From the NCBI RefSeq assembly GCF_000970285.1, contig NZ_CP009516.1, positions 4,753,036 through 4,817,035 of the forward strand: a stretch of 64,000 bases of DNA, given 5' to 3'. Both the position numbers and the translations under genes were made by a program. Position 1 is the first letter of the stretch. Every line of letters begins with the position of its first letter. The notes below the pieces were generated by a model, which did no database searches, was not told the origin of the DNA, and saw only the letters and a program-made list of their open reading frames with translations. Shown in pieces: positions 1 through 64,000 of this stretch. Source of the DNA: Methanosarcina horonobensis HB-1 = JCM 15518. GTDB taxonomy: Archaea > Halobacteriota > Methanosarcinia > Methanosarcinales > Methanosarcinaceae.

Positions 1-2
1 GG

Positions 3-53
3 AACACAGAAAACTTTGAATATTCTATCACAATCGAGGCTATTGAAAAATAA
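3..53 (+). CDS. 3' end of an upstream gene (partial)
   Basis: The reading frame from base 3 is open to a TAA at 51-53 and gives a plausible C-terminal tail ending in ITIEAIEK. The gene begins outside the window. It is followed 65 bases later by a good terminator hairpin, which supports this being a true gene end. Nothing can be said about its function from 16 residues. Confidence 0.45.
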   Translation, partial: NTENFEYSITIEAIEK

Positions 54-118
54 ATAACTCCCCCGGTTTGATGACAGTTAAGCTTTAACAACCCTTTTTC
101 TTTTTTCTTTAATCAGGA

Positions 119-150
119 ACCTGGGCTTTCAGCCCGGGATTTTTTATTTT
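119..150 (+). terminator. terminator hairpin with T-rich tail
   Basis: CCTGGGCT (120-127) pairs with AGCCCGGG (131-138) around a 3-base TTC loop, with one G-T pair. It is followed by ATTTTTTATTTT. It lies just after the partial upstream gene and before the long leader of the aconitase gene. Confidence 0.75.
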
Positions 151-651
151 ATACCCAAAACCAGGTTTACTGATTAATTGTTTTTTCAATTCTTGAGTCA
201 GAAAAGAAATTCTTCAATCTTCTCTCCACAATTCGGGCGAAGCGGAATTCTGGCGAGGTGAAACTTATAACAGAATAGGTCCTAACTGGAGAAGTATAAA
301 TATATGAAGGTACAGCCTGAGCCTGTAGCTATAATTAAATGCTTGAGGAGCTGGTAGAGCTTAGTTATCTCGATTAACTGGGCCCAGGGTTTAAAAACGC
401 AGATCATATCCTGTTAAGTATTGAATATACATCTCACATAAGGAAAACAAAACAAAGACGAAATAAATCAAGCATGTTTCCCGAAAACGTGAAGATAATA
501 AGCCCGAAGGAATAAAATACTCTAAGGATAAGATGGGGCTCTCACAGGATAAAGAAAAGTAAGATTATAACATAAAAAGCAACTCACAAAAAATAACTCA
601 TAATAAGTTCATCATTTTAATTTCATATTTCTGCTGGAGGTAAAAAGTACA
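151..651. other. long non-coding leader region before aconitase
   Basis: About 500 bases without a supportable gene. A TATA-like element (TATAAATATA, 295-304) would place transcription start near 325-330 and give a leader of over 300 nt. Several short GC-richer patches (for example around 340-390) suggest RNA structure, but I could not identify a known RNA class. Confidence 0.4.
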
Positions 652-3462
652 ATGAGAGAAGGTCCGGACCCCTTTGGGGTAAGAGACAGCATCGAAACAA
701 CCGCCGGAAAAGCTACGATTTACAGATTGAGTAAACTGGAAGAAAAGGGCTTTGAAGGGATTTCCCTGCTCCCCTACTCTATAAGGATCCTGCTGGAATC
801 CCTGCTCCGGCATGCGGATACTGAAAAGCACCTGATAGCTGCAGAAGACTTGGAAGCCCTTGCCCGGTGGAGCCCTGATAATATAAGCGAAAGGGACATC
901 CCGTTTATTCCATCAAGGGTAATCATGCAGGACTTCACAGGTGTTCCTGCGGTAGTTGACCTAGCAGCCCTCCGCTCGGCAATGGAGCGCCTTGGAGGAG
1001 ACCCTGCTAAAATCAACCCTGTAATCCCTGCTGACCTGGTTATCGACCACTCGGTTCAGGTTGACTCCTACGGCACGGCATATGCACTTGAGGAGAATGA
1101 GAAAAAAGAGTTTGAACGCAACAGGGAACGTTATACAGTTCTCCGCTGGGCACAGAAAGCCTTTGATAATTTCAGGGTCGTGCCTCCGGGAAGAGGAATT
1201 ATCCATCAGGTTAATCTTGAATACCTGACTCCACTTGTGCACCTGAAAGAAAAAGAAGGAGAGTTGTTTGCTTTCCCTGATACGCTTGTCGGGACTGACT
1301 CTCATACCACAATGATCAACGGGATAGGAGTGCTCGGCTGGGGAGTAGGCGGTATAGAAGCCGAAGCCGTAATGCTCGGGCAGCCTTACTATATGCCTGT
1401 TCCTGAGGTTGTCGGTTTCAAGCTCTACGGGAAGCTGGAACCCGGAGTTACTGCAACTGACCTTGTCCTCACGATCACGAAAATGCTAAGAAAGCATGGA
1501 GTGGTAGGCAAGTTTGTCGAGTTCTACGGACCAGGCCTGAACTCCCTCAGCCTTCCGGACAGGGCAACGATTTCAAACATGGCTCCTGAATACGGAGCAA
1601 CTCTCGGGATTTTCCCTCCTGACATGGAGACTCTGGACTACCTGAAGAGGACAGGCAGGAGTGATGAGCAGGTTGACCTTGTGAAGAAATACCTGGAAGC
1701 ACAGGGTCTTCTTTATTCTGTCAACAAACCCGAGCCTGTCTTCAGCAGTAACCTCGAACTTGATATGGGCACTGTAAAGCCCTGCCTTGCAGGTCCCAGA
1801 CGCCCGCAGGACCAGCTCTTCCTGAATGAGGTCTCTGAAAACTTCTGTGAAACAATGAGGCAGACCTTTATAAGAAAGAAAGAAGAAGGAATTGAACTTG
1901 CCAGAGACCCTGCTTACCTGCGCTGGATTGGAGAAGGAGGAGCACCTGTAGAAAAATCCGAAGCCTCGGAAGAGGTAGGGGTAGAAAAGATTGACTCCAC
2001 TGAGAGAAACTCCGGGCTCACACATGGTTCTGTCGTCATTGCGTCCATTACTTCCTGTACGAATACCTCTAACCCATCAGTTCTCATAGGGGCCGGGCTT
2101 CTTGCAAAAAAGGCTATTAAAAGAGGCCTGAAGGTTAAACCCTTCGTGAAAACAAGCCTGTCTCCGGGCTCAAGAGTAGCTACCGAGTACCTTGGAGCCG
2201 CATGCCTTCTGCCCTATCTTGAGGCTCTGGGTTTCCACCAGGTTGGGTACGGATGTACGACCTGTATAGGGAATAGCGGGCCTCTGCCTGAACATGTCGC
2301 AAAAGAAATCGAAGAAGAAGACCTTACAGTTGCAGCCGTGCTCAGTGGAAACAGAAATTTCGAAGGCAGGATAAATCCGCTTGTCAAAGCAAATTACCTT
2401 GCTTCCCCTCCGCTTGTTGTTGCATATGCAATTGCAGGGACGGTGGATATAAACTTCGAAACCGATCCTCTTGCTTATGACCCTAACGGGCTCCCGGTTT
2501 TTCTCAGAGATATCTGGCCCGGACAGGAGGAGATAAAGGAAGTCGAAAAGAACAGTGTCAAGCCTGCGATGTTCAAAAAAGAATACTCAGGCGTTCTTGA
2601 AGGCGCAAAACTCTGGAAAGAGCTGGATGTCCCTGAGGGCACTCTTTATGAATGGAGCTCTACCTCCACCTACATTCAGGAGCCACCTTACTTCGTGGAT
2701 TTCCCGCTTACTTTGCCTCTTCCCGGAGATATACAGGACGCCAGAGTCCTTGCCCTTTTCGGGGACAGCATCACTACTGACCATATTTCCCCAGCAGGCG
2801 ATATTCCGACAGAGAGTCCGGCAGGCAGGTACCTGATGTCCTGGGGTGTGGACCCGAAAGATTTCAACTCCTATGGCTCCCGCAGGGGCAACCATGAGGT
2901 AATGATGCGCGGGACCTTCGCAAACATCCGGCTCAGAAACAGGCTTGTAGCCAGAGAAGGAGGGTGGACTGTTTACCACCTTAAAGAAGAAGACTTCCCG
3001 CCTGAACCGTGCGGAGAAGGAATTCCCATTTACGACGCATCTCTGCTATATGCGGAGAACAATGTCCCCCTGATTGTTGTCGCAGGAAAAGAGTACGGAA
3101 CAGGCAGTTCCCGCGACTGGGCAGCAAAAGGTACATTCCTCCTTGGAGTAAAGGCAGTTATTGCCGAGTCCTTTGAGCGCATCCACAGAAGCAACCTCGT
3201 GGGCATGGGAGTTCTTCCCCTGCAATTTAAGGCAGGAGAAAGCGCAGATACTCTCGGGCTTACAGGAAAAGAGAGTTATGACATCATTGGAATTGAGAAA
3301 ATGGAACCCCACGGAGAGCTTACCGTACGGGCAAAGGATGACAGCGGGAAAGAACTGGAGTTTAAGGTAGAATTAAGACTGGATTCTGCTGTAGAAATCG
3401 AGTACTACAGGAATAGTGGAATTTTGCATAAGTTCCTGAGGGATTCGGTAAAGAAAAAATGA
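652..3462 (+). CDS. acnA: aconitate hydratase (AcnA type)
   Basis: A 936-residue protein of the monomeric AcnA/IRP-type aconitase family, which isomerises citrate and isocitrate in the cytoplasm. The three [4Fe-4S] cysteines are visible: C469 in SCTNTSNPS, and C535/C538 in [11 protein letters not shown]. The swivel domain is present at the C-terminus ([13 protein letters not shown], then [16 protein letters not shown]). Length is normal for the family (about 890-940). The start is the ATG preceded by TGGAGG about 10 bases upstream. It lies 412 bases before citrate synthase on the same strand, which points to the oxidative citrate branch that gives 2-oxoglutarate and glutamate in Methanosarcina. 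A terminator follows the gene, so the two may be separate transcripts. Confidence 0.95.
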
Positions 3463-3874
3463 AAGGTTACTTATGCCGGAAAACAAAATAAATTTTTTAT
3501 TTAGGTCCTGCAAGCCTGAATAAGGCTTCTTCTCTTTCCGGGATCTCTATTTTTATCCGGACAGGATACGGGATTATTTCGGCTCAAAGAGATGTTATAG
3601 AGATGCTTCGCCTTGAAAAAATAATATTTGAGGCTGAATACAGTTAAAAGGTTTAAAGAAGCAGAGATCTTAACTTTAACAAATATATTTAAAACGACTT
3701 AAATTTACAATTTCAACAAATTTAATATACTTATTCGATGATAATACAATTGCATTGTCACTCTATTTTTGGACCCAAAAAGTTCCTTCGTGTTAAATCT
3801 TTCACGTATAATCAGAGGATTCCCCAATTTCAAAGTTTTTTGAAAATCCTCTAGGCATAACTGCGAGGTAGAAA
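3463..3874. other. intergenic region between aconitase and citrate synthase
   Basis: No gene seen. It contains the aconitase terminator (3512-3537) and two TATA-like elements, AATATATTTAAAA (3682-3694) and TTTAATATAC (about 3719-3728). Either could drive citrate synthase with a 120-170 nt leader. Confidence 0.5.
3512..3537 (+). terminator. terminator after aconitase
   Basis: A perfect inverted repeat, AAGCCT (3512-3517) and AGGCTT (3523-3528), closes a 5-base loop and is followed by the pyrimidine tract CTTCTCTTT. It lies 50 bases after the acnA stop codon. Confidence 0.6.
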
Positions 3875-4942
3875 ATGAATAAAAATATATGTTTCATAGA
3901 CGGGCTGGAGGGCATTCTGAAATATAGGGAAGTAGACATTAACGAACTGGTCGAACTTCCCTATGATGCAGTTTCCTATCTACTGATCCGGGGAGAACTC
4001 CCTGGAGAACAGGAACTTGCCGAATACTCAGCCCGCCTGCATGCGGAGCGCGGAATCAACAGGGAGGTAATGGACGTTATCCGCATGTGCAATTTAAATG
4101 TCGATGCTATGGAAGCGCTGCGCACAGTTGTTTCTTTCATATCGCAATTCGATCCGGACCTGAATGACAGCTCTCAAGAAGGGAATATGAGAAAAGCCAT
4201 ACGGTTAATCGCCATGGTCCCAACTATCGTTGCTGCTTATTATAGAACGGCAAACGGAAAGGAACCTGTACCCCCCGATCCCTCCCTTTCCCACGGAGCC
4301 AATTTTCTGTACATGCTAAAAGGAAGCAAGCCGGACCCGCTGGAAGCTGAAGTCATGGAAAAAGACTTTATTCTTAGTGCCGAGCACGAGCTGAATGCTT
4401 CCACTTTCTCCTCCAGAGTTACAGCTTCAACACTTTCAGACCTCTATTCGGCTGTCGTTTCCGGGCTTTGCACACTCAAAGGTCCCCTTCATGGCGGAGC
4501 GAGGTCAGAAGTTATGAACATGCTTGAAGCGATCGCCTGCCCTGAAAATGCAGAGAAATTTGTCCTTGAAAAAATTGAAAAGAGAGAAAAAATAATGGGC
4601 TTCGGGCACAGAGTATACAAGACATATGACCCTAGGGGCACAATATTCAAGCAGCTTTCCAGAAAACTCGCTGAAGCTAAAGGTGACATGCACTGGTATG
4701 AGACAGCTGAAACAATTGAAAATGCTGTTGTCTGCGAGCTTGTGGAAAAGAGAGGAAAGCCGATTTATCCGAACGTTGATTTCTATTCAGGAGTTATCTA
4801 CAAGTATATGGACATTCCCCCGCAGCTTGCAACTTCAATCTTTGCAATAGGAAGAATTTCAGGCTGGATAGCTCATTGTTTCGAACAGTACGAGAAGAAA
4901 AAGATCATAAGGCCCAGAGCCTTCATGCTTGACGAATGTTAA
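3875..4942 (+). CDS. gltA: citrate synthase
   Basis: A 355-residue citrate synthase, which condenses oxaloacetate and acetyl-CoA. The catalytic triad expected for the family is readable: H206 (LHGGARSEV), H245 (GFGHRVYKTYDPRG) and D302 (YPNVDFYSG). Length is that of the short archaeal/Gram-positive type. The ATG at 3875 has GAGGTAG about 7 bases upstream. 2-methylcitrate synthase is the main alternative within the family, but the neighbouring aconitase and the lack of other methylcitrate-cycle genes favour citrate synthase. With aconitase and an isocitrate-type dehydrogenase it would supply 2-oxoglutarate for glutamate synthesis. Confidence 0.92.
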   Translation: MNKNICFIDGLEGILKYREVDINELVELPYDAVSYLLIRGELPGEQELAEYSARLHAERGINREVMDVIRMCNLNVDAMEALRTVVSFISQFDPDLNDSSQEGNMRKAIRLIAMVPTIVAAYYRTANGKEPVPPDPSLSHGANFLYMLKGSKPDPLEAEVMEKDFILSAEHELNASTFSSRVTASTLSDLYSAVVSGLCTLKGPLHGGARSEVMNMLEAIACPENAEKFVLEKIEKREKIMGFGHRVYKTYDPRGTIFKQLSRKLAEAKGDMHWYETAETIENAVVCELVEKRGKPIYPNVDFYSGVIYKYMDIPPQLATSIFAIGRISGWIAHCFEQYEKKKIIRPRAFMLDEC

Positions 4943-5244
4943 AGCCTCGGAAAAAGACCTGTTGTGTCTGAAACCGGCAAAAGCAAAAGAAACGAAAAAA
5001 AGTACAGAAACAGAAACCAGATCCGACAACAAGTCTAATAGATGGGATCTAACGGACGCGATCTGAGATATGATCTGGCAAGCCAAAATAAAAATCAGAA
5101 ATAAAACTGATTTTTCAGGCAAAACAGGTTCACAGATCGAACACAAATAAAATAAAACTTTCAGGTAAAAGTTTTTCTCTCATTTAATTCTAGTCCTATA
5201 GAGACTGATATCAGGTAAAAGAGTATGGAGCTCTTGAGCCTGGG
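4943..5244. other. intergenic region before the mevalonate genes
   Basis: No supportable gene. The first half is A-rich; two copies of TCAGGTAAAAG occur near 5162 and 5211. The region ends in the strong hairpin at 5245-5270. Confidence 0.4.
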
Positions 5245-5279
5245 GTCAGATAATCTTTTTATTATCTGACAGCTTTTTG
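5245..5279 (+). terminator. strong hairpin with T run just upstream of the UbiD-type gene
   Basis: A perfect 10-bp inverted repeat, GTCAGATAAT (5245-5254) and ATTATCTGAC (5261-5270), encloses CTTTTT and is followed by AGCTTTTTG. It looks like an intrinsic terminator for citrate synthase. However, it ends only 24 bases before the next start codon, which has no Shine-Dalgarno, so it may instead act as a leader control element. Confidence 0.7.
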
Positions 5280-5293
5280 ATATCCAGATACCC

Positions 5294-6562
5294 ATGACTT
5301 ATAGAGATTTTATAGACCGGTTAAAAGAAAACGGAAAGCTGGTCGAAGTCCATCAGCCCGTTTCCCCGAAGTTCGAGGCTTCGAGAATTGCAAAAAAAAC
5401 AAAAGCTCCGGTTCTTTTCCATGACGTTTCAGGCTCAAAGGTTATTATGAACCTTCTAGGTTCCAGGGACGAACTTGCTGCTATGCTTGAGGTCCCTAAA
5501 GAGGAAATTATAAAGAAGCTCTCCGAAGTTTCTCCTGAAGGTGAAGTTCGGCTGGTTTCAGACTCTCCCACCCTTGAGGTGATAGAAGATAAGGTTGACC
5601 TGACAAAACTTCCTATTCTTACCCATTTTGAAAAGGACGGAGCACCCTACATAACTGCAGGAATTGTCGTTTCCGAATATGGAGGCGTGATGAATGCTTC
5701 GATTCACCGTCTTATGCTCGTGGGAAAAGACAAACTCGCAGTTCGCCTTGTCCCTCCGAGACATACCTATCTACTGCATAAAAAAGCCGCCGAAAAAGGA
5801 GAAGCTCTGCCTATTGCGATTGTTCTGGGCTGCGACCCTACGATTATTTATGCGACCTCTACCAGGGTTCCTGTTGGAAAAGAGTTTGAATATGCGGCTG
5901 CCCTGCGTGGAGCTCCGGTAGAACTTTTTGAGTGCTCAAACGGGGTAAAAGTACCTCACTCCGAGATCGTGCTCGAAGGATATGTTGACCCGAAAGAGAG
6001 GGTTGATGAAGGACCATTTGTGGATATTACCGGGACATATGATGTGGTAAGGAAAGAGCCCGTTATCCGGATTACCAGAATTATCCATAGAAAAAACCCT
6101 ATCTATCACGGAATTTTGCCGGCCGGGCCCGAACACCTCCTGATGATGGGAGTGCCTTATGAGCCGAGAATATACAGGGCTGTAGGGGAAGTTACTACCG
6201 TCAAAAATGTGGTCTTAACAGAGGGAGGATGCTGTTACCTTCATGCAGTCGTGCAGATAGAAAAGCAGACTGAAGGGGATGCAAAAAATGCTATTATGGC
6301 TGCCTTTGCAGCTCACACAAGCCTGAAGCATGTGGTCGTTGTGGATGAGGACATAAACATTTTTGACCCTGCTGATGTTGAGTTTGCGGTTGCTACCAGA
6401 GTAAAAGGCGACATGGATATCTTGATTATTCCTAACGTCCGCGGTAGTTCTCTTGATCCCAGAGGAGCACCGGATGGGACGACAACCAAAGTGGGAATTG
6501 ATGCGACAAAGGTTCTTGTCGAAAAAGAGAACTTTGAAAGGGCAGTAATTCCTGAAGAATGA
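5294..6562 (+). CDS. UbiD-family decarboxylase, probable anhydromevalonate phosphate decarboxylase
   Basis: A 422-residue UbiD-family protein. UbiD enzymes use prenylated FMN to decarboxylate unsaturated acids. In archaea the member next to the aconitase-X genes is trans-anhydromevalonate 5-phosphate decarboxylase of the modified mevalonate pathway, giving isopentenyl phosphate. The identification rests on overall UbiD similarity (N-terminal YRDFIDRLKENGKLVEV, C-terminal prFMN-binding region with RGSSLDPRG) and on the two phosphomevalonate dehydratase genes immediately downstream. The ATG at 5294 lacks a clear Shine-Dalgarno and sits 24 bases after a strong hairpin, so the mRNA may be nearly leaderless. 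A generic aromatic-acid decarboxylase is the alternative but does not explain the operon context. Confidence 0.88.
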   Translation: MTYRDFIDRLKENGKLVEVHQPVSPKFEASRIAKKTKAPVLFHDVSGSKVIMNLLGSRDELAAMLEVPKEEIIKKLSEVSPEGEVRLVSDSPTLEVIEDKVDLTKLPILTHFEKDGAPYITAGIVVSEYGGVMNASIHRLMLVGKDKLAVRLVPPRHTYLLHKKAAEKGEALPIAIVLGCDPTIIYATSTRVPVGKEFEYAAALRGAPVELFECSNGVKVPHSEIVLEGYVDPKERVDEGPFVDITGTYDVVRKEPVIRITRIIHRKNPIYHGILPAGPEHLLMMGVPYEPRIYRAVGEVTTVKNVVLTEGGCCYLHAVVQIEKQTEGDAKNAIMAAFAAHTSLKHVVVVDEDINIFDPADVEFAVATRVKGDMDILIIPNVRGSSLDPRGAPDGTTTKVGIDATKVLVEKENFERAVIPEE

Positions 6563-6581
6563 CTGAGAAGTAACTTTTAAC

Positions 6582-6632
6582 GGCAGGATAGGGGAAAACT
6601 ACGACTGCATTAGGGGCATGAAATATCCTGCC
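6582..6632 (+). other. intergenic stem-loop between decarboxylase and dehydratase genes
   Basis: GGCAGGATA (6582-6590) is exactly complementary to TATCCTGCC (6624-6632), with a 33-base loop that itself contains two AGGGG-type elements. It is followed by TTGATATTTTG. It could be a weak terminator or an RNA processing or stability element within the mevalonate gene set. Confidence 0.5.
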
Positions 6633-6645
6633 TTGATATTTTGTT

Positions 6646-6660
6646 TTCATTTAAATGCTC
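6646..6660 (+). promoter_or_regulatory. TATA-like element upstream of the PMDh large subunit
   Basis: The palindrome CATTTAAATG (about 6649-6658) is a plausible TATA box. A start about 25 bases downstream would fall at or next to the ATG at 6677, which has no Shine-Dalgarno. A short or leaderless mRNA starting after the 6582-6632 stem-loop is therefore possible. Confidence 0.4.
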
Positions 6661-6676
6661 TATAGAGTGAATTTTC

Positions 6677-7876
6677 ATGTATCTTACAAAAGAAGAAGAA
6701 CAAATCCTGAACGGAGAAGCCGGAGAAACTCTCAGGCAGGCAATTGAGATCCTTGTGGCTCTCGGGGACATCTACGGAGCAGACAGACTGATTCCCATCA
6801 AAAGCGCTCAGATTGCAGGTGTCTCTTATAAGACTATAGGCGATGCCGGGCTTGAGTGGATTTCAGACCTTGAAGGGCAGGTAAAAGTTCCTGCAATCCT
6901 TAATCCGGCAGGAATGGACCTGGAAGATTGGAAAAGGCTGAGGATCTCTCCTGAATTTGCAGAAAAACAGAAGGCAATTGTTCAGGCTTACAAAAAACTC
7001 GGGATTCGCTGCGAATGCACCTGCACTCCTTATACCCTTGAAGGCTTTTCAGTAAATTACGGCGACCACCTTGCCTGGAGCGAATCCTCGGCCATCTCTT
7101 ATGCAAACTCCGTGATAGGAGCCAGGACAAACCGGGAGGGAGGACCGTCAGCTCTTTCCGCAGCGCTTCTCGGAAAAACTGCAAACTACGGGTTTCACCT
7201 GGATAAAAACCGCGTACCTGAAGTTTCTATCGGTGTGGAGTGTTCACTTAAAGAATCGGATTACGGAGCACTTGGGTATGTGGCAGGTAAATTTATCGGG
7301 AACAGAGTACCTATTTTCCATCTAAAGAACAAACCGGAAATGGATGAATTGAAAGCTCTGGGAGCTGCAATGGCGGCTTCAGGAGCAGTGGCTCTTTACC
7401 ATGTAAAAGGGGTGACCCCTGAAGCGTGCAGAATGAATTTTGAAGAGCCGGAAGAAAAAATAGTTATCGAGAGAAACCAGCTGGATGAGGTTTATAGTAG
7501 TAGAAGAAGAGCTGGCAAAGAGCCAGAGCTGATTACTATTGGCTGTCCTCATTGCTCTAAGTCTGAACTTAAAAAAGCAGCCGAACTCCTGAAGGGAAAA
7601 ATGGTTTCAAAGGAGACCTGGATCTTTACCTCAAGAGAACTTACAAAACGTAATCCGGAGTATGTCAGGACTATTGAAGAAAGTGGAGCTAAGGTTGTCT
7701 GCGATACCTGTATGGTGGTTTCTCCGGCAACCAACAGCTATTCCTGTGTTATGGTGAATTCGGGAAAAGCTTTTGCTTATGTGCCCGGAATGTGCGGGGC
7801 TGAAAGTGTATACGGAGATATGGAAACCTGCATAGAGGAGGCTACCCGGGAGAAAAAAGAAGGTGGTTCCCATTAA
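6677..7876 (+). CDS. aconitase X large subunit, probable phosphomevalonate dehydratase large subunit
   Basis: A 399-residue protein of the aconitase-X (DUF521) family. In archaea this is the large subunit of mevalonate 5-phosphate dehydratase, an Fe-S enzyme forming trans-anhydromevalonate 5-phosphate. Family features visible are the cysteine-bearing ECTCTPY segment (residues about 112-118), the conserved WSESSAISYANSV stretch, IGARTNREGGPSAL, and later cysteines in TIGCPHCS and VCDTCMVV. It is followed directly by the DUF126 small subunit, whose GTG start overlaps this gene by 14 bases, so the two are translationally coupled. With the UbiD-type decarboxylase upstream this is the recognised archaeal mevalonate cluster. 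Assignment to this reaction is from context and family knowledge. Confidence 0.9.
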   Translation: MYLTKEEEQILNGEAGETLRQAIEILVALGDIYGADRLIPIKSAQIAGVSYKTIGDAGLEWISDLEGQVKVPAILNPAGMDLEDWKRLRISPEFAEKQKAIVQAYKKLGIRCECTCTPYTLEGFSVNYGDHLAWSESSAISYANSVIGARTNREGGPSALSAALLGKTANYGFHLDKNRVPEVSIGVECSLKESDYGALGYVAGKFIGNRVPIFHLKNKPEMDELKALGAAMAASGAVALYHVKGVTPEACRMNFEEPEEKIVIERNQLDEVYSSRRRAGKEPELITIGCPHCSKSELKKAAELLKGKMVSKETWIFTSRELTKRNPEYVRTIEESGAKVVCDTCMVVSPATNSYSCVMVNSGKAFAYVPGMCGAESVYGDMETCIEEATREKKEGGSH

Positions 7877-8297
7877 ACTTAAAGGCAGAACAATTTCCAG
7901 AGGGTGTGCAGAAGGGGAAGTCCTGCTCTCCAGAGATCCCATATCCTTCCTTGGCAGCGTAGACCCTAAAACCGGGATTGTGGTTGAGGAAAAACACTCT
8001 TTAGCAGGAAAATCAATCAAAGGAAAAATCCTTGTTTTTCCCCATGGGAAAGGCTCTACTGTTGGCTCATATGTAATGTATCAGCTGAAGAAAAACGGAG
8101 CTGCTCCGGCGGCGATTATTAATCTGGAAACCGAACCGATCGTAGCAGTAGGAGCAATCATATCCGAAATCCCGCTTGTTGATATGCTGGAAAAAAATCC
8201 ATATGAGCTTCTAAAGGACGGAAATATTGTCCTGGTTAACGGCAGTGAAGGGTATATCGAATTGATTAAACCTGAAGGCAGTAAGGCAGAAAAATGA
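7863..8297 (+). CDS. aconitase X small subunit (DUF126), probable phosphomevalonate dehydratase small subunit
   Basis: A 144-residue swivelling-domain protein of the DUF126 family, the partner of aconitase X. The conserved serine motif GKGSTVGSY is at residues 62-70 (S65 is the expected catalytic-type serine), preceded by GKILVFPHG. It begins with GTG at 7863, inside the end of the large-subunit gene (TAA at 7874-7876). This overlap, and the absence of a better start, fix the choice. The two subunits together would dehydrate mevalonate 5-phosphate for archaeal lipid isoprenoids. Confidence 0.88.
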   Translation: MVPIKLKGRTISRGCAEGEVLLSRDPISFLGSVDPKTGIVVEEKHSLAGKSIKGKILVFPHGKGSTVGSYVMYQLKKNGAAPAAIINLETEPIVAVGAIISEIPLVDMLEKNPYELLKDGNIVLVNGSEGYIELIKPEGSKAEK

Positions 8298-8526
8298 TAC
8301 TAATCAGACTTCAGGCTTCAGTACCGTGCCGTTTGAAGTTTAAAGCATGAAAATAATATTGATACAGGTTGAAAGGCTTCAAGAGTTAGCAAAAAACAAA
8401 GAAATGAATAAAAAGATATGAATCAAGAAAATATGAGTTAAAAAGGCGCTAATTAAAAAGATGAGGATATAATATAAAATCAGAAAGGTAAATGTAAGTC
8501 TAAAAGAAATCTCAAGCCTCAAAGGC

Positions 8527-9657
8527 GTGAAACCTAAAATGAAACAGGGAATAGAAGACCATAGAAAAGACCGTGAAAAGTCCGATGTTGAAGAGTCGAT
8601 TTCACGTATATATCCTTTCATTACAAGGGTATTTAAAGTGTATGAAATCCAGAAATCAGGAGAGGTTCTTTATTTCTTCGGCACACCTAAAATAGATGCC
8701 GAAAACGTAATGGGAGAACTCTGGTCTCCCCTTGAACAGAAGGGGCTTGGAGTTACCCTTAAGTACGAACTTGGGGAGCACATTCTTATTGTTGCTCCAG
8801 TAAAGAAAATAAAAGAAAAAATCTGGGTAAACTTTGCACTTTTCATAGCAACAGTGTTTACAACCATGATCTGCGGGGCCTGGATGTTTGGGGTTGACCT
8901 CTCGAGTGATCCCCTGCAGGTTTTTCAGGGTTTGCCTTTTACCTTTGCAATACTGGCTGTGCTCGGTTCTCATGAAATGGCTCACTACGCAATGGCAAGG
9001 TACCATGGGATGAAAACCTCCCTTCCCTATTTCATTCCATTTCCGACTTTCATAGGCACAATGGGAGCAGTAATCCGTTATAGAGGACCTATTCCTAACC
9101 GAAAAGCTCTATTTGATGTGGGGATTGCAGGCCCTCTGGTGGGGCTTCTGGTCTCAGTTGCAGTCACCATAATAGGACTGAATCTAGATGCGCCTGCGGT
9201 CAATCCATTGTCCGATTCCCTGATGTTTGAGGTAGGTCTCCCACCTCTCTTTGTAATGATACAGAAACTTGTCGGGTTCACAGGGAGTAATCTGCATCCT
9301 GTGGCTTTTGCAGGCTGGGTTGGGATGTTTGTGACCCTTCTAAATCTCCTGCCTTCAGGGCAGCTTGACGGAGGGCACGTGCTCAGAGCAATGCTCGGCA
9401 AAAAAGCGGACAGGATATCTTCAATGATGCCGCGTATTCTTTTTCTGATAGGTTTCTACGTGGTGTACTGGCTGAATGGAGACGGATTCATATGGATATT
9501 CTGGGCTCTCTTTCTCTGGGCTTTTGCAGCAGTCGGGCATCCTTCCCCTCTTCATGACAAAATAGAACTGGATAGGAAGCGAATTTTTATAGGGATATTT
9601 ACCTTTATCCTCGGCCTGCTTTGCTTCACCCTGATTCCTTTTAAGCCCATAACCTGA
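8527..9657 (+). CDS. site-2-protease-like M50 membrane metalloprotease
   Basis: A 376-residue integral membrane zinc protease of peptidase family M50. The zinc motif HEMAH is at residues 149-153 and the third ligand lies in LDGGH (D281). About six to seven hydrophobic segments are visible from residue 100 onward (IWVNFALFIATVF, FAILAVLGSHE, ALFDVGIAGPLVGLLVSVAV, near-C-terminal FIGIFTFILG). The N-terminal 95 residues are soluble and charged, possibly a small α/β domain. The GTG at 8527 is used here; the ATG four codons later (8539) is equally possible and neither has a strong ribosome site. Substrates are unknown; relatives cut membrane-anchored regulators within the membrane. Confidence 0.9.
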   Translation: MKPKMKQGIEDHRKDREKSDVEESISRIYPFITRVFKVYEIQKSGEVLYFFGTPKIDAENVMGELWSPLEQKGLGVTLKYELGEHILIVAPVKKIKEKIWVNFALFIATVFTTMICGAWMFGVDLSSDPLQVFQGLPFTFAILAVLGSHEMAHYAMARYHGMKTSLPYFIPFPTFIGTMGAVIRYRGPIPNRKALFDVGIAGPLVGLLVSVAVTIIGLNLDAPAVNPLSDSLMFEVGLPPLFVMIQKLVGFTGSNLHPVAFAGWVGMFVTLLNLLPSGQLDGGHVLRAMLGKKADRISSMMPRILFLIGFYVVYWLNGDGFIWIFWALFLWAFAAVGHPSPLHDKIELDRKRIFIGIFTFILGLLCFTLIPFKPIT

Positions 9658-9722
9658 AGGAAATAAAAAAATTGAAGTGAATTGAAACCTGAAAAAGAAT
9701 CGAAATAAGGAAAAAAAGAACA

Positions 9723-10847
9723 ATGGAAGTGAATTTCCGGTATAGTAAAAAGAACTCTTACAGTTTTGCAGTTCTTTCACCTGTGCTTCCTGAAGCCGGA
9801 TTTACGGACAAACCCTGTAATGGGATTATGATCTACAGTTTTACAACACGGCAAGCAGCAAAAGTCTTCAAAGAAGTCGAAAACGCAGGTACTGACTCAA
9901 TCTTTATTGCAGGAGGTCCTCATCCTTCCGGATCTCCCGAAGAGACGCTTGAGTTTTTTGATTATGTGGTGCTTGGGGAAGGAGAAGAGACGCTTCCGGA
10001 ACTGGTAAAGGTTCTGAAAGAAGGAGGAAATCCGGGAGAGGTAAAGGGAGTTGCCTATAAACACCCGGATACCGGCAAGATAGTCAGGACTCCTGAAAGG
10101 CCCCATGTGAGCCTGGACGCATACCCCTGCTTTGATCCGAAAAAACTTCGAGCCCCCATAGAAATCAGTCGTGGATGCCCCTGGGGCTGCAAGTATTGCC
10201 AGACTCCCAGACTTTTTGGAAGAGAGGTAAGGCACAGAAGTATCGATTCTATTCTGAAGAATGCCCGGCACTATGATGACCTCCGCTTTATAGCTTCAAA
10301 TGCTTTTGCTTACGGAAGCGATGGAATTTATCCGAGGTTCGATAAAGTAGAAAAACTGCTTTCTGCCCTGCGTGAACTGCCTGATAAAAAGATTTTTTTC
10401 GGGACTTTCCCCTCCGAGGTCCGCCCTGAGTTCGTAACCGAGGAATCTGTCGAACTTGTGAGAAAATATTGTGCAAACGACAGCCTCAGCCTTGGAGCTC
10501 AATCCGGAAGTGGCCGCATCCTTAAAGAAATAAGAAGAGGGCATACGGTTGAGGACAGCATCTCAGCTGTGGAATGCTGCCTTGAACATGAGATCGTCCC
10601 TGCAGTGGATTTCATTTTCGGGCTTCCCACTGAAACTGAAGAAGACCAGGAAAAAAGCCTTGAGCTTGTCCGCTGGATCTGCAGAAAGGGCGGGACTGTC
10701 CGGGCTCATTATATGAGCCCGCTTCCGGGTACTCCGTACGCATCATCAGTTCCTTCGGAAGTGAGCGAAAAGGTAAGGCGGGAGCTTGGAAAACTTGCCC
10801 TTGGAGGAAAGCTGACAGGCTACTGGGAAAAACACCGGAAAGCCTGA
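9723..10847 (+). CDS. B12-binding/radical SAM protein (MJ1487-like family)
   Basis: A 374-residue protein with an N-terminal Rossmann-like, cobalamin-binding-type half (residues about 1-110; IFIAGGPHPSG, VVLGEGEETLPEL) and a radical SAM domain. The SAM [4Fe-4S] motif is CPWGCKYC (C152, C156, C159), preceded by ISRG. The N-terminal domain lacks a full DxHxxG motif, so B12 binding is not assured. It resembles the archaeal TIGR04013 family (MJ1487 type), whose reaction is not established to my knowledge. It stands alone, 65 bases after the M50 protease on the same strand, followed by a long non-coding gap. Confidence 0.85.
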   Translation: MEVNFRYSKKNSYSFAVLSPVLPEAGFTDKPCNGIMIYSFTTRQAAKVFKEVENAGTDSIFIAGGPHPSGSPEETLEFFDYVVLGEGEETLPELVKVLKEGGNPGEVKGVAYKHPDTGKIVRTPERPHVSLDAYPCFDPKKLRAPIEISRGCPWGCKYCQTPRLFGREVRHRSIDSILKNARHYDDLRFIASNAFAYGSDGIYPRFDKVEKLLSALRELPDKKIFFGTFPSEVRPEFVTEESVELVRKYCANDSLSLGAQSGSGRILKEIRRGHTVEDSISAVECCLEHEIVPAVDFIFGLPTETEEDQEKSLELVRWICRKGGTVRAHYMSPLPGTPYASSVPSEVSEKVRRELGKLALGGKLTGYWEKHRKA

Positions 10848-11660
10848 AAGAAAACCTGAAAAAAGGAAGGAGAAGGGATTAAGGAAAGCAGTACATAATC
10901 AGTATCGGCTTTTAAACCTTAATCCCGCTTTTACGTTAAATTTGTTTTTGAATAACCGCACAAGAAGACCTTTGTTTTTGATCTGTAACTTTTAGCTCTG
11001 TTACTTCACTCCTCTGTAAACTCAGTTTATGGATATCTGTTATTCCTTAACTTTGATGGTTCGTATATTTTTCAAAGGATGTTTTGATTCCATGTTCATA
11101 GCGCGTTTTTAAATATACTTACTGATCCTGTAACTCGGCTTAATTATCTAGCAGGTGATTTAAAATCTTCCAATGCTACTTTACTATTTAGGAGGTGTTG
11201 TTTTTCAGATTAGGAGGCCTCATACCGACTTGTTAATCTCGGAAATATGTCTATCGTTTTTCTTCCGATAGATAAGAAATACTTCAAAGTATTTATAACT
11301 TGTTGTTACTTATTTTAATTTAATGCATAATAAATATTAATGTATTGAATTGAAGATATAACTAAAAATAGATAAAATAAGTTATCCCAGAAAACAGTTT
11401 CCAGAATCAACCCAAACAAAGAAAAATTTTTCGACTGAAATAAAAGATCTATCAAAGAACTATAAACTGATTAATAGTTCCAGTAGCTTTCATCTGGCCT
11501 TATATAGAAGCTTTCGTCTTAGGATTAGAGACTTTGAGAGAAGAGTATTGTAAGGCTCAAATCAGCTTGAGCCTTATACCTTCATCTTTTCTACAAACTT
11601 TCATCATCACCCGGAATTCTTACTCCAGGCTGTTGCATACTGCTAGAAGTAAGGTTCGAG
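10848..11660. other. 813-base non-coding gap between convergent genes
   Basis: No convincing ORF on either strand. Features seen: two TTAGGAGG-type Shine-Dalgarno-like sequences near 11188 and 11210 with no good ORF behind them; an inverted repeat TCTATCG/CGATAGA (11250-11256 and 11266-11272) with a 9-base T-rich loop; and the hairpin at 11552-11575. The gap is unusually large for a convergent pair and could hold an unrecognised non-coding RNA or a decayed gene. Confidence 0.45.
11552..11575 (-). terminator. hairpin downstream of glmM
   Basis: A perfect 9-bp stem, AAGGCTCAA (11552-11560) with TTGAGCCTT (11567-11575), and a 6-base loop. It lies 86 bases beyond the glmM stop codon. Only a weak pyrimidine stretch follows on the minus strand, so terminator function is probable but not certain. 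Confidence 0.5.
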
Positions 11661-13007
11661 TCAAATAATTTCTGCTTTTAAGACCATTTCCAGACCTTCA
11701 TTCATTAATTCTTCTGCCCTTTCCTGCTTTTTTGCCTCTGCAAATATCCGGAAAATAGGCTCAGTACCTGAAGGACGAATCAGGACCCAGCCGTCATCGT
11801 ACCAGATCTTGACTCCGTCAACAGTATCTGTTTTAAGTCCCAAAATTGAGGCTTCATACCTGACCCTTCCCATAGTACCCACAACATCCCTGGAAGGAGT
11901 CTTGGTTTTTGCATTGAAGTAAACAGGCACGCTTTTAACCAGCTCGGAAAGATTCTTTCCTCCGGCCAGGATCTCAAGGACTTTTGCGCACGCCATTGCT
12001 CCGTCCCGACAGTACTGATGTTTGGGAAAAATAAGGCCCCCGTTACCTTCGCCTCCGAAAACGGCATCTACTTCCATCATTTTTCTGGCAACATTGATTG
12101 AGCCTACAGCTGTCCAGTAAAGTTCAACACCTTCTTCCTTTGCGACATCAGCCATGCGCTGGGAAGAACTCACCGGAGTGACTACAGGTCCTTTTTCACG
12201 CTCAAGCATATATTTCGCCATCATGGCGAGCAGGACTTCCTCATTTACAAATTCCCCATTTTCATCCATAAAGACTATTCTGTCCGCGTCCCCGTCATGA
12301 GCTGCTCCAAAAGCTGCCCCTGTCTTTTTAACGAGAGCCGATAGCTCTGTCAGGGCTTCAGGCGTGGGTTCGGGATTTCTCCAGGGAAAAGTCCCGTCAG
12401 GCTGAGCCCCAAGAGTTAGAACCTCACAGCCCAGCTCCCTGAGCAGGAGAGGAAGAGTAAGGGAGCCTGCTCCGCAACCGGTATCAATCACTACCTTAAA
12501 TCTCCGGCTGCGTATGACTTCGGCATTCACTGCACGCACTATGTTTCTTATATAATAATCATTAACTGAGGGATCAATCCTGAAACTTCCTGTTTTTTCC
12601 CATGAAACCGTTGAAAATTTGCCCGAAAAATAGATTTTCTCAATTTCTCTTTCCCCTTCCCTGGGGAACTCCGAACCGTCTCCTGCAATCATCTTGATTC
12701 CATTATATTGCCTGGGATTGTGAGATGCCGTGATAACGATTCCGGCATCAGCATAGTCGCGCACATAGTATTGAATGGAGGGAGTAGGAACGGTTCCCAC
12801 ATCAATAACATTCAGGCCTGTTGCAAGTGCGCCGGCAATCGCTGCGGATTTCAGCATCTGGCCCGAAATCCGGGTATCGCAGCCTATTGCAACCGTACCT
12901 TTCGAGCCCATGTACGTGCCAAGGCTTTTGGCCAGATTGACTGCCAGCTCAGGCGTTATGAATTCATTGGCGATACCACGCACACCATTAGTTCCGAATA
13001 ATTCCAT
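11661..13007 (-). CDS. glmM: phosphoglucosamine mutase / phosphohexomutase
   Basis: A 448-residue α-D-phosphohexomutase. The phosphoserine loop TASHNP has S95, the metal-binding loop is DGDADR (about residues 238-243), the sugar loop is GEGNGG (about 317-322) and the phosphate loop RPSGTEP lies near the end. Length and order match GlmM of archaea, which converts glucosamine-6-P to glucosamine-1-P for UDP-GlcNAc; phosphomannomutase activity is the alternative. On the minus strand GGAGAT lies 6-7 bases before the ATG. No operon partner is adjacent: the TnpB element sits upstream and a long gap downstream. Confidence 0.92.
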   Translation of the reverse strand: MELFGTNGVRGIANEFITPELAVNLAKSLGTYMGSKGTVAIGCDTRISGQMLKSAAIAGALATGLNVIDVGTVPTPSIQYYVRDYADAGIVITASHNPRQYNGIKMIAGDGSEFPREGEREIEKIYFSGKFSTVSWEKTGSFRIDPSVNDYYIRNIVRAVNAEVIRSRRFKVVIDTGCGAGSLTLPLLLRELGCEVLTLGAQPDGTFPWRNPEPTPEALTELSALVKKTGAAFGAAHDGDADRIVFMDENGEFVNEEVLLAMMAKYMLEREKGPVVTPVSSSQRMADVAKEEGVELYWTAVGSINVARKMMEVDAVFGGEGNGGLIFPKHQYCRDGAMACAKVLEILAGGKNLSELVKSVPVYFNAKTKTPSRDVVGTMGRVRYEASILGLKTDTVDGVKIWYDDGWVLIRPSGTEPIFRIFAEAKKQERAEELMNEGLEMVLKAEII

Positions 13008-13127
13008 TTAAGATCTCCATCTCATCATTTGCATCAAAATTGTACTATTATAAGGAAATTAGGTTCTAATTAGATTTATTACTGTAGCCAGAGCTCTGAT
13101 AGAAGAACAAAGCTTCGGTACAATAAA

Positions 13128-13231
13128 GTGAACTACCCCTCCCTGCCTGATGGCGAGGAAGGGGCTTCTTGCTTCATCCCTTGAACTACTGTTCACAAGT
13201 CCACAAGCCCATCCCCGTAGTTCCTACGGTG
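13128..13231 (-). ncRNA. probable ωRNA / right-end region of the TnpB element
   Basis: TnpB nucleases use an RNA made from the 3' end of tnpB and the element's right end. The 104 bases directly after the tnpB stop are GC-richer than the flanks and can fold locally: CCGTAGGAACTACGG is a near-perfect hairpin, and GAAGCCCCTTCCTC can pair with the terminal GGGAGGGG. The last bases match the end of the relic near 61 kb. Guide sequence would lie immediately beyond 13128 (towards lower coordinates). Position and structure are seen; function is inferred. Confidence 0.5.
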
Positions 13232-14347
13232 TCAGATAACTATAAGATTTTGATCTTGCAGAGAGAATTTTTTGATATTGATTGCAGCATTTATGTCTCT
13301 ATCATGCTTTGTTTTGCAATCGGGACATACCCATTCTCTATCCTTTAATGTCAATTCTGAATTATGATAACCGCAAACATTACATATCTTAGAAGAAGGC
13401 TCAAATTTTCCGATCCTTAGAATAGTCTTTCCTAACCATTCAGCTTTATACTCTAATTTTGTTACAAAACTACTCCACGAAGCATCGGAAATAGATTGAG
13501 CCAGACAATGATTTTTTACCATACCTTTTACGTTCAGAGTTTCCAGTGCAATAGCTTGGTTCTCACTGATAAGTTTAGAAGAGATTTGGTGCTGGAAATT
13601 GTTTCTCTGATTGCTTATTTTCTCATGGATTTTAGAAAGACGTTGCCTAGCTTTGTTTCGGTTATTAGAACCTTTAACTTTCTTTGAAACTCTCTTTTGC
13701 AAACATTTCATTCTTTTAAGAGAATTTTTGAGGTATTTAGGATTCTCAACTTTTTCTCCATTAGAAAGAATTGCAAAATCTTTTATACCTACATCTATGC
13801 CTATTGTATTTGATTCTGATATTTCTTGTTTTTCAGGTGTTTCTTTTCCATCGTCAACAAGAATACTTATGAAATATTTTCCTGTACTTGATTTAGAGAT
13901 AGTTGCAGTTTTCATTTCACCTTCAAATCTTCTGTGAAGAACTGCATTTACTTCTCCAATTTTGGGAAGTTTGATAATATTTCTATCAAAATTTACCGTG
14001 TAATGTTGTGGCATTTGATAGGACTGCACTGGATTTTTCTTAGATTTGAACTTTGGGAATCCAGTTTTTTCTCTAAAGAATTTTGTAAATGCTGATTCTA
14101 CATTTACCAAAGAGGCGAGTAGAGCCTGTGAATTAGCTTTTTTCAACCATTCGTTAGAAGGCTTTATTTCGTGAACTAAAATCTTTTGTAAGTCGAATCT
14201 TGATATTGATTTATTTGATTGTTGATATGTTTTTATCTTCTGTTCTAAAGCCCAATTATAGACAAATCTACATGCGCCAAAATGAACTTTGATTAGTTCT
14301 TTCTGATCATTGTCTGGGTAGATTCGGTATTTATAGGCTTTTAACAT
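13232..14347 (-). CDS. tnpB: TnpB RNA-guided nuclease of an IS1341-like element
   Basis: A 371-residue TnpB (OrfB). The helix-turn-helix domain PF12323 is at the N-terminus, then the RuvC-like core with D185 (GIDVGIKDF), E269 (ALETLNVKGM) and a final aspartate near 349-351 (KHDRDINAA). The zinc ribbon is complete: C322/C325 and C341/C344. Length is normal for archaeal TnpB and no frameshift is visible, so the nuclease looks intact. No tnpA is present. AT content is higher than in the neighbouring glmM and larE, consistent with a mobile origin. No Shine-Dalgarno is evident before the ATG. Confidence 0.92.
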   Translation of the reverse strand: MLKAYKYRIYPDNDQKELIKVHFGACRFVYNWALEQKIKTYQQSNKSISRFDLQKILVHEIKPSNEWLKKANSQALLASLVNVESAFTKFFREKTGFPKFKSKKNPVQSYQMPQHYTVNFDRNIIKLPKIGEVNAVLHRRFEGEMKTATISKSSTGKYFISILVDDGKETPEKQEISESNTIGIDVGIKDFAILSNGEKVENPKYLKNSLKRMKCLQKRVSKKVKGSNNRNKARQRLSKIHEKISNQRNNFQHQISSKLISENQAIALETLNVKGMVKNHCLAQSISDASWSSFVTKLEYKAEWLGKTILRIGKFEPSSKICNVCGYHNSELTLKDREWVCPDCKTKHDRDINAAINIKKFSLQDQNLIVI

Positions 14348-14401
14348 AATAAATATTATATGTTTTAGAGAGATAAATAGATTTTGTTAAACTTGCTTTG
14401 T

Positions 14402-14462
14402 CGGGAAGTTGACGGCTTTCATCCCCCACCTGTCGCTTCGCTCCGAGGAAGGGGACTTCCCG
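14402..14462. repeat. hairpin block at the left side of the TnpB element, similar to its right end
   Basis: CGGGAAGT (14402-14409) and ACTTCCCG (14455-14462) are perfect complements, with a GC-rich centre containing CGCTTCGCTCCG. Read on the minus strand, the block contains GAAGTCCCCTTCCTCG followed by CAGGTGGGGGATGAA. This resembles the GAAGCCCCTTCCTCG and CAGGGAGGGG parts of the right end at 13128-13180. It may be the left end of this element or the right end of a second, older copy. Confidence 0.5.
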
Positions 14463-14510
14463 CCTTAAAGTTAAATTACCTATAAAGCGGAGCAAGCACT
14501 TTTCGAAATA

Positions 14511-14557
14511 GATCATTTCAAGATAAGATCATTTCAAGATAAGATCATTTCAAGATA
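14511..14557 (+). repeat. three tandem 16-base repeats
   Basis: The unit GATCATTTCAAGATAA occurs at 14511-14526 and 14527-14542, with a third copy lacking its last base at 14543-14557. It lies between the TnpB element and larE, about 110 bases before the larE start. The repeats are exact, so the expansion is recent or conserved. Confidence 0.9.
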
Positions 14558-14637
14558 GCTCAGGAAAAAACCACGATTAAGTATACCTATATCCCTTTAC
14601 ACAGCTGCTTCAAAGCACCTGACTATAGGGCTGGAAA

Positions 14638-14647
14638 ATACATATAT
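14638..14647 (+). promoter_or_regulatory. TATA-like element upstream of larE
   Basis: ATACATATAT is centred about 29 bases before the larE ATG. As that ATG has no Shine-Dalgarno, a leaderless mRNA starting at or near 14672 is a simple reading. Confidence 0.4.
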
Positions 14648-14671
14648 CTTATTAGCTGAAACTCGTTACTA

Positions 14672-15517
14672 ATGGACATTGCCAAAATCGAAATGATAAA
14701 GGAGGCTATTAAAGCCAGAGAAAGTGCGGTCATCGCATTTTCAGGGGGAGTGGATAGTACAACTCTTGCAGCTCTTGCATTTGAGGTGCTTGGAGAAAAA
14801 GCCCTTGCCGTGACAATAGATTCCCCGCTTTTTCCAAGGCAGCAGCTCGAAACAGCTGCCCAGACAGCCTGTGAAATAGGGATTCAGCACAAAATCCTCC
14901 CGTTTTCCCTGACCAGCGTGCCCTATTTTTCCGCAAACACAATTAACAGATGTTACTTCTGTAAAAAAGCCCTTCTTGAGACTCTTCTGGAGTTCGCGGA
15001 AAAAGCCGGGTTCAATGTCGTGCTTGAAGGAACAAATGCTTCTGAAATAAAAGGGGAAAATCGTCCCGGATACAGAGCAATAGAAGAAGCCGAGGAAAAG
15101 ATTTATTCTCCATTTGTAGAGTTTAACGTCACAAAAGAAGAGATCAGGGAGATTGCTACTAACCTCTCACTTTCCTCAGCCGGTAGACCGTCAGCAGCCT
15201 GCCTTGCCACGCGTATTGCTTACGGGCAGCCTATTACTCCCGAAGCTCTTGAAAAAATAGAAAAAGCCGAAGATTATCTATTATATCTGGGTTTTACGCA
15301 ATTCAGGGTCAGGATGCACTCAAACCTTGCCAGAATAGAGGTTACCGACAAAGAGTTTGAGGATGCATTCCATAAAAAAGATAAAATATCCAGGCATCTC
15401 AAAACTCTTGGATTTGACTATGTAACTCTTGACCTTGAAGGCTTCCGCTCAGGGAGTATGGATGAGCCCTATCTGAGGAAAAGAGCTGAGGAAAAAGAAG
15501 AAACAGAAAGGGAATAA
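14672..15517 (+). CDS. larE: LarE-type ATP-dependent sulfur insertase
   Basis: A 281-residue PP-loop protein. The ATP pyrophosphatase motif SGGVDS is at residues 24-29. LarE inserts sulfur into the pyridinium dicarboxylate precursor of the nickel-pincer cofactor of lactate racemase and related enzymes. The cysteine of the PSxACLA motif is C177, and two more (RCYFCK, C94 and C97) complete a three-cysteine set. Three-cysteine LarE proteins are described as using a [4Fe-4S] cluster rather than sacrificing the protein's own cysteine, so that mode is likely here. No larB, larC or larA lies nearby. The downstream GNAT gene begins 83 bases on. Confidence 0.88.
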   Translation: MDIAKIEMIKEAIKARESAVIAFSGGVDSTTLAALAFEVLGEKALAVTIDSPLFPRQQLETAAQTACEIGIQHKILPFSLTSVPYFSANTINRCYFCKKALLETLLEFAEKAGFNVVLEGTNASEIKGENRPGYRAIEEAEEKIYSPFVEFNVTKEEIREIATNLSLSSAGRPSAACLATRIAYGQPITPEALEKIEKAEDYLLYLGFTQFRVRMHSNLARIEVTDKEFEDAFHKKDKISRHLKTLGFDYVTLDLEGFRSGSMDEPYLRKRAEEKEETERE

Positions 15518-15600
15518 ACTCAAAAATAGTAAAATATCTAAGTAGCCGGACTGATCGGATAAGCCGAATTGACCATAAAAACATTGATCGCTGGAAAGAT

Positions 15601-16059
15601 ATGATAGAAATTTTAATCCGAAAAGCCGAAAAAAAGGATCTCCTTTCAATTCAGAGGCTCTTATCCACCTATTTTCTGGATATGGAAGAGCTTGAACCTG
15701 AGGACTTTGTGCTGGCTGAGAGGGAAGGAAACATGATCGGATGCGCTGCACTTGTCAGAGAAATGTCCGGAGAGAAGAAATTTCTCGAGCTTCACTCCAT
15801 TGCCATACACCCAAACTTTCGGGGAAAAGGGATAGGAACAAGGCTTATGGATTACCTTATAAACACTCTGAGAAATCCGGATAAGCCTGGGAACCCTGTT
15901 TGTGAGTTATATGTCAGGACAACTGCTCCGGGTTTTTTTGAAAAATTTGGTTTTGTAAAATTGCAGGATGCTGAGAAGTTGCTTCTCTGGGCAGACTGCA
16001 AAAGTTGCGAGCATTTTGGGAAGTGTAGCCAGCATGCCATGAAATATTCCCGAGTTTAA
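15601..16059 (+). CDS. GNAT family N-acetyltransferase
   Basis: A 152-residue single-domain GNAT. The acetyl-CoA motif A is clear: IAIHPNFRGKGIGTRLMDYL (about residues 77-97, RGKGIG being the pyrophosphate loop). The C-terminus carries a cysteine/histidine cluster, CKSCEHFGKCSQH, that could bind a metal and is not part of the basic fold. It resembles ArgA-type acetyltransferases in size and in RKAEKKDLLSIQRLL at the start, but the substrate is unknown. It lies in the larE-DUF531 run on the plus strand, probably co-transcribed with larE. Confidence 0.85.
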   Translation: MIEILIRKAEKKDLLSIQRLLSTYFLDMEELEPEDFVLAEREGNMIGCAALVREMSGEKKFLELHSIAIHPNFRGKGIGTRLMDYLINTLRNPDKPGNPVCELYVRTTAPGFFEKFGFVKLQDAEKLLLWADCKSCEHFGKCSQHAMKYSRV

Positions 16060-16120
16060 TAAAAGGAGAGATGAGAAAGAGCCCTCCAGGTTAACGAAAC
16101 ATTATTTTACAGAAAAGCAT

Positions 16121-16669
16121 ATGAAGCAGCTTATGCTCACTCTTGGAATCGTCAATACGTATGATAAGATCAAAGTCCTCGATGCTCACTACCGGGCAAT
16201 TGCAAGAGCTGCTCCTATCTGCCATGCTTTTGGGTTTCATCTTGCTCTTTATGACTTCCCGTTCAAAATGACCGCAGAAGAGCTGGTGGCTTTCGTAATG
16301 GAAAAGACCACAATAGGAGAGTCAGGGAGTTATCTGAAAATCCTTTACGAAAAAAATCATCTTTCGGTGTCCGATCTCCCAAAAAAAGGGTTTCCATCTC
16401 ACTTTGGAGAGATCGTTATTACAACTTCAAAGCCAGACCCAAAAAGACAGGTAACACCTGTAAAAATCGCTGAAGAAACGCTGCACAACCGCTCTTTTCT
16501 ATTTCTTGTAGGCCTCGGACATAAAGGACTCCCAAAAGAACTTTTTGAAAGAGGGAAATATCACCTTGATATCACCTCTAAAGGGCTTTCCCTCGAGACA
16601 TGCACAGCAATAGGTGCTATTCCTGCCCACCTCGCGGGGATCATGAAAAATATGCAACCGAAGAAGTGA
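16121..16669 (+). CDS. DUF531 family protein, SPOUT-methyltransferase-like
   Basis: A 182-residue protein of the archaeal DUF531 family (N-terminus LGIVNTYDKIKVLDAHYRAIARAAP). The C-terminal half, with VGLGHKGLPKEL and then TSKGLSLETCTAIGAIPAHL (about residues 128-174), looks like the knotted SAM-binding end of SPOUT RNA methyltransferases. That is my inference; no substrate is known to me. The start ATG has no clear ribosome site. It is 61 bases downstream of the GNAT gene. Confidence 0.8.
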   Translation: MKQLMLTLGIVNTYDKIKVLDAHYRAIARAAPICHAFGFHLALYDFPFKMTAEELVAFVMEKTTIGESGSYLKILYEKNHLSVSDLPKKGFPSHFGEIVITTSKPDPKRQVTPVKIAEETLHNRSFLFLVGLGHKGLPKELFERGKYHLDITSKGLSLETCTAIGAIPAHLAGIMKNMQPKK

Positions 16670-16733
16670 ATTTTAAGCGAAGCTCCTGAATAAGGTAAGA
16701 AAAAGCCGCCTTAGATGTATTCTGTTTAAAATC

Positions 16734-16874
16734 ATGGTGTCATCCAAAAAATTTAAGAATAAATCAAAAAATATTCCGGAACGGATATATATCACGAATG
16801 ACAATAAATACATTGTTGTGGGTAAGAACAACGCCTGTTGCGCTGTTATGGGGTTTGCGGCCTTGAAGGACTGA
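16734..16874 (+). CDS. small hypothetical protein (46 aa)
   Basis: A complete frame of 46 codons running from MVSSKKFKNKSKNIPER through YITNDNKYIVVGKNNACCAV to a TGA at 16872. It has a lysine-rich start, a β-hairpin-like middle and a CC pair. There is no strong Shine-Dalgarno, so the case rests on sensible codon and residue use. It lies 64 bases after the DUF531 gene on the same strand. Confidence 0.4.
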   Translation: MVSSKKFKNKSKNIPERIYITNDNKYIVVGKNNACCAVMGFAALKD

Positions 16875-17006
16875 AATTCTGACCGGCATTCAGAGATTGT
16901 CCAGAAGGACCGGGAATTCCGCCCGAGGGATTCACGGAAAGATTTGAGCTCTGACCTGCAGTGCAGTATTTGCTCTCGATAAAGGGCAAGATCTGTCCTG
17001 ACCGCA

Positions 17007-17044
17007 GGAATTTGTATCCGGGAGGGGAACTTGTATCCGGAAGG
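17007..17044 (+). repeat. two adjacent 19-base imperfect direct repeats
   Basis: The unit GGAATTTGTATCCGGGAGG (17007-17025) is followed directly by GGAACTTGTATCCGGAAGG (17026-17044), with two differences. It lies 55 bases before a small ORF with a strong Shine-Dalgarno, in its likely leader. Confidence 0.8.
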
Positions 17045-17099
17045 AGCGAAATTCTAACCTCGAAATGAGCGCAAACATTGAAGAGACAGGAGGAAAACT

Positions 17100-17258
17100 A
17101 TGAGTGAGCGAAATAACGAAGACAGAAAAAGAAACGAATATGGATACAGATGCCGTAAAGACAGGTATCACACAGTTGTAAAAGGCTGCACAGACAGCCT
17201 GGACACAGATGAATTAGACCTTTACCGCTTTATGATAGGCGGAATGCAGGGTAAATAA
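17100..17258 (+). CDS. small hypothetical protein (52 aa) ahead of the cysteine desulfurase
   Basis: An ATG at 17100 is preceded by AGGAGG with ideal spacing, the best ribosome site in this stretch. It opens a 52-codon frame (MSERNNEDRKRNEYGYRC to MIGGMQGK) ending with TAA at 17258. The product is charged, with two cysteines (in YRCRK and KGCTD). It ends 46 bases before the cysteine desulfurase start on the same strand, so a role linked to sulfur transfer is possible but only from context. A short upstream frame ends with a TGA that overlaps this ATG. Confidence 0.6.
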   Translation: MSERNNEDRKRNEYGYRCRKDRYHTVVKGCTDSLDTDELDLYRFMIGGMQGK

Positions 17259-17304
17259 ATAACCTGCACAACCTTTTTTTATTTCTCGTTCCTAGAAAAG
17301 AAGC

Positions 17305-18486
17305 ATGTACGATGTATATGCGGTCCGTGAAGATTTTCCTGTTTTAAAAGAAGTTGTGTACCTTGATAGCACGGCGACCACGCAGACCCCGATCCCTGCA
17401 GTTGAAGCCATGGTCGAATATTTTTATAAGTACGCTGGCAACCATGGGAGAGGAGCGCACCGCCTGGCAAGGGAAACTACAAACCGCTATGAAGACGCGC
17501 GGGAAACTGTTGCCCGTTTCCTGAATGCAGAGCCTTCAAAGACCGTATTTACGAAAAATACGACCGAAGGGACCAACCTTGTCGCAAACAGCTATCCCTG
17601 GGAAGCAGGAGACCATATCATTACAACCGTGCTCGAGCATCACTCAAATCTCCTGCCCTGGCTGCGCCTGCAAAAAAAAGGGATAAAAGTAACACTGGTA
17701 AGTCCGGATCGCAGAGGTATAATTGATCCTCGGATGATAGAAAATGCCCTCACTGACAGGACAAAACTCATTGCTGTAACGCATGTTTCAAACGTTTTCG
17801 GCTCTATCCAGGATGTTGGCAGGATTACCAAACTTGCTCGCAAAAACGGAATAAAAGTCCTGATTGATGGCGCCCAGTCCGCAGGGCATATGCCAGTGGA
17901 TCTTAAAGTACTCGGATGTGATTTTTTTGCAACCGCAGGGCATAAAGGGCTCCTTGGCCCGCAGGGAACCGGGGTACTTTATATCAGACAACCCGAGCTT
18001 CTGGAAAGCGCCTCTGTAGGAGGGGGAGCAGTTTCGGACGTCAGTGGGCTTGAGTATACACTTGAGCCTTCACCTGCCTGTTTTGAAGCCGGTACCCCGA
18101 ACATCCCGGGAGTTATCGGGCTTGGAAGAGCAGTAGAGTATGTGGAAAAAATTGGCGTTTCCGAGATTGAAAAGCATGAAGCGAAACTTTCCGGACAGGC
18201 CGCAAAGAGGCTTTCAGAACTTGAGCACGTGGAGGTTTACGGGCCCGAAAATCGGGCAGGTATTGTGCCTTTTAATGTTAAAGGACTTCATGCTCATGAT
18301 GTTGCCCTGATCCTTGACCAGACAAGAAAAATTTGCGTCCGCAGTGGGCACCATTGTGCAGTCCCAAGTACCCGTTTTCTTGAAGTGGAAAGCACTGTCA
18401 GGGCCTCTTTTGCACTCTACAACACGGAAGAAGAAGTAAATATACTCGTAAATGCTGTTAATGCACTCAAGGCACTCGTATCCTGA
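17305..18486 (+). CDS. sufS: cysteine desulfurase, SufS/class V aminotransferase type
   Basis: A 393-residue PLP enzyme of the SufS/CsdA group, which removes sulfur from cysteine for Fe-S and thio-cofactor synthesis. The PLP lysine is K214 in ATAGHKGLLGP. The persulfide cysteine is C351 in the motif SGHHCAVPSTR, which is the SufS form. The N-terminus (VREDFPVLKEVVYLDSTATTQTP) and the DGAQSAGHMPVDL stretch are typical. Some methanogens lack cysteine desulfurase, so its presence is informative. It is single, with a small ORF upstream and larE 1.8 kb away; no sufBC is adjacent. Confidence 0.93.
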   Translation: MYDVYAVREDFPVLKEVVYLDSTATTQTPIPAVEAMVEYFYKYAGNHGRGAHRLARETTNRYEDARETVARFLNAEPSKTVFTKNTTEGTNLVANSYPWEAGDHIITTVLEHHSNLLPWLRLQKKGIKVTLVSPDRRGIIDPRMIENALTDRTKLIAVTHVSNVFGSIQDVGRITKLARKNGIKVLIDGAQSAGHMPVDLKVLGCDFFATAGHKGLLGPQGTGVLYIRQPELLESASVGGGAVSDVSGLEYTLEPSPACFEAGTPNIPGVIGLGRAVEYVEKIGVSEIEKHEAKLSGQAAKRLSELEHVEVYGPENRAGIVPFNVKGLHAHDVALILDQTRKICVRSGHHCAVPSTRFLEVESTVRASFALYNTEEEVNILVNAVNALKALVS

Positions 18487-19193
18487 AAACTCGGGCGGTA
18501 TTTAAGTAACAGACTATACGGGTTTAGAAAAGGCATAATAAGCATACATTTCCTCTACAACAACTGCTCCGCAGGCAAGAAGAGGCTTTTGTAAGAATCA
18601 AAAGCCCTTCTGGAAAATGTCATATTTCAGTCAAAACCGCTGGGAATGGATCTTGAACCTTTATCACTTCCGGACTGCTTGTGGTAGAAGATATGTTCCA
18701 GAGTAGAATTCAGGAAACTCTTTTTTCCCGTCCTGAGAAAGGACTTGAAGTCGCAGAAAAGGACAGGCAGAATTTCTCTGACTATTTTTAGAGCTGAAAA
18801 CTTTTCCTTAAAAACTCTCCTTAGATTTTTCTTAGATTTTTAACTTTACAAAAGAGCTGTGTTATCCTTACGAGTAATATTGAGCCTATAGCCCACAAGC
18901 CGGATTCATAATTATTTTTTTCGCCTTGAAAGTGAACGGTTTTTTATTCTATCTCCAATTGTCCTTATTTTAACTTTACCAGCTCTTATTAAAGAAATTA
19001 ATTAATGACTTTATAATTTAATTATACACTTTTTGAATAAATCATTAAGCTAAAACAGGTGATTAAGAAGTATAATCAGGTTAGTTAGATAGAGAATCAA
19101 TGATAAAATTTATGAATGTAAAGAAAAATAATAGAAATATTTTATAATATGTTTGGTACTATATAGCGTAAGAAGAAATCTGAAGGCGAGAGT
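18487..19193. other. 707-base intergenic region before the pilus locus
   Basis: No supportable gene. A hairpin GGCTTTTG/CAAAAGCC (18584-18591 and 18599-18606) follows sufS but lacks a T run. Around 18640-18790 short frames with protein-like residues (for example EPLSLPDC, then EKGLEVAEKDRQNFSDYF) are broken by stops and may be gene remains. The last 250 bases are very AT-rich, as expected for the promoter of the pilus ATPase gene. Confidence 0.45.
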
Positions 19194-20870
19194 ATGGATG
19201 AAGTAACAGAAATCTCGGAAAAAAAAAGTTTTATTTCGGGGTTATTCGGAAAAACAGGCGACAGTAACTCCATTTCAGACATACTGAAAAGGGCTAAAAC
19301 TTATTTTGACAAGCCTTTGAGAAGCATGCCGGCTTATGACCAGGAAAAAGAAGGACCTCTTGTAGAATTTGAAGTACCTGAAGGGTTAAGTGAAATAGAA
19401 AGATACTGGCTTCAAGAACCTTATGCTCTTGTATCTGTTCTGGAAGACCGCAGAACAAAGTACTACAGGCTGGTTGAACCTGCGCTCACAAAGTTCGAAA
19501 AAGAGCTGCTTGAAAGGCTCTACGAGGATTTTCAGGACATTCTGATCGTGAATTCCACGACTTCTAAGATAGAAAAAGATGAACTCCTTGTAGACAAAAC
19601 ACTTTTCCTTCTTGAACGCTACAAAGCTGAAATTTCGACCTCAACAATTCACAAAATAATGTATTATCTCAGAAGAAACCTGCTTGGTTATGAGAAAATC
19701 AATCCCCTTCTTTATGATTCTTATATAGAAGATATATCATGTGACGGTGTAGGAGTTCCACTCTATATTTATCATACCAGGTACCTGAATATTGAAAGTA
19801 ATATTTCTTTTGAAGAAGAAGAGCTTGACTCCCTTGTAATCAAGATGTGCCAGTTGAATAACAAGCATATCTCTGTCAGTCAGCCAATCGTGGATGCAAC
19901 AATTCAAGACGGATCAAGACTTCAGGCTATGCTAGGGAGAGAAATCACTCCCCGCGGCAGTTCTTTTACTATCCGTAAGTTCAGAAAGGACCCGATAACA
20001 CCCATCGACCTTCTCGGCTTTAAGACGTGTGATATGGAAATGCTGGTATACCTCTGGCTGGTCATTGAAAACGGATATAATATTCTTTTTGCAGGAGGTA
20101 CGGCTTCAGGAAAAACATCAATGCTTAACGCCACATCCCTTTTCATGCCTTCAACAGCCAAAATAGTCTCTATAGAAGACACAAGGGAACTCTTACTCTA
20201 CCACAACAACTGGGTCTCAGGTATTGCAAGAGAGAGCTTTTCTGCAGACTCTACAGGAGAGGTGTCCATGTATGACCTCTTAAGAGCTGCCCTGAGACAG
20301 CGTCCCGATTTCATAATTGTGGGTGAAGTAAGAGGCAGTGAAGCCCTTACTCTGTTCCAGGCAATGTCAACAGGACATGCAACAAGCTCGACAATGCACG
20401 CAGGAGATGTGCAGACTGTTATAAACAGGCTTACTCACGAACCAATAAATGTACCTCACCTTATGCTGCAGTCGCTTGATGTGCTCTGCATCCAGGAACA
20501 GGTATACATTGAAGAGAAAAGAGTCCGGAGAACCAGGAGTATTGTAGAAGTTCTTAACGTTGATCCTGAGACAGGCGACCTTGGAATTAACGAGCTTTTC
20601 AACTGGGAACCCTTGGAAGACTGTTTCCTGAAAGTTGGAGACTCCTACCTCATGCAGAATATTATGCATGTCAGAGGATGGGACTCAGGACAGTTGAAAA
20701 ACGAGATCGAGAGCCGGAGAAAGATTCTCACTTACCTTTATGAGAAGAATATGAGGAGCTATATCCAGGTATCTCTTGTGGTGCAGGCATACCAGAGTTA
20801 TCCGAAAATGGTCATGGAAGCTATAGAAAACGACACTCTGCAGGGTATGATACAGGATATGGTTGCTTAA
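19194..20870 (+). CDS. type II/IV secretion-pilus ATPase (TadA/GspE-like)
   Basis: A 558-residue secretion ATPase of the archaeal GspE/TadA/FlaI superfamily. Walker A is GGTASGKT (residues 301-308), followed by the VSIEDTREL stretch, the Walker B region DFIIVGEVRGSEA, and the histidine box with TGHATSSTMHAGD. An N-terminal domain of about 250 residues precedes it. The enzyme would power pilus assembly from the cytoplasm. It overlaps the longest reading of the next gene but ends 10 bases before that gene's likely ATG, so the motor and platform form one operon. The archaellum ATPase FlaI is the alternative, but no fla accessory genes are nearby. Confidence 0.92.
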   Translation: MDEVTEISEKKSFISGLFGKTGDSNSISDILKRAKTYFDKPLRSMPAYDQEKEGPLVEFEVPEGLSEIERYWLQEPYALVSVLEDRRTKYYRLVEPALTKFEKELLERLYEDFQDILIVNSTTSKIEKDELLVDKTLFLLERYKAEISTSTIHKIMYYLRRNLLGYEKINPLLYDSYIEDISCDGVGVPLYIYHTRYLNIESNISFEEEELDSLVIKMCQLNNKHISVSQPIVDATIQDGSRLQAMLGREITPRGSSFTIRKFRKDPITPIDLLGFKTCDMEMLVYLWLVIENGYNILFAGGTASGKTSMLNATSLFMPSTAKIVSIEDTRELLLYHNNWVSGIARESFSADSTGEVSMYDLLRAALRQRPDFIIVGEVRGSEALTLFQAMSTGHATSSTMHAGDVQTVINRLTHEPINVPHLMLQSLDVLCIQEQVYIEEKRVRRTRSIVEVLNVDPETGDLGINELFNWEPLEDCFLKVGDSYLMQNIMHVRGWDSGQLKNEIESRRKILTYLYEKNMRSYIQVSLVVQAYQSYPKMVMEAIENDTLQGMIQDMVA

Positions 20871-20880
20871 GAGGGGGAGC

Positions 20881-22869
20881 ATGGCTTATATTTCTGTGGA
20901 TGAAATAGCATACAGAACTTTTGGAAACTTCTTTTATAAAAATAGGGAGAGCTTCCGGGAGCTCAAAGCAAAGATGCGCTACTCGCATATCCCATTGTCA
21001 GTGGACCAGTACCTTGCATCAGCTTTAATATATTCGATATTTGCAGGGATAATAGGAGGTTTTTTCGGGTTCTGGCTAGGGCTGAAAACCTTCGGAGACC
21101 CTGTTTCTCGACTAAGCCTTTTTGTTGATTCCACGAGGGCAGGATTTGCAGAAGAGTACCTTTATTTGCTTGCTATTTTATTCGCCCTCTTGTTATTTGT
21201 TATAAGTTTTCTTACTGTCTTTGGAATTGCATACATCTATCCTTATTTTCAGGCAGATATCCGGCAGGCATGCATTGACAAGTCTATGCTGCCGGCAGTA
21301 ACCTACATGTACGCCCTGACAAAAGGAGGCATGTCAATTTATGATGTTTTCAGGTCTCTGAGCAGGTACGCCCATATATTCGGCACAAGCGCGGAAGAAA
21401 TCTCCTATATTGTGCGGGATATGGACTACCTAGGAAAGGACTTTATAAGTGCCCTTAACGCAGCCAAGGAACGCACTCCTTCGGAACGTTTCAAGGATTT
21501 TGTTGACGGATTAATCCTGGTTTCAAGCAGCGGGACCATAACCGAGTACATAAAAAATAAGTCAGAGCAGTACCAGGACATGGCAGAACTGGCAAATCGG
21601 AACTTGTTAAAAAGGCTTGATGTCCTTGCAGAGGTCTATGTGACTGTACTTGTCGCAGGTCCGTTATTCATAATGACAACGCTCATAGTGCTGCAGTTTT
21701 TCAGGCCAGCTTCAGCCCAGATCCTTTACATGCTAATCTATGTTATAATACCTCTTGCAACCTTGCTCTTCATAGTGCTTCTCGATACAGTGGGAGAACT
21801 CTCAATGAGCCCGAAAAAAGGTGACGTTCCTGATTATCCTATAAACCTTTCCGATATTCCGGAACTCAGCCCACATCTCAGTGCAGAAGAGGAAGAAAAG
21901 AGGGACAAAAAGTTAAAGCTATACAGACAGCTTTACAACATCAGGGACCTTATTTTTAATCCATACAGGACTATCCGTGACGAACCCAGGTATACATTCT
22001 TTTTCGGAATCCCTCTTGGACTTTACTATCTTGCCCACCTTCCGGAAGCTCTTAGAAGAAGTATCAATTTTAACTTTCACTGGAATCTGAACTTTGCCCA
22101 TATCAGCGACAGCAGCGTCCAGTTTATCAGCGCAATTGATGATTACCTGGTCATTTTTATCGTCATCGCACTCATTCCCTTCATCATATTTTATGAGATC
22201 AGGGCATGGAGAATGCGAAGAATTGACGAAAGAATGCCTGACCTGCTGAGAAACCTGTCAAGTATGAACGAGTCAGGACTTTTGCTCTCGAATTCCTTAA
22301 AAATAATAGCAGAGTCCAAGATGGGCATCCTAAGTAAAGAACTTAAAAAGCTAAAGGAGGATCTCTCATGGGGAACTTCTACTTCAAAGGCTCTCATGAA
22401 ACTGGAAAACAACATCAGAACAGCTTCATCAAGCCGAATTCTCCATACTCTCATTAAAGCAAACGAATCTACAAGCGACCTTAAAAGTGTACTTTCTATT
22501 ACCGCAAAACAGGTCAAAAGTGAGGAAAAGTTGAAAGAGGAGCGCTCTTCGGAGATGGTTGTCTATGTTGTCACTATCTACGTTGCTTTCTTTGTCTTCC
22601 TGTTCATAGTTTACATCCTGGCTGTATACTTCTTCCCTGAAAGTGCCTCGTTTAAAAACTCTTCTCAGGGGATGGGGTACGGAGGAATAGGGAACGGTTA
22701 CTTCAACATACAGGAGTATACGATGCTCATGTTCCACTCAGCCCTTGTCCAGGCTTTTACCTCGGGGCTCATTGCCGGAAAGATGGGACAGGGGTCGGTT
22801 TACATGGGGCTGAAGTACAGTGTCAGCATGATGATAATTACCTACGTAGTTTTTACAATGTTCGTTTAA
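20881..22869 (+). CDS. pilus platform protein, tandem TadC/FlaJ (GspF) type
   Basis: A 662-residue membrane protein with two successive GspF/TadC-like modules. Module one spans about residues 1-330, with transmembrane pairs near 45-70, 95-125 and 255-305. Module two spans about 400-662, with segments near 420-440, 560-585 and 620-660. The longest ORF begins with TTG at 20863, but GAGGGGG sits directly before the ATG at 20881, so that start is chosen. It would anchor the ATPase and extract pilin subunits. The duplicated layout is usual for euryarchaeal type IV pilus systems. Confidence 0.9.
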   Translation: MAYISVDEIAYRTFGNFFYKNRESFRELKAKMRYSHIPLSVDQYLASALIYSIFAGIIGGFFGFWLGLKTFGDPVSRLSLFVDSTRAGFAEEYLYLLAILFALLLFVISFLTVFGIAYIYPYFQADIRQACIDKSMLPAVTYMYALTKGGMSIYDVFRSLSRYAHIFGTSAEEISYIVRDMDYLGKDFISALNAAKERTPSERFKDFVDGLILVSSSGTITEYIKNKSEQYQDMAELANRNLLKRLDVLAEVYVTVLVAGPLFIMTTLIVLQFFRPASAQILYMLIYVIIPLATLLFIVLLDTVGELSMSPKKGDVPDYPINLSDIPELSPHLSAEEEEKRDKKLKLYRQLYNIRDLIFNPYRTIRDEPRYTFFFGIPLGLYYLAHLPEALRRSINFNFHWNLNFAHISDSSVQFISAIDDYLVIFIVIALIPFIIFYEIRAWRMRRIDERMPDLLRNLSSMNESGLLLSNSLKIIAESKMGILSKELKKLKEDLSWGTSTSKALMKLENNIRTASSSRILHTLIKANESTSDLKSVLSITAKQVKSEEKLKEERSSEMVVYVVTIYVAFFVFLFIVYILAVYFFPESASFKNSSQGMGYGGIGNGYFNIQEYTMLMFHSALVQAFTSGLIAGKMGQGSVYMGLKYSVSMMIITYVVFTMFV

Positions 22870-22940
22870 ATTTGAGTATAACAGTGTAGATAAGAAGGTC
22901 TGAAACAAGAAGTATATAAGGAAGTTGGGGGAGGAAAAGC

Positions 22941-23918
22941 ATGAGGAGTTCTAAATCCGGGAAAAAAGACATTATTCAAAGAGAAAATGCAGTATCCGAA
23001 ATTATGGGGGTAGCTCTCCTTCTCGGGATAGTGGTTATAATGCTCAGTTTCGAAGGAGCTTTTATATTTGCCAGAAGCGGGCCGGACGACCTCCCTCACG
23101 CAAATCTTCAGGAATGGATGGATACTTCGGAAGAAAAGATTTACCTGAAACACTGCAGCGGGGAGCCGATAAAAATCGAAGAGCTGGAAATAGTAGCCAG
23201 TATCAACAATACCAGATACGTCTATAACTCATCTAACGCTTACACAGAGACGGGGAGTAACGGCTACTGGGAGCTTGGAGAGGTGATCACCCTGGATGCC
23301 GGAAGCGAATGGGCACTCGACCTGAAGGACTACCATGAAATAGACCTCTATCTTGTTGACACCCCAACAAAGGAGTTGATCCAGAAATCCAGACTTACCA
23401 CGGATTTCAGGAGAGATCCTTATGTAATCGGATGGATTACACCGAGAGGAGGAGCACGTGACACCTCAAACGGAGGATCAGCGACTCTCGCGGACGTGCA
23501 GAAAGAAAATGATACCTTCTGGACTATATATAAGACCCCTACGAAAAACGGGACAGAAACAGACCCGAACATATACCAGGAAATTGATTTTGGGGTCAAC
23601 CCCTGCCTTTATGGGTACAGGCCAGGAGACAGCCTCTCAAACGTAACTCTCAAAATAGTTTACAGAACAAACGATAACTCCATCCTGAAAATACGATTGA
23701 GATTCTATGACGTGGACAGTCCCTCAAATTGGTTTTACAGAGAAATAGCGCTGCCAGAGAAAAATGCCTTCACTGCCGTGTATATACCTCTGACAGATTA
23801 CATAAATAGTACCGAAGACCTGGCTGATTTCACGGTAAGGCTCGAAGCCGTAACGAATGCAGACGAACATTCACACAAAGAAGTAAATATCGATTATCTG
23901 GGTTTATGGATAGAGTGA
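22941..23918 (+). CDS. pilin-like protein, family A, long form (325 aa)
   Basis: An archaeal type IV pilin-like precursor. A charged N-terminus is followed by the class III signal motif ENA|VSEIMG (likely cut after residue 17) and a hydrophobic helix. The pilin body has a motif near residues 68-78 (IYLKHCSGEPI) that matches the HxGGExI element of its paralogues. A second domain of about 170 residues (from WITPRGGARDTSNGG) includes NVTLKIVYRTND and ends in NIDYLGLWIE. The closest relative in the window is the gene at 28438. GGGGGAGG lies before the ATG. It is the first gene after the motor pair and probably part of the filament. Confidence 0.85.
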   Translation: MRSSKSGKKDIIQRENAVSEIMGVALLLGIVVIMLSFEGAFIFARSGPDDLPHANLQEWMDTSEEKIYLKHCSGEPIKIEELEIVASINNTRYVYNSSNAYTETGSNGYWELGEVITLDAGSEWALDLKDYHEIDLYLVDTPTKELIQKSRLTTDFRRDPYVIGWITPRGGARDTSNGGSATLADVQKENDTFWTIYKTPTKNGTETDPNIYQEIDFGVNPCLYGYRPGDSLSNVTLKIVYRTNDNSILKIRLRFYDVDSPSNWFYREIALPEKNAFTAVYIPLTDYINSTEDLADFTVRLEAVTNADEHSHKEVNIDYLGLWIE

Positions 23919-23948
23919 TAGCAGACTTGAGAATGAAGAGGGATCGGT

Positions 23949-24431
23949 ATGCTTGACATAAAAAGATTCATGAAAAACCAGAAAGCTGTTTCGGAAGTTG
24001 TTGGAGAAGTACTTCTGACAACTATAGCAGTTCTTCTTGTGAGCTCTATTGGGATATTCATTGCCACTTACGACGGGGCTACTGATATTCCTCACACTCA
24101 GGTAAGGGAATGGATGAACGCAGGAAAAGATACTATCTACCTTGAACACAGCGGAGGGGAATTTCTTGGAACCGACGCCTTCGAGATTGTGGTAAACATT
24201 AACGAACAAAAATACGTTTATCCTTCAGCCAGCATTTATTCAAACCTCAATAACAGCAGCTGGCAGCTTGGAGATAGAATTGAAATTAATACAAGCAGCG
24301 AGTGGGGAGTCAACATTACAGATGGAGATGAAATCAAGGTATTCCTTATTGACATTCCCTCAAGACAGACAATCCAGTACTTAACAATTTCTTCAAAACA
24401 GGATGTAGCTCCGGCTGGAGTATACCCATAA
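23949..24431 (+). CDS. pilin-like protein, family A, short form (160 aa)
   Basis: A 160-residue precursor with signal motif NQKA|VSEVVG (cut after about residue 13) and a hydrophobic helix to about residue 35. The core repeats the elements seen in the 325-residue neighbour: EWMNAGKDTIYLEHSGGEFL, then YVYPSASIYS and INTSSEWGVNI. It lacks the second domain, so it represents the minimal family A pilin. It lies 30 bases after the long form and 30 bases before a family B gene. Prepilin cleavage would need a class III peptidase encoded elsewhere. Confidence 0.85.
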   Translation: MLDIKRFMKNQKAVSEVVGEVLLTTIAVLLVSSIGIFIATYDGATDIPHTQVREWMNAGKDTIYLEHSGGEFLGTDAFEIVVNINEQKYVYPSASIYSNLNNSSWQLGDRIEINTSSEWGVNITDGDEIKVFLIDIPSRQTIQYLTISSKQDVAPAGVYP

Positions 24432-24461
24432 ATGTAATGAAAGATAAAAGAGGAGAGAGGC

Positions 24462-25388
24462 ATGGAGAAAAAGGGCTTTAAAGCGATTCACACTTTTTGC
24501 AGGTCAGAATCCGGGGTATCAACTGCAGTTGCTGCAGCCCTGCTTATTGGTATTGTAGTTATCTTTATGACAACTGTCCAGATCAATTACATGCCTGTCT
24601 GGAAAGAAGATGCAGAATATGCCCATATGGCTGATGTATGGCACGATATGTCAAGGTTCAAATCAAACGTGGATATCATTACTGCAGGGCTCGAAATAAA
24701 CCCCAATGCCAGGATTGTGCTTAACAGCCCCATTCAGGTTGGGGGAAGTGAAGTCCCGTTCATAAGGAGTACAACCACAGGAGGAAGCCTTGCAATCAAC
24801 AAAGACATGTCCGGTATGTCGGTGATAGTGATCGATAACGAATCCTCCGAGCTGTTTAACAGTGAGGTAGGTCTTTATTACACAGGCACGGTCTTCTACC
24901 GCCCATCAAACCTTCATTACGTGGACGAGATGTACTGCTATGAAAACGGAGCCCTTATAGTCTCCCAGAAAGGCAGATCAGTAATGAAGCTTGCCCCGAC
25001 AATCGTGATGGAAAAAGACCCCGGTTCGGTTAACCTCTTAATAAGAGGCGTAGTCCTTGACAGCCCCCGCGGCATCGTCCTGTCCAGCAACACAGTAGAA
25101 GACATAAGACTGACCTCTAAGGAAAGCAAGGCTCTCTTCAACTCGACAGATTATGAAAGCTTTTACAACATCACATCCGTAAACGTTACAATCTACACGG
25201 AAAATAAAGAAGCCTGGGAGAACTACTTCAGAGACTCAGCCTCCGACATAACCCTTTTCGAAGGTACGGACTATCACCTGGACAACAGCAGTACCTATGC
25301 AGTAACTTTTTCACTCCACCCTGTCGGAGAAGACCTTTATGTTACTGTCTATAGAAGCGTAATAAAAATAGAAACAGGGCTTCTGTAA
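24462..25388 (+). CDS. pilin-like protein, family B (308 aa)
   Basis: A 308-residue precursor with a class III-like signal SESG|VSTAVAAAL (cut after about residue 18) and one hydrophobic helix. It then shows the family B signature YMPVWKEDAEYAHMADVWHDM (shortened here), shared with the genes at 29479 and 30595. The body is β-rich, with a conserved YENGALIVSQKGRSVMKL stretch. Family B proteins resemble the euryarchaeal DUF7289-type secreted proteins; function is unknown, but the shared signal and position imply a minor pilin or surface subunit. GAGAGAGG precedes the ATG. Its stop codon lies inside a terminator-like hairpin. Confidence 0.82.
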   Translation: MEKKGFKAIHTFCRSESGVSTAVAAALLIGIVVIFMTTVQINYMPVWKEDAEYAHMADVWHDMSRFKSNVDIITAGLEINPNARIVLNSPIQVGGSEVPFIRSTTTGGSLAINKDMSGMSVIVIDNESSELFNSEVGLYYTGTVFYRPSNLHYVDEMYCYENGALIVSQKGRSVMKLAPTIVMEKDPGSVNLLIRGVVLDSPRGIVLSSNTVEDIRLTSKESKALFNSTDYESFYNITSVNVTIYTENKEAWENYFRDSASDITLFEGTDYHLDNSSTYAVTFSLHPVGEDLYVTVYRSVIKIETGLL

Positions 25389-25395
25389 GAAGCCC
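25377..25395 (+). terminator. hairpin spanning the stop codon of the family B gene
   Basis: GGGCTTC (25377-25383) and GAAGCCC (25389-25395) form a perfect 7-bp stem; the loop TGTAA contains the stop codon. A T-rich stretch (AATAATTTTTCC) follows about 20 bases later. Confidence 0.55.
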
Positions 25396-25929
25396 GAGCA
25401 TACTTCAAAAAATAATTTTTCCTGATCAATGCCTTTTAGCTGAATTAATGCCTGGCTATGCTCTAAAAAATCAAAGGCAGTTTTGGTTCAAAACGTCCAA
25501 AAAAAATATTTTTTGAGATGGCATTACTTAGTAATAATATTTATTTTAAATACTTCTCAAATACAGTTATTAAGAAGAATTAAGAGAATTACGGCCTTAA
25601 TACGAAAAGATAAGAACAAGAAGAATAGTTCTCAAAAAGTTAATACACAATCTTCATTTGTGCGCCCGTTTATAAAATTCGTTTTCGTCAACAACTATTT
25701 TTTAACTGAAATAGTTATAAATATAACTTTCTATATAATTGTAGACAATAACTGTCTTAAATTATTTATTAGAGAACTTAAAGGGGAAATGAATAACCTT
25801 AATCCAGAGAGGCAGAGATTTGTGACTACTGTTTCAACTAGTTGAGTATAAGAATCTGCAAAATGCCAGTGTTTTTTCTTTTGCAAAAACCAGTCAAGCC
25901 TGAAAATATTACTTTTAGGAGGACTTATT
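25389..25929. other. 541-base AT-rich intergenic region in the pilus locus
   Basis: A possible 120-codon frame here (25483-25845) has low-complexity, AT-driven composition and no ribosome site, so I do not call it. The region probably carries the promoter of the next pilin gene, which has its own strong Shine-Dalgarno. Confidence 0.5.
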
Positions 25930-26991
25930 TTGAATATATTTGAAAAATTCATAAAAGATTCCATAGGGGTCTCATCTGTACTGGGTGAAATTCTTATTAC
26001 GGGGATCGTTGTTATCGCATTCGGTTCGCTATTCGTAATTATAACTTCCGTTGACAAGCCTGCTGATCATACTCGTTTGTCAGTAGAAGAATGGATAGAT
26101 GCTCCCTCCGATATAATCTCCCTGCGACATGCAGGTGGGGAATCCATTGATACAGAAGACCTGAAAATCAATGTTCAAATTAACGGTACCTCTTATGTAT
26201 ATTCTTCCTCTAATATTTCCGAAAACCTGGGAAAAAGCTTCTGGGAAATGGCAGATGTTATTCAAATTAATACCAGCCAGGAATGGGGTACTGGTATTGT
26301 AAATGAAGAGAACATGGATGTAAAGTTGATTAATACAAACTCAAAGGAGGTTCTTCCTAAATACAGGATTGGCTTCTTGCCAGAGTCCTCCAAGGGTTCA
26401 TTTGAAGATTCCGTTGACTTTGATATAATAGACAATACAGTAGTTCCGCAGGAAGACTTTATCAGCAGTTTTACGGTTCTGGGAGCTGCAATTCAATCAG
26501 GCGGATATGATTTGAAGGTAACTACACGGTTTAGAGTTGGAGGTGACACTCTAGATCCCTGGCACTACTCTTTGCCGGTTACTGGCAATGTTAATGATGG
26601 TAAGGTACATATATTGAACCTTTCAACCGCTTATTCGGCAGGTACTCCCGTAACCATAAATGGCAAATCCTGGATCTGGACCAAAGATAGTAAAAAACTC
26701 TCTACAAAAGACTCAGACTGGAAGAGTTATATGGAAGTTAGTTCTTCGAGTTATTCTTCGAATTTAATAGTGCTAAGGAATGGGGATGCTGCTCCCACAA
26801 TTCCGGGTTTGGATGAGCAGCCAGACGTTGCAGAGTATATAGATGACTATGTTGAAGATGGCAAGATATTACTGGACGAAAATGAGGCTATTTTTCTGTT
26901 TGAACTCGGGACAACTGACCTTCACAGTTCTGCGGCTGATTTCCAGGACCTTGTAGTCCTTATGTCGATAGATCCGGCACCGGCAAATTAA
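25930..26991 (+). CDS. pilin-like protein, family A, long variant (353 aa)
   Basis: A 353-residue precursor starting with TTG at 25930, chosen because AGGAGG stands 7-8 bases upstream and the signal motif then falls at KDSIG|VSSVLGEILI (cut after residue 13). The pilin core carries SLRHAGGESIDTEDLKI and INTSQEWGTGI, matching family A. The distal domain (residues about 160-353) differs from those of the other long forms and has no recognisable relative here; it ends with a short hydrophobic strand (DLVVLMSIDPAPAN). Base composition is more AT-rich than in the neighbouring pilins, and it is flanked by long gaps, which suggests a separate transcript and perhaps separate acquisition. Confidence 0.8.
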   Translation: MNIFEKFIKDSIGVSSVLGEILITGIVVIAFGSLFVIITSVDKPADHTRLSVEEWIDAPSDIISLRHAGGESIDTEDLKINVQINGTSYVYSSSNISENLGKSFWEMADVIQINTSQEWGTGIVNEENMDVKLINTNSKEVLPKYRIGFLPESSKGSFEDSVDFDIIDNTVVPQEDFISSFTVLGAAIQSGGYDLKVTTRFRVGGDTLDPWHYSLPVTGNVNDGKVHILNLSTAYSAGTPVTINGKSWIWTKDSKKLSTKDSDWKSYMEVSSSSYSSNLIVLRNGDAAPTIPGLDEQPDVAEYIDDYVEDGKILLDENEAIFLFELGTTDLHSSAADFQDLVVLMSIDPAPAN

Positions 26992-27034
26992 GTCTTTTCG
27001 GTAGAATTGGAGCTTCTCGCCGGAAAAACTTAGG

Positions 27035-27081
27035 TTGGACCTGAAATCGATCCATTTTTCGATTTCGGTTCTCAGGTTCAA
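27035..27081 (+). other. large stem-loop downstream of the 353-aa pilin gene
   Basis: TTGGACCTG (27035-27043) plus AAATCGA (27044-27050) pairs with TCGATTT (27059-27065) and CAGGTTCAA (27073-27081). This leaves a 7-base bulge and one G-T pair. It is a 16-bp stem in the 3' untranslated region. Confidence 0.6.
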
Positions 27082-27158
27082 TCAAGTGAGCATGAGCTGA
27101 AACCTTTATTTCCTTCATTTTTATTTGAGGATGCTGTTGAGCTATTAAAGAGGTAGAG

Positions 27159-27180
27159 AAGATGCGAAACGCATCTTTTT
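27159..27180 (+). terminator. terminator after the 353-aa pilin gene
   Basis: AAGATGCG (27159-27166) and CGCATCTT (27170-27177) form a perfect 8-bp stem with an AAA loop, running straight into TTT. Confidence 0.7.
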
Positions 27181-27187
27181 ATGTTTC

Positions 27188-27221
27188 CTGTACTCACCTC
27201 AGATCTGTACTCACCTCAGAT
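27188..27221. repeat. 17-base tandem direct repeat
   Basis: CTGTACTCACCTCAGAT occurs twice without a gap (27188-27204 and 27205-27221), directly after the terminator. Confidence 0.85.
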
Positions 27222-27652
27222 TGGAATATATTTGAAGAAAAACTCTAAATGTTCGTGGTAAATTTGAGTTGCATTTCTTCCAGGCGTTGTACAACTTTAT
27301 GAACCTTCATAATTCTCTAAAATTAAAAATAAGTTCTAAAAACAAAAAATGTTTCTAAAGAACCTGAATGATGTCGAAAAAATAACTGATTGTATACGGA
27401 GTTTAAAAGAACTATTTACATCGGAGTTCCGGTTTAATAACTTACGGATATGGCCAAAATTAAGTTTAATTCTATAATTGGGATAAATTTCCAGAAAAAT
27501 TTTAGTATGAGGTTTTAAAGTCGACATAGTTCGTTATTTGAGAAAAAATTGTAATTTAATTTTAAGACAGTATATTGATAAGAAAGTAGTAAAAGAGAAA
27601 AAATCACTAATAAAAAATAAAAATAAATAATAAATTTTAAAAAGAAATGGAA

Positions 27653-27671
27653 AGGCACCATAAAGGTGCTC
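27653..27671 (-). terminator. terminator of the inverted small pilin gene
   Basis: On the minus strand GCACC and GGTGC (27665-27669 and 27655-27659) close a 5-base loop, 11 bases after the stop codon. It is followed by a T-rich tract (the plus strand reads AATTTTAAAAAGAAATGGAAAG). Confidence 0.55.
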
Positions 27672-27681
27672 TTGTTTGCGA

Positions 27682-28137
27682 TTAGAATCTCAGTTCCTTG
27701 TCAGCAATGAGCTGCTTGGTCTTGACATCAACGATCTTAACAGTAGCGAATTCACCAGATGTCTGAGTTAGAGTAGCTGATGAGTTACCATCTTCTGTAG
27801 TAAGGAGAAGAATCTTTGTCATTCCAACATCAAAAGTCGGGTCGCTTTCAAATGCGGAGGTGTCAAGTTCATAGCTTTGACCATCGGCTGCGAACATAAT
27901 CTTTGTTGTGTTTGGGTACAGAATAACTGTATCTCCACCAAGGTGCTCAAGTTTTATACTATCAACACCTGATGTCACAATATTGATATTCGCCTGCGGT
28001 GCAGATTCGGAAGGTCCCTGGCCGAAGACGGACGAACCGATTGCGGCGGCGAGGATGACGGTGATTGCAACCATCAGCACGACACCGATTACCGGGGACA
28101 CTGCTTTATCATTACTAAATATCTTTTTGAGATCCAT
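27682..28137 (-). CDS. small canonical type IV pilin (151 aa), inverted within the locus
   Basis: A 151-residue pilin with the most canonical signal of the set: NDKA|VSPVIGVVLMVAITVILAA (cut after residue 12), the DUF1628/Pilin_N pattern seen in haloarchaeal PilA proteins. The core has SIKLEHLGGDTVILYP, the HxGG element of family A. A very strong Shine-Dalgarno (AGGAGGGAG, complement at 28144-28152) lies before the ATG, and a hairpin terminator follows. Its own signals, small size and opposite strand suggest it is expressed separately and abundantly; it is my candidate for the major pilin. Confidence 0.88.
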   Translation of the reverse strand: MDLKKIFSNDKAVSPVIGVVLMVAITVILAAAIGSSVFGQGPSESAPQANINIVTSGVDSIKLEHLGGDTVILYPNTTKIMFAADGQSYELDTSAFESDPTFDVGMTKILLLTTEDGNSSATLTQTSGEFATVKIVDVKTKQLIADKELRF

Positions 28138-28437
28138 ATGTTTCTCCCTCCTGAGTTAATACTCCCAGACAGGACAACCTGTCGGAATTTTTAACACTTT
28201 AATGCACATACGTACAATTGTTATTTTTTATAACTGCATTCAAAGATATTCTTCGTTCTTATATAAATTTTTGCCGATACTGTTTTAGATTATTTAATAA
28301 GTATTTTCTTTATTTTTTGTTAAAGTTTTCCGCTGGTCTTGCAGGTCATAAAAAACTATTTTCAGATAGTCAGATTAATATCCAAGTAATATCGTTTAGA
28401 AAGTTAGGCAAAAGATTTATAGAAGGTGACTGTTGTC
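28138..28437. other. divergent promoter region of the small pilin and the 333-aa pilin
   Basis: About 300 AT-rich bases between divergent pilin genes. The only clear elements are the minus-strand Shine-Dalgarno at 28144-28152 and the plus-strand AAGGTGA at 28423-28429. Confidence 0.5.
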
Positions 28438-29439
28438 TTGGAGGGTAAAAAACGCAGAGCACTTGGCCGGGACTGCCAGGCAGTTTCAGAGGTAATAGGG
28501 CAGGTGCTCATGATAAGTATAGTTGTACTGGCTTTTTCTTCAATAGCCGTTTTTGTGTTTTCGGATGAGGGAGCTGTAAACCCTCCCCATACACCAAAAG
28601 CTGACCTGCAGGAAAGTATTGATACGAACGCGAATATTGTGAAAATATTCCATAAGGGAGGAGAAGCAATCGACCTGAAAGATGCAAAAGTTGTTCTCAA
28701 TATCAACGGGCAACAGGAAGAGTTTGATTTGTCTTCCGACCCTGGTGTTAGCTACACTGCCACAAATAATGTCCTGATGGTCGGGGACAATATTGTAATC
28801 AATACGAGCCGGAGCAGGGGAAAAAACCTGAAAAGCACGGATACCATTGACATGTATTTTGTACATACAGGATCTGATCAGGTAATCCAGAGAGTTACGC
28901 TTCAGAACGGAGGAAAGGAAAGCGAAAGTTCTGATGACACTTATGGCACTGGTAAATACTGGATAACTCCTCATCCGAACGGAACAGCAACTGATACTTC
29001 TGAAGGGTGGATCTCGACAGGAGCAGTTAATGAAACCGGAGACGGGGTTTTCACTACGTATTATGCTGCAGATAAAAAAGACGGAGACCCCAATTCCACA
29101 GCCCAGATATTCGATTTCGACATCGATGCAGACAGGGAAGGAGTTTCGGAACATTTCAACAACGTAACTTTAAAAATAGTATATAGTGTGCACGATAAAA
29201 ATTACGATTATATCGCACTTGATATCAGTGTCGAGGATCCTGAAAAATGGATAAGAGTCGAATCTGATATGCCGGAGTACAATAAAAACTTTGAGCCCGA
29301 CTACGTAGACCTCTCTTCCTATGTGAAAAATATTGAAGAACTTGAGGCATTCAAAGTAAGGATAGTTGCTGTCACAAATGCGAGCAACAAAGCCGGGAAG
29401 ACCGCATGGATAGACTTCCTCGGAATCCATGTAGAATAA
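28438..29439 (+). CDS. pilin-like protein, family A, long form (333 aa)
   Basis: A paralogue of the gene at 22941. The signal is CQA|VSEVIGQVLMISIVVLAF. The core has IVKIFHKGGEAIDLKDAKV, and the second domain begins with KYWITPHPNGTATDTSEG and ends in AWIDFLGIHVE; both parallel the 22941 protein (WITPRGG and IDYLGLWIE). A GTG at 28426 would add four residues, but AAGGTGA at 28423-28429 is well placed for TTG at 28438, which I prefer. It heads the second group of pilin genes, 39 bases before a family B gene. Confidence 0.82.
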   Translation: MEGKKRRALGRDCQAVSEVIGQVLMISIVVLAFSSIAVFVFSDEGAVNPPHTPKADLQESIDTNANIVKIFHKGGEAIDLKDAKVVLNINGQQEEFDLSSDPGVSYTATNNVLMVGDNIVINTSRSRGKNLKSTDTIDMYFVHTGSDQVIQRVTLQNGGKESESSDDTYGTGKYWITPHPNGTATDTSEGWISTGAVNETGDGVFTTYYAADKKDGDPNSTAQIFDFDIDADREGVSEHFNNVTLKIVYSVHDKNYDYIALDISVEDPEKWIRVESDMPEYNKNFEPDYVDLSSYVKNIEELEAFKVRIVAVTNASNKAGKTAWIDFLGIHVE

Positions 29440-29478
29440 AACAAATGATAAAGAAAAAAACAGGGGGATAGGGGAAGC

Positions 29479-30411
29479 ATGAAGAGAAACAGGGGCAGCG
29501 AATTCGACCCCTACCCGTACTCTTTTTTTCGGTCCGAATCTGCCGCATCGACAGCTATAGCATTTATTTTGCTTTTAGGGATAGTATTTTCAGTTTTTTC
29601 TGTAGTTCATCTGGGATATGTCCCTGAATGGAAAACTGACGCAGAACACTCCCATGTGGCCGATGTATGGGAGGATGTGACAAAACTCAAATCGAAAATA
29701 GACAGGACTACAATACTCCTGATGTCAGACCAGAACTCCACAACCTCAAATATTACTATAATAATGCCCCTTCGTACCGGAAGCATGGAAATGCCTCTTA
29801 CCGGTTCCTCAAGATTCAGCGGAATAGTTTCCGTAAACGCAGATGCGTGCAACATGACAATAGTAACTCCGGTAAATGGTAGTGAGAGGGTTATAAACTG
29901 CGGCACCATTTCCTACACCTCTAATAATAATTATTATGTGAACCAGATCTTCAAGTATGAAAACGGAGCTTTGATTCTTGCGCAAAAAGAACAATCGGTC
30001 ATGAAACTTTATCCAATGATCCGCGTCTCCGAAGTTTCGGATAAAAACTACAGTTTTTCAATCAATGCAATCGAAATACGAGGTTTTGCAGACTCCCTTT
30101 CATCAAACTCGGACTGTTCCGTTCGCCTTAGAGACTGTTCATTTAGCTCTTTCTATGACAGTGAAGACCACGAAAACATGAGTTCTTTTGCTTTAAAAAT
30201 AAACACTACCCATCCGGAAGCCTGGGAGGCCTATTTTAACGAAACGATGAAAGGAGCCGGACTGGAGAAAGATAAAGATTACACCCTTGATATTGTAGAA
30301 AATGATTACCTGTACCTTTCATTTCCGGAAAACGGAAGTGACAGCAGCCTGGACAGACTTTACGTTGGCAAAACCACAGCTAATGCAGAGCTGATTAATG
30401 GTTTGATCTGA
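29479..30411 (+). CDS. pilin-like protein, family B (310 aa)
   Basis: A 310-residue paralogue of the gene at 24462. The signal SESA|ASTAIAFILLLG starts the hydrophobic helix near residue 23, then YVPEWKTDAEHSHVADVWED gives the family B signature. A later conserved segment reads YENGALILAQKEQSVMKLYP. Several N-x-S/T sequons suggest N-glycosylation of a surface protein, a common trait in Methanosarcina envelopes. It pairs with the family A gene at 28438 just as 24462 pairs with 22941/23949, so the A+B module is duplicated. GGGGGATAGGGGAAGC precedes the ATG. Confidence 0.82.
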   Translation: MKRNRGSEFDPYPYSFFRSESAASTAIAFILLLGIVFSVFSVVHLGYVPEWKTDAEHSHVADVWEDVTKLKSKIDRTTILLMSDQNSTTSNITIIMPLRTGSMEMPLTGSSRFSGIVSVNADACNMTIVTPVNGSERVINCGTISYTSNNNYYVNQIFKYENGALILAQKEQSVMKLYPMIRVSEVSDKNYSFSINAIEIRGFADSLSSNSDCSVRLRDCSFSSFYDSEDHENMSSFALKINTTHPEAWEAYFNETMKGAGLEKDKDYTLDIVENDYLYLSFPENGSDSSLDRLYVGKTTANAELINGLI

Positions 30412-30594
30412 ACTTTGTAACTACTGTTGCTCATAGATAACAGACTAAATCGAACTGGAATAAAATAAGCCAAATTAAGCCGCCTTCAGTATAAGGACTA
30501 AAAAGTAGACATTAAAAGGTAGGAAATTAAAAAACGGAAATTCAAGGATTTATATTTGAAAAATATTAAATAAAAAATTATGTGATGTCTAGCT

Positions 30595-32148
30595 ATGAAG
30601 ACCAGAAAGAACGGAAGCAGGGAAAAGGCAAGAAAAAGCCTCTTTAACTCGGAATCTGCAGGAGCTACCGTAGTTGCGGCAGTTTTGCTGCTGAGCATCA
30701 TATTTACTGTACTTGCAGTTGTCAGGATTGAGTATGTCCCGACGTGGAAAACTGATGCAGAACAATCACACATGAGTAAGGTTCAGAAAGATATGGCTGA
30801 ACTCAAATCAACAGCAGATATGGTATCTCTCTTTACGTCTTCGGACTCAAATGCATCAGCATATGGATTCCCTGTAACTGTTTCGTTCAGTATGGGAGGA
30901 GGAGAAATTCCGATTCTGGAACCTTCAAAATCAAGCGGGACACTTTCAGTAAACACGGAACGCTATAGAATGACCATAACTCCCGAAAGGTCTGCGATCC
31001 TAGCTTCCCCTCAAGTCCTGGACTGCGGAGGTGTTACCTATTATTCGAATAATAGGGAGTACATGGACCAGGTCTTCAGGTATGAAAACGGAGCCCTTAT
31101 CCTTTCTCAAAAAGACAGATCATTGATGAGGCAGTCTCCTTCATTCAATATAAAACAGACAAATGGGACTAACTATACCGTCTCAATCCACGCAATCAAA
31201 ATGACAGGAGACCCTGATAGTGTTTCTTCAAACACTGATGCTTCTTTGAGGCTGACAGGGCTTTATACCGAACCTGTCTATGACAGCAATGACTCAGGAG
31301 GAATTGATTCTTTTACCTGCACAATACTCACGGGATATCCAGATGCCTGGGTATCCTACCTCAACGAAACCGCAAAAAATGCAGGCCTTGAATATGAAAC
31401 GGATTATACGATAGATAAAGTAAGCTCGGATACTGTATATGTTTCTTTCCTGGATAACGGCAGTAAAAACCTTGAAAGGCTCTATGTCAGCAAATCTGTT
31501 ATTCTGGCAGAACTGGGAGCTGGTGGTGTTCTGGACAATGGAGAAGTCAGCAATTCTGAGTCCGATGAAGGGACCAATGATTCCGAGTCCGACGAAGATG
31601 AGGATGAATCCGGGAGCGAACTAATTCATGGAAACCGGACTATATTAAACAAAAATGGAATTGGAGGGGTTATTCCCTCAGGAACTTACATTCAATTTAA
31701 AAATACAAAAAATAACAATTGCTGGGTTAAAATTGACGGTTTCAAAAAGGAACTTAGCAAGAATGATATTGTAAAGCTTGTAATAGATGGGGACCAGATG
31801 TCTGGAACTGCAGATATGAGCGGAAAGCAAATTACAAACTTCAATTTTAATGTTAAGATGTACATTAATGGTGAGTATGTGGATCAAGGGAAAGTTACGG
31901 GAATGCAGGTAAAAGATTATTCAGACTATGAATCAAATTTAACTTACAGGCTTCAATCGTACTTATCCGGTACCCAATTACAGGTTGACGGAAATAACTT
32001 GATTAGCTGGTGGCCACATAATAACTCAGCAATAAATCTTTACAACATAGGACCATCACCTACCAATAACGAGTTCCTAAGAATTAATTTTGATTCAGGA
32101 AGCACATACTTTGACTGCAGCGCAGATTATGAGATAATTAACAACTAA
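30595..32148 (+). CDS. enlarged family B pilin-like protein with acidic linker and extra C-terminal domain (517 aa)
   Basis: Residues 1-305 form a third family B protein: signal SESA|GATVVAAVLLLS, then EYVPTWKTDAEQSHMSKVQKD and YENGALILSQKDRSLMRQ. A linker of about 35 residues, dominated by E, D and S (NSESDEGTNDSESDEDEDES), follows. A C-terminal domain of about 170 residues, unlike anything else in the window, is β-rich with many Asn/Gly (WVKIDGFKKEL, LISWWPHNNSAINLY, STYFDCSADYEIINN). The DNA coding for the last domain is more AT-rich than the first part, consistent with domain acquisition. As the largest pilin-like subunit it could be a tip adhesin; that is inference. Confidence 0.8.
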   Translation: MKTRKNGSREKARKSLFNSESAGATVVAAVLLLSIIFTVLAVVRIEYVPTWKTDAEQSHMSKVQKDMAELKSTADMVSLFTSSDSNASAYGFPVTVSFSMGGGEIPILEPSKSSGTLSVNTERYRMTITPERSAILASPQVLDCGGVTYYSNNREYMDQVFRYENGALILSQKDRSLMRQSPSFNIKQTNGTNYTVSIHAIKMTGDPDSVSSNTDASLRLTGLYTEPVYDSNDSGGIDSFTCTILTGYPDAWVSYLNETAKNAGLEYETDYTIDKVSSDTVYVSFLDNGSKNLERLYVSKSVILAELGAGGVLDNGEVSNSESDEGTNDSESDEDEDESGSELIHGNRTILNKNGIGGVIPSGTYIQFKNTKNNNCWVKIDGFKKELSKNDIVKLVIDGDQMSGTADMSGKQITNFNFNVKMYINGEYVDQGKVTGMQVKDYSDYESNLTYRLQSYLSGTQLQVDGNNLISWWPHNNSAINLYNIGPSPTNNEFLRINFDSGSTYFDCSADYEIINN

Positions 32149-32249
32149 AAAGAAAGGGCAAAATTACATTTGCTTTCTAGGTGTACTAAAAATGAAAAAC
32201 GATCAATGAGATAATAAGTAAGAAGGACGTATCGAATTTCAGAAAAAAG

Positions 32250-32993
32250 ATGCCTGAAAAATACACAATCCCTTACCCTGCCAGAAGAGTCCATTCCGAC
32301 GGCAGGGCTGAAAACACCGAAGTGTTGCTTGCAAAAGAATGCCCTGTTAAACTTTTTCTTGACGGCAAACCGTTTACAACTCTTTTTGCCTCCCCGCTTG
32401 AACTGAAAGAACTTGCAGTAGGCCATCTGATTACGGAAGGAGTTCTCAGTTTCACTGAGATTGCCGGAGTTGAGGTTGAAGGTAACGAGGTCCATATCCT
32501 GACAAAAAAGGAAAAGAGCTCCGTTCAATATGAACTCCCCAGGGAAGCAGCCAGAGAAGCTGGAAAACAAATATTTGTGAACTCAGACACTGTTTTTGAC
32601 CCGGAAGCCCTTTTTGCAGGCAATGGGTATCTTGAGTCCGATACATACAAACTTACCAGAGGTACTCACCTCGCCGCACTTATAGACCGAGAAGGAAAGC
32701 TTGCAGTCCAGATTGTTGACGTAGGCAGACATAATGCCGTGGACAAAGTAGTAAGCACTGCTCTTCTCAGAGGGCTTGACCTCTCACAGCATTACATGCT
32801 TTCCACAGGCAGGCAGCCTGCCTACATGGTCACAAAAGCAGCTCGTGCAGGAATTCCTCTCGTTGCTACCAAAGCCATGCCATTTGACTCCGGAGTCGAA
32901 GCTGCAAAAAAAATGAATATTTGCCTTGTTGGGCAGCTAAGGCAGGAATCAATGTTAGTATTTGCAAATGAGTGGCGGGTCAATACAACATAA
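32250..32993 (+). CDS. fdhD: FdhD-like protein lacking the CxxC motif
   Basis: A 247-residue FdhD family protein. FdhD passes sulfur to the molybdenum or tungsten bis-PGD cofactor of formate dehydrogenase. Conserved cofactor-side motifs are present: DVGRHNAVDK (about residues 157-166) and STGRQPAYMVTKAARAGIPLV. The catalytic cysteine loop (CGxCG in E. coli FdhD, after the first third of the protein) is missing; the region reads AREAGKQIFVNSD. The later GCTH cysteine is also replaced (RGTHLAAL). Methanosarcina generally use formylmethanofuran dehydrogenase rather than formate dehydrogenase, so a role with that Mo/W enzyme is possible. The ATG at 32250 has only a weak ribosome site. Confidence 0.85.
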   Translation: MPEKYTIPYPARRVHSDGRAENTEVLLAKECPVKLFLDGKPFTTLFASPLELKELAVGHLITEGVLSFTEIAGVEVEGNEVHILTKKEKSSVQYELPREAAREAGKQIFVNSDTVFDPEALFAGNGYLESDTYKLTRGTHLAALIDREGKLAVQIVDVGRHNAVDKVVSTALLRGLDLSQHYMLSTGRQPAYMVTKAARAGIPLVATKAMPFDSGVEAAKKMNICLVGQLRQESMLVFANEWRVNTT

Positions 32994-33031
32994 TAAAAGA
33001 TAAAAAAGAATCGAAGCATTGTTCAGCTCTA

Positions 33032-33607
33032 TTAGAGAGTACCTTTCGTGCTTTTTACTTCCTTGCCTTCAATTTTTACAGCCCTTTTCATCGCGTAAGC
33101 AAAAGCCTTGAAAAGAGCCTCGATTTTATGGTGATCGTTATCCCCGTAGACACTCGCGTGTATGGTAATTTTCGCATTTGAGGCAAGGGTCTCGAAGAAG
33201 TGTTTCACAAGCTGGGTACTGAACTGCCCTACCTGGGGAGCAACAAAATCAGCTTTCAGAACCAGATAGCTGCGCCCGCCGACATCCAGGGCAACTTCGG
33301 CAAGAGCCTCATCCATTGGAATTCTGGCTTCCCCGAAACGGGCGATTCCTGACATATCTCCAAGGGCTTCGGCAAGAGCCTTTCCAAGGACTATTCCCGT
33401 ATCCTCAATGAGGTGATGCTCGTCCACATAAAGGTCGCCTTCGGCACGAACTTTAAGGTCAAACTCGGCGTGCCTTGCAAAAGAAGTAAGCATATGATCA
33501 AAAAACCCGATCCCTGTACTGACATCCGCAATGCCCTTACCGTCAAGGTTAATCTCAAGCTGAATGTCGGTTTCCTTTGTCTTACGGGAAATTATACTTG
33601 TTCTCAT
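33032..33607 (-). CDS. hisB: imidazoleglycerol-phosphate dehydratase
   Basis: A 191-residue HisB, which dehydrates imidazole glycerol phosphate to imidazole acetol phosphate in histidine synthesis. The manganese-binding repeats are [11 protein letters not shown] (about residues 62-72) and [13 protein letters not shown] near 155-168, with the typical GIGFFDHML near 35. Length is normal for the monofunctional enzyme. It is the last of three histidine genes on the minus strand (hisG, hisA, hisB) with gaps of 102 and 155 bases, so co-transcription is likely but not tight. Confidence 0.96.
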
Positions 33608-33762
33608 ACAGCATCACATTCTCTTTAAAATAATTAAATACTTTGGGTTTTGCTGCTTATTGTTCTTTGTGTTCGGTCTGCCTGGGAAAAATCAGGGAAG
33701 AGGGCTGAGTAATCGAGCAGCTTAGAAGTAAAAATAAGCTTCCCAATCAGATAACAACCAGA

Positions 33763-34500
33763 TCAGTCTCCAAGGGCGGCTTTAATTGCCTCTTCAAGAG
33801 TGAACCTGCCTGTGTAAAGGGCACTGCCTACCACAACGCCTGAAGCTCCGGTTTTTTTCAGAATTATTATATCTGCCAGTGAGCTTACTCCCCCGGATGC
33901 GATTACAGGAATGCTGACAGACTCCACAAGCTCCTTTGTCGGAACAGGGTTTACTCCCTGCATTAAGCCTTCGGTGTCGATGTTCGTAAAGAGAAGGCTG
34001 CCGGCTCCAAGATCTTCAAACTTTCTGCCCATTTCGACAGGAGTTTGTGCGCACTCTTCGGTCCAGCCTTTAATTGAGATTTTTCCATTCTTTGCATCCA
34101 GCGCAACGTTTACACGTGGGCTTCCAAAGGTCCTGGAAAGCTGTTTTACCATTTCAGGGTTCTGGAGGGCAGCAGTTCCGAGAATTACCCTTGAAACCCC
34201 GAGCTCAAGAAGGGAGGCTGCATCTTCAAAGCTCCTTACACCTCCTCCAACCTGAATACTCACACCTTTCTCCCTGCAGGTTCTGACGATCTTTTCAATA
34301 ATCGGGGCGTTTTTTCTTTCCCCTTCGATTGCTCCGTCAAGATCCACCAGATGAAGGGTTTTTGCCCCTTTACTTACCCAGTCAAGGGCAACTGCGAGAG
34401 GATCATCAAGAGATACGATCTCGCTGCCAGGCACTCCCTGTACCAGCTGGACACATTTTCCTCCTCTCATATCCACTGCAGGAATTACTTCAAAAACCAT
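33763..34500 (-). CDS. hisA: HisA, ProFAR isomerase
   Basis: A 245-residue (βα)8-barrel isomerase, 1-(5-phosphoribosyl)-5-[(5-phosphoribosylamino)methylideneamino]imidazole-4-carboxamide isomerase. The first catalytic aspartate lies in VIPAVDMRGGKCVQL (D10). The phosphate-binding repeats are QVGGGVRS and VIASGGVSSL. Length and order match HisA rather than HisF. It lies between hisG and hisB. Confidence 0.96.
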   Translation of the reverse strand: MVFEVIPAVDMRGGKCVQLVQGVPGSEIVSLDDPLAVALDWVSKGAKTLHLVDLDGAIEGERKNAPIIEKIVRTCREKGVSIQVGGGVRSFEDAASLLELGVSRVILGTAALQNPEMVKQLSRTFGSPRVNVALDAKNGKISIKGWTEECAQTPVEMGRKFEDLGAGSLLFTNIDTEGLMQGVNPVPTKELVESVSIPVIASGGVSSLADIIILKKTGASGVVVGSALYTGRFTLEEAIKAALGD

Positions 34501-34602
34501 AAAAAGTTACATCTCCGGCATATATCTGTGAAAGCTATCTGTATGGAAGCGTCTTTCCGCTTTGGCATTTTTATGTCCTTATTTTGATATCTCTATCCCA
34601 CT

Positions 34603-35472
34603 TCAGGGCATTATTCTTTCTATGGGAACAACAAGGACGTCCCGTGCACCGACGTTCCTGAGTTTGTTTACTATGCTAAAGATCAGGTCCGCGTCCACGA
34701 CAGCGTGAACGGCAAGGAATGATTCTTCAGAATGCCTGCTGGACTCGACCTTCATGACTGTTGGACCTGACATTCCTGGCAGGACCTCTTTTACTGCTTG
34801 AAGGGAAGCTTCGGGAACGTTCATCATGAGATAGCGTTTTTTCTTTGCGTTAAGCACGCTTTCGAGTGCAGTTTTTATATCCAGGATTTTTTCCTTTTCC
34901 CTGAGGCTTTTTTTGTTAGCGATCAGATGGACAGTAGAAGAAAAGACTGTATCGATAGCTTTCAGGTGGTTTATCATGAGAGTTGTCCCTGAGCTTGAGA
35001 TGTCTACAATGGCGTCTGCAATTCCCACATGAGGAGTCATCTCGCAGGCCCCGCTGACTTTTATAACTTCAACTTTAATTCCAAGGTTTTTGAAGTACTG
35101 GCGTGTGATCTCCGGAAATTCGGTTGCCACTTTTTTACCTTCAAGGTCCTGTGCTTTCTCGAACCCCGAGTCTTCCGGAACAGCCAGGACAAGGCTCGCT
35201 CTCCCGAATTTAAGGTCCAGAAGGGCTTCAACATCTGCCCCTCTTTCCGTAATCAGGTCCATTCCTGTAATGCCAACGTCCGCAGCTCCGTCCTGCACAT
35301 ACTCAGGGATATCAGCAGCCCTGGCAAAGAGAACATGAATATCAGGGTCCGTAGTTTTTGCGAATAGTATTCGGCTTTCGGCTCCTCCGCTAATGGGGAG
35401 TCCGGCATCTTTAAAAATAGACATTGTGGGTTCGTGAAGGCGCCCTTTGTTGGGTATTGCAATGCGAATCAT
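34603..35472 (-). CDS. hisG: ATP phosphoribosyltransferase, long form
   Basis: A 289-residue HisG catalysing the first committed step of histidine synthesis. The N-terminus IRIAIPNKGRLHEPTM and the DVGITGMDLI and SGTTLMINHLK segments are typical. The extra C-terminal domain (about residues 215-289, from LMMNVPEASLQAVKEVLPG) marks the long, HisZ-independent form that is feedback-controlled by histidine. It heads the hisG-hisA-hisB run. Four copies of a 14-base motif lie 22-120 bases upstream of its start and may form its control region. Confidence 0.95.
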   Translation of the reverse strand: MIRIAIPNKGRLHEPTMSIFKDAGLPISGGAESRILFAKTTDPDIHVLFARAADIPEYVQDGAADVGITGMDLITERGADVEALLDLKFGRASLVLAVPEDSGFEKAQDLEGKKVATEFPEITRQYFKNLGIKVEVIKVSGACEMTPHVGIADAIVDISSSGTTLMINHLKAIDTVFSSTVHLIANKKSLREKEKILDIKTALESVLNAKKKRYLMMNVPEASLQAVKEVLPGMSGPTVMKVESSRHSEESFLAVHAVVDADLIFSIVNKLRNVGARDVLVVPIERIMP

Positions 35473-36036
35473 CTGCTCTGTCCTCTAATTCCTCTAATAA
35501 GTGATCTGATGATATTCCTCTAATAAGCGATCTGATGATATAATTGACCTGACTGATCTAATAAGTGATCGAACTAATCTAATAAATGATCTTCCGGGAA
35601 GCTTACACCGGGTATGTTAATTCTGTATAAAACATTTATCCAAAATACACTTGTATAATATAGACTTCACGGTAAGGATAAGTGTAAACCTTTTTTCCTG
35701 AAACCCTGTTGATAAGGAGAATTCCATCCACAGCGAAATAATTTTTTACATAGAGGAATAGATGGATTTTTGATACTGAAATTGAAAACAGTCTTTTAAA
35801 AATGCAATATTACCCTCAGTAATGAATATGAGAAACATTATATAGCCGTAGTAATTTAATAGAAAAAGACTATTGAATCATATAAATAATATTATTAATG
35901 TTGTAATAACATAAAGAATTAATTTGAAACCTTGAGAAAAGAGGCTGATTACGGCAACAGACTAAAGATTAATAAAGCGGTAATATTAACATCTAGCAAT
36001 AAAAGTACCAATAATTTTGAAAAAAAGAGGATCCAA
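35473..36036. other. divergent intergenic region between hisG and the SAM synthetase gene
   Basis: 564 bases. The hisG-proximal 120 bases hold repeated motifs (see the repeat entry). The metK-proximal part is AT-rich with TATA-like stretches (for example TTATATAGCC near 35840) and no clear gene. The longest metK frame runs into it, but that extension is not protein-like. Confidence 0.5.
35488..35591 (-). repeat. iterated motif upstream of hisG
   Basis: Two tandem 26-base copies (35488-35513 and 35514-35539) differ at a single base. The core TCTAATAAGTGATC (positions 35493-35506) recurs as TCTAATAAGCGATC (35519-35532), TCTAATAAGTGATC (35557-35570) and TCTAATAAATGATC (35578-35591). Four copies in the promoter region suggest a regulator-binding cluster. 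Confidence 0.75.
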
Positions 36037-37233
36037 ATGGCCCGAAACATAAAAGTGGAAGAGCTCTTGCAGACCCCGATCGAAAAGCAACAGATAGAGC
36101 TTGTTGAACGTAAGGGGATAGGGCACCCTGACAGCATATCGGACGGACTTGCCGAAGCCGTCAGCCGAGCGCTATGCAGGGAATACATAACCAAATGTGG
36201 AGCTGTACTCCATCACAACACTGATGAAACCCAGATAGTAGCCGGAAGGTCCAGCCCGAAATTCGGGGGGGGAGAGGTACTGCAGCCCATATACATGCTT
36301 CTGGTAGGCAGAGCCACAAAAGAGTTCGATGGAGTCGAGCTTGCCACAGAATCCGTAGCCCTCCAGGCTGCCCGGAATTATCTGAGAAAGACTATGGTGA
36401 ATATGGATCTCGAAAGAGACGTGATCATGGACTGCAAACTCGGAACAGGGTCTTCAGACCTGAGAGATGTCTTCAAAAGAGATAGAGTCCCTGTTGCAAA
36501 CGACACTTCTTTCGGAGTTGGACATGCCCCATTTTCCGAACTTGAAAATATCGTATACAATACAGAGAGGCAGCTCCTTACTGACCTGAAGTCCCGCATG
36601 CCTGCAATAGGAGAAGATATGAAAGTTATGGGGCTGAGGGACGGAGAAGACATTACCCTCACCATATGCAGCGGCATGATAGGCAGATACATTGACGACC
36701 TGGACAGCTACATAAACATGACCCAGGAAATGAAGACCTACGTGGAAGAGCTTGCAACTCGATATACAGAACGAGATGTAAATGTCTATATTAACACAGG
36801 CGATAACCTGAAAACGAGCTGTGTCTTCCTTACAGTCACCGGAACTTCAGCTGAAATGGGTGATGACGGTTCGGTAGGGCGCGGAAACCGCTGCAACGGG
36901 TTAATCACACCTAACAGGCCTATGAGTATGGAGGCAACCAGCGGAAAGAACCCGATTAACCATATAGGAAAGATCTATAACCTCCTCTCGACACAGATGG
37001 CCAGGGATATAGTAAAACAGGTTCCGGACGTACAGGATGTCTATATCAGACTTCTCTCCCAGATAGGAAAGCCCATTGACCAGCCACTTGTGGCAAGCGC
37101 TCAGATCATTCCAAAAGAAGGCACTTCCTTTGCAAATGTAAAATCGGAAACTGAAGTAGTAATCGATGACTGGCTCTCCAATGTGACAAAGATTACGGAA
37201 ATGGTCATCAGAGGAGAACTGAACACCTTCTAA
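36037..37233 (+). CDS. metK: S-adenosylmethionine synthetase, archaeal type
   Basis: A 398-residue archaeal methionine adenosyltransferase, a family distinct in sequence from bacterial MetK. Diagnostic segments are [20 protein letters not shown] near the N-terminus, [20 protein letters not shown] and [21 protein letters not shown]. The open frame extends back to a TTG at 35932, but the ATG at 36037 gives the family's usual start and length, so it is chosen. AGAGGATCC lies 5-12 bases before it. The enzyme makes SAM from ATP and methionine, used by the several methyltransferases and radical SAM protein in this window. Confidence 0.95.
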
Positions 37234-37597
37234 TAATATCAGAATCTGAGACTATAATATGAGACTGGAAATATCGAGAGGAACCTCAAGGTTCTTTTCA
37301 TATCTTTTTTGTTACGTCTGCTTTTTATCATACCTGCCTTAACAGCCAGTATTAACAGTGCAGGATCAAAAAAATGATTTTTAAAACGGGATTCCTATTC
37401 AAAAATGATATTTTTTACTTTTCGATATCTGTTGAGTCCATTGCAGCTCAGGTACTCAATACTCTTTGTTTTGTCAATATTTCTTGGCTGACAAGCCCAT
37501 TTAAGGCATGAAAATTATATCTTCGTCTATTTGAGTATGTTTTTTTAATTATTCAAGGAAAACTAAAAAAGAAAAATTATATATTATGGGAAATTTT
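37234..37597. other. intergenic region with the metK terminator
   Basis: 364 bases between convergent genes. The terminator lies at 37281-37298; beyond it I see only AT-rich sequence. Confidence 0.5.
37278..37308 (+). terminator. terminator after metK
   Basis: GAACC (37281-37285) and GGTTC (37290-37294) enclose TCAA and run directly into TTTT; flanking bases can extend the stem. A second T6 tract follows at about 37304. Confidence 0.65.
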
Positions 37598-37936
37598 TCA
37601 GATGACCTTGACAGTTAGTTTGAACTTCTCCTCGCCTCCAAAACGGATAATATCATAAGTACCTTCAATCTCCCAGGTGCCTGGTTTTATAGCCTCATAC
37701 TCCCATTCATGAACTCCTGGAACAGTTTTCGTATCCGGGACATCCGGAATAAATTCTTCCCGAAGCAGTTTGATCCCTTCCTCAACCTGCATTTCCCATA
37801 CAGTTTCGGCAACAGGCTCATCCTTGCTATACAGGTGCTCTCCGGGCTGATCCCTGAGTTTTATTACAAAAGTGTCTCCAAGGTTAATGCTGACCGTATC
37901 AAAATTGTTGGCGTTGGTAAAAATCTGGGCGACCAT
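37598..37936 (-). CDS. chagasin-like cysteine protease inhibitor (I42 family)
   Basis: A 112-residue protein resembling the chagasin/I42 inhibitor fold: an N-terminal LGDTFVIKLRDQPG strand pair, a central WEMQVEEGIKLL, then PGVHEWEYEAIKPGTWEI and a C-terminal KFKLTVKVI strand. The canonical NPTTGY and RPW loops are not strictly conserved, so inhibition is uncertain. The frame is open to 38053, but the ATG at 37936 has GGGGTAGGG just upstream and gives the usual family length of about 110 residues. No signal peptide is seen, so it would act in the cytoplasm or be exported by another route. Confidence 0.7.
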   Translation of the reverse strand: MVAQIFTNANNFDTVSINLGDTFVIKLRDQPGEHLYSKDEPVAETVWEMQVEEGIKLLREEFIPDVPDTKTVPGVHEWEYEAIKPGTWEIEGTYDIIRFGGEEKFKLTVKVI

Positions 37937-38135
37937 GTTCCCTACCCCTTCGGTATTAAGAGATATGTTGTGTTGTAAAGTATATCTAAAATACTTGTAA
38001 GATCGGTCCGTTTTCTCACTGTAATTATGCATTATGTTCTCTGTAATATACAAAAGTATTTTTGATAAATATAAAAAAGGTTATAGATGTTAACCATTAT
38101 TACTTGCTTCCAGCGAAAAACATAAATACCATCAC

Positions 38136-38144
38136 CATATATGG
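38136..38144 (+). promoter_or_regulatory. TATA-like element before tRNA-Tyr
   Basis: CATATATGG lies about 60 bases upstream of the mature tRNA 5' end, compatible with a promoter and a short 5' leader removed by RNase P. Confidence 0.4.
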
Positions 38145-38198
38145 AGATGGTGCACTGAAGCAGTGTAGCCCTGTGCAGCACTGGATCAGTATCATTGT

Positions 38199-38311
38199 CC
38201 CGCCTTAACTCAGTGGTAGAGTGCGCGGCTGTAGTTCGGCTCGTGCGGGTTTCTCCCGTACATCTCTGCGCAGGCACCGCGATGTCCCCGGTTCGAGTCT
38301 GGGAGGCGGGA
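38199..38311 (+). tRNA. tRNA-Tyr(GTA) with a 41-nt intron
   Basis: The acceptor stem CCCGCCT (38199-38205) pairs with AGGCGGG (38304-38310), discriminator A at 38311. The anticodon stem CGCGG (38224-38228) pairs with CCGCG (38277-38281). The loop reads C-T-G-T-A-G, then an intron (38235-38275), then A, so the anticodon is GTA and the intron sits at the canonical 37/38 site. The T-arm CCCGGTTCGAGTCTGGG is complete. CCA is not encoded. Confidence 0.92.
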
Positions 38312-38350
38312 CCTGAACTTTCACCAGAATCGAAATCAGTCAACGGGAAC

Positions 38351-38360
38351 ATTTATATAC
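38351..38360 (+). promoter_or_regulatory. TATA-like element before tRNA-Asp
   Basis: ATTTATATAC lies about 65 bases before the tRNA-Asp 5' end, at the same distance as the element before tRNA-Tyr. The two tRNAs may therefore be separately transcribed. Confidence 0.5.
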
Positions 38361-38421
38361 CGGAAAGACATTTAAGGTTTGCTCGCAACGCGGGCAAAAC
38401 AGCAGCTAAAAAGACCGAAGT

Positions 38422-38494
38422 GTCCGGATAGTGTAGAGGCCTATCATGGAGCCCTGTCGAGGCTCCGACTCGGGTTCGAATCCCGGTCCGGGCG
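38422..38494 (+). tRNA. tRNA-Asp(GTC)
   Basis: The acceptor stem GTCCGGA (38422-38428) pairs with TCCGGGC (38487-38493), discriminator G at 38494. The anticodon arm GGAGCC-CTGTCGA-GGCTCC has anticodon GTC. The T-arm GGGTTCGAATCCC is canonical. There is no intron and no encoded CCA. Confidence 0.95.
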
Positions 38495-38506
38495 CTTCTT
38501 TTTTTT
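38495..38506 (+). terminator. T-run terminator after tRNA-Asp
   Basis: CTTCTTTTTTTT follows the tRNA directly, a typical archaeal oligo-T stop for tRNA transcripts. Confidence 0.65.
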
Positions 38507-38732
38507 GAATTTGACAACTTTCCCAAATTAATTGCACACTTTATATCTGACCTGTTTTTTACAAAGAACTCTTTAATTCAGAATTTTCTATTTGAGTTCA
38601 GCCCTTTTAAGTCGAGTCCCATATCCTGAATCCTAACTGAATTCTGAAACCTTTCCATAAAAAACATTTACTCATAGAAAACAAGTAAAAAAGGAAGAAT
38701 AGAGGAATAAAGCTGGATCAGGAGATCATAAA

Positions 38733-39395
38733 ATGGGAACCAAGCCCTATAATCTGGATTGCTCCGGGAAAAGATCCGAAAGAGTCAGCATCCTCGGCAA
38801 AGAGATAAAAAGTACCAGAGAAAAAATGGAGAAGGAAACCCGTACATTTATTGAAGCTACCAAAAATTTCTCTCTTGAGTGGATTCAAAGGGAAATGAGT
38901 TCAAATATGTCTCAGCTGAGAAGTGAAGACTATTCTGAGAATGTTGAGATTGGCAAAGATGGATCGAAAAAACTATCGCGTCTTGAGGACTTACCCCTCC
39001 ACATACAGGATATTGTCGAAGATAATCTTAACAGGGATGATTACTGGATACACAGAAACGGATTGTTCCAGGCAGACATTTCCCATGACTATGTTGAGTT
39101 TAAAAAAGAAAAAACACGGAAGGATCTGACGTCAAGCATTCGAATGATCCTTGGCTGTGCTGCAGAAATTTTCACAGACCTGAAAGATGAAAACCACGAA
39201 GTTGGAAAAGACAGAGTGTGGGTAAAAGAGAGAGGAAGACGAAAATACATATGCGTTCTCAGGTTTTCAGACGAGATGACAGCTTCCCTTGACCGATATT
39301 TCACAATGCTTGAGGAACTTTTCGTTCTTGAGTATGAAATAAAAAAGGTAGAAAAAGAAGTCAGAGACGGGGAAAAAAATCATGAAGAAATCTGA
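38733..39395 (+). CDS. hypothetical charged, helical protein (220 aa)
   Basis: I do not recognise this 220-residue protein. It is rich in Lys and Glu. Helical, coiled-coil-prone stretches lie at about residues 20-60 (LGKEIKSTREKMEKETRTF) and 190-220 (FVLEYEIKKVEKEVRDGEK). The middle (about 75-180) looks like a folded α/β domain with HIQDIVEDNLNRDDYWIHRNG and RKYICVLRFSDEM. No signal peptide or membrane segment is present. AGGAGATC lies about 10 bases before the ATG, so translation is likely. It stands between the tRNA pair and the Xaa-Pro peptidase gene. Confidence 0.65.
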   Translation: MGTKPYNLDCSGKRSERVSILGKEIKSTREKMEKETRTFIEATKNFSLEWIQREMSSNMSQLRSEDYSENVEIGKDGSKKLSRLEDLPLHIQDIVEDNLNRDDYWIHRNGLFQADISHDYVEFKKEKTRKDLTSSIRMILGCAAEIFTDLKDENHEVGKDRVWVKERGRRKYICVLRFSDEMTASLDRYFTMLEELFVLEYEIKKVEKEVRDGEKNHEEI

Positions 39396-39534
39396 AAAAG
39401 AGACCTGAAGAAACCTGAATGCCAGCTAAAGGATGCTTAATAAGGTAAAACCCGAATTGAATTTGTTGTCAGCACCAGAATTGTGTTCCGCATTGGACCC
39501 GCTACAGGCCTGCCTGCAAAGTGACGATAACAAC

Positions 39535-39542
39535 TTTATCTA
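39535..39542 (+). promoter_or_regulatory. TATA-like element before the Xaa-Pro peptidase gene
   Basis: TTTATCTA is centred about 26 bases before the ATG at 39564. As there is no Shine-Dalgarno, a leaderless transcript is likely. Confidence 0.4.
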
Positions 39543-39563
39543 CAAACGCCAGAATTACCCTGC

Positions 39564-40745
39564 ATGAAAGAGACAGACTTCAGCATAAAAAAAAACCTCG
39601 AAGAAGCAAAAGCAGATGCTTACCTGATGACAGGGAATATTCATAATGCCGATATTTACTATGTAACCCGCTTCCTTGCATCGGACGAATTTGTTTACCT
39701 GCAAACAGGAGCCGGGAAAGAAATCCTTTTTATTTCGGAAATGGAGCGCGGAAGAGCTGAAATAGAATCAAGAGTTTCAAACATAAAAACTACCCAGGAA
39801 TTTGGCTACCGCGAGAAAATCAAAGAGAAAAAAGATACAACTATTGCTTATGCAGCCTGCATATCCGAGCTGCTTCTCGGAGAAAAGGTAAAAAGGATTG
39901 CAGTTCCCTACGATTTTCCTGTCTTTTATTCAAACTATCTTACAGAAGCAGGTTTCATCATTGTGCCCATAAAGAGCCCTTTCAGGAAAATGAGGAGCGT
40001 GAAGAGGCAGGAAGAAATTGAAGCCATAAAGTATGCCCAGATGGCAGGAGAAAAGGCAATGGAGGCAGCTATTGCCCTGATAGCAGGATCAGAAGAAAAA
40101 GAAGGCATGCTCCATTTTGAAGGAGAATTACTTACCGGGGCTAAAGTGAATTCAATCATTGACCATACCCTGCTCGATTTCGGATGCGAAGCCGAAGAAA
40201 CTATCGTCTCCTGCGGAGAAGATACCGCAAATCCCCATGGGACTACGGATGGGCCACTCAGGGCAAACGCTCCAATTATAATTGATATCTTCCCGAGAAG
40301 CAAAAAGAAGCGCTATTTTGCTGATATGACTCGCACAGTGCTCAGGGGTGAAGCTTCGGAGAAACTGAAAGCAATGTACGAAACCGTGTTTGAAGCCCAG
40401 GAAAAAGCACTGAGTATGGTCAAGCCCGGAGTGCAGGCATCTGTGATACATAATGTAGTCTGCAACCTGTTTGAAGAACGGGGCTATCACACTTATAGAA
40501 GTGGGTCAAAAGCCGGATTTACACACTCCACAGGACATGGAGTGGGACTTGACATCCATGAGCTTCCCGGAGTAGGAGAAAGCAATTTTCTCCTTGAAGC
40601 AGGAAATGTGATAACTATCGAGCCAGGATTGTATTACCCTGGAATTGGAGGAATTCGGCTCGAAGATATGGTGCTGGTTACTGAAAAAGGATGCGAAAAT
40701 CTTACACGACTGGAAAAGAAATTTGTATTAAAATCTTTCTTATAA
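39564..40745 (+). CDS. Xaa-Pro aminopeptidase (M24B family)
   Basis: A 393-residue M24 peptidase with a creatinase-type N-terminal domain (residues about 1-145) and a pita-bread catalytic domain. Metal ligands are readable: the two aspartates in IIIDIFPRSKKKRYFADMTR, the histidine in HSTGHGVGLDIHE, and the glutamates in ITIEPGLYYPG and GIRLEDMVLV. It would remove N-terminal residues before proline, in the cytoplasm. It is followed about 200 bases later by a second M24 enzyme, methionine aminopeptidase, on the same strand. Confidence 0.9.
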   Translation: MKETDFSIKKNLEEAKADAYLMTGNIHNADIYYVTRFLASDEFVYLQTGAGKEILFISEMERGRAEIESRVSNIKTTQEFGYREKIKEKKDTTIAYAACISELLLGEKVKRIAVPYDFPVFYSNYLTEAGFIIVPIKSPFRKMRSVKRQEEIEAIKYAQMAGEKAMEAAIALIAGSEEKEGMLHFEGELLTGAKVNSIIDHTLLDFGCEAEETIVSCGEDTANPHGTTDGPLRANAPIIIDIFPRSKKKRYFADMTRTVLRGEASEKLKAMYETVFEAQEKALSMVKPGVQASVIHNVVCNLFEERGYHTYRSGSKAGFTHSTGHGVGLDIHELPGVGESNFLLEAGNVITIEPGLYYPGIGGIRLEDMVLVTEKGCENLTRLEKKFVLKSFL

Positions 40746-40946
40746 TTAAGTAACAGATTATTACCATAATTTACTTTAAGTGCCCGGAAATGCATTAAAA
40801 ACTCAGTGAAGGGCAGGAAAAGGTATTATATTCTTTATTCATGAATAGAAACTCATAACTAGAGTTACTGGCAAAATATAGCTCAATAAAGCTTAAAAAC
40901 AGGTAAATAAGGAAAATTTATCGCGAATTATCAAGGTGGGGTTAAT

Positions 40947-41837
40947 ATAACCGACAATATATGCAACAGAGAAGATATCCTCGAAAAGTATAGGGAAGCA
41001 GGCAGAATCCTGAAAATTGTAAGGGCTGAAGCTGCAGACATGATAAGATTTGGAAACAGCCTGCTTGAAGTTGCCGAATTTGTTGAAAAGAAAACCATAG
41101 AACTGGGGGGCAGGCCCGCCTTTCCGTGCAATATCTCAAGAAATGAAGAAGCTGCACATGCAACTCCGAAAGCAGGGGACAAAGATGTCTTCGGTAAAGA
41201 TATGGTGAAGCTGGACCTCGGAGTCCATGTTGACGGGTACATAGCAGACTCGGCAGTGACTGTGGATCTCTCAGGTAATTCCGATATTCTGAAGGCATCC
41301 GAAGATGCCCTTGCAGCAGCTATCGACCTTATGAAGCCTGGAGTAAGCACAGGGGAGATAGGAGCTGCAATAGAAGAGAGTATTCGCAACTACGGTTTAA
41401 GCCCTATTACTAACCTTTCAGGCCACGGACTTTCTCAGTATGAAGCTCATGACGACCCCTCAGTGCCCAATAAACGCATAGAAGGAGGAGTTATACTTAG
41501 GAAAGGAGATGTGCTTGCAATCGAACCTTTTGCAACAAATGGGACAGGACTTGTACACGACGGAAGTTGGGCAGAGATATACAGCATTATAAGGAAAAAA
41601 CCTGTCCGCATGCCAGCTGTCAGAAATGTCCTCAAGCAGGCAGAAGAGTACAGGGAACTTCCCTTTGCAAAGCGCTGGCTCAACTCAGATAAGCTTGACT
41701 TTTCATTACTCCAACTGGAAAAAGCCGGAATCCTCCACTCTTATCCCGTACTTATTGAAAGTGCCGGAGGGCTTGTGTCCCAGGCAGAACACACAGTAAT
41801 AATAACCAGGGACGGATGTGAAGTCACAACTAAGTAA
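40947..41837 (+). CDS. map: methionine aminopeptidase, type II, with apparent AUA start
   Basis: A 296-residue type II methionine aminopeptidase, which removes initiator methionine. Ligands are the aspartates in LDLGVHVDGYIADSAV, the histidine in NLSGHGLSQYEAH, and glutamates in AIEPFATNGTG and SQAEHTVII. The first ATG in frame is at 41040, but translation from there would lack the first 31 residues, whose sequence (REDILEKYREAGRILKIVRA) matches the conserved first helix. No ATG, GTG or TTG lies in frame between the upstream stop and 41040. A Shine-Dalgarno-like AAGGTGGGG (40933-40941) is ideally placed for ATA at 40947, where relatives would have ATG followed by ACC GAC. ATA is therefore annotated as the start. 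Confidence 0.85.
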   Translation: MTDNICNREDILEKYREAGRILKIVRAEAADMIRFGNSLLEVAEFVEKKTIELGGRPAFPCNISRNEEAAHATPKAGDKDVFGKDMVKLDLGVHVDGYIADSAVTVDLSGNSDILKASEDALAAAIDLMKPGVSTGEIGAAIEESIRNYGLSPITNLSGHGLSQYEAHDDPSVPNKRIEGGVILRKGDVLAIEPFATNGTGLVHDGSWAEIYSIIRKKPVRMPAVRNVLKQAEEYRELPFAKRWLNSDKLDFSLLQLEKAGILHSYPVLIESAGGLVSQAEHTVIITRDGCEVTTK

Positions 41838-41932
41838 GTTATGGAAAAAAGGAAGTAATGGAAAAAGGTCATGGAAAAACAGAAAAATGAATAAACTGAA
41901 AGACAAATAAAAAAGAGTTGACAGTTTTGAAA

Positions 41933-42727
41933 ATGCATCACCTCCTCTTAACCAGTCTTTTACTGGTTACTCTCCTTACTCCTGCCCTTCTCGCAGAACC
42001 CTGTGCTGCAGCCTTTATTCCAGGAAATAATGTCACACTGGAAAGAGATGGGATGACATGGAATTACGACGAGAAAATAACGGATAATGAAGCTGTTTTT
42101 TTCAGGAGCCTCATAGACGGAGAAACAGGCAATAACAACGGTTTCGTTAATGCCTGGGAAATTCTGAAAATGGAAATTCTTTTAAGAGATAAAATGGAGA
42201 AAACCATAGAAGAAGAATCCGATGTAAAGCTTAACTCAACTTCAGATACTGTAGAGTTAAAAGACATTGAATTCTGGATCTCTGCAGAAGCCCTTGGAAG
42301 GACTGAAAAAAGATCATCGATTACAAACCGCGCCAGTGTAATGTATGGTTTTAAAGAAGAAGCAGGTCCCGGAACAACAATATGGTTAATGGGTACTCCG
42401 GACTCGAGCGTTACAATCACTCTTCCCAAGGGTTTTGATGCAGAACTGACTGAAGGGCTTGAGAACAAAAGTATTGAGTTTGAGAATAAACGTACACTAC
42501 TGAGAGGTAATTTCAGCTCTGAAAAAAATATTACTATAAAGTTTTCGGAAAATGAAAGCTTTAAAGCCGAACTGCAGGATAAGAAAATAAACATGAATAA
42601 AAGCGCAGAAAATAAGAGCTTAACAGGAGAAAACAAAACCCTGAATGCCGGAATTAACACAGAAGCCAGGCAGCCTACTAAATTTTTCAAAAATATTCTT
42701 AACGAAATTAACCGGAGTCTGATCTGA
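41933..42727 (+). CDS. secreted hypothetical protein (264 aa)
   Basis: I do not recognise the family. The N-terminus is a signal peptide: MHHLLLTSLLLVTLLTPALL, then AEPCAAAF with likely cleavage sites. The mature part is acidic, with a body of about 150 residues (TWNYDEKITDNEAVFFRSL, SDTVELKDIEFWISAEALG) followed by an Asn/Lys/Glu-rich tail with repeated ENK-type triplets (about residues 180-245). Several N-x-S/T sequons fit a glycosylated envelope protein. In-frame TTG codons at 41918 and 41927 are alternative starts. A cysteine after the hydrophobic core raises the option of a lipoprotein, but the lipobox is poor. Confidence 0.7.
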   Translation: MHHLLLTSLLLVTLLTPALLAEPCAAAFIPGNNVTLERDGMTWNYDEKITDNEAVFFRSLIDGETGNNNGFVNAWEILKMEILLRDKMEKTIEEESDVKLNSTSDTVELKDIEFWISAEALGRTEKRSSITNRASVMYGFKEEAGPGTTIWLMGTPDSSVTITLPKGFDAELTEGLENKSIEFENKRTLLRGNFSSEKNITIKFSENESFKAELQDKKINMNKSAENKSLTGENKTLNAGINTEARQPTKFFKNILNEINRSLI

Positions 42728-42768
42728 GCCCAAAAAGTTAATCTTCTTTGAAGCTTATTCAGAAAAAC

Positions 42769-43056
42769 ATGCTCATCGAACAGATTCCACTTGAAAACGG
42801 ATGCGCTCTTGGTCTCCGATTTGAGATGCAGAAGTACCCTCTGCTGGTTATAAGGGCAGAGAAGGGTTTTCTGATGTGTGGCTACCTCAATGTCAGTGCC
42901 GCAGAAACCCTTGGGGATGTAGCAGTAAAAGTAAAAGGCGTACAGAGTTTCGGAGATATGCTCAAAGCCACTGTTGTCGAAGTAACAAAGTTTGCCAGGG
43001 AACTTGGAGTTGAAACCGGGATGACAGGTAGGGAAGCACTGGAAAAAATGTTCTGA
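42769..43056 (+). CDS. DUF1805 (YunC-like) protein
   Basis: A 95-residue protein of the DUF1805 family, found in archaea and in Bacillus as YunC; function unknown. It shows the usual pattern LVIRAEKGFLMCGYLNVSAAE, then LGDVAVKVKGVQSFGDML. The frame extends to a TTG at 42748, but the ATG at 42769 fits the family start (LIEQIPLENG). It follows the secreted protein gene by 41 bases and may share its transcript. Confidence 0.8.
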   Translation: MLIEQIPLENGCALGLRFEMQKYPLLVIRAEKGFLMCGYLNVSAAETLGDVAVKVKGVQSFGDMLKATVVEVTKFARELGVETGMTGREALEKMF

Positions 43057-43414
43057 AGGACAGAACTGTTTCACAGGCATCTTTGCGGTCTCTTACATGC
43101 TTCCACCAATTACACCGACCTATCACATATATCACAATTGATCTCTTACAGACTCCTTCTTGTTCAGGCAACTCTTTTCCTTACATGTAATCCTGCCTTT
43201 ACTAACATGCAGCCCGTTTCTGATCTCAATATCCTGCCCAACGCTCTCTTAGCCAGTAAGTTTAGAACATGAATAAAAAATAGGCTTGGTATACTTTTAA
43301 ATGTATAATACTTAGTATCTTTACTCCTTACCCCAGGAAGTTGTTTTGAATCGCATCAGGACATTTCGAATTTACTGAAGAAATTTCGAACTAAATAAAT
43401 CATTTCGGATTATC
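43057..43414. other. intergenic region before the Trm-G10 gene
   Basis: 358 bases without a gene. A TATA-like TTTTAAATGTATAATA occurs near 43291. Near the start codon the words ATTTCGAA/ATTTCGGA recur three times (about 43366-43411). Confidence 0.4.
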
Positions 43415-44461
43415 ATGTTATACGCTTTTGAATTATCTGGAGAACACGAAGAACTGCCAGCTGCCGAAGTTCTTGCCTGCCTCAAAATCGAGGAACTTGA
43501 TTTCCGCCCCCATGTCAGGGTTGACCAGTGCCTTGTAGTGGACATAGCAGGCAAAGAAGAGGATATTGAAAGAACTCTTACAGGCGTTGTAACCGAAAGG
43601 CTGGCAATGACTCATCATATATTGAAAGTAGTCGGAATTGCTGAAAGCAGGCCTGAAACCGTCCTGAAGCTTGCGGAAGCCTTTGAACCTGCAGGATATA
43701 TAAAAGAGGGAGAAAGTTTTGTTGTCAGGGCAAAGAGGATCAAACATCATGTTGATTTCCCATGCGAGTATCTGGAGCAGAAGATCGGAGGCTGCATCTA
43801 CAGGAAAGGCTTCAGAGCAAACCTGAAAAGTCCTGATGTGGAATTTCGGCTAATCCTGAGTGAAAAAGCAGTACTTGGCACTCTCTTATCTTCGGTTGAC
43901 AGGAGTGCATACGAAGTCAGGACTCCCCAGAACAAGCCTTTTTTCCACCCTGGGGTACTTATGCCGAGGGTTGCCCGTGCCCTTACAAACTTATCCGGAA
44001 TAAAGCCCGGAGAGCTTTTTCTGGACCCTTTCTGCGGCACTGCAGGCATACTCGTAGAAGCAGGGCTCGTGGGTGCAAGGGTTATCGGAATCGATGCTCA
44101 GGAAAAACTTGTCCTCGGGGCTCACATGAACCTTGAAGCCTATAAACTGGACTACATCCTGATGGAAGGAGATGCCTGCAGGATTCCTCTAAAGGATTCT
44201 ACAATCGATGCGGTGGTCACTGATCCTCCCTACGGCAGATCGGCAGCAATCCTTGCCGGATCCTTAGAAGAGCTCTATTCGGGTGCTCTTTCAGAGATCC
44301 AGCGTGTACTGAAACCCGGAGGAATTGCGGTGGTTGTCTCGGATAAGGCAGCATTTGAGTACGGGGAAAAAGCCGGGCTTAAGGTTCTTGAGATCTATGT
44401 CCAGAGAGTGCACAGGAGCCTCACAAGGATAATAACAATTTTCCAGAAGGATAAAAACTAG
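43415..44461 (+). CDS. trmG10: tRNA (guanine-10-N2)-dimethyltransferase, THUMP domain
   Basis: A 348-residue protein with an N-terminal ferredoxin-like/THUMP region (about residues 1-160) and a Rossmann methyltransferase domain. The SAM loop is LDPFCGTAGILVEAGL (about 207-222) and the catalytic motif for exocyclic amine methylation is DPPYGR (D270). This matches archaeal Trm-G10/TRM11 (TIGR01177), which methylates G10 of tRNA. It ends 112 bases before truA, which is convergent, giving two tRNA-modification genes tail to tail. Confidence 0.92.
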   Translation: MLYAFELSGEHEELPAAEVLACLKIEELDFRPHVRVDQCLVVDIAGKEEDIERTLTGVVTERLAMTHHILKVVGIAESRPETVLKLAEAFEPAGYIKEGESFVVRAKRIKHHVDFPCEYLEQKIGGCIYRKGFRANLKSPDVEFRLILSEKAVLGTLLSSVDRSAYEVRTPQNKPFFHPGVLMPRVARALTNLSGIKPGELFLDPFCGTAGILVEAGLVGARVIGIDAQEKLVLGAHMNLEAYKLDYILMEGDACRIPLKDSTIDAVVTDPPYGRSAAILAGSLEELYSGALSEIQRVLKPGGIAVVVSDKAAFEYGEKAGLKVLEIYVQRVHRSLTRIITIFQKDKN

Positions 44462-44573
44462 AATTGCCGGGAAAAAAGGGTAAAAGCGAAAAAAAGAGCC
44501 AGTAACCGGATTAAAGTAAAGAAATAGATAAAAAGTAGATAAAACAGAAAAAGAACGGGGAAATAAAAGATAT

Positions 44574-45383
44574 TCACTCAGTGGAAATTAATTCCCCGAG
44601 CACTTCAGCCATAACCCTGTGTCTGAGAATACGTTTGTAGTTCTGGTCGCTTGCCCTTCGTATTGAGTAGTCGTCTTCAATCCATTCTATATTATCTCCA
44701 TAGTTTACTCCCATAAGGGTTAACCCGTAAGCGGGAGCCGGTTCAATTCCTTCTTCATAAATCTCTGGATTTAACATCTGGATAAGCCAGTCAGTATCAC
44801 GCACTCCTTTTCCGATCATTGAGAGAGCGGTTACTATTTTCCTTACCATATTCCAGAGAAAACTGTTGCCAACAACGTCAATCTTTGTAATTTCTCCGTC
44901 TACGCGGACATTAATTCTCTCCAGAGTACGAAACGTACTTTTTTCTCCGTTTGATCTGGAAAAGTTTTCGAAATCATGGGTTCCGAGCAACAGTTTTGAA
45001 GCTTCCCTCATCTTTGAAATGTCGTAATCTTCGCCACTCATTACGTAGCGGTAGTGTCTGGAAATTGCACTTCTCCTGGCATCAAAATCGAAGGGAACTT
45101 CTGCATGAGCCCATGTCCATACAGTTGGAGGGAGTTCGGAGTTAACGATTCTGGGAATTGCCATGTTCGGTTTGTCCGTATCAAAAGCAATAATCTGTCC
45201 AAGGGCATGAACCCCTGCATCAGTCCTGCCCGCACAGGTATAGTTAGCAGACTTGGGGCTTTCTATAATCCTGAGGTTCCGAAGAGCTTTGAAGATTTCT
45301 TTCTCCACTGTTTCGACATTCGGCTGAATCTGGGACCCATGAAACTCGGTGCCTATGTATGCAAGTTTTAAAGCGACTCTCAT
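44574..45383 (-). CDS. truA: tRNA pseudouridine(38-40) synthase
   Basis: A 269-residue TruA. The catalytic aspartate is D55 in GRTDAGVHA, and the RHYRYVMSG and NSFLWNMVRKIVTAL motifs are present. It modifies positions 38-40 of the anticodon arm. The start ATG lies 11 bases after the stop of the membrane-tethered regulator gene on the same strand, so the two are very likely co-transcribed. Confidence 0.95.
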   Translation of the reverse strand: MRVALKLAYIGTEFHGSQIQPNVETVEKEIFKALRNLRIIESPKSANYTCAGRTDAGVHALGQIIAFDTDKPNMAIPRIVNSELPPTVWTWAHAEVPFDFDARRSAISRHYRYVMSGEDYDISKMREASKLLLGTHDFENFSRSNGEKSTFRTLERINVRVDGEITKIDVVGNSFLWNMVRKIVTALSMIGKGVRDTDWLIQMLNPEIYEEGIEPAPAYGLTLMGVNYGDNIEWIEDDYSIRRASDQNYKRILRHRVMAEVLGELISTE

Positions 45384-45394
45384 ACAATCCCTGA

Positions 45395-46351
45395 TTACTT
45401 GGTTTTTTTCTTATAATAGACTTCTCTTACAATTATCAAAAATATTACAAAGATGCAACCAAAAAGGAACCAGACCCCAGGATGAAGGGAAAGTGTGTCA
45501 TAAATCCCATGTAACCCTCCCAAGTGTGTAAGTCCCTCGGGAGGAACTGTGGGCAGTCCCTGGCCCGAATCCAGCTCTTCAGGAACAGAAATTTCAGCAC
45601 TCTCCGCATCCAGGGTAGTAGTTTCCGTTCCTGAAGACAGATTTTCTGCCCCTGCTCTGTCCATTGCCTGCTCTCCGGCAAAAGCCTCAGGGCTCTCGGT
45701 CATTACCTCCTCTTCCGGGACTTCCTGCTTGTCAAAAGTAGAGTCAGGACTTCCTGCTTTAGGACTCGGACTCCCATCTTCAACATTCTCCATAATTGTT
45801 GCTGCTGGATAAGTCTCATTTGCCGGTCCCGTAACCCCCATCCGCAAAGGAGCAGTGGCATCAATAATACTTTTTGCCCTCAGATAGGCTGAGAGGTACT
45901 CTATTCCTGCAGCTGCAAAGACTGCTGCACCTATTACTCCGATATATTTTTGCAGCAGACTTATAATTGAGAGTTTATCTATCGGGTTTCTGGAGGGAAC
46001 AAGGACAATCAGCTTTTCGACTGATTCATAAATCTTAACTTGACGCCCTTTCTGACTCCATTTTATCTGCTTGACCTTGATAAGGTCGGATTCAACCAGA
46101 GAATCAAGATTGTATTTCACCGTGGTAAGGGGGAGATTCAGCTCTTCTGCAATGTTCGTTGCAGACATGCTTTTCTTCCCAAGGAGTTCAAGGATCTTTA
46201 ATGAGGTTTCGTTGGAAAGAATCTGGGTAATTTTTCTTGAGTCTCCGTTTACAGGGAGAACAAGTACTCTGTTATCCTGCTCCCCGAGTCCAGGCCCCTG
46301 GGGAGGTTCGCCGGTTTCAGATAAACCGTCTTGATCTTCAAACCCGTTCAT
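45395..46351 (-). CDS. membrane-anchored winged-helix regulator
   Basis: A 318-residue protein. Residues about 35-115 form an ArsR-like winged helix (QILSNETSLKILELLGKKSM, then ATNIAEELNLPLTTVKYNLD). A hydrophobic segment follows at about 139-160 (VIGAAVFAAAGIEYLSAYL). Then comes an outside loop of about 115 residues rich in E, S, P and T, and a strong C-terminal membrane helix (VWFLFGCIFVIFLIIV, about 291-308) with a KKKTK tail. Such a layout suits a one-component sensor that keeps its DNA-binding domain at the membrane. It appears to share a transcript with truA. The signal and targets are unknown. Confidence 0.82.
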   Translation of the reverse strand: MNGFEDQDGLSETGEPPQGPGLGEQDNRVLVLPVNGDSRKITQILSNETSLKILELLGKKSMSATNIAEELNLPLTTVKYNLDSLVESDLIKVKQIKWSQKGRQVKIYESVEKLIVLVPSRNPIDKLSIISLLQKYIGVIGAAVFAAAGIEYLSAYLRAKSIIDATAPLRMGVTGPANETYPAATIMENVEDGSPSPKAGSPDSTFDKQEVPEEEVMTESPEAFAGEQAMDRAGAENLSSGTETTTLDAESAEISVPEELDSGQGLPTVPPEGLTHLGGLHGIYDTLSLHPGVWFLFGCIFVIFLIIVREVYYKKKTK

Positions 46352-46550
46352 GCTTATTTCCTTAGTTAAAAACCTTTTTATCAGTATTTTTTGATTGTAC
46401 TCTATATTGTATTTTGCACCGATCTCAATATAAAGTTTTATTTTTTGCTCGTTATTATAGATCCACTACTATATTTATATATAGAATCCTGCCCTTAAGC
46501 TTAAATATAGCATTGTGTATTCTAATCTAAATTTTCCGCTGGTAGCAATC

Positions 46551-47621
46551 ATGATCACAAAACAGCAGGTTCTTGAATTTCTGAAAAATTACGATTTAGA
46601 TAACATTACTATTGCAACAGTATGTTCTCATTCAAGCCTTCAAATCTTTGACGGAGCGCGAAAAGAAGGCTTCAGAACTCTGGGGATCTGCGTTGGCAAG
46701 CCACCCAAGTTCTATGAGGCATTTCCCAAAGCAAAACCTGATGAATATCTCATTGTCGACAGTTATGCAGACATAATGAACAAAGTTGAGGAGCTTAGAA
46801 AGAAGAATGTAATTATTATTCCGCACGGTTCATTTGTTGCGTATCTGGGTACAGAGAATTTCGCAGAAATGGCTGTACCTACCTTCGGGAACCGGGCTGT
46901 ACTGGAATGGGAATCGGATAGGGATAAAGAGCGGGAATGGCTGCTCGGTGCAGGCATTCACATGCCCGGAAAAATCGATGATCCACGTGATATTAATGGA
47001 CCTGTAATGGTCAAGTACAACGGAGCAAAAGGAGGAAAAGGCTTCTTCGTTGCAAAAACCTATGAAGAATTCGACGAACTCGTAGACCGCACCCAGAAGT
47101 ACACAATTCAGGAATTCATTACCGGAACCCGCTACTATCTGCACTACTTCTACTCCCCGATCCGGAACGAAGGGTACACCTTAAGCGAAGGCAGCCTTGA
47201 ACTCCTGAGTATGGACCGCAGGGTGGAATCCAATGCCGATGAGATCTTCAGACTTGGTTCCCCGAGAGAACTCATAGAAGCAGGAATCCGCCCGACGTAT
47301 GTGGTTACAGGAAACGTGCCCCTCGTTGCAAGGGAATCACTCCTGCCTCTGATCTTCTCTCTTGGAGAAAGAGTGGTTGAAGAATCCCTTGGCCTTTTCG
47401 GCGGGATGATAGGAGCTTTCTGCCTTGAAACTGTGTTTACCGATGAGCTTGAAATTAAGGTATTCGAGATTTCTGCCCGGATTGTTGCAGGAACGAACCT
47501 TTACATCTCAGGTTCTCCTTATGCAGATCTTATCCAGGAAGATCTCTCAACCGGAAGGAGAATAGCCCAGGAAATTAAAGAGGCAGCCAGGACAAAACAG
47601 CTGGATAAAATAATATCCTGA
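46551..47621 (+). CDS. purP: PurP, FAICAR synthetase (formate-dependent AICAR formylation)
   Basis: A 356-residue archaeal PurP, the ATP-grasp ligase that uses formate and ATP to formylate AICAR in purine synthesis. Typical stretches are TVCSHSSLQIFDGARKEGF near the start, NGPVMVKYNGAKGGKGFF, and FEISARIVAGTNLYISGSPY. An upstream GTG (46515) keeps the frame open, but the ATG at 46551 gives the usual MITKQQVLEFL start. It is convergent with the FilR1-type gene, with only 7 bases between stops. Confidence 0.95.
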   Translation: MITKQQVLEFLKNYDLDNITIATVCSHSSLQIFDGARKEGFRTLGICVGKPPKFYEAFPKAKPDEYLIVDSYADIMNKVEELRKKNVIIIPHGSFVAYLGTENFAEMAVPTFGNRAVLEWESDRDKEREWLLGAGIHMPGKIDDPRDINGPVMVKYNGAKGGKGFFVAKTYEEFDELVDRTQKYTIQEFITGTRYYLHYFYSPIRNEGYTLSEGSLELLSMDRRVESNADEIFRLGSPRELIEAGIRPTYVVTGNVPLVARESLLPLIFSLGERVVEESLGLFGGMIGAFCLETVFTDELEIKVFEISARIVAGTNLYISGSPYADLIQEDLSTGRRIAQEIKEAARTKQLDKIIS

Positions 47622-47628
47622 GGTTTTG

Positions 47629-48621
47629 TTAAGTATTCTGAAACTGCTGAAGATCCTCAGCAGCTTTCAGGGAATTAAATTTCATTGGAATTTTAGATTT
47701 GACTCTCAGGGTGAAGCGGCTTCCTGAGATCTGATTTTCCCCTGCTTTTCTCATAACAGAGGGCTTTTCGTAAACCAGGACTTTTTCCACATTGGGATCT
47801 TTTTCAGAGATAAAATAATTAGTTTTTTCTTCAGATATTTTTTCAGAAATTCCTCTGTAGTACATAAAAAGTTCTTTACCCCATTCGATCGCCTTGATCT
47901 CTGAATTTATTAGAAGATTCTGGTCAAGTTTTCCTTTTTTATTGAGAAGCAATAGTGCCATAAACCTCTCGGTTACCGTAAGCGAGACTACGGAAGAAGT
48001 GCCGTCATAGATATGGAGATTCGAGTTCTTCGGCAATAATAAATATTCGGCTTCTCCAGGTTGGGGACTGAAAATTCGTTCAAAAAAATTTTGTGTAAAA
48101 ATAAAAGTAGAAGTTGTCTTTTTCTTCAAAAAATCCTGATCAAATCCTGAGAAGCAGGGCTGAAAAAACGAAGAAAAATACATAATTTCCGTGGACTTCT
48201 TGAGAGAATTTATAAATTCTTCAGGTGGCTCAAACATTCTGTTAAGCTGGGGTTCAATCACTTTGCATCGAGCTAGCATATCAAGCTTCAAAAGCAAAAA
48301 AGAAGGAATCCCTGTAAGATCTCTCTGTACCCAGTAATCAAGATTATCTTCAAAAATCTCGAGAGTTCCCAAAAGAGGAACCATCTTTTCAGTGACAATC
48401 AATCCAACTGTAGAAAGCCTGTAATTTTTACCTTCCTGCTTAACCAGTCCCTTTTCGGTCAATCTTTTTATCTGAGGAAGAACCGCAGTACAGGAAGAGC
48501 CCAGAAACCCTGTGATTTCTTCAATATTCTTTGACCCGTCCTTGAGGAAAAGCAAAATCTTTCTTCTATTATCTGACCTGAAAAGCAAATCTATCAGCGT
48601 ATCTTTATGAAGAGAATCCAC
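47629..48621 (-). CDS. FilR1/Msr-type winged-helix regulator (330 aa)
   Basis: A 330-residue regulator. The N-terminal winged helix (residues about 5-80: LIDLLFRSDNRRKILLFLKDG, then VLPQIKRLTEKGLVKQEG) is followed by the DUF1724/FilR1 middle domain (about 125-250) and an IEWGKELFMYYRGIS segment near 255-270. It continues with about 60 extra residues. It is a paralogue of the gene at 62183, with the same order of motifs. In Methanosarcina this family includes the Msr regulators of methyltransferase genes and FilR1 of Methanosaeta/Methanothrix. The target here is unknown. Confidence 0.85.
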   Translation of the reverse strand: MDSLHKDTLIDLLFRSDNRRKILLFLKDGSKNIEEITGFLGSSCTAVLPQIKRLTEKGLVKQEGKNYRLSTVGLIVTEKMVPLLGTLEIFEDNLDYWVQRDLTGIPSFLLLKLDMLARCKVIEPQLNRMFEPPEEFINSLKKSTEIMYFSSFFQPCFSGFDQDFLKKKTTSTFIFTQNFFERIFSPQPGEAEYLLLPKNSNLHIYDGTSSVVSLTVTERFMALLLLNKKGKLDQNLLINSEIKAIEWGKELFMYYRGISEKISEEKTNYFISEKDPNVEKVLVYEKPSVMRKAGENQISGSRFTLRVKSKIPMKFNSLKAAEDLQQFQNT

Positions 48622-49319
48622 ATCTACCCACCACCATACTCTAACAAATCATAAGCTGTAACAGATATACAGCTATCACATACACCTATACAGCTTCGCA
48701 TACACCTCAGATTGATCCATACCCAAGGCAGTAAACTTTATCCTGATCTTTTGCCCAAACAGGGCATAGTTGCCTCTATCATGAACCACGACTATGAACC
48801 ACAACTCCCCTTAAACAATAGTTTGCCAGGTGTAATACTTTTCCTGTCTATTTGCCTGACAGAAAGACCTGATACAAATTGTTAGCAAATTAACAGTCAT
48901 GTAGACTCAGGTATAGATTCTGCAGAGCTTATTTTTATCCCATAAATAAATAAACATTTCTATTCAGAGAAAATGTATAAAGGATTTTTCTTCATTTGTG
49001 AACATTTTATAAAGAAGATAGACATCAGAAAGAAACATATAACTAAGGGAATAAAGAAATATGACCTTAATTTGATAACATCATTAATTGATACTGAATG
49101 TATTGCTTTTTTTTGCCTGACTAAACTTCACTTGACAGGGCATGTAAATTTACGAAAAATTATTGAAAAACAAGATTAGAAAATTTTTGAGAAATGCAAG
49201 GAATAAAGAAAGAAGCAACAGAAACTATCTATCAGATTCAAAAACATTTTAAAGAATTAGATATTTATACACGATAAATAGTCCTTGATTAAGAAATACA
49301 TGTTTTTGGTGTTCATAAA
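48622..49319. other. 698-base intergenic region
   Basis: No firm gene. Near 48668-48710 a TACAGCT/CATACACCT phrase is repeated with slight change. A 68-codon frame (48973-49179) is AT-driven and has no ribosome site; it may be chance or a decayed gene. The final 100 bases are typical AT-rich promoter sequence for the next gene. Confidence 0.45.
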
Positions 49320-50252
49320 ATGGGTTTATTTGATTCGTTTAAAAACAAAGTAAAATGTTCTCAGAATTCTCCCAAATTAAACTACTCGATAAATGATAAT
49401 TTTATATCAATAGGTGATTTTACAGGGAAATATCATCAGTCACCAAACAGCAAATTCATACTGGCATGGAACAGTCTAAGTGAAAATGGGAAATATATTT
49501 TATTAGAACGTGGGAAGGTAAAACTTCAAGTTAAAATGAAACACCTTGATAATGGGATGGTTTCAAAATTGGGAGTGTTTATAATCAGCGATTTGACCTC
49601 TAAGGGCATGTATGGAGTATTCAATATAATAAATGCAGATGGAGAAACTCTGATCAGGCAAAGATGCAGGGCAAATTTAGGCTCAACAGGCATTTCAGAT
49701 GATGGAAGCTTTGCTGTCTGTCAGGCACTGGAAAGCACAAGTAAGTCGGATAGCTGTAAGCTGTTTTTCTTTGATATAAAGAATAAAAAATTGTTATGGA
49801 AAAAGACTCCTGAGACGATCGGATCCGAGCTAAACTGGGCAAAAAGCTACCGTTTTGACACTAAAAAGAAAATCCTGTACCTGATACATGATAAAAACAA
49901 AGTTTACCGTTATACTTTTGAAGGGACTTTCATTGATTCCGGATTATACAGACTTCACTGCATCGATACAGGAAATGATGTCGAATTTCTTGAAGCCATA
50001 AAAGAATTAAAAGAAGAATTATCTTCAAATCCCAACCCTAAAAAATATGATGTATTTATAGATCCCCTAAATAAAAGACTAAAAAGATATTCTGACAAAG
50101 ATACAAAATCAAAAATTCACAGAGCTTTAGGCGAAATCTTCCAATTACAGGGAAATGATACAGAAGCAATAAAACATTTTGAAACCGCATTAAAGCTTAA
50201 CCCCAGGATTGGGGTTAAAAGGGCACTCGATAACTTAAAGAAAACAGATTAA
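49320..50252 (+). CDS. hypothetical protein with β-rich body and C-terminal TPR (310 aa)
   Basis: I do not recognise the N-terminal family. Residues about 20-215 show repeated short β-strands and blade-like phrases (FILAWNSLSENGKYILLERG, ISDDGSFAVCQAL, LFFFDIKNKKLLWKKT, VYRYTFEGTFIDSGLY). These suggest a partial β-propeller of WD/PQQ-like repeats. Residues about 265-305 hold one TPR-like pair (RALGEIFQLQGNDTEAIKHFETAL). There is no signal peptide. It is AT-rich, flanked by a long gap upstream, and convergent with the flavodoxin-fold gene 14 bases away. It probably mediates protein contacts. Confidence 0.65.
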   Translation: MGLFDSFKNKVKCSQNSPKLNYSINDNFISIGDFTGKYHQSPNSKFILAWNSLSENGKYILLERGKVKLQVKMKHLDNGMVSKLGVFIISDLTSKGMYGVFNIINADGETLIRQRCRANLGSTGISDDGSFAVCQALESTSKSDSCKLFFFDIKNKKLLWKKTPETIGSELNWAKSYRFDTKKKILYLIHDKNKVYRYTFEGTFIDSGLYRLHCIDTGNDVEFLEAIKELKEELSSNPNPKKYDVFIDPLNKRLKRYSDKDTKSKIHRALGEIFQLQGNDTEAIKHFETALKLNPRIGVKRALDNLKKTD

Positions 50253-50266
50253 AAATAAAATAATAT

Positions 50267-50878
50267 TCAAACAACTGAAAAATTACGAGGGAAATACATA
50301 TCTACTGTATTTTCCACCTCTTTTAACCATTTCTGGCGTTCCTCAAGTTTACTGGTAATTATCACTCCAAACATTCTCCTGTAAAAGGTTTCTACTCCGC
50401 AAAAGTCGAAAATACATTTTTTCCAGAGTACCTCAAGAGGATCACCAAAGACCTGCAGTTCCCTTTCTTCAGGTGTATCTCCTGTATTGAAAACCAGGGC
50501 TGTTTTTGCATTTAATAATCCTACTGGTACTCCTTCACCGCTGTCCCCTTCTTTAAATTCATATGCCACTCCCGGACGTAAAATTCTATCCACCCATCCT
50601 TTTAAAATCGCAGGTGGCTGACCCCACCAGTTGGGATGAACTATAACAATCCCTTCTGCTTTACTAATCTCATTACAGTGTTCTTCTATCACTCTTTCTA
50701 AAGAGGCGCCCTTACGAATTTCCTGACCTGTAGTTACTGGATCAAAGTTTTCTTTATATAGGTCGTGGAAAATTACATCGTGCCTATTATTCAACAGGGT
50801 TTCTACAACCGTGTTTGCAATCGCATGATTAAAACTGTCTTTATCTGGATGCCCGAGAATTACTGATATTTTCATCAA
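50267..50878 (-). CDS. NAD(P)H-quinone-reductase-like flavodoxin-fold protein
   Basis: A 203-residue protein of the Flavodoxin_2 family (MdaB/KefF/NQO-like). Typical parts are the phosphate loop near GHPDKDSFNHAIAN, HDLYKENFDP, and the highly characteristic VHPNWWGQPPAILKGWVDRIL (shortened), followed by NTGDTPEERELQVFGDPLE. It should bind FMN or FAD and reduce quinones or similar acceptors, in the cytoplasm. No KefC-type channel gene is adjacent. It is transcribed towards the TPR protein gene. Confidence 0.88.
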   Translation of the reverse strand: MMKISVILGHPDKDSFNHAIANTVVETLLNNRHDVIFHDLYKENFDPVTTGQEIRKGASLERVIEEHCNEISKAEGIVIVHPNWWGQPPAILKGWVDRILRPGVAYEFKEGDSGEGVPVGLLNAKTALVFNTGDTPEERELQVFGDPLEVLWKKCIFDFCGVETFYRRMFGVIITSKLEERQKWLKEVENTVDMYFPRNFSVV

Positions 50879-51151
50879 TTCTTACCTCTCTTACTCTTAT
50901 ATGTCCAGTTTCTTCCGAAAAATACTTTACTAAATGGATCTTTTGATCTTCATTTCATATGAAGTTTTTAAACTCCGTCTAGATTTCAGTTAAAGTAAAT
51001 CAGTTAAAGTAAATTCGGAACTGGTTGAGGTCTAATGAAATTAAATATTGGGAGAAATGATGCTAAAACCTGAGAAATTTAAATTTAGAGAATTTATTAA
51101 ATTGGAACTGAATAAATTATTTTAAGTATTTTTCAGTCAAATACATTCAAA

Positions 51152-52495
51152 ATGTCTGAAAGAGAGAATAAAGATTTCAGACCCGCTTTTGGGAGAAAAT
51201 TCAACGTGACATTGCGCGTGCTCGGGAACGAAGAAAATGCTGGAGAAGGTCTTCTGTTTCTCGGAAACTACATGGCACTTGACCATTCGAGGGGGGCTGC
51301 TGTTTATCTTGATGCCCTGAAACCTCATGCCATTTTGATTTGCGGAAAAAGAGGATACGGAAAGTCCTATACAATGGGCTGTATACTGGAAGAGCTTGCT
51401 TTTCTTCCTGAACCCATTAAAGGGAATCTTGGGTCCCTTATCATTGATACCATGGGGATTTTCTGGACAATGAGGAATCCGAACATATCCGAAGCAGTAA
51501 GACTCAAAAACTGGGAACTAACCCCTTCAGGACTCGGAATTGAGGTTTTTGTTCCGGCAGGAAAGGTTGACGCTTATGAAAAGCGAAACATAGGGGTAAA
51601 GCCATTTTCCATTTCAATCAGGGAGCTCTCAGGTAGCCAGTGGTGTAGAACCCTCAGGATTGAAGAGGTTTCTCCTCTTGGAATTTTGCTTGTAAGGACT
51701 ATAGAATCTCTTCGGGAGAAAGGTGATCCATATTCTTTTGAAGATGTTATCAATGAGATATTCCTGGACTCCCGTTCGGATTCAGCATCTAAAGGGGCTG
51801 CGGAAAACTATTTCAGGGCTGTCAAGTCCTGGGGGCTTTTCTCTAAAGAAGGGACATCTATATCCGAACTGATAACAGGGGGCAGGACAACAGTTCTTGA
51901 TGTGAGCACCCTTGAAAACGAAAATGTCTGCGCCGCAGCAGTATCGATTCTTGCAGGCAGGCTTTATGAGGAGCGGCTTGAGGCAAGAAGAATTTATGAA
52001 AAGAAACAGATGGGGGAAAAACTGGAAGATAAAGAGTTTCCTCTTGTCTGGCTTTTCATAGATGAGGCTCATATCTTCTTACCTGCAGGGAGAGAAAGTC
52101 TCGCTTCGGAGGTGCTTATTAACCGCTGCCTCAGACAGGGCAGGCAGCCAGGGCTCTCCCTTGTACTGGCAACCCAGAGGCCTGCAAGCCTTCACCCTGA
52201 CGTTGTCTCGCAGAGCGACCTTCTTATCTGCCACCGCCTTACTTCAAGTGATGATATCCTTGCCCTTGAGACCTCAAGACCTCTTTATATGCAGGAAAAC
52301 CTCAGGGCATATCTGAAGAAAATGGGTAGTGAAAGAGGAGCTGCATTGATAGTGGACGATCATTCCGAATCTGTCCATATGGTGCGCATCCGTCCAAGGA
52401 GAAGCTGGCACGGAGGAGGAGAGCCAAACGCCCTCGGACCATGCAAAGAAGGAAGAGAAGAAACAAAAACTCAAGTTCCGGAGCAATTTACATAA
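51152..52495 (+). CDS. HerA-like ATPase (DUF87 family)
   Basis: A 447-residue P-loop ATPase of the HerA/FtsK superfamily. An N-terminal β-barrel-like part precedes Walker A, GKRGYGKS (residues 65-72). Walker B is LVWLFIDEAHIF (D304, E305), followed by the arginine-rich region INRCLRQGRQPGLSLVLATQRP typical of HerA/DUF87 proteins. No nurA or mre11/rad50 is adjacent, so the classical end-resection role is not supported here. A stand-alone DUF87 ATPase of unknown substrate is the fair call. Confidence 0.85.
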   Translation: MSERENKDFRPAFGRKFNVTLRVLGNEENAGEGLLFLGNYMALDHSRGAAVYLDALKPHAILICGKRGYGKSYTMGCILEELAFLPEPIKGNLGSLIIDTMGIFWTMRNPNISEAVRLKNWELTPSGLGIEVFVPAGKVDAYEKRNIGVKPFSISIRELSGSQWCRTLRIEEVSPLGILLVRTIESLREKGDPYSFEDVINEIFLDSRSDSASKGAAENYFRAVKSWGLFSKEGTSISELITGGRTTVLDVSTLENENVCAAAVSILAGRLYEERLEARRIYEKKQMGEKLEDKEFPLVWLFIDEAHIFLPAGRESLASEVLINRCLRQGRQPGLSLVLATQRPASLHPDVVSQSDLLICHRLTSSDDILALETSRPLYMQENLRAYLKKMGSERGAALIVDDHSESVHMVRIRPRRSWHGGGEPNALGPCKEGREETKTQVPEQFT

Positions 52496-52725
52496 GATAA
52501 AGCAGTTCCTCAAAGCAGAGCGTCTGTTAATCAGATTTACGGGAAAATAAGTACAAAACAGAAAGGATTGTTAACCATTTGTTAACCATTTTTAGAACCT
52601 GTCAGAAAATAATTTAAATATTACCTGTGATACTTCAACCCTGTAAGTTTAGCTGAGTTACAGGCTGTGAATATTATATCAACAATATTAACAGCATTTA
52701 ATTACAGCAAATTACTGGTGATTTC

Positions 52726-53214
52726 ATGAAAGGAAGAGCCTGGAAATTCGGAGATGACGTGGATACGGATGCGGTAATTCCCGGAAGGTACCTGATCTTC
52801 AATACCCCGGGAGAGCTGGCCAAGTACACATTTGAAGGCGTACGCCCTGATTTTGCAAAAAATGTTCATGAAAACGACATCGTAGTTGCAGGAAGCAACT
52901 TCGGCTGCGGATCCTCGCGTGAACATGCCCCTCTTGCCCTTAAAGGGTCAAAGGTATCCTGCGTGATAGCAAAGTCTTTCGCGAGGATCTTTTTCAGAAA
53001 TGCAATAAACATCGGAGTTCCTGTCCTCGAATGCCCGGATACGGACAGAATCGATGACGGAGATGAGCTTGAGGTTGACCTTTCAACAGGGGTCATTCAG
53101 AATATAACAAAAGGAGAGACTTACCAGGCAACCCCACTCCCGGATTTCGTCCGCGAAATCGTGGATGAGGGAGGACTTATAGAGTATGCCCGGAAACTGG
53201 TCTCTGAGCGCTGA
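52726..53214 (+). CDS. leuD: 3-isopropylmalate dehydratase small subunit (LeuD type)
   Basis: A 162-residue small swivel subunit of the aconitase superfamily. The loop that separates isopropylmalate from homoaconitate specificity reads YLIF (residues 22-25). The hydrophobic third residue is closer to isopropylmalate isomerase (YLVY-like) than to the YLRT of homoaconitase. The ligand loop is [24 protein letters not shown] lies 8 bases before the ATG. The large subunit is not in this window. An isocitrate/isopropylmalate-type dehydrogenase follows 95 bases later, so leucine synthesis is the natural reading, with homoaconitase as the alternative. Confidence 0.88.
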
Positions 53215-53309
53215 GAAACAGGAAGTCTGTCCTGAGACAGTCCTGGTCCACGTTTGACATCTCACACTAAAAAGGCAGTTTTGCCTGTAAATTAAAAAGG
53301 AGTATAAAG

Positions 53310-54437
53310 ATGACGCAGTATAAGGTTCCGGTCCTCCCAGGAGATGGGATAGGACCAGAAATCATCGCCGAAGGCAGAAAAGTGATCGATGCCGCAGGCG
53401 AAAGATTCGGTTTTGATGTAGAATGGATTGAATACCCGCATGGAGCAGACCACTACCTGGAAACGGGCGAGCTGATCTCGGAAGAGACCTTAAAGGAATT
53501 ATCCGGCTACCCTGCCATTTACCTTGGCTCCATCGGAGACCCGAGGATTGCCCCTGGCGTCCTTGAAAAGGGAATCTTATTAACTGCGCGCTTTTACTTT
53601 GACCAGTACGTCAACCTGCGCCCGATAAAGCTCCTTGAGGGCGTCTGGACCCCGATAAAAGACAAGACCTCAAAAGATATCGATTTTGTCGTGGTCAGGG
53701 AAAACACTGAGGATTTCTATGTAGGAATCGGCGGCAGGGCAAAAAAAGGAGAGAGCAAGGACCTCCTTGAAGTTAAAAGGACACTCTATTCCGCAAAATT
53801 CGGCCTTGACATCGAGACCGACAGCGAAGAAATAGGATACCAGATCGGTCTTATCTCCAAAGAAGGCACAAAGAGAGTTATCGAATATGCTTTTGACCTT
53901 GCCGAAAAGAGGAAAAAACACATCTCGTCTGTTGACAAGGCAAATGTCCTTTCCGATATCTACGGCTTCTGGAGAGAAGAGTTCAACGCTGTTGCCGCAG
54001 CCCACCCGGACGTTACCACTGACTTTAACTTCGTTGACGCCATCACAATGTGGTTTGTGAAAAACCCTGAGTGGTTCGATGTGGTCGTGACCCCGAACAT
54101 GTTCGGAGACATCATCACCGACCTCGGAGCCATGATCCAGGGCGGCCTCGGCCTTGCCCCCGGCGGAAACATCAACCCGAACGGGACAAGCATGTTCGAA
54201 CCAATCCACGGTTCAGCCCCTAAATACAAGGGTCAGAACAAAGTCAATCCAATTGCCACAATCTGGGCAGGCGCAATGCTCATAGAGCAGCTCGGAGAAA
54301 AGGAAGCCGCAGACACAATAGTCAATGCAATTCAGAAAAACATCCTGGACGGCAAAATAAAGACCTACGACATGGGCGGCAAGAACACCACCTCAGATGT
54401 CGGAGACGACATTGCAAGGATAATAAAGGGAGAATAA
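53310..54437 (+). CDS. leuB: isopropylmalate/isocitrate-type β-decarboxylating dehydrogenase
   Basis: A 375-residue β-decarboxylating dehydrogenase. The catalytic core is clear: [29 protein letters not shown] and [15 protein letters not shown]. It follows leuD with AGGAG before the ATG, so 3-isopropylmalate dehydrogenase is the first choice. Two points complicate this. The cofactor loop is [15 protein letters not shown] (H300-P314), with the Lys-Tyr and Val positions that give NADP preference in isocitrate dehydrogenase. The substrate helix ([12 protein letters not shown]) lacks the SxN of isocitrate enzymes. It could be NADP-linked LeuB, or the isocitrate dehydrogenase completing the citrate branch. 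Confidence 0.8.
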
Positions 54438-54746
54438 TTCAAACCTCCCTCCATTACATTTTTTTCTGATTAAATTAAAATTTCAAGGATAATTTAGAGT
54501 AAAGTTCTGAATTTTCGGGCTTATTTTGTAAGAATTCTTTTTTAAAGGGCTATTGAGAGACTATTCTCTCCAATCCTTTCTCCCGCTCCTGAGCCCGAAT
54601 TAGCCCTTACACTTTACCGGATGTAAAATTTATTATATTTTTGCTAAAAGTTAAATATGCATAATTTGCATATTTAATCGAAATGATAATAAATAAGAGT
54701 AATTAGAGAGATGGAATAAGGTGAATAGGTAAGGGGAAGTTTGACT
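54438..54746. other. intergenic region before the double GNAT gene
   Basis: 309 bases. It contains a perfect 11-bp inverted repeat at 54651-54677 overlapping TATA-like sequence; otherwise AT-rich and empty. Confidence 0.5.
54651..54677 (+). promoter_or_regulatory. palindromic operator-like site upstream of the GNAT gene
   Basis: TTAAATATGCA (54651-54661) and TGCATATTTAA (54667-54677) are perfect inverted copies with a 5-base centre, TAATT. Both arms contain a TATA-like TTAAATAT. The site is about 70 bases before the GNAT start, so a dimeric regulator bound here would block the promoter. Confidence 0.6.
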
Positions 54747-55811
54747 ATGGTTTCAATCAGACCTTTTAATGAGGGCGATAACCAAAGAATGCTTGAAATA
54801 GAAAGGCTCTGTCCGCAAGGCGATGAAAAATGTGCAATGGGTGTGGATAAAAAGGATATTATTGCTCGTTATGGGATGTATGATAGCTGGAATGTGCTTG
54901 TGGCAGAAGAGGATGGAAAAATTGCTGGATGGACTGGTTTGACTGTGAAAATCGCTCCTGAAAAAAAAGAAAAGTATGCATACTTTACCGAAATAATGGT
55001 TCATCCAGACTTTCGGAGATCAGGAGTTGCCACAAAGCTTGTGAAAGAAGCAGAAAAAAAGGCCAGGGAAATGGGAGCAGATTATGCTTATTGTTACATT
55101 TATGATTCAAACAAAGCCTCTCAGTTCTTATTTGAAAAGATGGGATACTTCAAGATGAGGAGTATCAAATTTCCAGCAGTGTCAACGTATAAGAAACTGG
55201 ACATACCTCCAGAATATTCGATAAAACTTGTTGATAAAAAAGAGATTGGGGATGCGGCAGGTCTTATTAATGAGTATAACTCAGGGTATATACATTTCAT
55301 TCCATTTACCGACCAAATTTTTGAATCGCATTTGGAATTCATTCCTGGATATGGACCGGAAAACTTCTGGGAGGTCAGAGACAAAGAAAATAAAATCGCA
55401 GCCTGTGCCGGTTTATGGGATAGCTCAGAACTGGCTCATTTATACTATGCCAGAGAGCCGACAGCAATGAAAGTGATGAAATTAGTTTTTGGAGCTTTGA
55501 GCCATATCACGAAAGTACCGAAGTTTCCAGCCGAAGGGGAGCATTTCAGAATACTTTATGTTGTGGATTATGCATTTGACGGGAGACAACCCGATGCTAT
55601 GCTTGCGCTTCTCAAGCATTTGAATAATATCTCAATTGACAGGAGACAGGATTTTCTGATGGCTGTGACAGATCCTGAAGACGATCTTCTTGCAGTAGTG
55701 AAAAAGCTAAAACCACAGATCGAAACCTGGCATGTGTTTGCCAAATCTTTTGAAGGGGGTCTGCCGACTTTCAGTCCATTTTATGTAGACATTAGAGATA
55801 TGATTCCCTGA
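54747..55811 (+). CDS. acetyltransferase with two GNAT domains (354 aa)
   Basis: Residues 1-150 are a complete GNAT: IRPFNEGDNQRMLEIER, then EIMVHPDFRRSGVATKLVKEA (acetyl-CoA loop RRSGVA) and DSNKASQFLFEKMGYFK. The second half (about 165-354) looks like a diverged GNAT-related domain (KEIGDAAGLINEYNSGY, RILYVVDYAFDG) without a clear acetyl-CoA loop. The ATG at 54747 is chosen over TTG at 54741 for its spacing from AAGGGGAAG. Substrate is unknown. An 11-bp palindrome upstream suggests dedicated regulation. Confidence 0.83.
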   Translation: MVSIRPFNEGDNQRMLEIERLCPQGDEKCAMGVDKKDIIARYGMYDSWNVLVAEEDGKIAGWTGLTVKIAPEKKEKYAYFTEIMVHPDFRRSGVATKLVKEAEKKAREMGADYAYCYIYDSNKASQFLFEKMGYFKMRSIKFPAVSTYKKLDIPPEYSIKLVDKKEIGDAAGLINEYNSGYIHFIPFTDQIFESHLEFIPGYGPENFWEVRDKENKIAACAGLWDSSELAHLYYAREPTAMKVMKLVFGALSHITKVPKFPAEGEHFRILYVVDYAFDGRQPDAMLALLKHLNNISIDRRQDFLMAVTDPEDDLLAVVKKLKPQIETWHVFAKSFEGGLPTFSPFYVDIRDMIP

Positions 55812-56007
55812 AAGATAAAGAATGATGAACAAGAATTGCCAAAAAAGAGCTATTAACTCTCACTTATAGTTTTATATTATTCGCGAACAAAAACTGTCAA
55901 ATATGGATCAAAGATCCAGAAAAAACAGATATATGAAGTAGAATATATAATATCGTGGCAATATTTACATCGACTGGTTTATTTTTCAGTCATCCGGGGG
56001 AGTAAGT

Positions 56008-56325
56008 ATGGATAAGAAAGAAGATCAAAGAATGATTGGGGTCTGCCCAAACTGCGGAAAACCTTTCAGGATAGAATCAGAAGGCGGCGGAGAGGAGTGG
56101 CGTTACTGTGCAGAAGTCTGCGTAAATCCTGCAGCAGTACCAACCGGAGCGAGACTTATGGCGGACCAGGCTACATTACGCTTTGTGGATGGTAATATGA
56201 ACGAATACACACGAGAGGATTATATCAAAACTCATGGTATTGATCCCCTGCCTATCTGGAAAGCGATCGAAAAATGGCGTGAGGAACAGATGGAAAAATG
56301 GAAAACGGAAGCCAGTACTTGCTAA
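56008..56325 (+). CDS. small cysteine-rich zinc-ribbon-like protein (105 aa)
   Basis: A 105-residue protein I cannot place in a named family. Residues 13-36 hold CPNCGKPF, then WRYCAEVC, a CxxC-x(n)-CxxxC arrangement that could bind zinc. The rest is helical, with PIWKAIEKWREEQMEKWKTEA at the end and a final cysteine. GGGGGAG lies about 7 bases before the ATG. It stands alone; no function is proposed. Confidence 0.7.
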   Translation: MDKKEDQRMIGVCPNCGKPFRIESEGGGEEWRYCAEVCVNPAAVPTGARLMADQATLRFVDGNMNEYTREDYIKTHGIDPLPIWKAIEKWREEQMEKWKTEASTC

Positions 56326-56364
56326 TTCTGAGCGATTTTACTCTTTTTAATTTTTATTTTCTAT

Positions 56365-56421
56365 CTCTTCTATTTCTAATCTCTTCTATTTCTAATCTCT
56401 TCTATTTCTAATCTCTTCTAT
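56365..56421 (+). repeat. tandem 16-base repeats in the spacer
   Basis: CTCTTCTATTTCTAAT occurs three times in a row (56365-56380, 56381-56396, 56397-56412), followed by a partial fourth copy, CTCTTCTAT. It follows the Cys-rich gene by 40 bases. Confidence 0.9.
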
Positions 56422-56583
56422 CTTTATTATGTCCAGGATCAATTGAAACAGAATAAAAAAATCAAGGATTTTGAATTCGCGAACAATCTCAACTAAATAA
56501 GGTTTGGATACCGGAAAGTTATACAACTCTCCTTTTTCAGTTGCCTTTAAATCCCATAAAATTCCTACTAATCCCTGATCGAC

Positions 56584-57624
56584 GTGGCAAGGAGAAAACA
56601 ATTTGAAAAACCCCTGCACGGGGATAAGGAAAGCGTGCGCTTTGCAACCCCTGAGCCCATTGCCCGCTACAGGGCACAGCGCCTGAGAGCCAGGACTCTT
56701 GCTGATATCAGCTGCGGGATAGGGGGACAAACCGTCTTTTTTGCGCAGCAGTGCGAGTTCGTATATGCAGTGGAAATCGACCCGAAGAAAATCGAATATG
56801 CAAAACAGAACTGCGCAATGTACGGGCTTGACAATGTGAAATTCATCTGCGGGGATGCTCTTGACCCGAAAGTTATCGAACAGATCCCGTCAGCAGATGT
56901 GGTTTTTTCAGACCCTTTCCGTCCTGCCGAAGAAGATAAGAGACAGGTCTCAAGTCTTGAGCCGGGGATTCCGAATGTGCTTTCAGCCTATGGAGAAAAA
57001 ACAAAGAATTTTGCCTTCGAAGCCCCACCCCAGATGCCTCCGGAAAGAATTCCTTTTGACTGCGAAAAAGAGTATATTTCCCTTGACGGACAGCTCAACC
57101 GCCTGACACTTTACTTCGGGGGGTTAAAACAGTATGACCGGCTCGCCGTAGCATTGCCTGCCGGTGAAGGGCTTGTTTCAAAGGATGGATGGCTCCCGCA
57201 AGTAAGGGAAACGGAAAAAATGAAACTCTTTGTCTATGAACCCGAACCATCTGTTGTTGCAGCAGAATTGCTGCCCGAACTTGTTGAATCCATGATGCAG
57301 ATGGCAGGACCTATTATGGGAGCTTTCGAACTTTTCAGAGTTGACAAAAAGAGACTATTATTAACCTCAGAAGCCCTGATAAAACAATCAATGATTAAAA
57401 ATCATTACCTTGTCCTGAAGATATGCCCGTTTGAGCCCCGTGCGATCAACAAATTTCTGAAAGACAGAAACATTGGAAGTGTTATACTTCGGGCAGGCGT
57501 AAAGCCTGAGGATTACTGGGAAGTTCGAAACGAAGTGGAAAAAGGACTTGAAGGAAAAAAGACAGTACACCTTTTTGTAAAAGATGGTGTTGCAATCCTT
57601 TGTGAAGTGCTTTTTAAAATCTGA
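56584..57624 (+). CDS. class I SAM-dependent methyltransferase, probably RNA-directed
   Basis: A 346-residue protein starting with GTG at 56584. Residues about 40-130 form a Rossmann methyltransferase: ISCGIGGQTVFFA (SAM loop), YAVEIDPKKIEYAK and FICGDALD. The position of the (D/N)PPY motif reads SDPFRP. The C-terminal half resembles the THUMP-like domain seen with such enzymes in bacteria and archaea (LKICPFEPRAINKFLKDRNIG and LFVKDGVAILCEVL). An RNA base is the likely target but is unproven. A TATA-like CTTTAAAT about 35 bases upstream suggests a very short leader. Confidence 0.78.
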   Translation: MARRKQFEKPLHGDKESVRFATPEPIARYRAQRLRARTLADISCGIGGQTVFFAQQCEFVYAVEIDPKKIEYAKQNCAMYGLDNVKFICGDALDPKVIEQIPSADVVFSDPFRPAEEDKRQVSSLEPGIPNVLSAYGEKTKNFAFEAPPQMPPERIPFDCEKEYISLDGQLNRLTLYFGGLKQYDRLAVALPAGEGLVSKDGWLPQVRETEKMKLFVYEPEPSVVAAELLPELVESMMQMAGPIMGAFELFRVDKKRLLLTSEALIKQSMIKNHYLVLKICPFEPRAINKFLKDRNIGSVILRAGVKPEDYWEVRNEVEKGLEGKKTVHLFVKDGVAILCEVLFKI

Positions 57625-57639
57625 AAAAAAAAGATACGG

Positions 57640-57670
57640 ACCGGGATTTAAACCCGGTATACGTTTTTTG
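57640..57670 (+). terminator. terminator after the methyltransferase gene
   Basis: ACCGGG (57640-57645) and CCCGGT (57653-57658) form a perfect stem with a 7-base loop, followed by ATACGTTTTTTG. Confidence 0.75.
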
Positions 57671-57676
57671 ATTTTC

Positions 57677-57699
57677 GGCTCAATATGTTTAATTGAGCC
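57677..57699 (-). terminator. second hairpin between convergent genes, likely for alaS
   Basis: GGCTCAAT (57677-57684) and ATTGAGCC (57692-57699) form a perfect 8-bp stem. It lies 54 bases beyond the alaS stop. The T content after it on the minus strand is low, so confidence is limited. Confidence 0.45.
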
Positions 57700-57752
57700 C
57701 TCTTGATTGATCTACTGCTCGCTTGATGATGGGCTTGGCGGGGGTTAGATTC

Positions 57753-60533
57753 TCAAGCCTCTTTGCAGGCTGCCGTTTTCACGAGCTCAAGCCCTCTGGC
57801 GAGAGCATCCTGAATCCTTGTGGGATCAGTTCCGCCGCCCATTGCAAGGGCAGGCTTTCCGCCTCCACCTCCACCGACGATCTTTGACATCTCGCGGACA
57901 AGGTTACCGGCGTTAATTCCACATTTTATGGCTTTTTCTCCGACAGATGCTACAATCTTTACTCCTTCAAAGTCGCTTGCAAGAAGGGTGATCACATTCT
58001 CGTTTTTCAATAGTTCAGTAGCTATCTTCTGGAGTTCGAGGGAATCGGCCCCTGAGACCTGTTCGGCAACAATCCTGAGACCTGCGACATCAGAAGCGTC
58101 TCCGAGCATCCTGTACACTCTGGAGCGAGCAAGTTCTTCCTTGAGCCTTTCGTTTTCTTTCTTGAGGTCTTTCCATTCCCCGAAGAAACGGTCCACACTT
58201 CCTGGAAGGTGTTCCGGAGGCACACTCAGGGTCTTTGCGGAATCAACCAGGAGAGATTCGATTTTTTGCATGGCGCGTACGGCTGCATCTCCGGCTGCAA
58301 ATTCGATCCTCTCTACACCGTCCTGAATCCTCTCAGTCTTCAAGATTTTGATAGGCCCGATGATGCCTGTGCTCAGGCAGTGAGTTCCGGCGCAGGCTTC
58401 TACATCATCTCCTACCTTTACAATTCTGATCTTCTCTCCTGGAGGCACTCCACCCTGATAGAGCCCAAAGCCGTATATCTGCTCAGCTTCAGTTCTGGGC
58501 ATCCATTCCGTAACCACACGTTTATTTTCCATAACCGTGCGGTTTGCCAGAAGCTCAATCTGTCTTATTTCCTGAGGTGAGATGTGTTTGTAATGGGACA
58601 GGTCAAGCCTTGAGTGATCCTCGAATTTCTGGGCACCAGCCTGCCAGATATGTTTTCCGAGGACCTTTCTGGCGGCATCATTTACGATATGGGTTGCTGT
58701 GTGGTGCCTTGCAAGGGACATCCTGCGTTTCTCATCTACCTTACCGGTAATAATCTCGCCTTTAGTTATTCCAAGCTCCTTGCCCGGATTGTCAATTGTG
58801 TGTACGATTACACCCTCATAGACCTGGACATCCACTACCCTATACACAGTATCGTCGGCAATGATGACTCCGATATCTGCAGGCTGACCTCCGCCTTCAG
58901 CATAGAAGAAGGTGTTGTCCAACACGATATGGTTGTCAAATACATCAAGGACGACTGCCTCAAATTCCAGACGGGTAGGCTCGTCATAGAAGCGGCGCTT
59001 GGTCTTTGGCAGGTGCTTGAGCTTTTCTGCAAAAGGAATTACCTCTTCTTCCTTTTCTTCAGCCTTGTTGTGTAGCTCGCCAATAATCGAATAGAAATTG
59101 TCAGGGAACTCTACATCTACCCCTATTTCGGCTGCAACTTCTTTTGCCATCTCGGGAGGGATTCCGTGTGAGTCGTAAAGTTCTGTTAACTGGGAAAGAG
59201 GAATTTTTTCTCCGGTCTTCTTGAAGTGGGATGCCGATTTCTGAATGATCCTGCGGCCCCTTTCCATAGTAATGTTGAACTTTTCCTCTTCGGATTCCAG
59301 AATGTCCTGAATGACAGGGAAATTTTCCCTGAACTCCGGGTATTCGGGCATGTTCTTTATGTGCATGTCCACGATTTCGGAGAGCGGAATCCTGATATCA
59401 AGATCTTTCATCATACGCAGCGTCCTTCTAAGGACAAGGCGTGCCAGATATCCTGCTTTAACGTTGGAGGGAATAATTCCGTCTCCGAGCATGAAAGTAA
59501 GGCAGCGGGTATGGTCAGTGATCGAATAAACTTTTTCTACGGGCTCCATAATAGCCGAGAGTTTGTCCACTGTCATCCCTATGCTTGAGGCAACCTTTTT
59601 CCTGAGTTCCATAAGGTTTGCCTTTTCACTGACATCCATAAACCCTGCAAGCCTGGCATTTTGCGCCAGAATGTTTGCATATTCGGAGTTGTCCAGTTCG
59701 TGTTCAAGCCCTGCAAGTCCCATGAGCTCATTTACTATACCCGGGAAAAGAGCATCATAAATTGTAGGAGAACCCTTGGAAGCCCAGACAAAACGCTCAA
59801 GACCGTATCCGGTGTCCACGATATAGTTGTCCATCTTCGAGTAGGTCTCACCTTTAATCAGGATGTCTCCTTTTTTGTCAGTCTTCAGATCCATGAAGAC
59901 AAGGGTCGCAAGTTCGAGCCCGTGCACAATAACCTCCACGCAGGGTCCGGCATTGCCTCCACCTGCCCAGGGCTCTTCTTTGTAGGTTACAGCAAAGGGG
60001 TTTACCTTGAGAGAGGTTAAAAGCTCGTCACAAAGTTCCAGAGTGTGTTCTTTCCAGTAAATCTCATTGTCCCTTTTGTTGAAAGCGTGATGCGCCATCA
60101 TCTCAAAGTTTGTCAGGTGGCGTCCGCTTCTGCCCACTGAGTCGAGGTCATTTAACCTGATGCAGGGCTGGGAAATCGTCAGGGGGTTTGCAGGAGGAGG
60201 TACCTGTCCTGAAGTTACAAAGGGCTGGAAGTCTGCAATTGAAGCTATGGTGAGGTAAATGTCGTCTCTCCAGCGAGCGACCACAGGATAGCGGTCAATT
60301 CTTTTATGCCCTCTTGCTTCAAAGAAGGAAAGGTAATATTCGCGCATCTCTGAGATATCGAATTCCCTGGAAAAGACAGGGTTTCCTATGAAGGAATAAG
60401 GATCGCAGGGCGCATCTCCGCACGTATTTCTTTCAGGGTCACGTGTCCAGAAGAATTTGCCGCACTTCTGGCACTGCTTCCGGACGAAACCGTTGTTTTT
60501 GAAAAAATCAAGTTGATACTCATCTTCAAGCAT
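57753..60533 (-). CDS. alaS: alanyl-tRNA synthetase, archaeal type
   Basis: A 926-residue AlaS. The archaeal N-terminal zinc-like cluster is present (CQKCGKFFWTRD, then TCGDAPC). The class II catalytic core spans about residues 55-260. The editing domain carries HHTATHI and CAGTHC (zinc ligands), and the C-terminal domain ends with GGGGGGKPALAMGGG, the glycine-rich C-Ala signature. The frame is open to 60560, but GGAGAGAT lies just before the ATG at 60533 (MLEDEYQLDFF), so that start is used. Confidence 0.96.
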   Translation of the reverse strand: MLEDEYQLDFFKNNGFVRKQCQKCGKFFWTRDPERNTCGDAPCDPYSFIGNPVFSREFDISEMREYYLSFFEARGHKRIDRYPVVARWRDDIYLTIASIADFQPFVTSGQVPPPANPLTISQPCIRLNDLDSVGRSGRHLTNFEMMAHHAFNKRDNEIYWKEHTLELCDELLTSLKVNPFAVTYKEEPWAGGGNAGPCVEVIVHGLELATLVFMDLKTDKKGDILIKGETYSKMDNYIVDTGYGLERFVWASKGSPTIYDALFPGIVNELMGLAGLEHELDNSEYANILAQNARLAGFMDVSEKANLMELRKKVASSIGMTVDKLSAIMEPVEKVYSITDHTRCLTFMLGDGIIPSNVKAGYLARLVLRRTLRMMKDLDIRIPLSEIVDMHIKNMPEYPEFRENFPVIQDILESEEEKFNITMERGRRIIQKSASHFKKTGEKIPLSQLTELYDSHGIPPEMAKEVAAEIGVDVEFPDNFYSIIGELHNKAEEKEEEVIPFAEKLKHLPKTKRRFYDEPTRLEFEAVVLDVFDNHIVLDNTFFYAEGGGQPADIGVIIADDTVYRVVDVQVYEGVIVHTIDNPGKELGITKGEIITGKVDEKRRMSLARHHTATHIVNDAARKVLGKHIWQAGAQKFEDHSRLDLSHYKHISPQEIRQIELLANRTVMENKRVVTEWMPRTEAEQIYGFGLYQGGVPPGEKIRIVKVGDDVEACAGTHCLSTGIIGPIKILKTERIQDGVERIEFAAGDAAVRAMQKIESLLVDSAKTLSVPPEHLPGSVDRFFGEWKDLKKENERLKEELARSRVYRMLGDASDVAGLRIVAEQVSGADSLELQKIATELLKNENVITLLASDFEGVKIVASVGEKAIKCGINAGNLVREMSKIVGGGGGGKPALAMGGGTDPTRIQDALARGLELVKTAACKEA

Positions 60534-60995
60534 AATAATCTCTCCGGATGGTGGGTGCAATCTGCCCCGTTGTATCTTAAAATAAAAGGAAAGCAGAAGT
60601 ATCCCAGCGCAACCGTTTCAGGGGGTTTCAGGCATTTTAGTGATATATGATGATCTTAATCGAGTTTATCCGTTATTTTTAAGTACAGCGGTATGGAAAT
60701 CAACCTCAAGTAATGAGATCATCCTGTGGATTTGTTATGAATAAACCTTTACAGCTATTGTTTTCCAATATAAGTAACTTACATAATACTGATGAAATAT
60801 ATAATATTACAATAATGTATATTTAAAGGGGCTCACACTTACGAACCTTAACTATTAGAGGCACTTCTACAGAAAAACTTTGTTCTTCATCATAAAAGAC
60901 AGGAGTGTACTGGCTCTAGGGGCAGATTTCTCGCCTGTAAAGCAACAGAAAACTAACATCTAAAGGAGAAGGTTAAAGGAAGCATGGTTTGCTAC
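60534..60995. other. intergenic region upstream of alaS
   Basis: No gene. The part near 60770-60830 is AT-rich and holds TATA-like elements; nothing else is recognised. Confidence 0.4.
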
Positions 60996-61210
60996 GTGAA
61001 CTACCCCTCCCTGAAATCCTCGCCTTGTGGCTCGGTTTCGAGGGATGAGCTTCCTACGAGTACATTCTATCATCAGCTTTGACTCTAAGAGTCGCAATTC
61101 TTCAAGAAGCCTGTTTGTCGTAGATTTCCGATATTATTACCGAAAGCTCGTCCACAGAGCGTTTTGTGATAGAAACGATTTCCCTTGATCATACTAGAAT
61201 AACAACACTC
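60996..61210 (-). mobile_element. relic of a TnpB-element right end (orphan ωRNA-like sequence)
   Basis: The 18 bases GTGAACTACCCCTCCCTG (60996-61013) are identical to the end of the TnpB element at 13128-13145, in the same orientation. Next to it, on the minus strand, a GC-rich foldable stretch (GGAAGCTCATCCCTCGAAACCGAGCC..., 61014-61060) resembles a TnpB right end or ωRNA scaffold. No tnpB frame is attached. The far boundary is uncertain. Confidence 0.5.
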
Positions 61211-61535
61211 TACTTTACTTTTTATATTACCACTTGGGCGGAATGTACGATAACATCAATATGTTCTTAGTCAAGTCTCATATATCATCATTCAAACTTT
61301 TACGTATAAGCTTCCTTATACAACCTTATAGTCTGAGTTTAGAAAACAAAACCCAACAATGTTATACAAATTTGAAAGTATAAGTAATTAATCGGAATCA
61401 ACAATGATAGAATGCTTTTGAAGTTGTGCAGTATATTAATTACGGTGCGAGGCTCCGCTTTTCAATCAAGACAGTGCTAGCTAAGCATTATTATTTACAG
61501 TACTGTTACTTAAGTACATCCGCTCCCAGGAACGA
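61211..61535. other. AT-rich spacer between the TnpB relic and the CRM-domain gene
   Basis: No gene seen. The stretch 61250-61430 is featureless AT-rich DNA; 61435-61530 is GC-richer and could be the 3' untranslated region of the minus-strand gene. Confidence 0.35.
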
Positions 61536-61796
61536 TTACCTGTACAGAACAACCGTCCTGCCGCGTACGTCAATAAGTGTTGATCTTGTTGCTTCGGCAA
61601 GCTCATCTGCGATAGTTTTCAGGTCCTTTCCTTCTTCTGCGCTTTTGAGTACTTTGACCTTTACAAGCCTGTTAGCCTTTATCTGCTTGTTCAGTTCTTC
61701 GATCAAAGTATCTGTGACCCCATTCTTTCCGATATTAAGAATAGGACTTATTTTGTTTGCATCGGATTTCAGCTGGTATAATTTTTCTTTCTCCAT
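61536..61796 (-). CDS. CRM-domain RNA-binding protein (YhbY family)
   Basis: An 86-residue protein of the YhbY/CRS1 type. Characteristic features are LKSDANKISPILNIGKNGVTD with the GxxG-like loop, LIEELNKQIKANRLVKVKVL, and the final STLIDVRGRTVVLYR strand. In E. coli YhbY binds pre-50S ribosomal particles; archaeal members are less studied. GAGGAAGG stands before the ATG. It is monocistronic here. Confidence 0.93.
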   Translation of the reverse strand: MEKEKLYQLKSDANKISPILNIGKNGVTDTLIEELNKQIKANRLVKVKVLKSAEEGKDLKTIADELAEATRSTLIDVRGRTVVLYR

Positions 61797-62182
61797 TGCC
61801 CTTCCTCAAATCGCTAATGATTAAACTCGCCTGCTCATTATAAAAAGCTCACATCATCAATGTGATGAGAAACGCCAACATCGATGAAATAATTCCTTCT
61901 ACCTTGAAGCCAGTTTACCCTTGAATATGATTCCACCCATTCTCACCAGCACCTATATCAAAGTTTCCCGGTAAACCCGATTTCAGGTTACAGCCTTTTT
62001 TCGGTTTCTTTATCAGTTACTTTTTTACACTTATCTCGCGGACTTTTTGCTTTGATAGCCCAGAACATTACAGGAATTTCAAATAATTTCGACATCTTTA
62101 TTATAGATTTGATATTCATTACGCCATAGAGAACCAAAACGGAAAATAAAACCTCTCTTCTACTTCCGGGCGGCGACAGTAA
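61797..62182. other. divergent intergenic region before the second FilR1-type gene
   Basis: 386 bases. A short perfect inverted repeat TCATCA-ATG-TGATGA lies near 61855-61869. No gene is seen. Confidence 0.4.
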
Positions 62183-62980
62183 ATGAATCCTAACCTGCTT
62201 GATTTAATCCTGTTTTCAGAGAAAAGAAAGGCTTTTCTCCTGCTCCTGAAGGAGGGACCGAAGAATACCCAGGAGATTCTTGACAGACTTCAGGTTCCGA
62301 GAACCGCTCTTCTTCCCCAGATAAAAAAGCTGAAAGAACAGAACCTCGTAATACATGAAGATGGAATCTATCGCCTCAGCCTGGTAGGAGAGATTATTAT
62401 AGAGAAAATGCAACCCCTTCTTGATACCCTTGAGGTTTTTGAGAAGAACGAGGAGTTCTGGGCAGACAGAAAACTCTCACCCATTCCCTTGCATCTTATG
62501 AAAAGGATCAGCGAACTTGGGGACTACCGCCTGATAGAACCGGACCTGAGCCATACGTTTGACCTTAACCCGGAATTTGTGAAGCATACTTCTAACTCAA
62601 ATAATATCCTCATGTTTTTCTCCTATTTTCACCCTCAGTTCCCTTCTTTCTTCCTGAATCTTGCCAGAAAAGGTACTGAGATTTCTCTTGTTCAGAGTGA
62701 ATCTGTGTATTTACGATTTTTAGAGGATTTCAGAAAAGAAGGAGAAGAGTATCTCAAAATGGAGAATGCAAGCCTTTTTATTCTGGACAAAAAAGAAGTG
62801 GAGATCCCGGCAGTTGTCGTGTCTTCTGATAAAATAATGCTTCTCGGTCTGTTTAATGAAAGCGGAAGGTTTGACCGCCAGTATATAATTAGCTTTGAAC
62901 CCGGTGCAATTGAATGGGGAAAAGATCTGTTCGAGTACTTCAGAGACATGAGCAGAGAGATAAAACTTAAAGGAAAGTAA
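62183..62980 (+). CDS. FilR1/Msr-type winged-helix regulator (265 aa)
   Basis: A 265-residue regulator and the shorter paralogue of the gene at 47629. The winged helix spans about residues 5-80 (LDLILFSEKRKAFLLLLKEG, LLPQIKKLKEQNLVIHEDG). The DUF1724/FilR1 middle domain covers about 115-230, and IEWGKDLFEYFRDMS lies near the end, as in the paralogue. There is no Shine-Dalgarno, so the mRNA may have a short leader. It stands 270 bases upstream of feoB; that gene's own operators make direct control by this protein less likely. Confidence 0.87.
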   Translation: MNPNLLDLILFSEKRKAFLLLLKEGPKNTQEILDRLQVPRTALLPQIKKLKEQNLVIHEDGIYRLSLVGEIIIEKMQPLLDTLEVFEKNEEFWADRKLSPIPLHLMKRISELGDYRLIEPDLSHTFDLNPEFVKHTSNSNNILMFFSYFHPQFPSFFLNLARKGTEISLVQSESVYLRFLEDFRKEGEEYLKMENASLFILDKKEVEIPAVVVSSDKIMLLGLFNESGRFDRQYIISFEPGAIEWGKDLFEYFRDMSREIKLKGK

Positions 62981-63178
62981 GGATTTAATAAGGCTGTGAG
63001 AAAAGCTGTGAGAAAGGACTTCAAATTAAAGGCTATTTTTGATACACCTGCTGTTTTTGATACTCATGAGTTTGAATTTTTCAAACAAATTCCTTTTAAA
63101 TAAGACTCTTCAGATGAGATCTTTTTAAAAAATCCCGTTTTTACAGAGCTTTTAAAAAATCCTGAAGTACTTCATTAA

Positions 63179-63235
63179 CTTTAAATATTAGGTAGCCCTA
63201 AACATGGCCAAAATAGAAATTTAGGGGCACCTAAA
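63179..63235 (+). promoter_or_regulatory. feoB promoter with two DtxR-type palindromes
   Basis: The TATA-like CTTTAAATATT (about 63178-63188) overlaps a palindrome TTAGG-TAGC-CCTAA (63188-63201). A second, TTTAGG-GGCA-CCTAAA (63220-63235), is perfect with 6-bp arms. Their centres are 33 bp apart. Both match the TTAGGnnnnCCTAA form of DtxR/IdeR/MntR sites, so iron-dependent repression of feoB is likely. Confidence 0.75.
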
Positions 63236-63250
63236 AAAGAGAGTAGAAAT

Positions 63251-64000
63251 ATGAAACTGCCACTTATCTGTCCTGAAAAGGAGTGCTGCCGTGGTAAAAG
63301 TGAATGCACGCCAGGGAAGGGGCTTCCCAAAATCGTACTCGTAGGGAGCCCTAACGTGGGGAAAAGCAGCCTTTTCAATTCACTTTCCGGAAGTTATACC
63401 GTAGTCTCCAACTATCCGGGAACCTCAGTAGAAATTAGCCGGGGAAAAGGCAGGATAGGAGAAAGAGAATACGAAATTATTGACACCCCCGGAATGTATT
63501 CCCTTCTCCCTGTAAGTGAAGAAGAGAGAGTCTCACAGTGCCTGCTCTTTGACGAAAAAACCTTTGTCTGCCTGCATGTGGTAGACGCAAAAAATCTCAG
63601 GCGCATGCTCTCTTTCACACTCCAGCTTCTCGAAGCCGAACTTCCCCTAATCCTTGTCCTGAATATGATGGACGAAGCTGAGGAAAGGGGAGTAGAAATT
63701 GATATACAGGGACTTAGCAGAGCCCTTGGGATCCCTGTGGTAGGTACGGTTTCAAGTGAAGGAAAAGGAATTGAGGAACTTAAAACTTCAATTATGGAAT
63801 TCACTCACAAAAAAGAAGAGAGAATTTCTCATGAAATTGATTACGGACAGACAGTAGAGCCTTACATCTCGGAAATGGAAAGCCTGCTGGAAACTGCAGA
63901 GGAAACTGGGATATCAAAAAGAGCTCTTGCCCTCCTGCTGCTTCAGGGAGACAGGACAGCACTTAATGTTATAAGCAGTCCTGAAGAGACATACAGGGAT
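63251..64000 (+). CDS. feoB: ferrous iron transporter FeoB (5' part, cut by window end)
   Basis: The first 250 residues of FeoB. A cysteine-rich N-terminus (CPEKECCRGKSEC, residues 7-19) precedes the G-domain: G1 GSPNVGKS (32-39), G2 around YPGTSVE, G3 DTPG and G4 NMMD. This is followed by the start of the guanine-nucleotide-dissociation-inhibitor-like helical domain. The membrane domain lies beyond the window. No feoA is seen upstream. The gene sits behind two DtxR-type palindromes, consistent with iron control. Confidence 0.93.
   Translation, partial: MKLPLICPEKECCRGKSECTPGKGLPKIVLVGSPNVGKSSLFNSLSGSYTVVSNYPGTSVEISRGKGRIGEREYEIIDTPGMYSLLPVSEEERVSQCLLFDEKTFVCLHVVDAKNLRRMLSFTLQLLEAELPLILVLNMMDEAEERGVEIDIQGLSRALGIPVVGTVSSEGKGIEELKTSIMEFTHKKEERISHEIDYGQTVEPYISEMESLLETAEETGISKRALALLLLQGDRTALNVISSPEETYRD

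Follow-up and report, generated by a model that had tools for sequence, protein, structure and literature searches.

The type IV pili of euryarchaea that were described as "clade 2" (Makarova et al. 2016, PMC4858521) share a common plan, in which the PilB3-type assembly ATPase and the membrane platform TadC are accompanied by a PilA-family major pilin and by arCOG02911, a minor pilin of 250-550 aa that is prone to duplication. The Haloferax volcanii pilus (8fj5) is built from a short pilin that bears no extra domain; this species harbors a whole set of PilA-type pilins (PilA1-6), none of which adjoins its pilB3-C3 genes (PMC4858521). The Aap pilus of Sulfolobus acidocaldarius combines two pilins and one ATPase in one small locus, and its shaft consists of AapB alone (PMC11178815). 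Outside the archaea, the pilins PilB and PilC of Streptococcus sanguinis carry an adhesive module that is grafted onto the C-terminus of the pilin body and predicted to be exposed at the pilus tip (PMC9934059). Here we compare these systems with a pilus locus of the methanogenic archaeon Methanosarcina horonobensis HB-1, which is located in a stretch of 64,000 nucleotides (the window).

The initial annotation had described an ATPase/platform pair followed by eight pilin-like precursors, and all ten open reading frames were recovered in place (Table 1). Its division of the precursors into five of family A and three of family B is mirrored by two Pfam families. Profile searches detected Pilin_N in 22941, 23949, 25930, 27682 (minus strand) and 28438 (2e-17 to 8e-22) and DUF7289 in 24462, 29479 and 30595 (3e-11 to 2e-7); these assignments are not due to chance, because all of them exceed the curated Pfam cut-offs. 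The H-x-[GS]-G motif of family A (HCSG in 22941) and the Y-x-P-x-W-K-x-D-A-E signature of family B were likewise confirmed. Family A comes in two forms, a short one that comprises only the pilin body (151 and 160 aa) and a long one with an added C-terminal domain (325-353 aa). Both families have the N-terminal pilin helix in common (HHalign 95% over 40 columns). The predicted cleavage site of family A fits the class III signal form, and the site predicted in front of the hydrophobic stretch of family B reads S-E-S-[AG]; the basic residue normally located at -2 is missing there. Two candidate prepilin peptidases with Peptidase_A24 matches above the cut-off are encoded elsewhere in the host genome (positions 4528882 and 145321). 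Genome-wide profile searches showed that DUF7289 is confined to the pilus locus and that three more Pilin_N genes stand alone outside of it. The locus is flanked by a cysteine-desulfurase-like (SufS-like) gene and by FdhD.

Table 1. Motor and pilin-like genes of the pilus locus, with positions in the window.
Feature	Position	Strand	Match and remarks
Motor 1, PilB3-type type IV pilus assembly ATPase, 558 aa	19194..20870	+	T2SSE 4e-33
TadC/PilC-type membrane platform, 668 aa, TTG start, overlaps ATPase stop	20863..22869	+	T2SSF 3.7e-33, two stretches
Module 1 long A pilin, Pilin_N body with C-terminal beta domain, 325 aa	22941..23918	+	Pilin_N 2e-17
Module 1 short A pilin, 160 aa	23949..24431	+	Pilin_N 4e-19
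Module 1 B-alpha, DUF7289 pilin-like protein, 308 aa	24462..25388	+	DUF7289 3e-11
Accessory long A pilin, 353 aa, TTG start	25930..26991	+	Pilin_N 2e-17; C-terminal domain of a third type
Inverted short A pilin, 151 aa, canonical PilA type	27682..28137	-	Pilin_N 8e-22
Module 2 long A pilin	28426..29439	+	Pilin_N 5e-22; 337 aa (GTG 28426) or 333 aa (TTG 28438)
Module 2 B-beta, DUF7289 pilin-like protein, 310 aa	29479..30411	+	DUF7289 1.6e-7
Module 2 B-gamma, DUF7289 pilin-like protein, C-terminal domain apparently exchangeable	30595..32148	+	DUF7289 7e-8

Judged from its gene content, the locus belongs to the type IV pilus loci of euryarchaeal clade 2 (PilB3/PilA). It combines a PilB3-type ATPase of the VirB11 family, an adjacent TadC gene and PilA-family pilins in a genome with candidate prepilin peptidases. 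The ATPase reaches 27.0 bits with PilB3_N, at the cut-off of 27, and 24.0 bits with PilB3_C, just under the cut-off of 27 (Pfam). An archaellum-like system was rejected, since the motor scores 392 bits with the model of the archaellum ATPase (FlaI equivalog), which has a cut-off of 550, and archaellum accessory genes are absent from the locus; the earlier description as a pilus locus without such genes thus stands. The DUF7289 proteins may correspond to arCOG02911, whose published length, duplication and location they fit.

DUF7289 is present in 124 of the 147 investigated genomes of the host's phylum, corresponding to 61 of 70 sampled genera. In this set, 119 genomes contain both DUF7289 and a PilB3-type motor, five only the former, four only the latter and 19 neither (Fisher 8.8e-16, uncorrected for kinship). 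Because DUF7289 goes with the motor genome-wide, family B is not a protein found mostly without pilin motors. The combination of two families with one motor, which the initial annotation had singled out, follows the known plan: the locus belongs to clade 2 (PMC4858521) and DUF7289 is common in the phylum and tracks the motor type, so the general plan is not new. Given this wide distribution, we also rejected the idea that the two subunit families set a new class of pili apart. The expectation that A and B always lie beside the motor held in part. All Methanosarcina clusters examined contain both families, but these adjoin the motor in only about twelve genomes; in the others they are located 110 kb to 1 Mb away from it or on different contigs. 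Compared with the clade 2 plan, the pilins are here encoded in cis, the long A pilins and B-gamma bear extra C-terminal domains that appear to be swapped between species, and two motors appear to split the pilins. The 2016 census (PMC4858521) was the only publication that turned up in the literature on arCOG02911, DUF7289 and pilin recombination in Methanosarcina. The published literature yielded neither a function nor a solved structure of DUF7289. To our knowledge, archaeal minor pilins are almost uncharacterised.

The inverted gene 27682 is predicted to encode the major pilin. It is of the canonical PilA type (KAVSPVIGVVLMVAITVILAAAIGSSVFG; TIGR02537, 51.8 bits at a cut-off of 20), matches the Haloferax pilus 8fj5 at 2e-13, has a strong ribosome-binding site and is represented by one to five tandem homologs in related genomes. 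The codon adaptation of the other short pilin, 23949, exceeds that of 95% of the window genes. This measure was discarded as evidence for a major pilin; it is weak and unspecific, because B-alpha reaches the same level as the short A pilins. Four orthologs of 23949 (L096, L098, L103, L106) bear a C-terminal domain (316-321 aa), and orthologs of the long pilin 22941 sit behind TadC in about ten genomes. An AlphaFold model of the long A pilin of module 2 (28426; pLDDT 77.5) consists of a body that resembles 8fj5 and a C-terminal domain that resembles CBM32-type beta sandwiches, including 4lpl and 4a42, which suggests carbohydrate binding. The suggestion is limited to the long-A domain, because the C-terminal domain of B-gamma (30595) was poorly modelled (pLDDT < 50 over much of its length); the B-gamma body was modelled confidently, and a fold search with B-gamma/DUF7289 against the PDB gave no significant match.

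The initial annotation had also proposed a duplicated A+B set. B-alpha, B-beta and B-gamma form three separate orthologous groups that are older than the radiation of the genus, and the make-up of the two sets differs (A-A-B and A-B-B), so a recent duplication was rejected. The divergence of the pilins is conspicuous: in comparison with six close relatives they are 40-82% identical, whereas the motor reaches 90-93% and the flanking genes 88-97% (SufS-like, HisB, HisA) and 80-85% (FdhD). B-gamma is composed of a DUF7289 body (about residues 1-308), an acidic linker and a type I C-terminal domain (about 345-517). Its orthologous bodies carry several unrelated C-terminal domains or none (type I, a long-A-like beta domain, Ig repeats with a beta-propeller, PKD), and this distribution is discordant with the body tree. 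One example is the pair of B-gamma proteins from the window and from genome G010, which are 76% identical in the C-terminal domain and only 51% in the body. Conversely, the bodies of G010 and those of G008 and G022 are 77-79% identical, and their C-terminal domains are unrelated. The long-A domain is akin to the type II domain of B-gamma according to HHalign (probability 78, E 1.8e-5 calculated for one comparison); no such kinship was detected for the type I and 25930 domains, and a single family behind all C-terminal domains was therefore rejected. According to AU tests, the trees of B-beta (7e-6) and B-gamma (3e-4) are incompatible with the motor clade, and hidden paralogy with differential loss could be behind part of this conflict. 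The proposal of exchangeable subunits gains support over evolutionary time, because the B-gamma C-terminal domains are swapped and the B trees conflict with the motor tree.

We consider it probable that the locus encodes an adhesion-type clade 2 pilus with a shaft of short A pilins, modular recombining adhesin pilins and a cluster that would serve two motors. After trimming of the precursors by a prepilin peptidase, ATPase and platform would polymerise the pilins, and the shaft would be formed by 27682 and perhaps 23949. The long A pilins and the DUF7289 proteins, above all B-gamma, would represent minor "modular pilins", whose extra beta-rich domains would set the binding target at or near the pilus tip. 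Recombination may have diversified these surface parts: C-terminal domains would be traded among B-gamma orthologs, and the allelic histories of modules 1 and 2 would differ, against a conserved background of motor and flanking genes. Swapping and pilin variability form the pattern expected of an attachment organ that changes its grip. A more far-reaching interpretation, in which this single locus is a recombination-driven diversifier of surface specificity with swapped modular-pilin cassettes divided between two motors, is somewhat less likely than not.

The assignment of all eight pilins to one motor is not supported as initially stated and is probably too simple, because B-alpha is restricted to the ten of 31 Methanosarcina genomes that possess a second motor and occurs in all of them. 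Orthologs of motor 1 are present in 29 of the 31 genomes (78-94% identity), and genome G001 contains an orthologous locus that includes both modules. The second PilB3-type motor of the host (genome positions 557,684-559,306), which passes the cut-offs of both PilB3_N and PilB3_C, adjoins a KaiC-family gene and no pilin. Module 2 would be served by motor 1 next to it, and module 1 by the pilin-less motor beside the KaiC-family gene. The competing explanation, namely that motor 1 serves all eight pilins and that module 1 and motor 2 match by shared descent, is a serious one that falls somewhat short of even chances and is compatible with an adhesion pilus. Module 1 directly follows motor 1, with which it is probably co-transcribed, and Haloferax PilB3-C3 is able to work with the pilins of another set (PMC6491452). 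On the motor tree, most of the ten motor-2 genomes group together in a single clade, and the matching of motors and modules is based on few independent evolutionary events. However, G024 lacks both B-alpha and motor 2 despite its position within this clade, G022 has both outside of it, and G009, which lost motor 1 together with B-beta and B-gamma, retained motor 2 and module 1 including B-alpha.

A heteropolymeric filament, with A and B as major subunits that alternate along the shaft, appears unlikely. Several precursors adjoin one motor, B-alpha equals the short A pilins in codon adaptation, and the archaellum of Methanocaldococcus villosus, as summarised in PMC11178815 (original report PMC8821640), provides a precedent for two subunits. 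But the bulky C-terminal domains of the long A pilins and B-gamma would be hard to pack in a shaft, the codon adaptation of B-beta and B-gamma is low (20-22% of the window genes below), and in an archaeal type IV pilus of which two pilins were examined (AapA/AapB), one pilin only makes up the shaft (PMC11178815). DUF7289 had no match in S. acidocaldarius in a profile search. We regard it as equally improbable that B and the long A pilins remain in the envelope as secretion or binding parts of a pseudopilus-type device. The residual adhesion of Haloferax without pilB3-C3 has been ascribed to membrane-held pilins (PMC6491452), and the DUF7289 fold is unlike that of solved pilins; yet the set includes the canonical and often amplified PilA-like protein 27682, which is similar to the subunit of an extended pilus (8fj5).

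The proposed adhesion-type pilus with modular pilins has a close architectural counterpart in S. sanguinis PilB and PilC (PMC9934059), since the long A pilins and B-gamma likewise consist of a pilin body with an additional C-terminal domain. Pilin families and modules are unrelated, and in Methanosarcina the modules vary between orthologs at one locus. The locus points to archaeal pili that are equipped with interchangeable adhesive modules like some bacterial modular pilins, and B-gamma with its body-domain boundary is a defined target for testing module exchange. Whether each of the two pilin sets has its own motor is testable as well, as genetics is established in the genus (Methanosarcina acetivorans, M. 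mazei), where surface attachment is relevant to aggregation and to contact with partner bacteria. The C-terminal domain of the accessory pilin 25930 is present in 11 of the 31 genomes, mostly at other genome sites, and occurs in tandem copies in G007.

The ten genes spanning 19194-32148 are real and match the initial annotation. The motor 1 ATPase is of the PilB3 type (T2SSE, 4e-33), with a PilB3_N score exactly at the cut-off of 27 bits and a PilB3_C score slightly under its cut-off, and it scores 392 with the archaellum-ATPase model, against a cut-off of 550; the TadC platform gene (T2SSF, 3.7e-33) comes next and overlaps the ATPase gene. Pfam places Pilin_N (PF07790; family A) in five and DUF7289 (PF23960; family B) in three locus genes, each over cut-off. 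In the complete 5.02-Mb genome of M. horonobensis, DUF7289 is confined to this locus; three more Pilin_N genes stand alone elsewhere, two of them adjoining housekeeping genes, and possibly encode further pilins used in trans. Two Peptidase_A24 genes represent candidate prepilin peptidases. The ~690 bp between the accessory and the inverted pilin are AT-rich and hold no convincing gene; GC drops to 38% there.

Coordinates of the pilus genes and related features (G, sampled comparison genomes; L, loci taken from genomes)
Feature	Position	Remark
Motor 1 ATPase	19194	window
Motor 1 TadC	20863	window
Long A, module 1	22941	window
Short A, module 1	23949	window
B-alpha, module 1	24462	window
Accessory long A	25930	window
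AT-rich stretch	26992-27681	window
Short A pilin	27682(-)	window, inverted
Long A, module 2	28438 (28426)	window
B-beta, module 2	29479	window
B-gamma, module 2	30595	window
Stand-alone Pilin_N genes	636,146; 1,139,877; 4,704,739	same genome (L113, L114, L115); 154-226 aa
Motor 2 ATPase	557,684-559,306	same genome; 839 aa
Motor 2 neighbourhood	L112: 7639-14013	same genome
Locus with natural deletion	L055:7440-12254	G009
DUF7289 fusion protein	L057:11819-14428	G011; 870 aa
Inverted short PilA-type pilin	L064:8144-11990	G018; five tandem copies
Genes related to 25930	L130:5597-9604	G007; ~45 kb from pilus locus

In the 2016 archaeal pilus census (PMC4858521), the euryarchaeal clade 2 type IV pilus pairs an ATPase and TadC with a major pilin of the PilA family; its minor pilin, arCOG02911, measures 250-550 aa and tends to duplicate. 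Judged by size, context and duplication, we take DUF7289 to be arCOG02911. Of the 147 phylum genomes sampled, 124 (from 61 of 70 genera) encode DUF7289 and 123 a motor like motor 1 (similarity as high as E 1e-125). Family B does not occur mostly without pilus motors: 119 genomes harbor both, five B only (G082, G083, G088, G107, G140), four the motor only (G035, G042, G078, G152) and 19 neither (Fisher 8.8e-16, uncorrected for kinship). The A+B plan is therefore not new.

Mapping the locus in 25 Methanosarcina and 15 other genomes, with profiles built for this analysis, resolved two modules. Module 2 is nearly genus-wide: one to five tandem copies of the inverted short A pilin precede long A, B-beta and B-gamma. 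Module 1 immediately follows TadC in ten genomes and consists of a long A, either a short A or another long A, and B-alpha. Motor 1 adjoins module 2 in about 12 genomes and sits 110 kb-1 Mb from it in G003, G004, G006, G029 and G030. Other genera of the family combine short A with B proteins of ~260 and ~480 aa, with no long A and, within ~10 kb, no motor. The A+B set had been regarded as duplicated, but in a tree of 80 B proteins those of Methanosarcina fall into three orthologous groups (alpha, beta, gamma), so that this split predates the radiation of the genus.

The genome encodes a second PilB3-type ATPase (motor 2), which passes both PilB3 cut-offs and is accompanied by its own TadC, a KaiC-family gene and an exported-looking protein of 205 aa; no pilin genes were found beside it. 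Among 31 Methanosarcina genomes, motor 2 orthologs occur in exactly the ten with B-alpha (Fisher 2e-8, uncorrected for kinship). Motor 1 orthologs are present in 29: 27 have B-beta/gamma as well, two incomplete genomes have the motor only, and the other two of the 31 lack both. One example is G009 (one contig, 99% complete), a natural deletion of the motor 1 ATPase and B-beta/gamma that retains a TadC remnant, a stub of the module 2 long A, and intact module 1 and motor 2. G024 shows the converse, with motor 1 and module 2 present and B-alpha and motor 2 absent. Pairing of module 1 with motor 2 and of module 2 with motor 1 is a strong lead but no proof, as the independent events are few. In Haloferax, pilin sets can be common to different motors (PMC6491452).

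The two modules have differing histories. Compared with six close relatives (G001, G007, G008, G010, G020, G023), motor 1 is 90-93% and TadC 85-89% identical, the flanking cysteine-desulfurase-like gene, HisB and HisA 88-97% (where present) and FdhD 80-85%, versus 40-82% for the pilins. Module 1 is nearest to G020 (long A 82%, short A 80%), module 2 to G001 (long A 80%, B-beta 81%, B-gamma 79%); against G020, the latter values are 52%, 47% and 51%. A nine-genome clade of the motor 1 tree (support 98/98) is rejected by AU tests on the B-beta (7e-6) and B-gamma (3e-4) body trees; the rejection persists after removal of G020, and a ten-genome group including G022 gave the same outcome. Between-species recombination is the simplest reading of these patterns and of the B-gamma forms described below; hidden paralogy may contribute.

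The C-terminal forms of B-gamma do not track its body. The part following the body is of type I in four genomes (window, G001, G010, G020), of type II in twelve and missing in seven; the type II reading frame of G029 seems broken. In G007 the absence is real, because the B-gamma stop lies only ~220 bp from FdhD. G011 carries Ig-like repeats together with a YncE/NHL-type beta-propeller, and an extra copy in G022 a PKD and a type II-like part. The window shares 76% identity with G010 in the C-domain versus 51% in the body (G020: 71% versus 52%), while G010 has bodies 77-79% identical to those of G008 and G022 with unrelated C-domains. The relation to G001 (C-domain 74%, body 81%) looks vertical.

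Long A consists of a Pilin_N body and ~160 further residues. In its model (pLDDT 77.5) the body matches the Haloferax pilus 8fj5 and the C-domain CBM32-type sugar-binding modules (4lpl, 4a42) alongside other beta-sandwich proteins; with their modest TM-scores, these matches serve as hints at the level of the fold. The B-gamma body, confidently predicted across most of its length, opens with a long N-terminal helix that is interrupted where the Y-x-P-x-W-K-x-D-A-E signature has its proline; beta structure follows, and the body has no significant match in the PDB by fold or sequence. The model of the type I C-domain is poor. HHalign joined A and B across the N-terminal 40 columns (95%), supporting a pilin-like nature of B, whose precursors presumably undergo class III cleavage. 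In the likeliest mechanism, short A pilins, with 27682 as the prime candidate, would form a shaft driven by PilB3/TadC, with long A and B proteins as minor subunits and the extra domains displayed by long A and B-gamma. The nearest functional parallel to the latter two is PilB/PilC of Streptococcus sanguinis, pilins with grafted adhesive modules and a predicted tip location (PMC9934059); the archaeal Aap locus has two pilins, yet a shaft of one (PMC11178815). Codon adaptation weakly favours short A and B-alpha over the other pilins. In G007, the tandem genes akin to the accessory pilin, of which one encodes a PTETPTET repeat linker, apparently form another variable pilin array.
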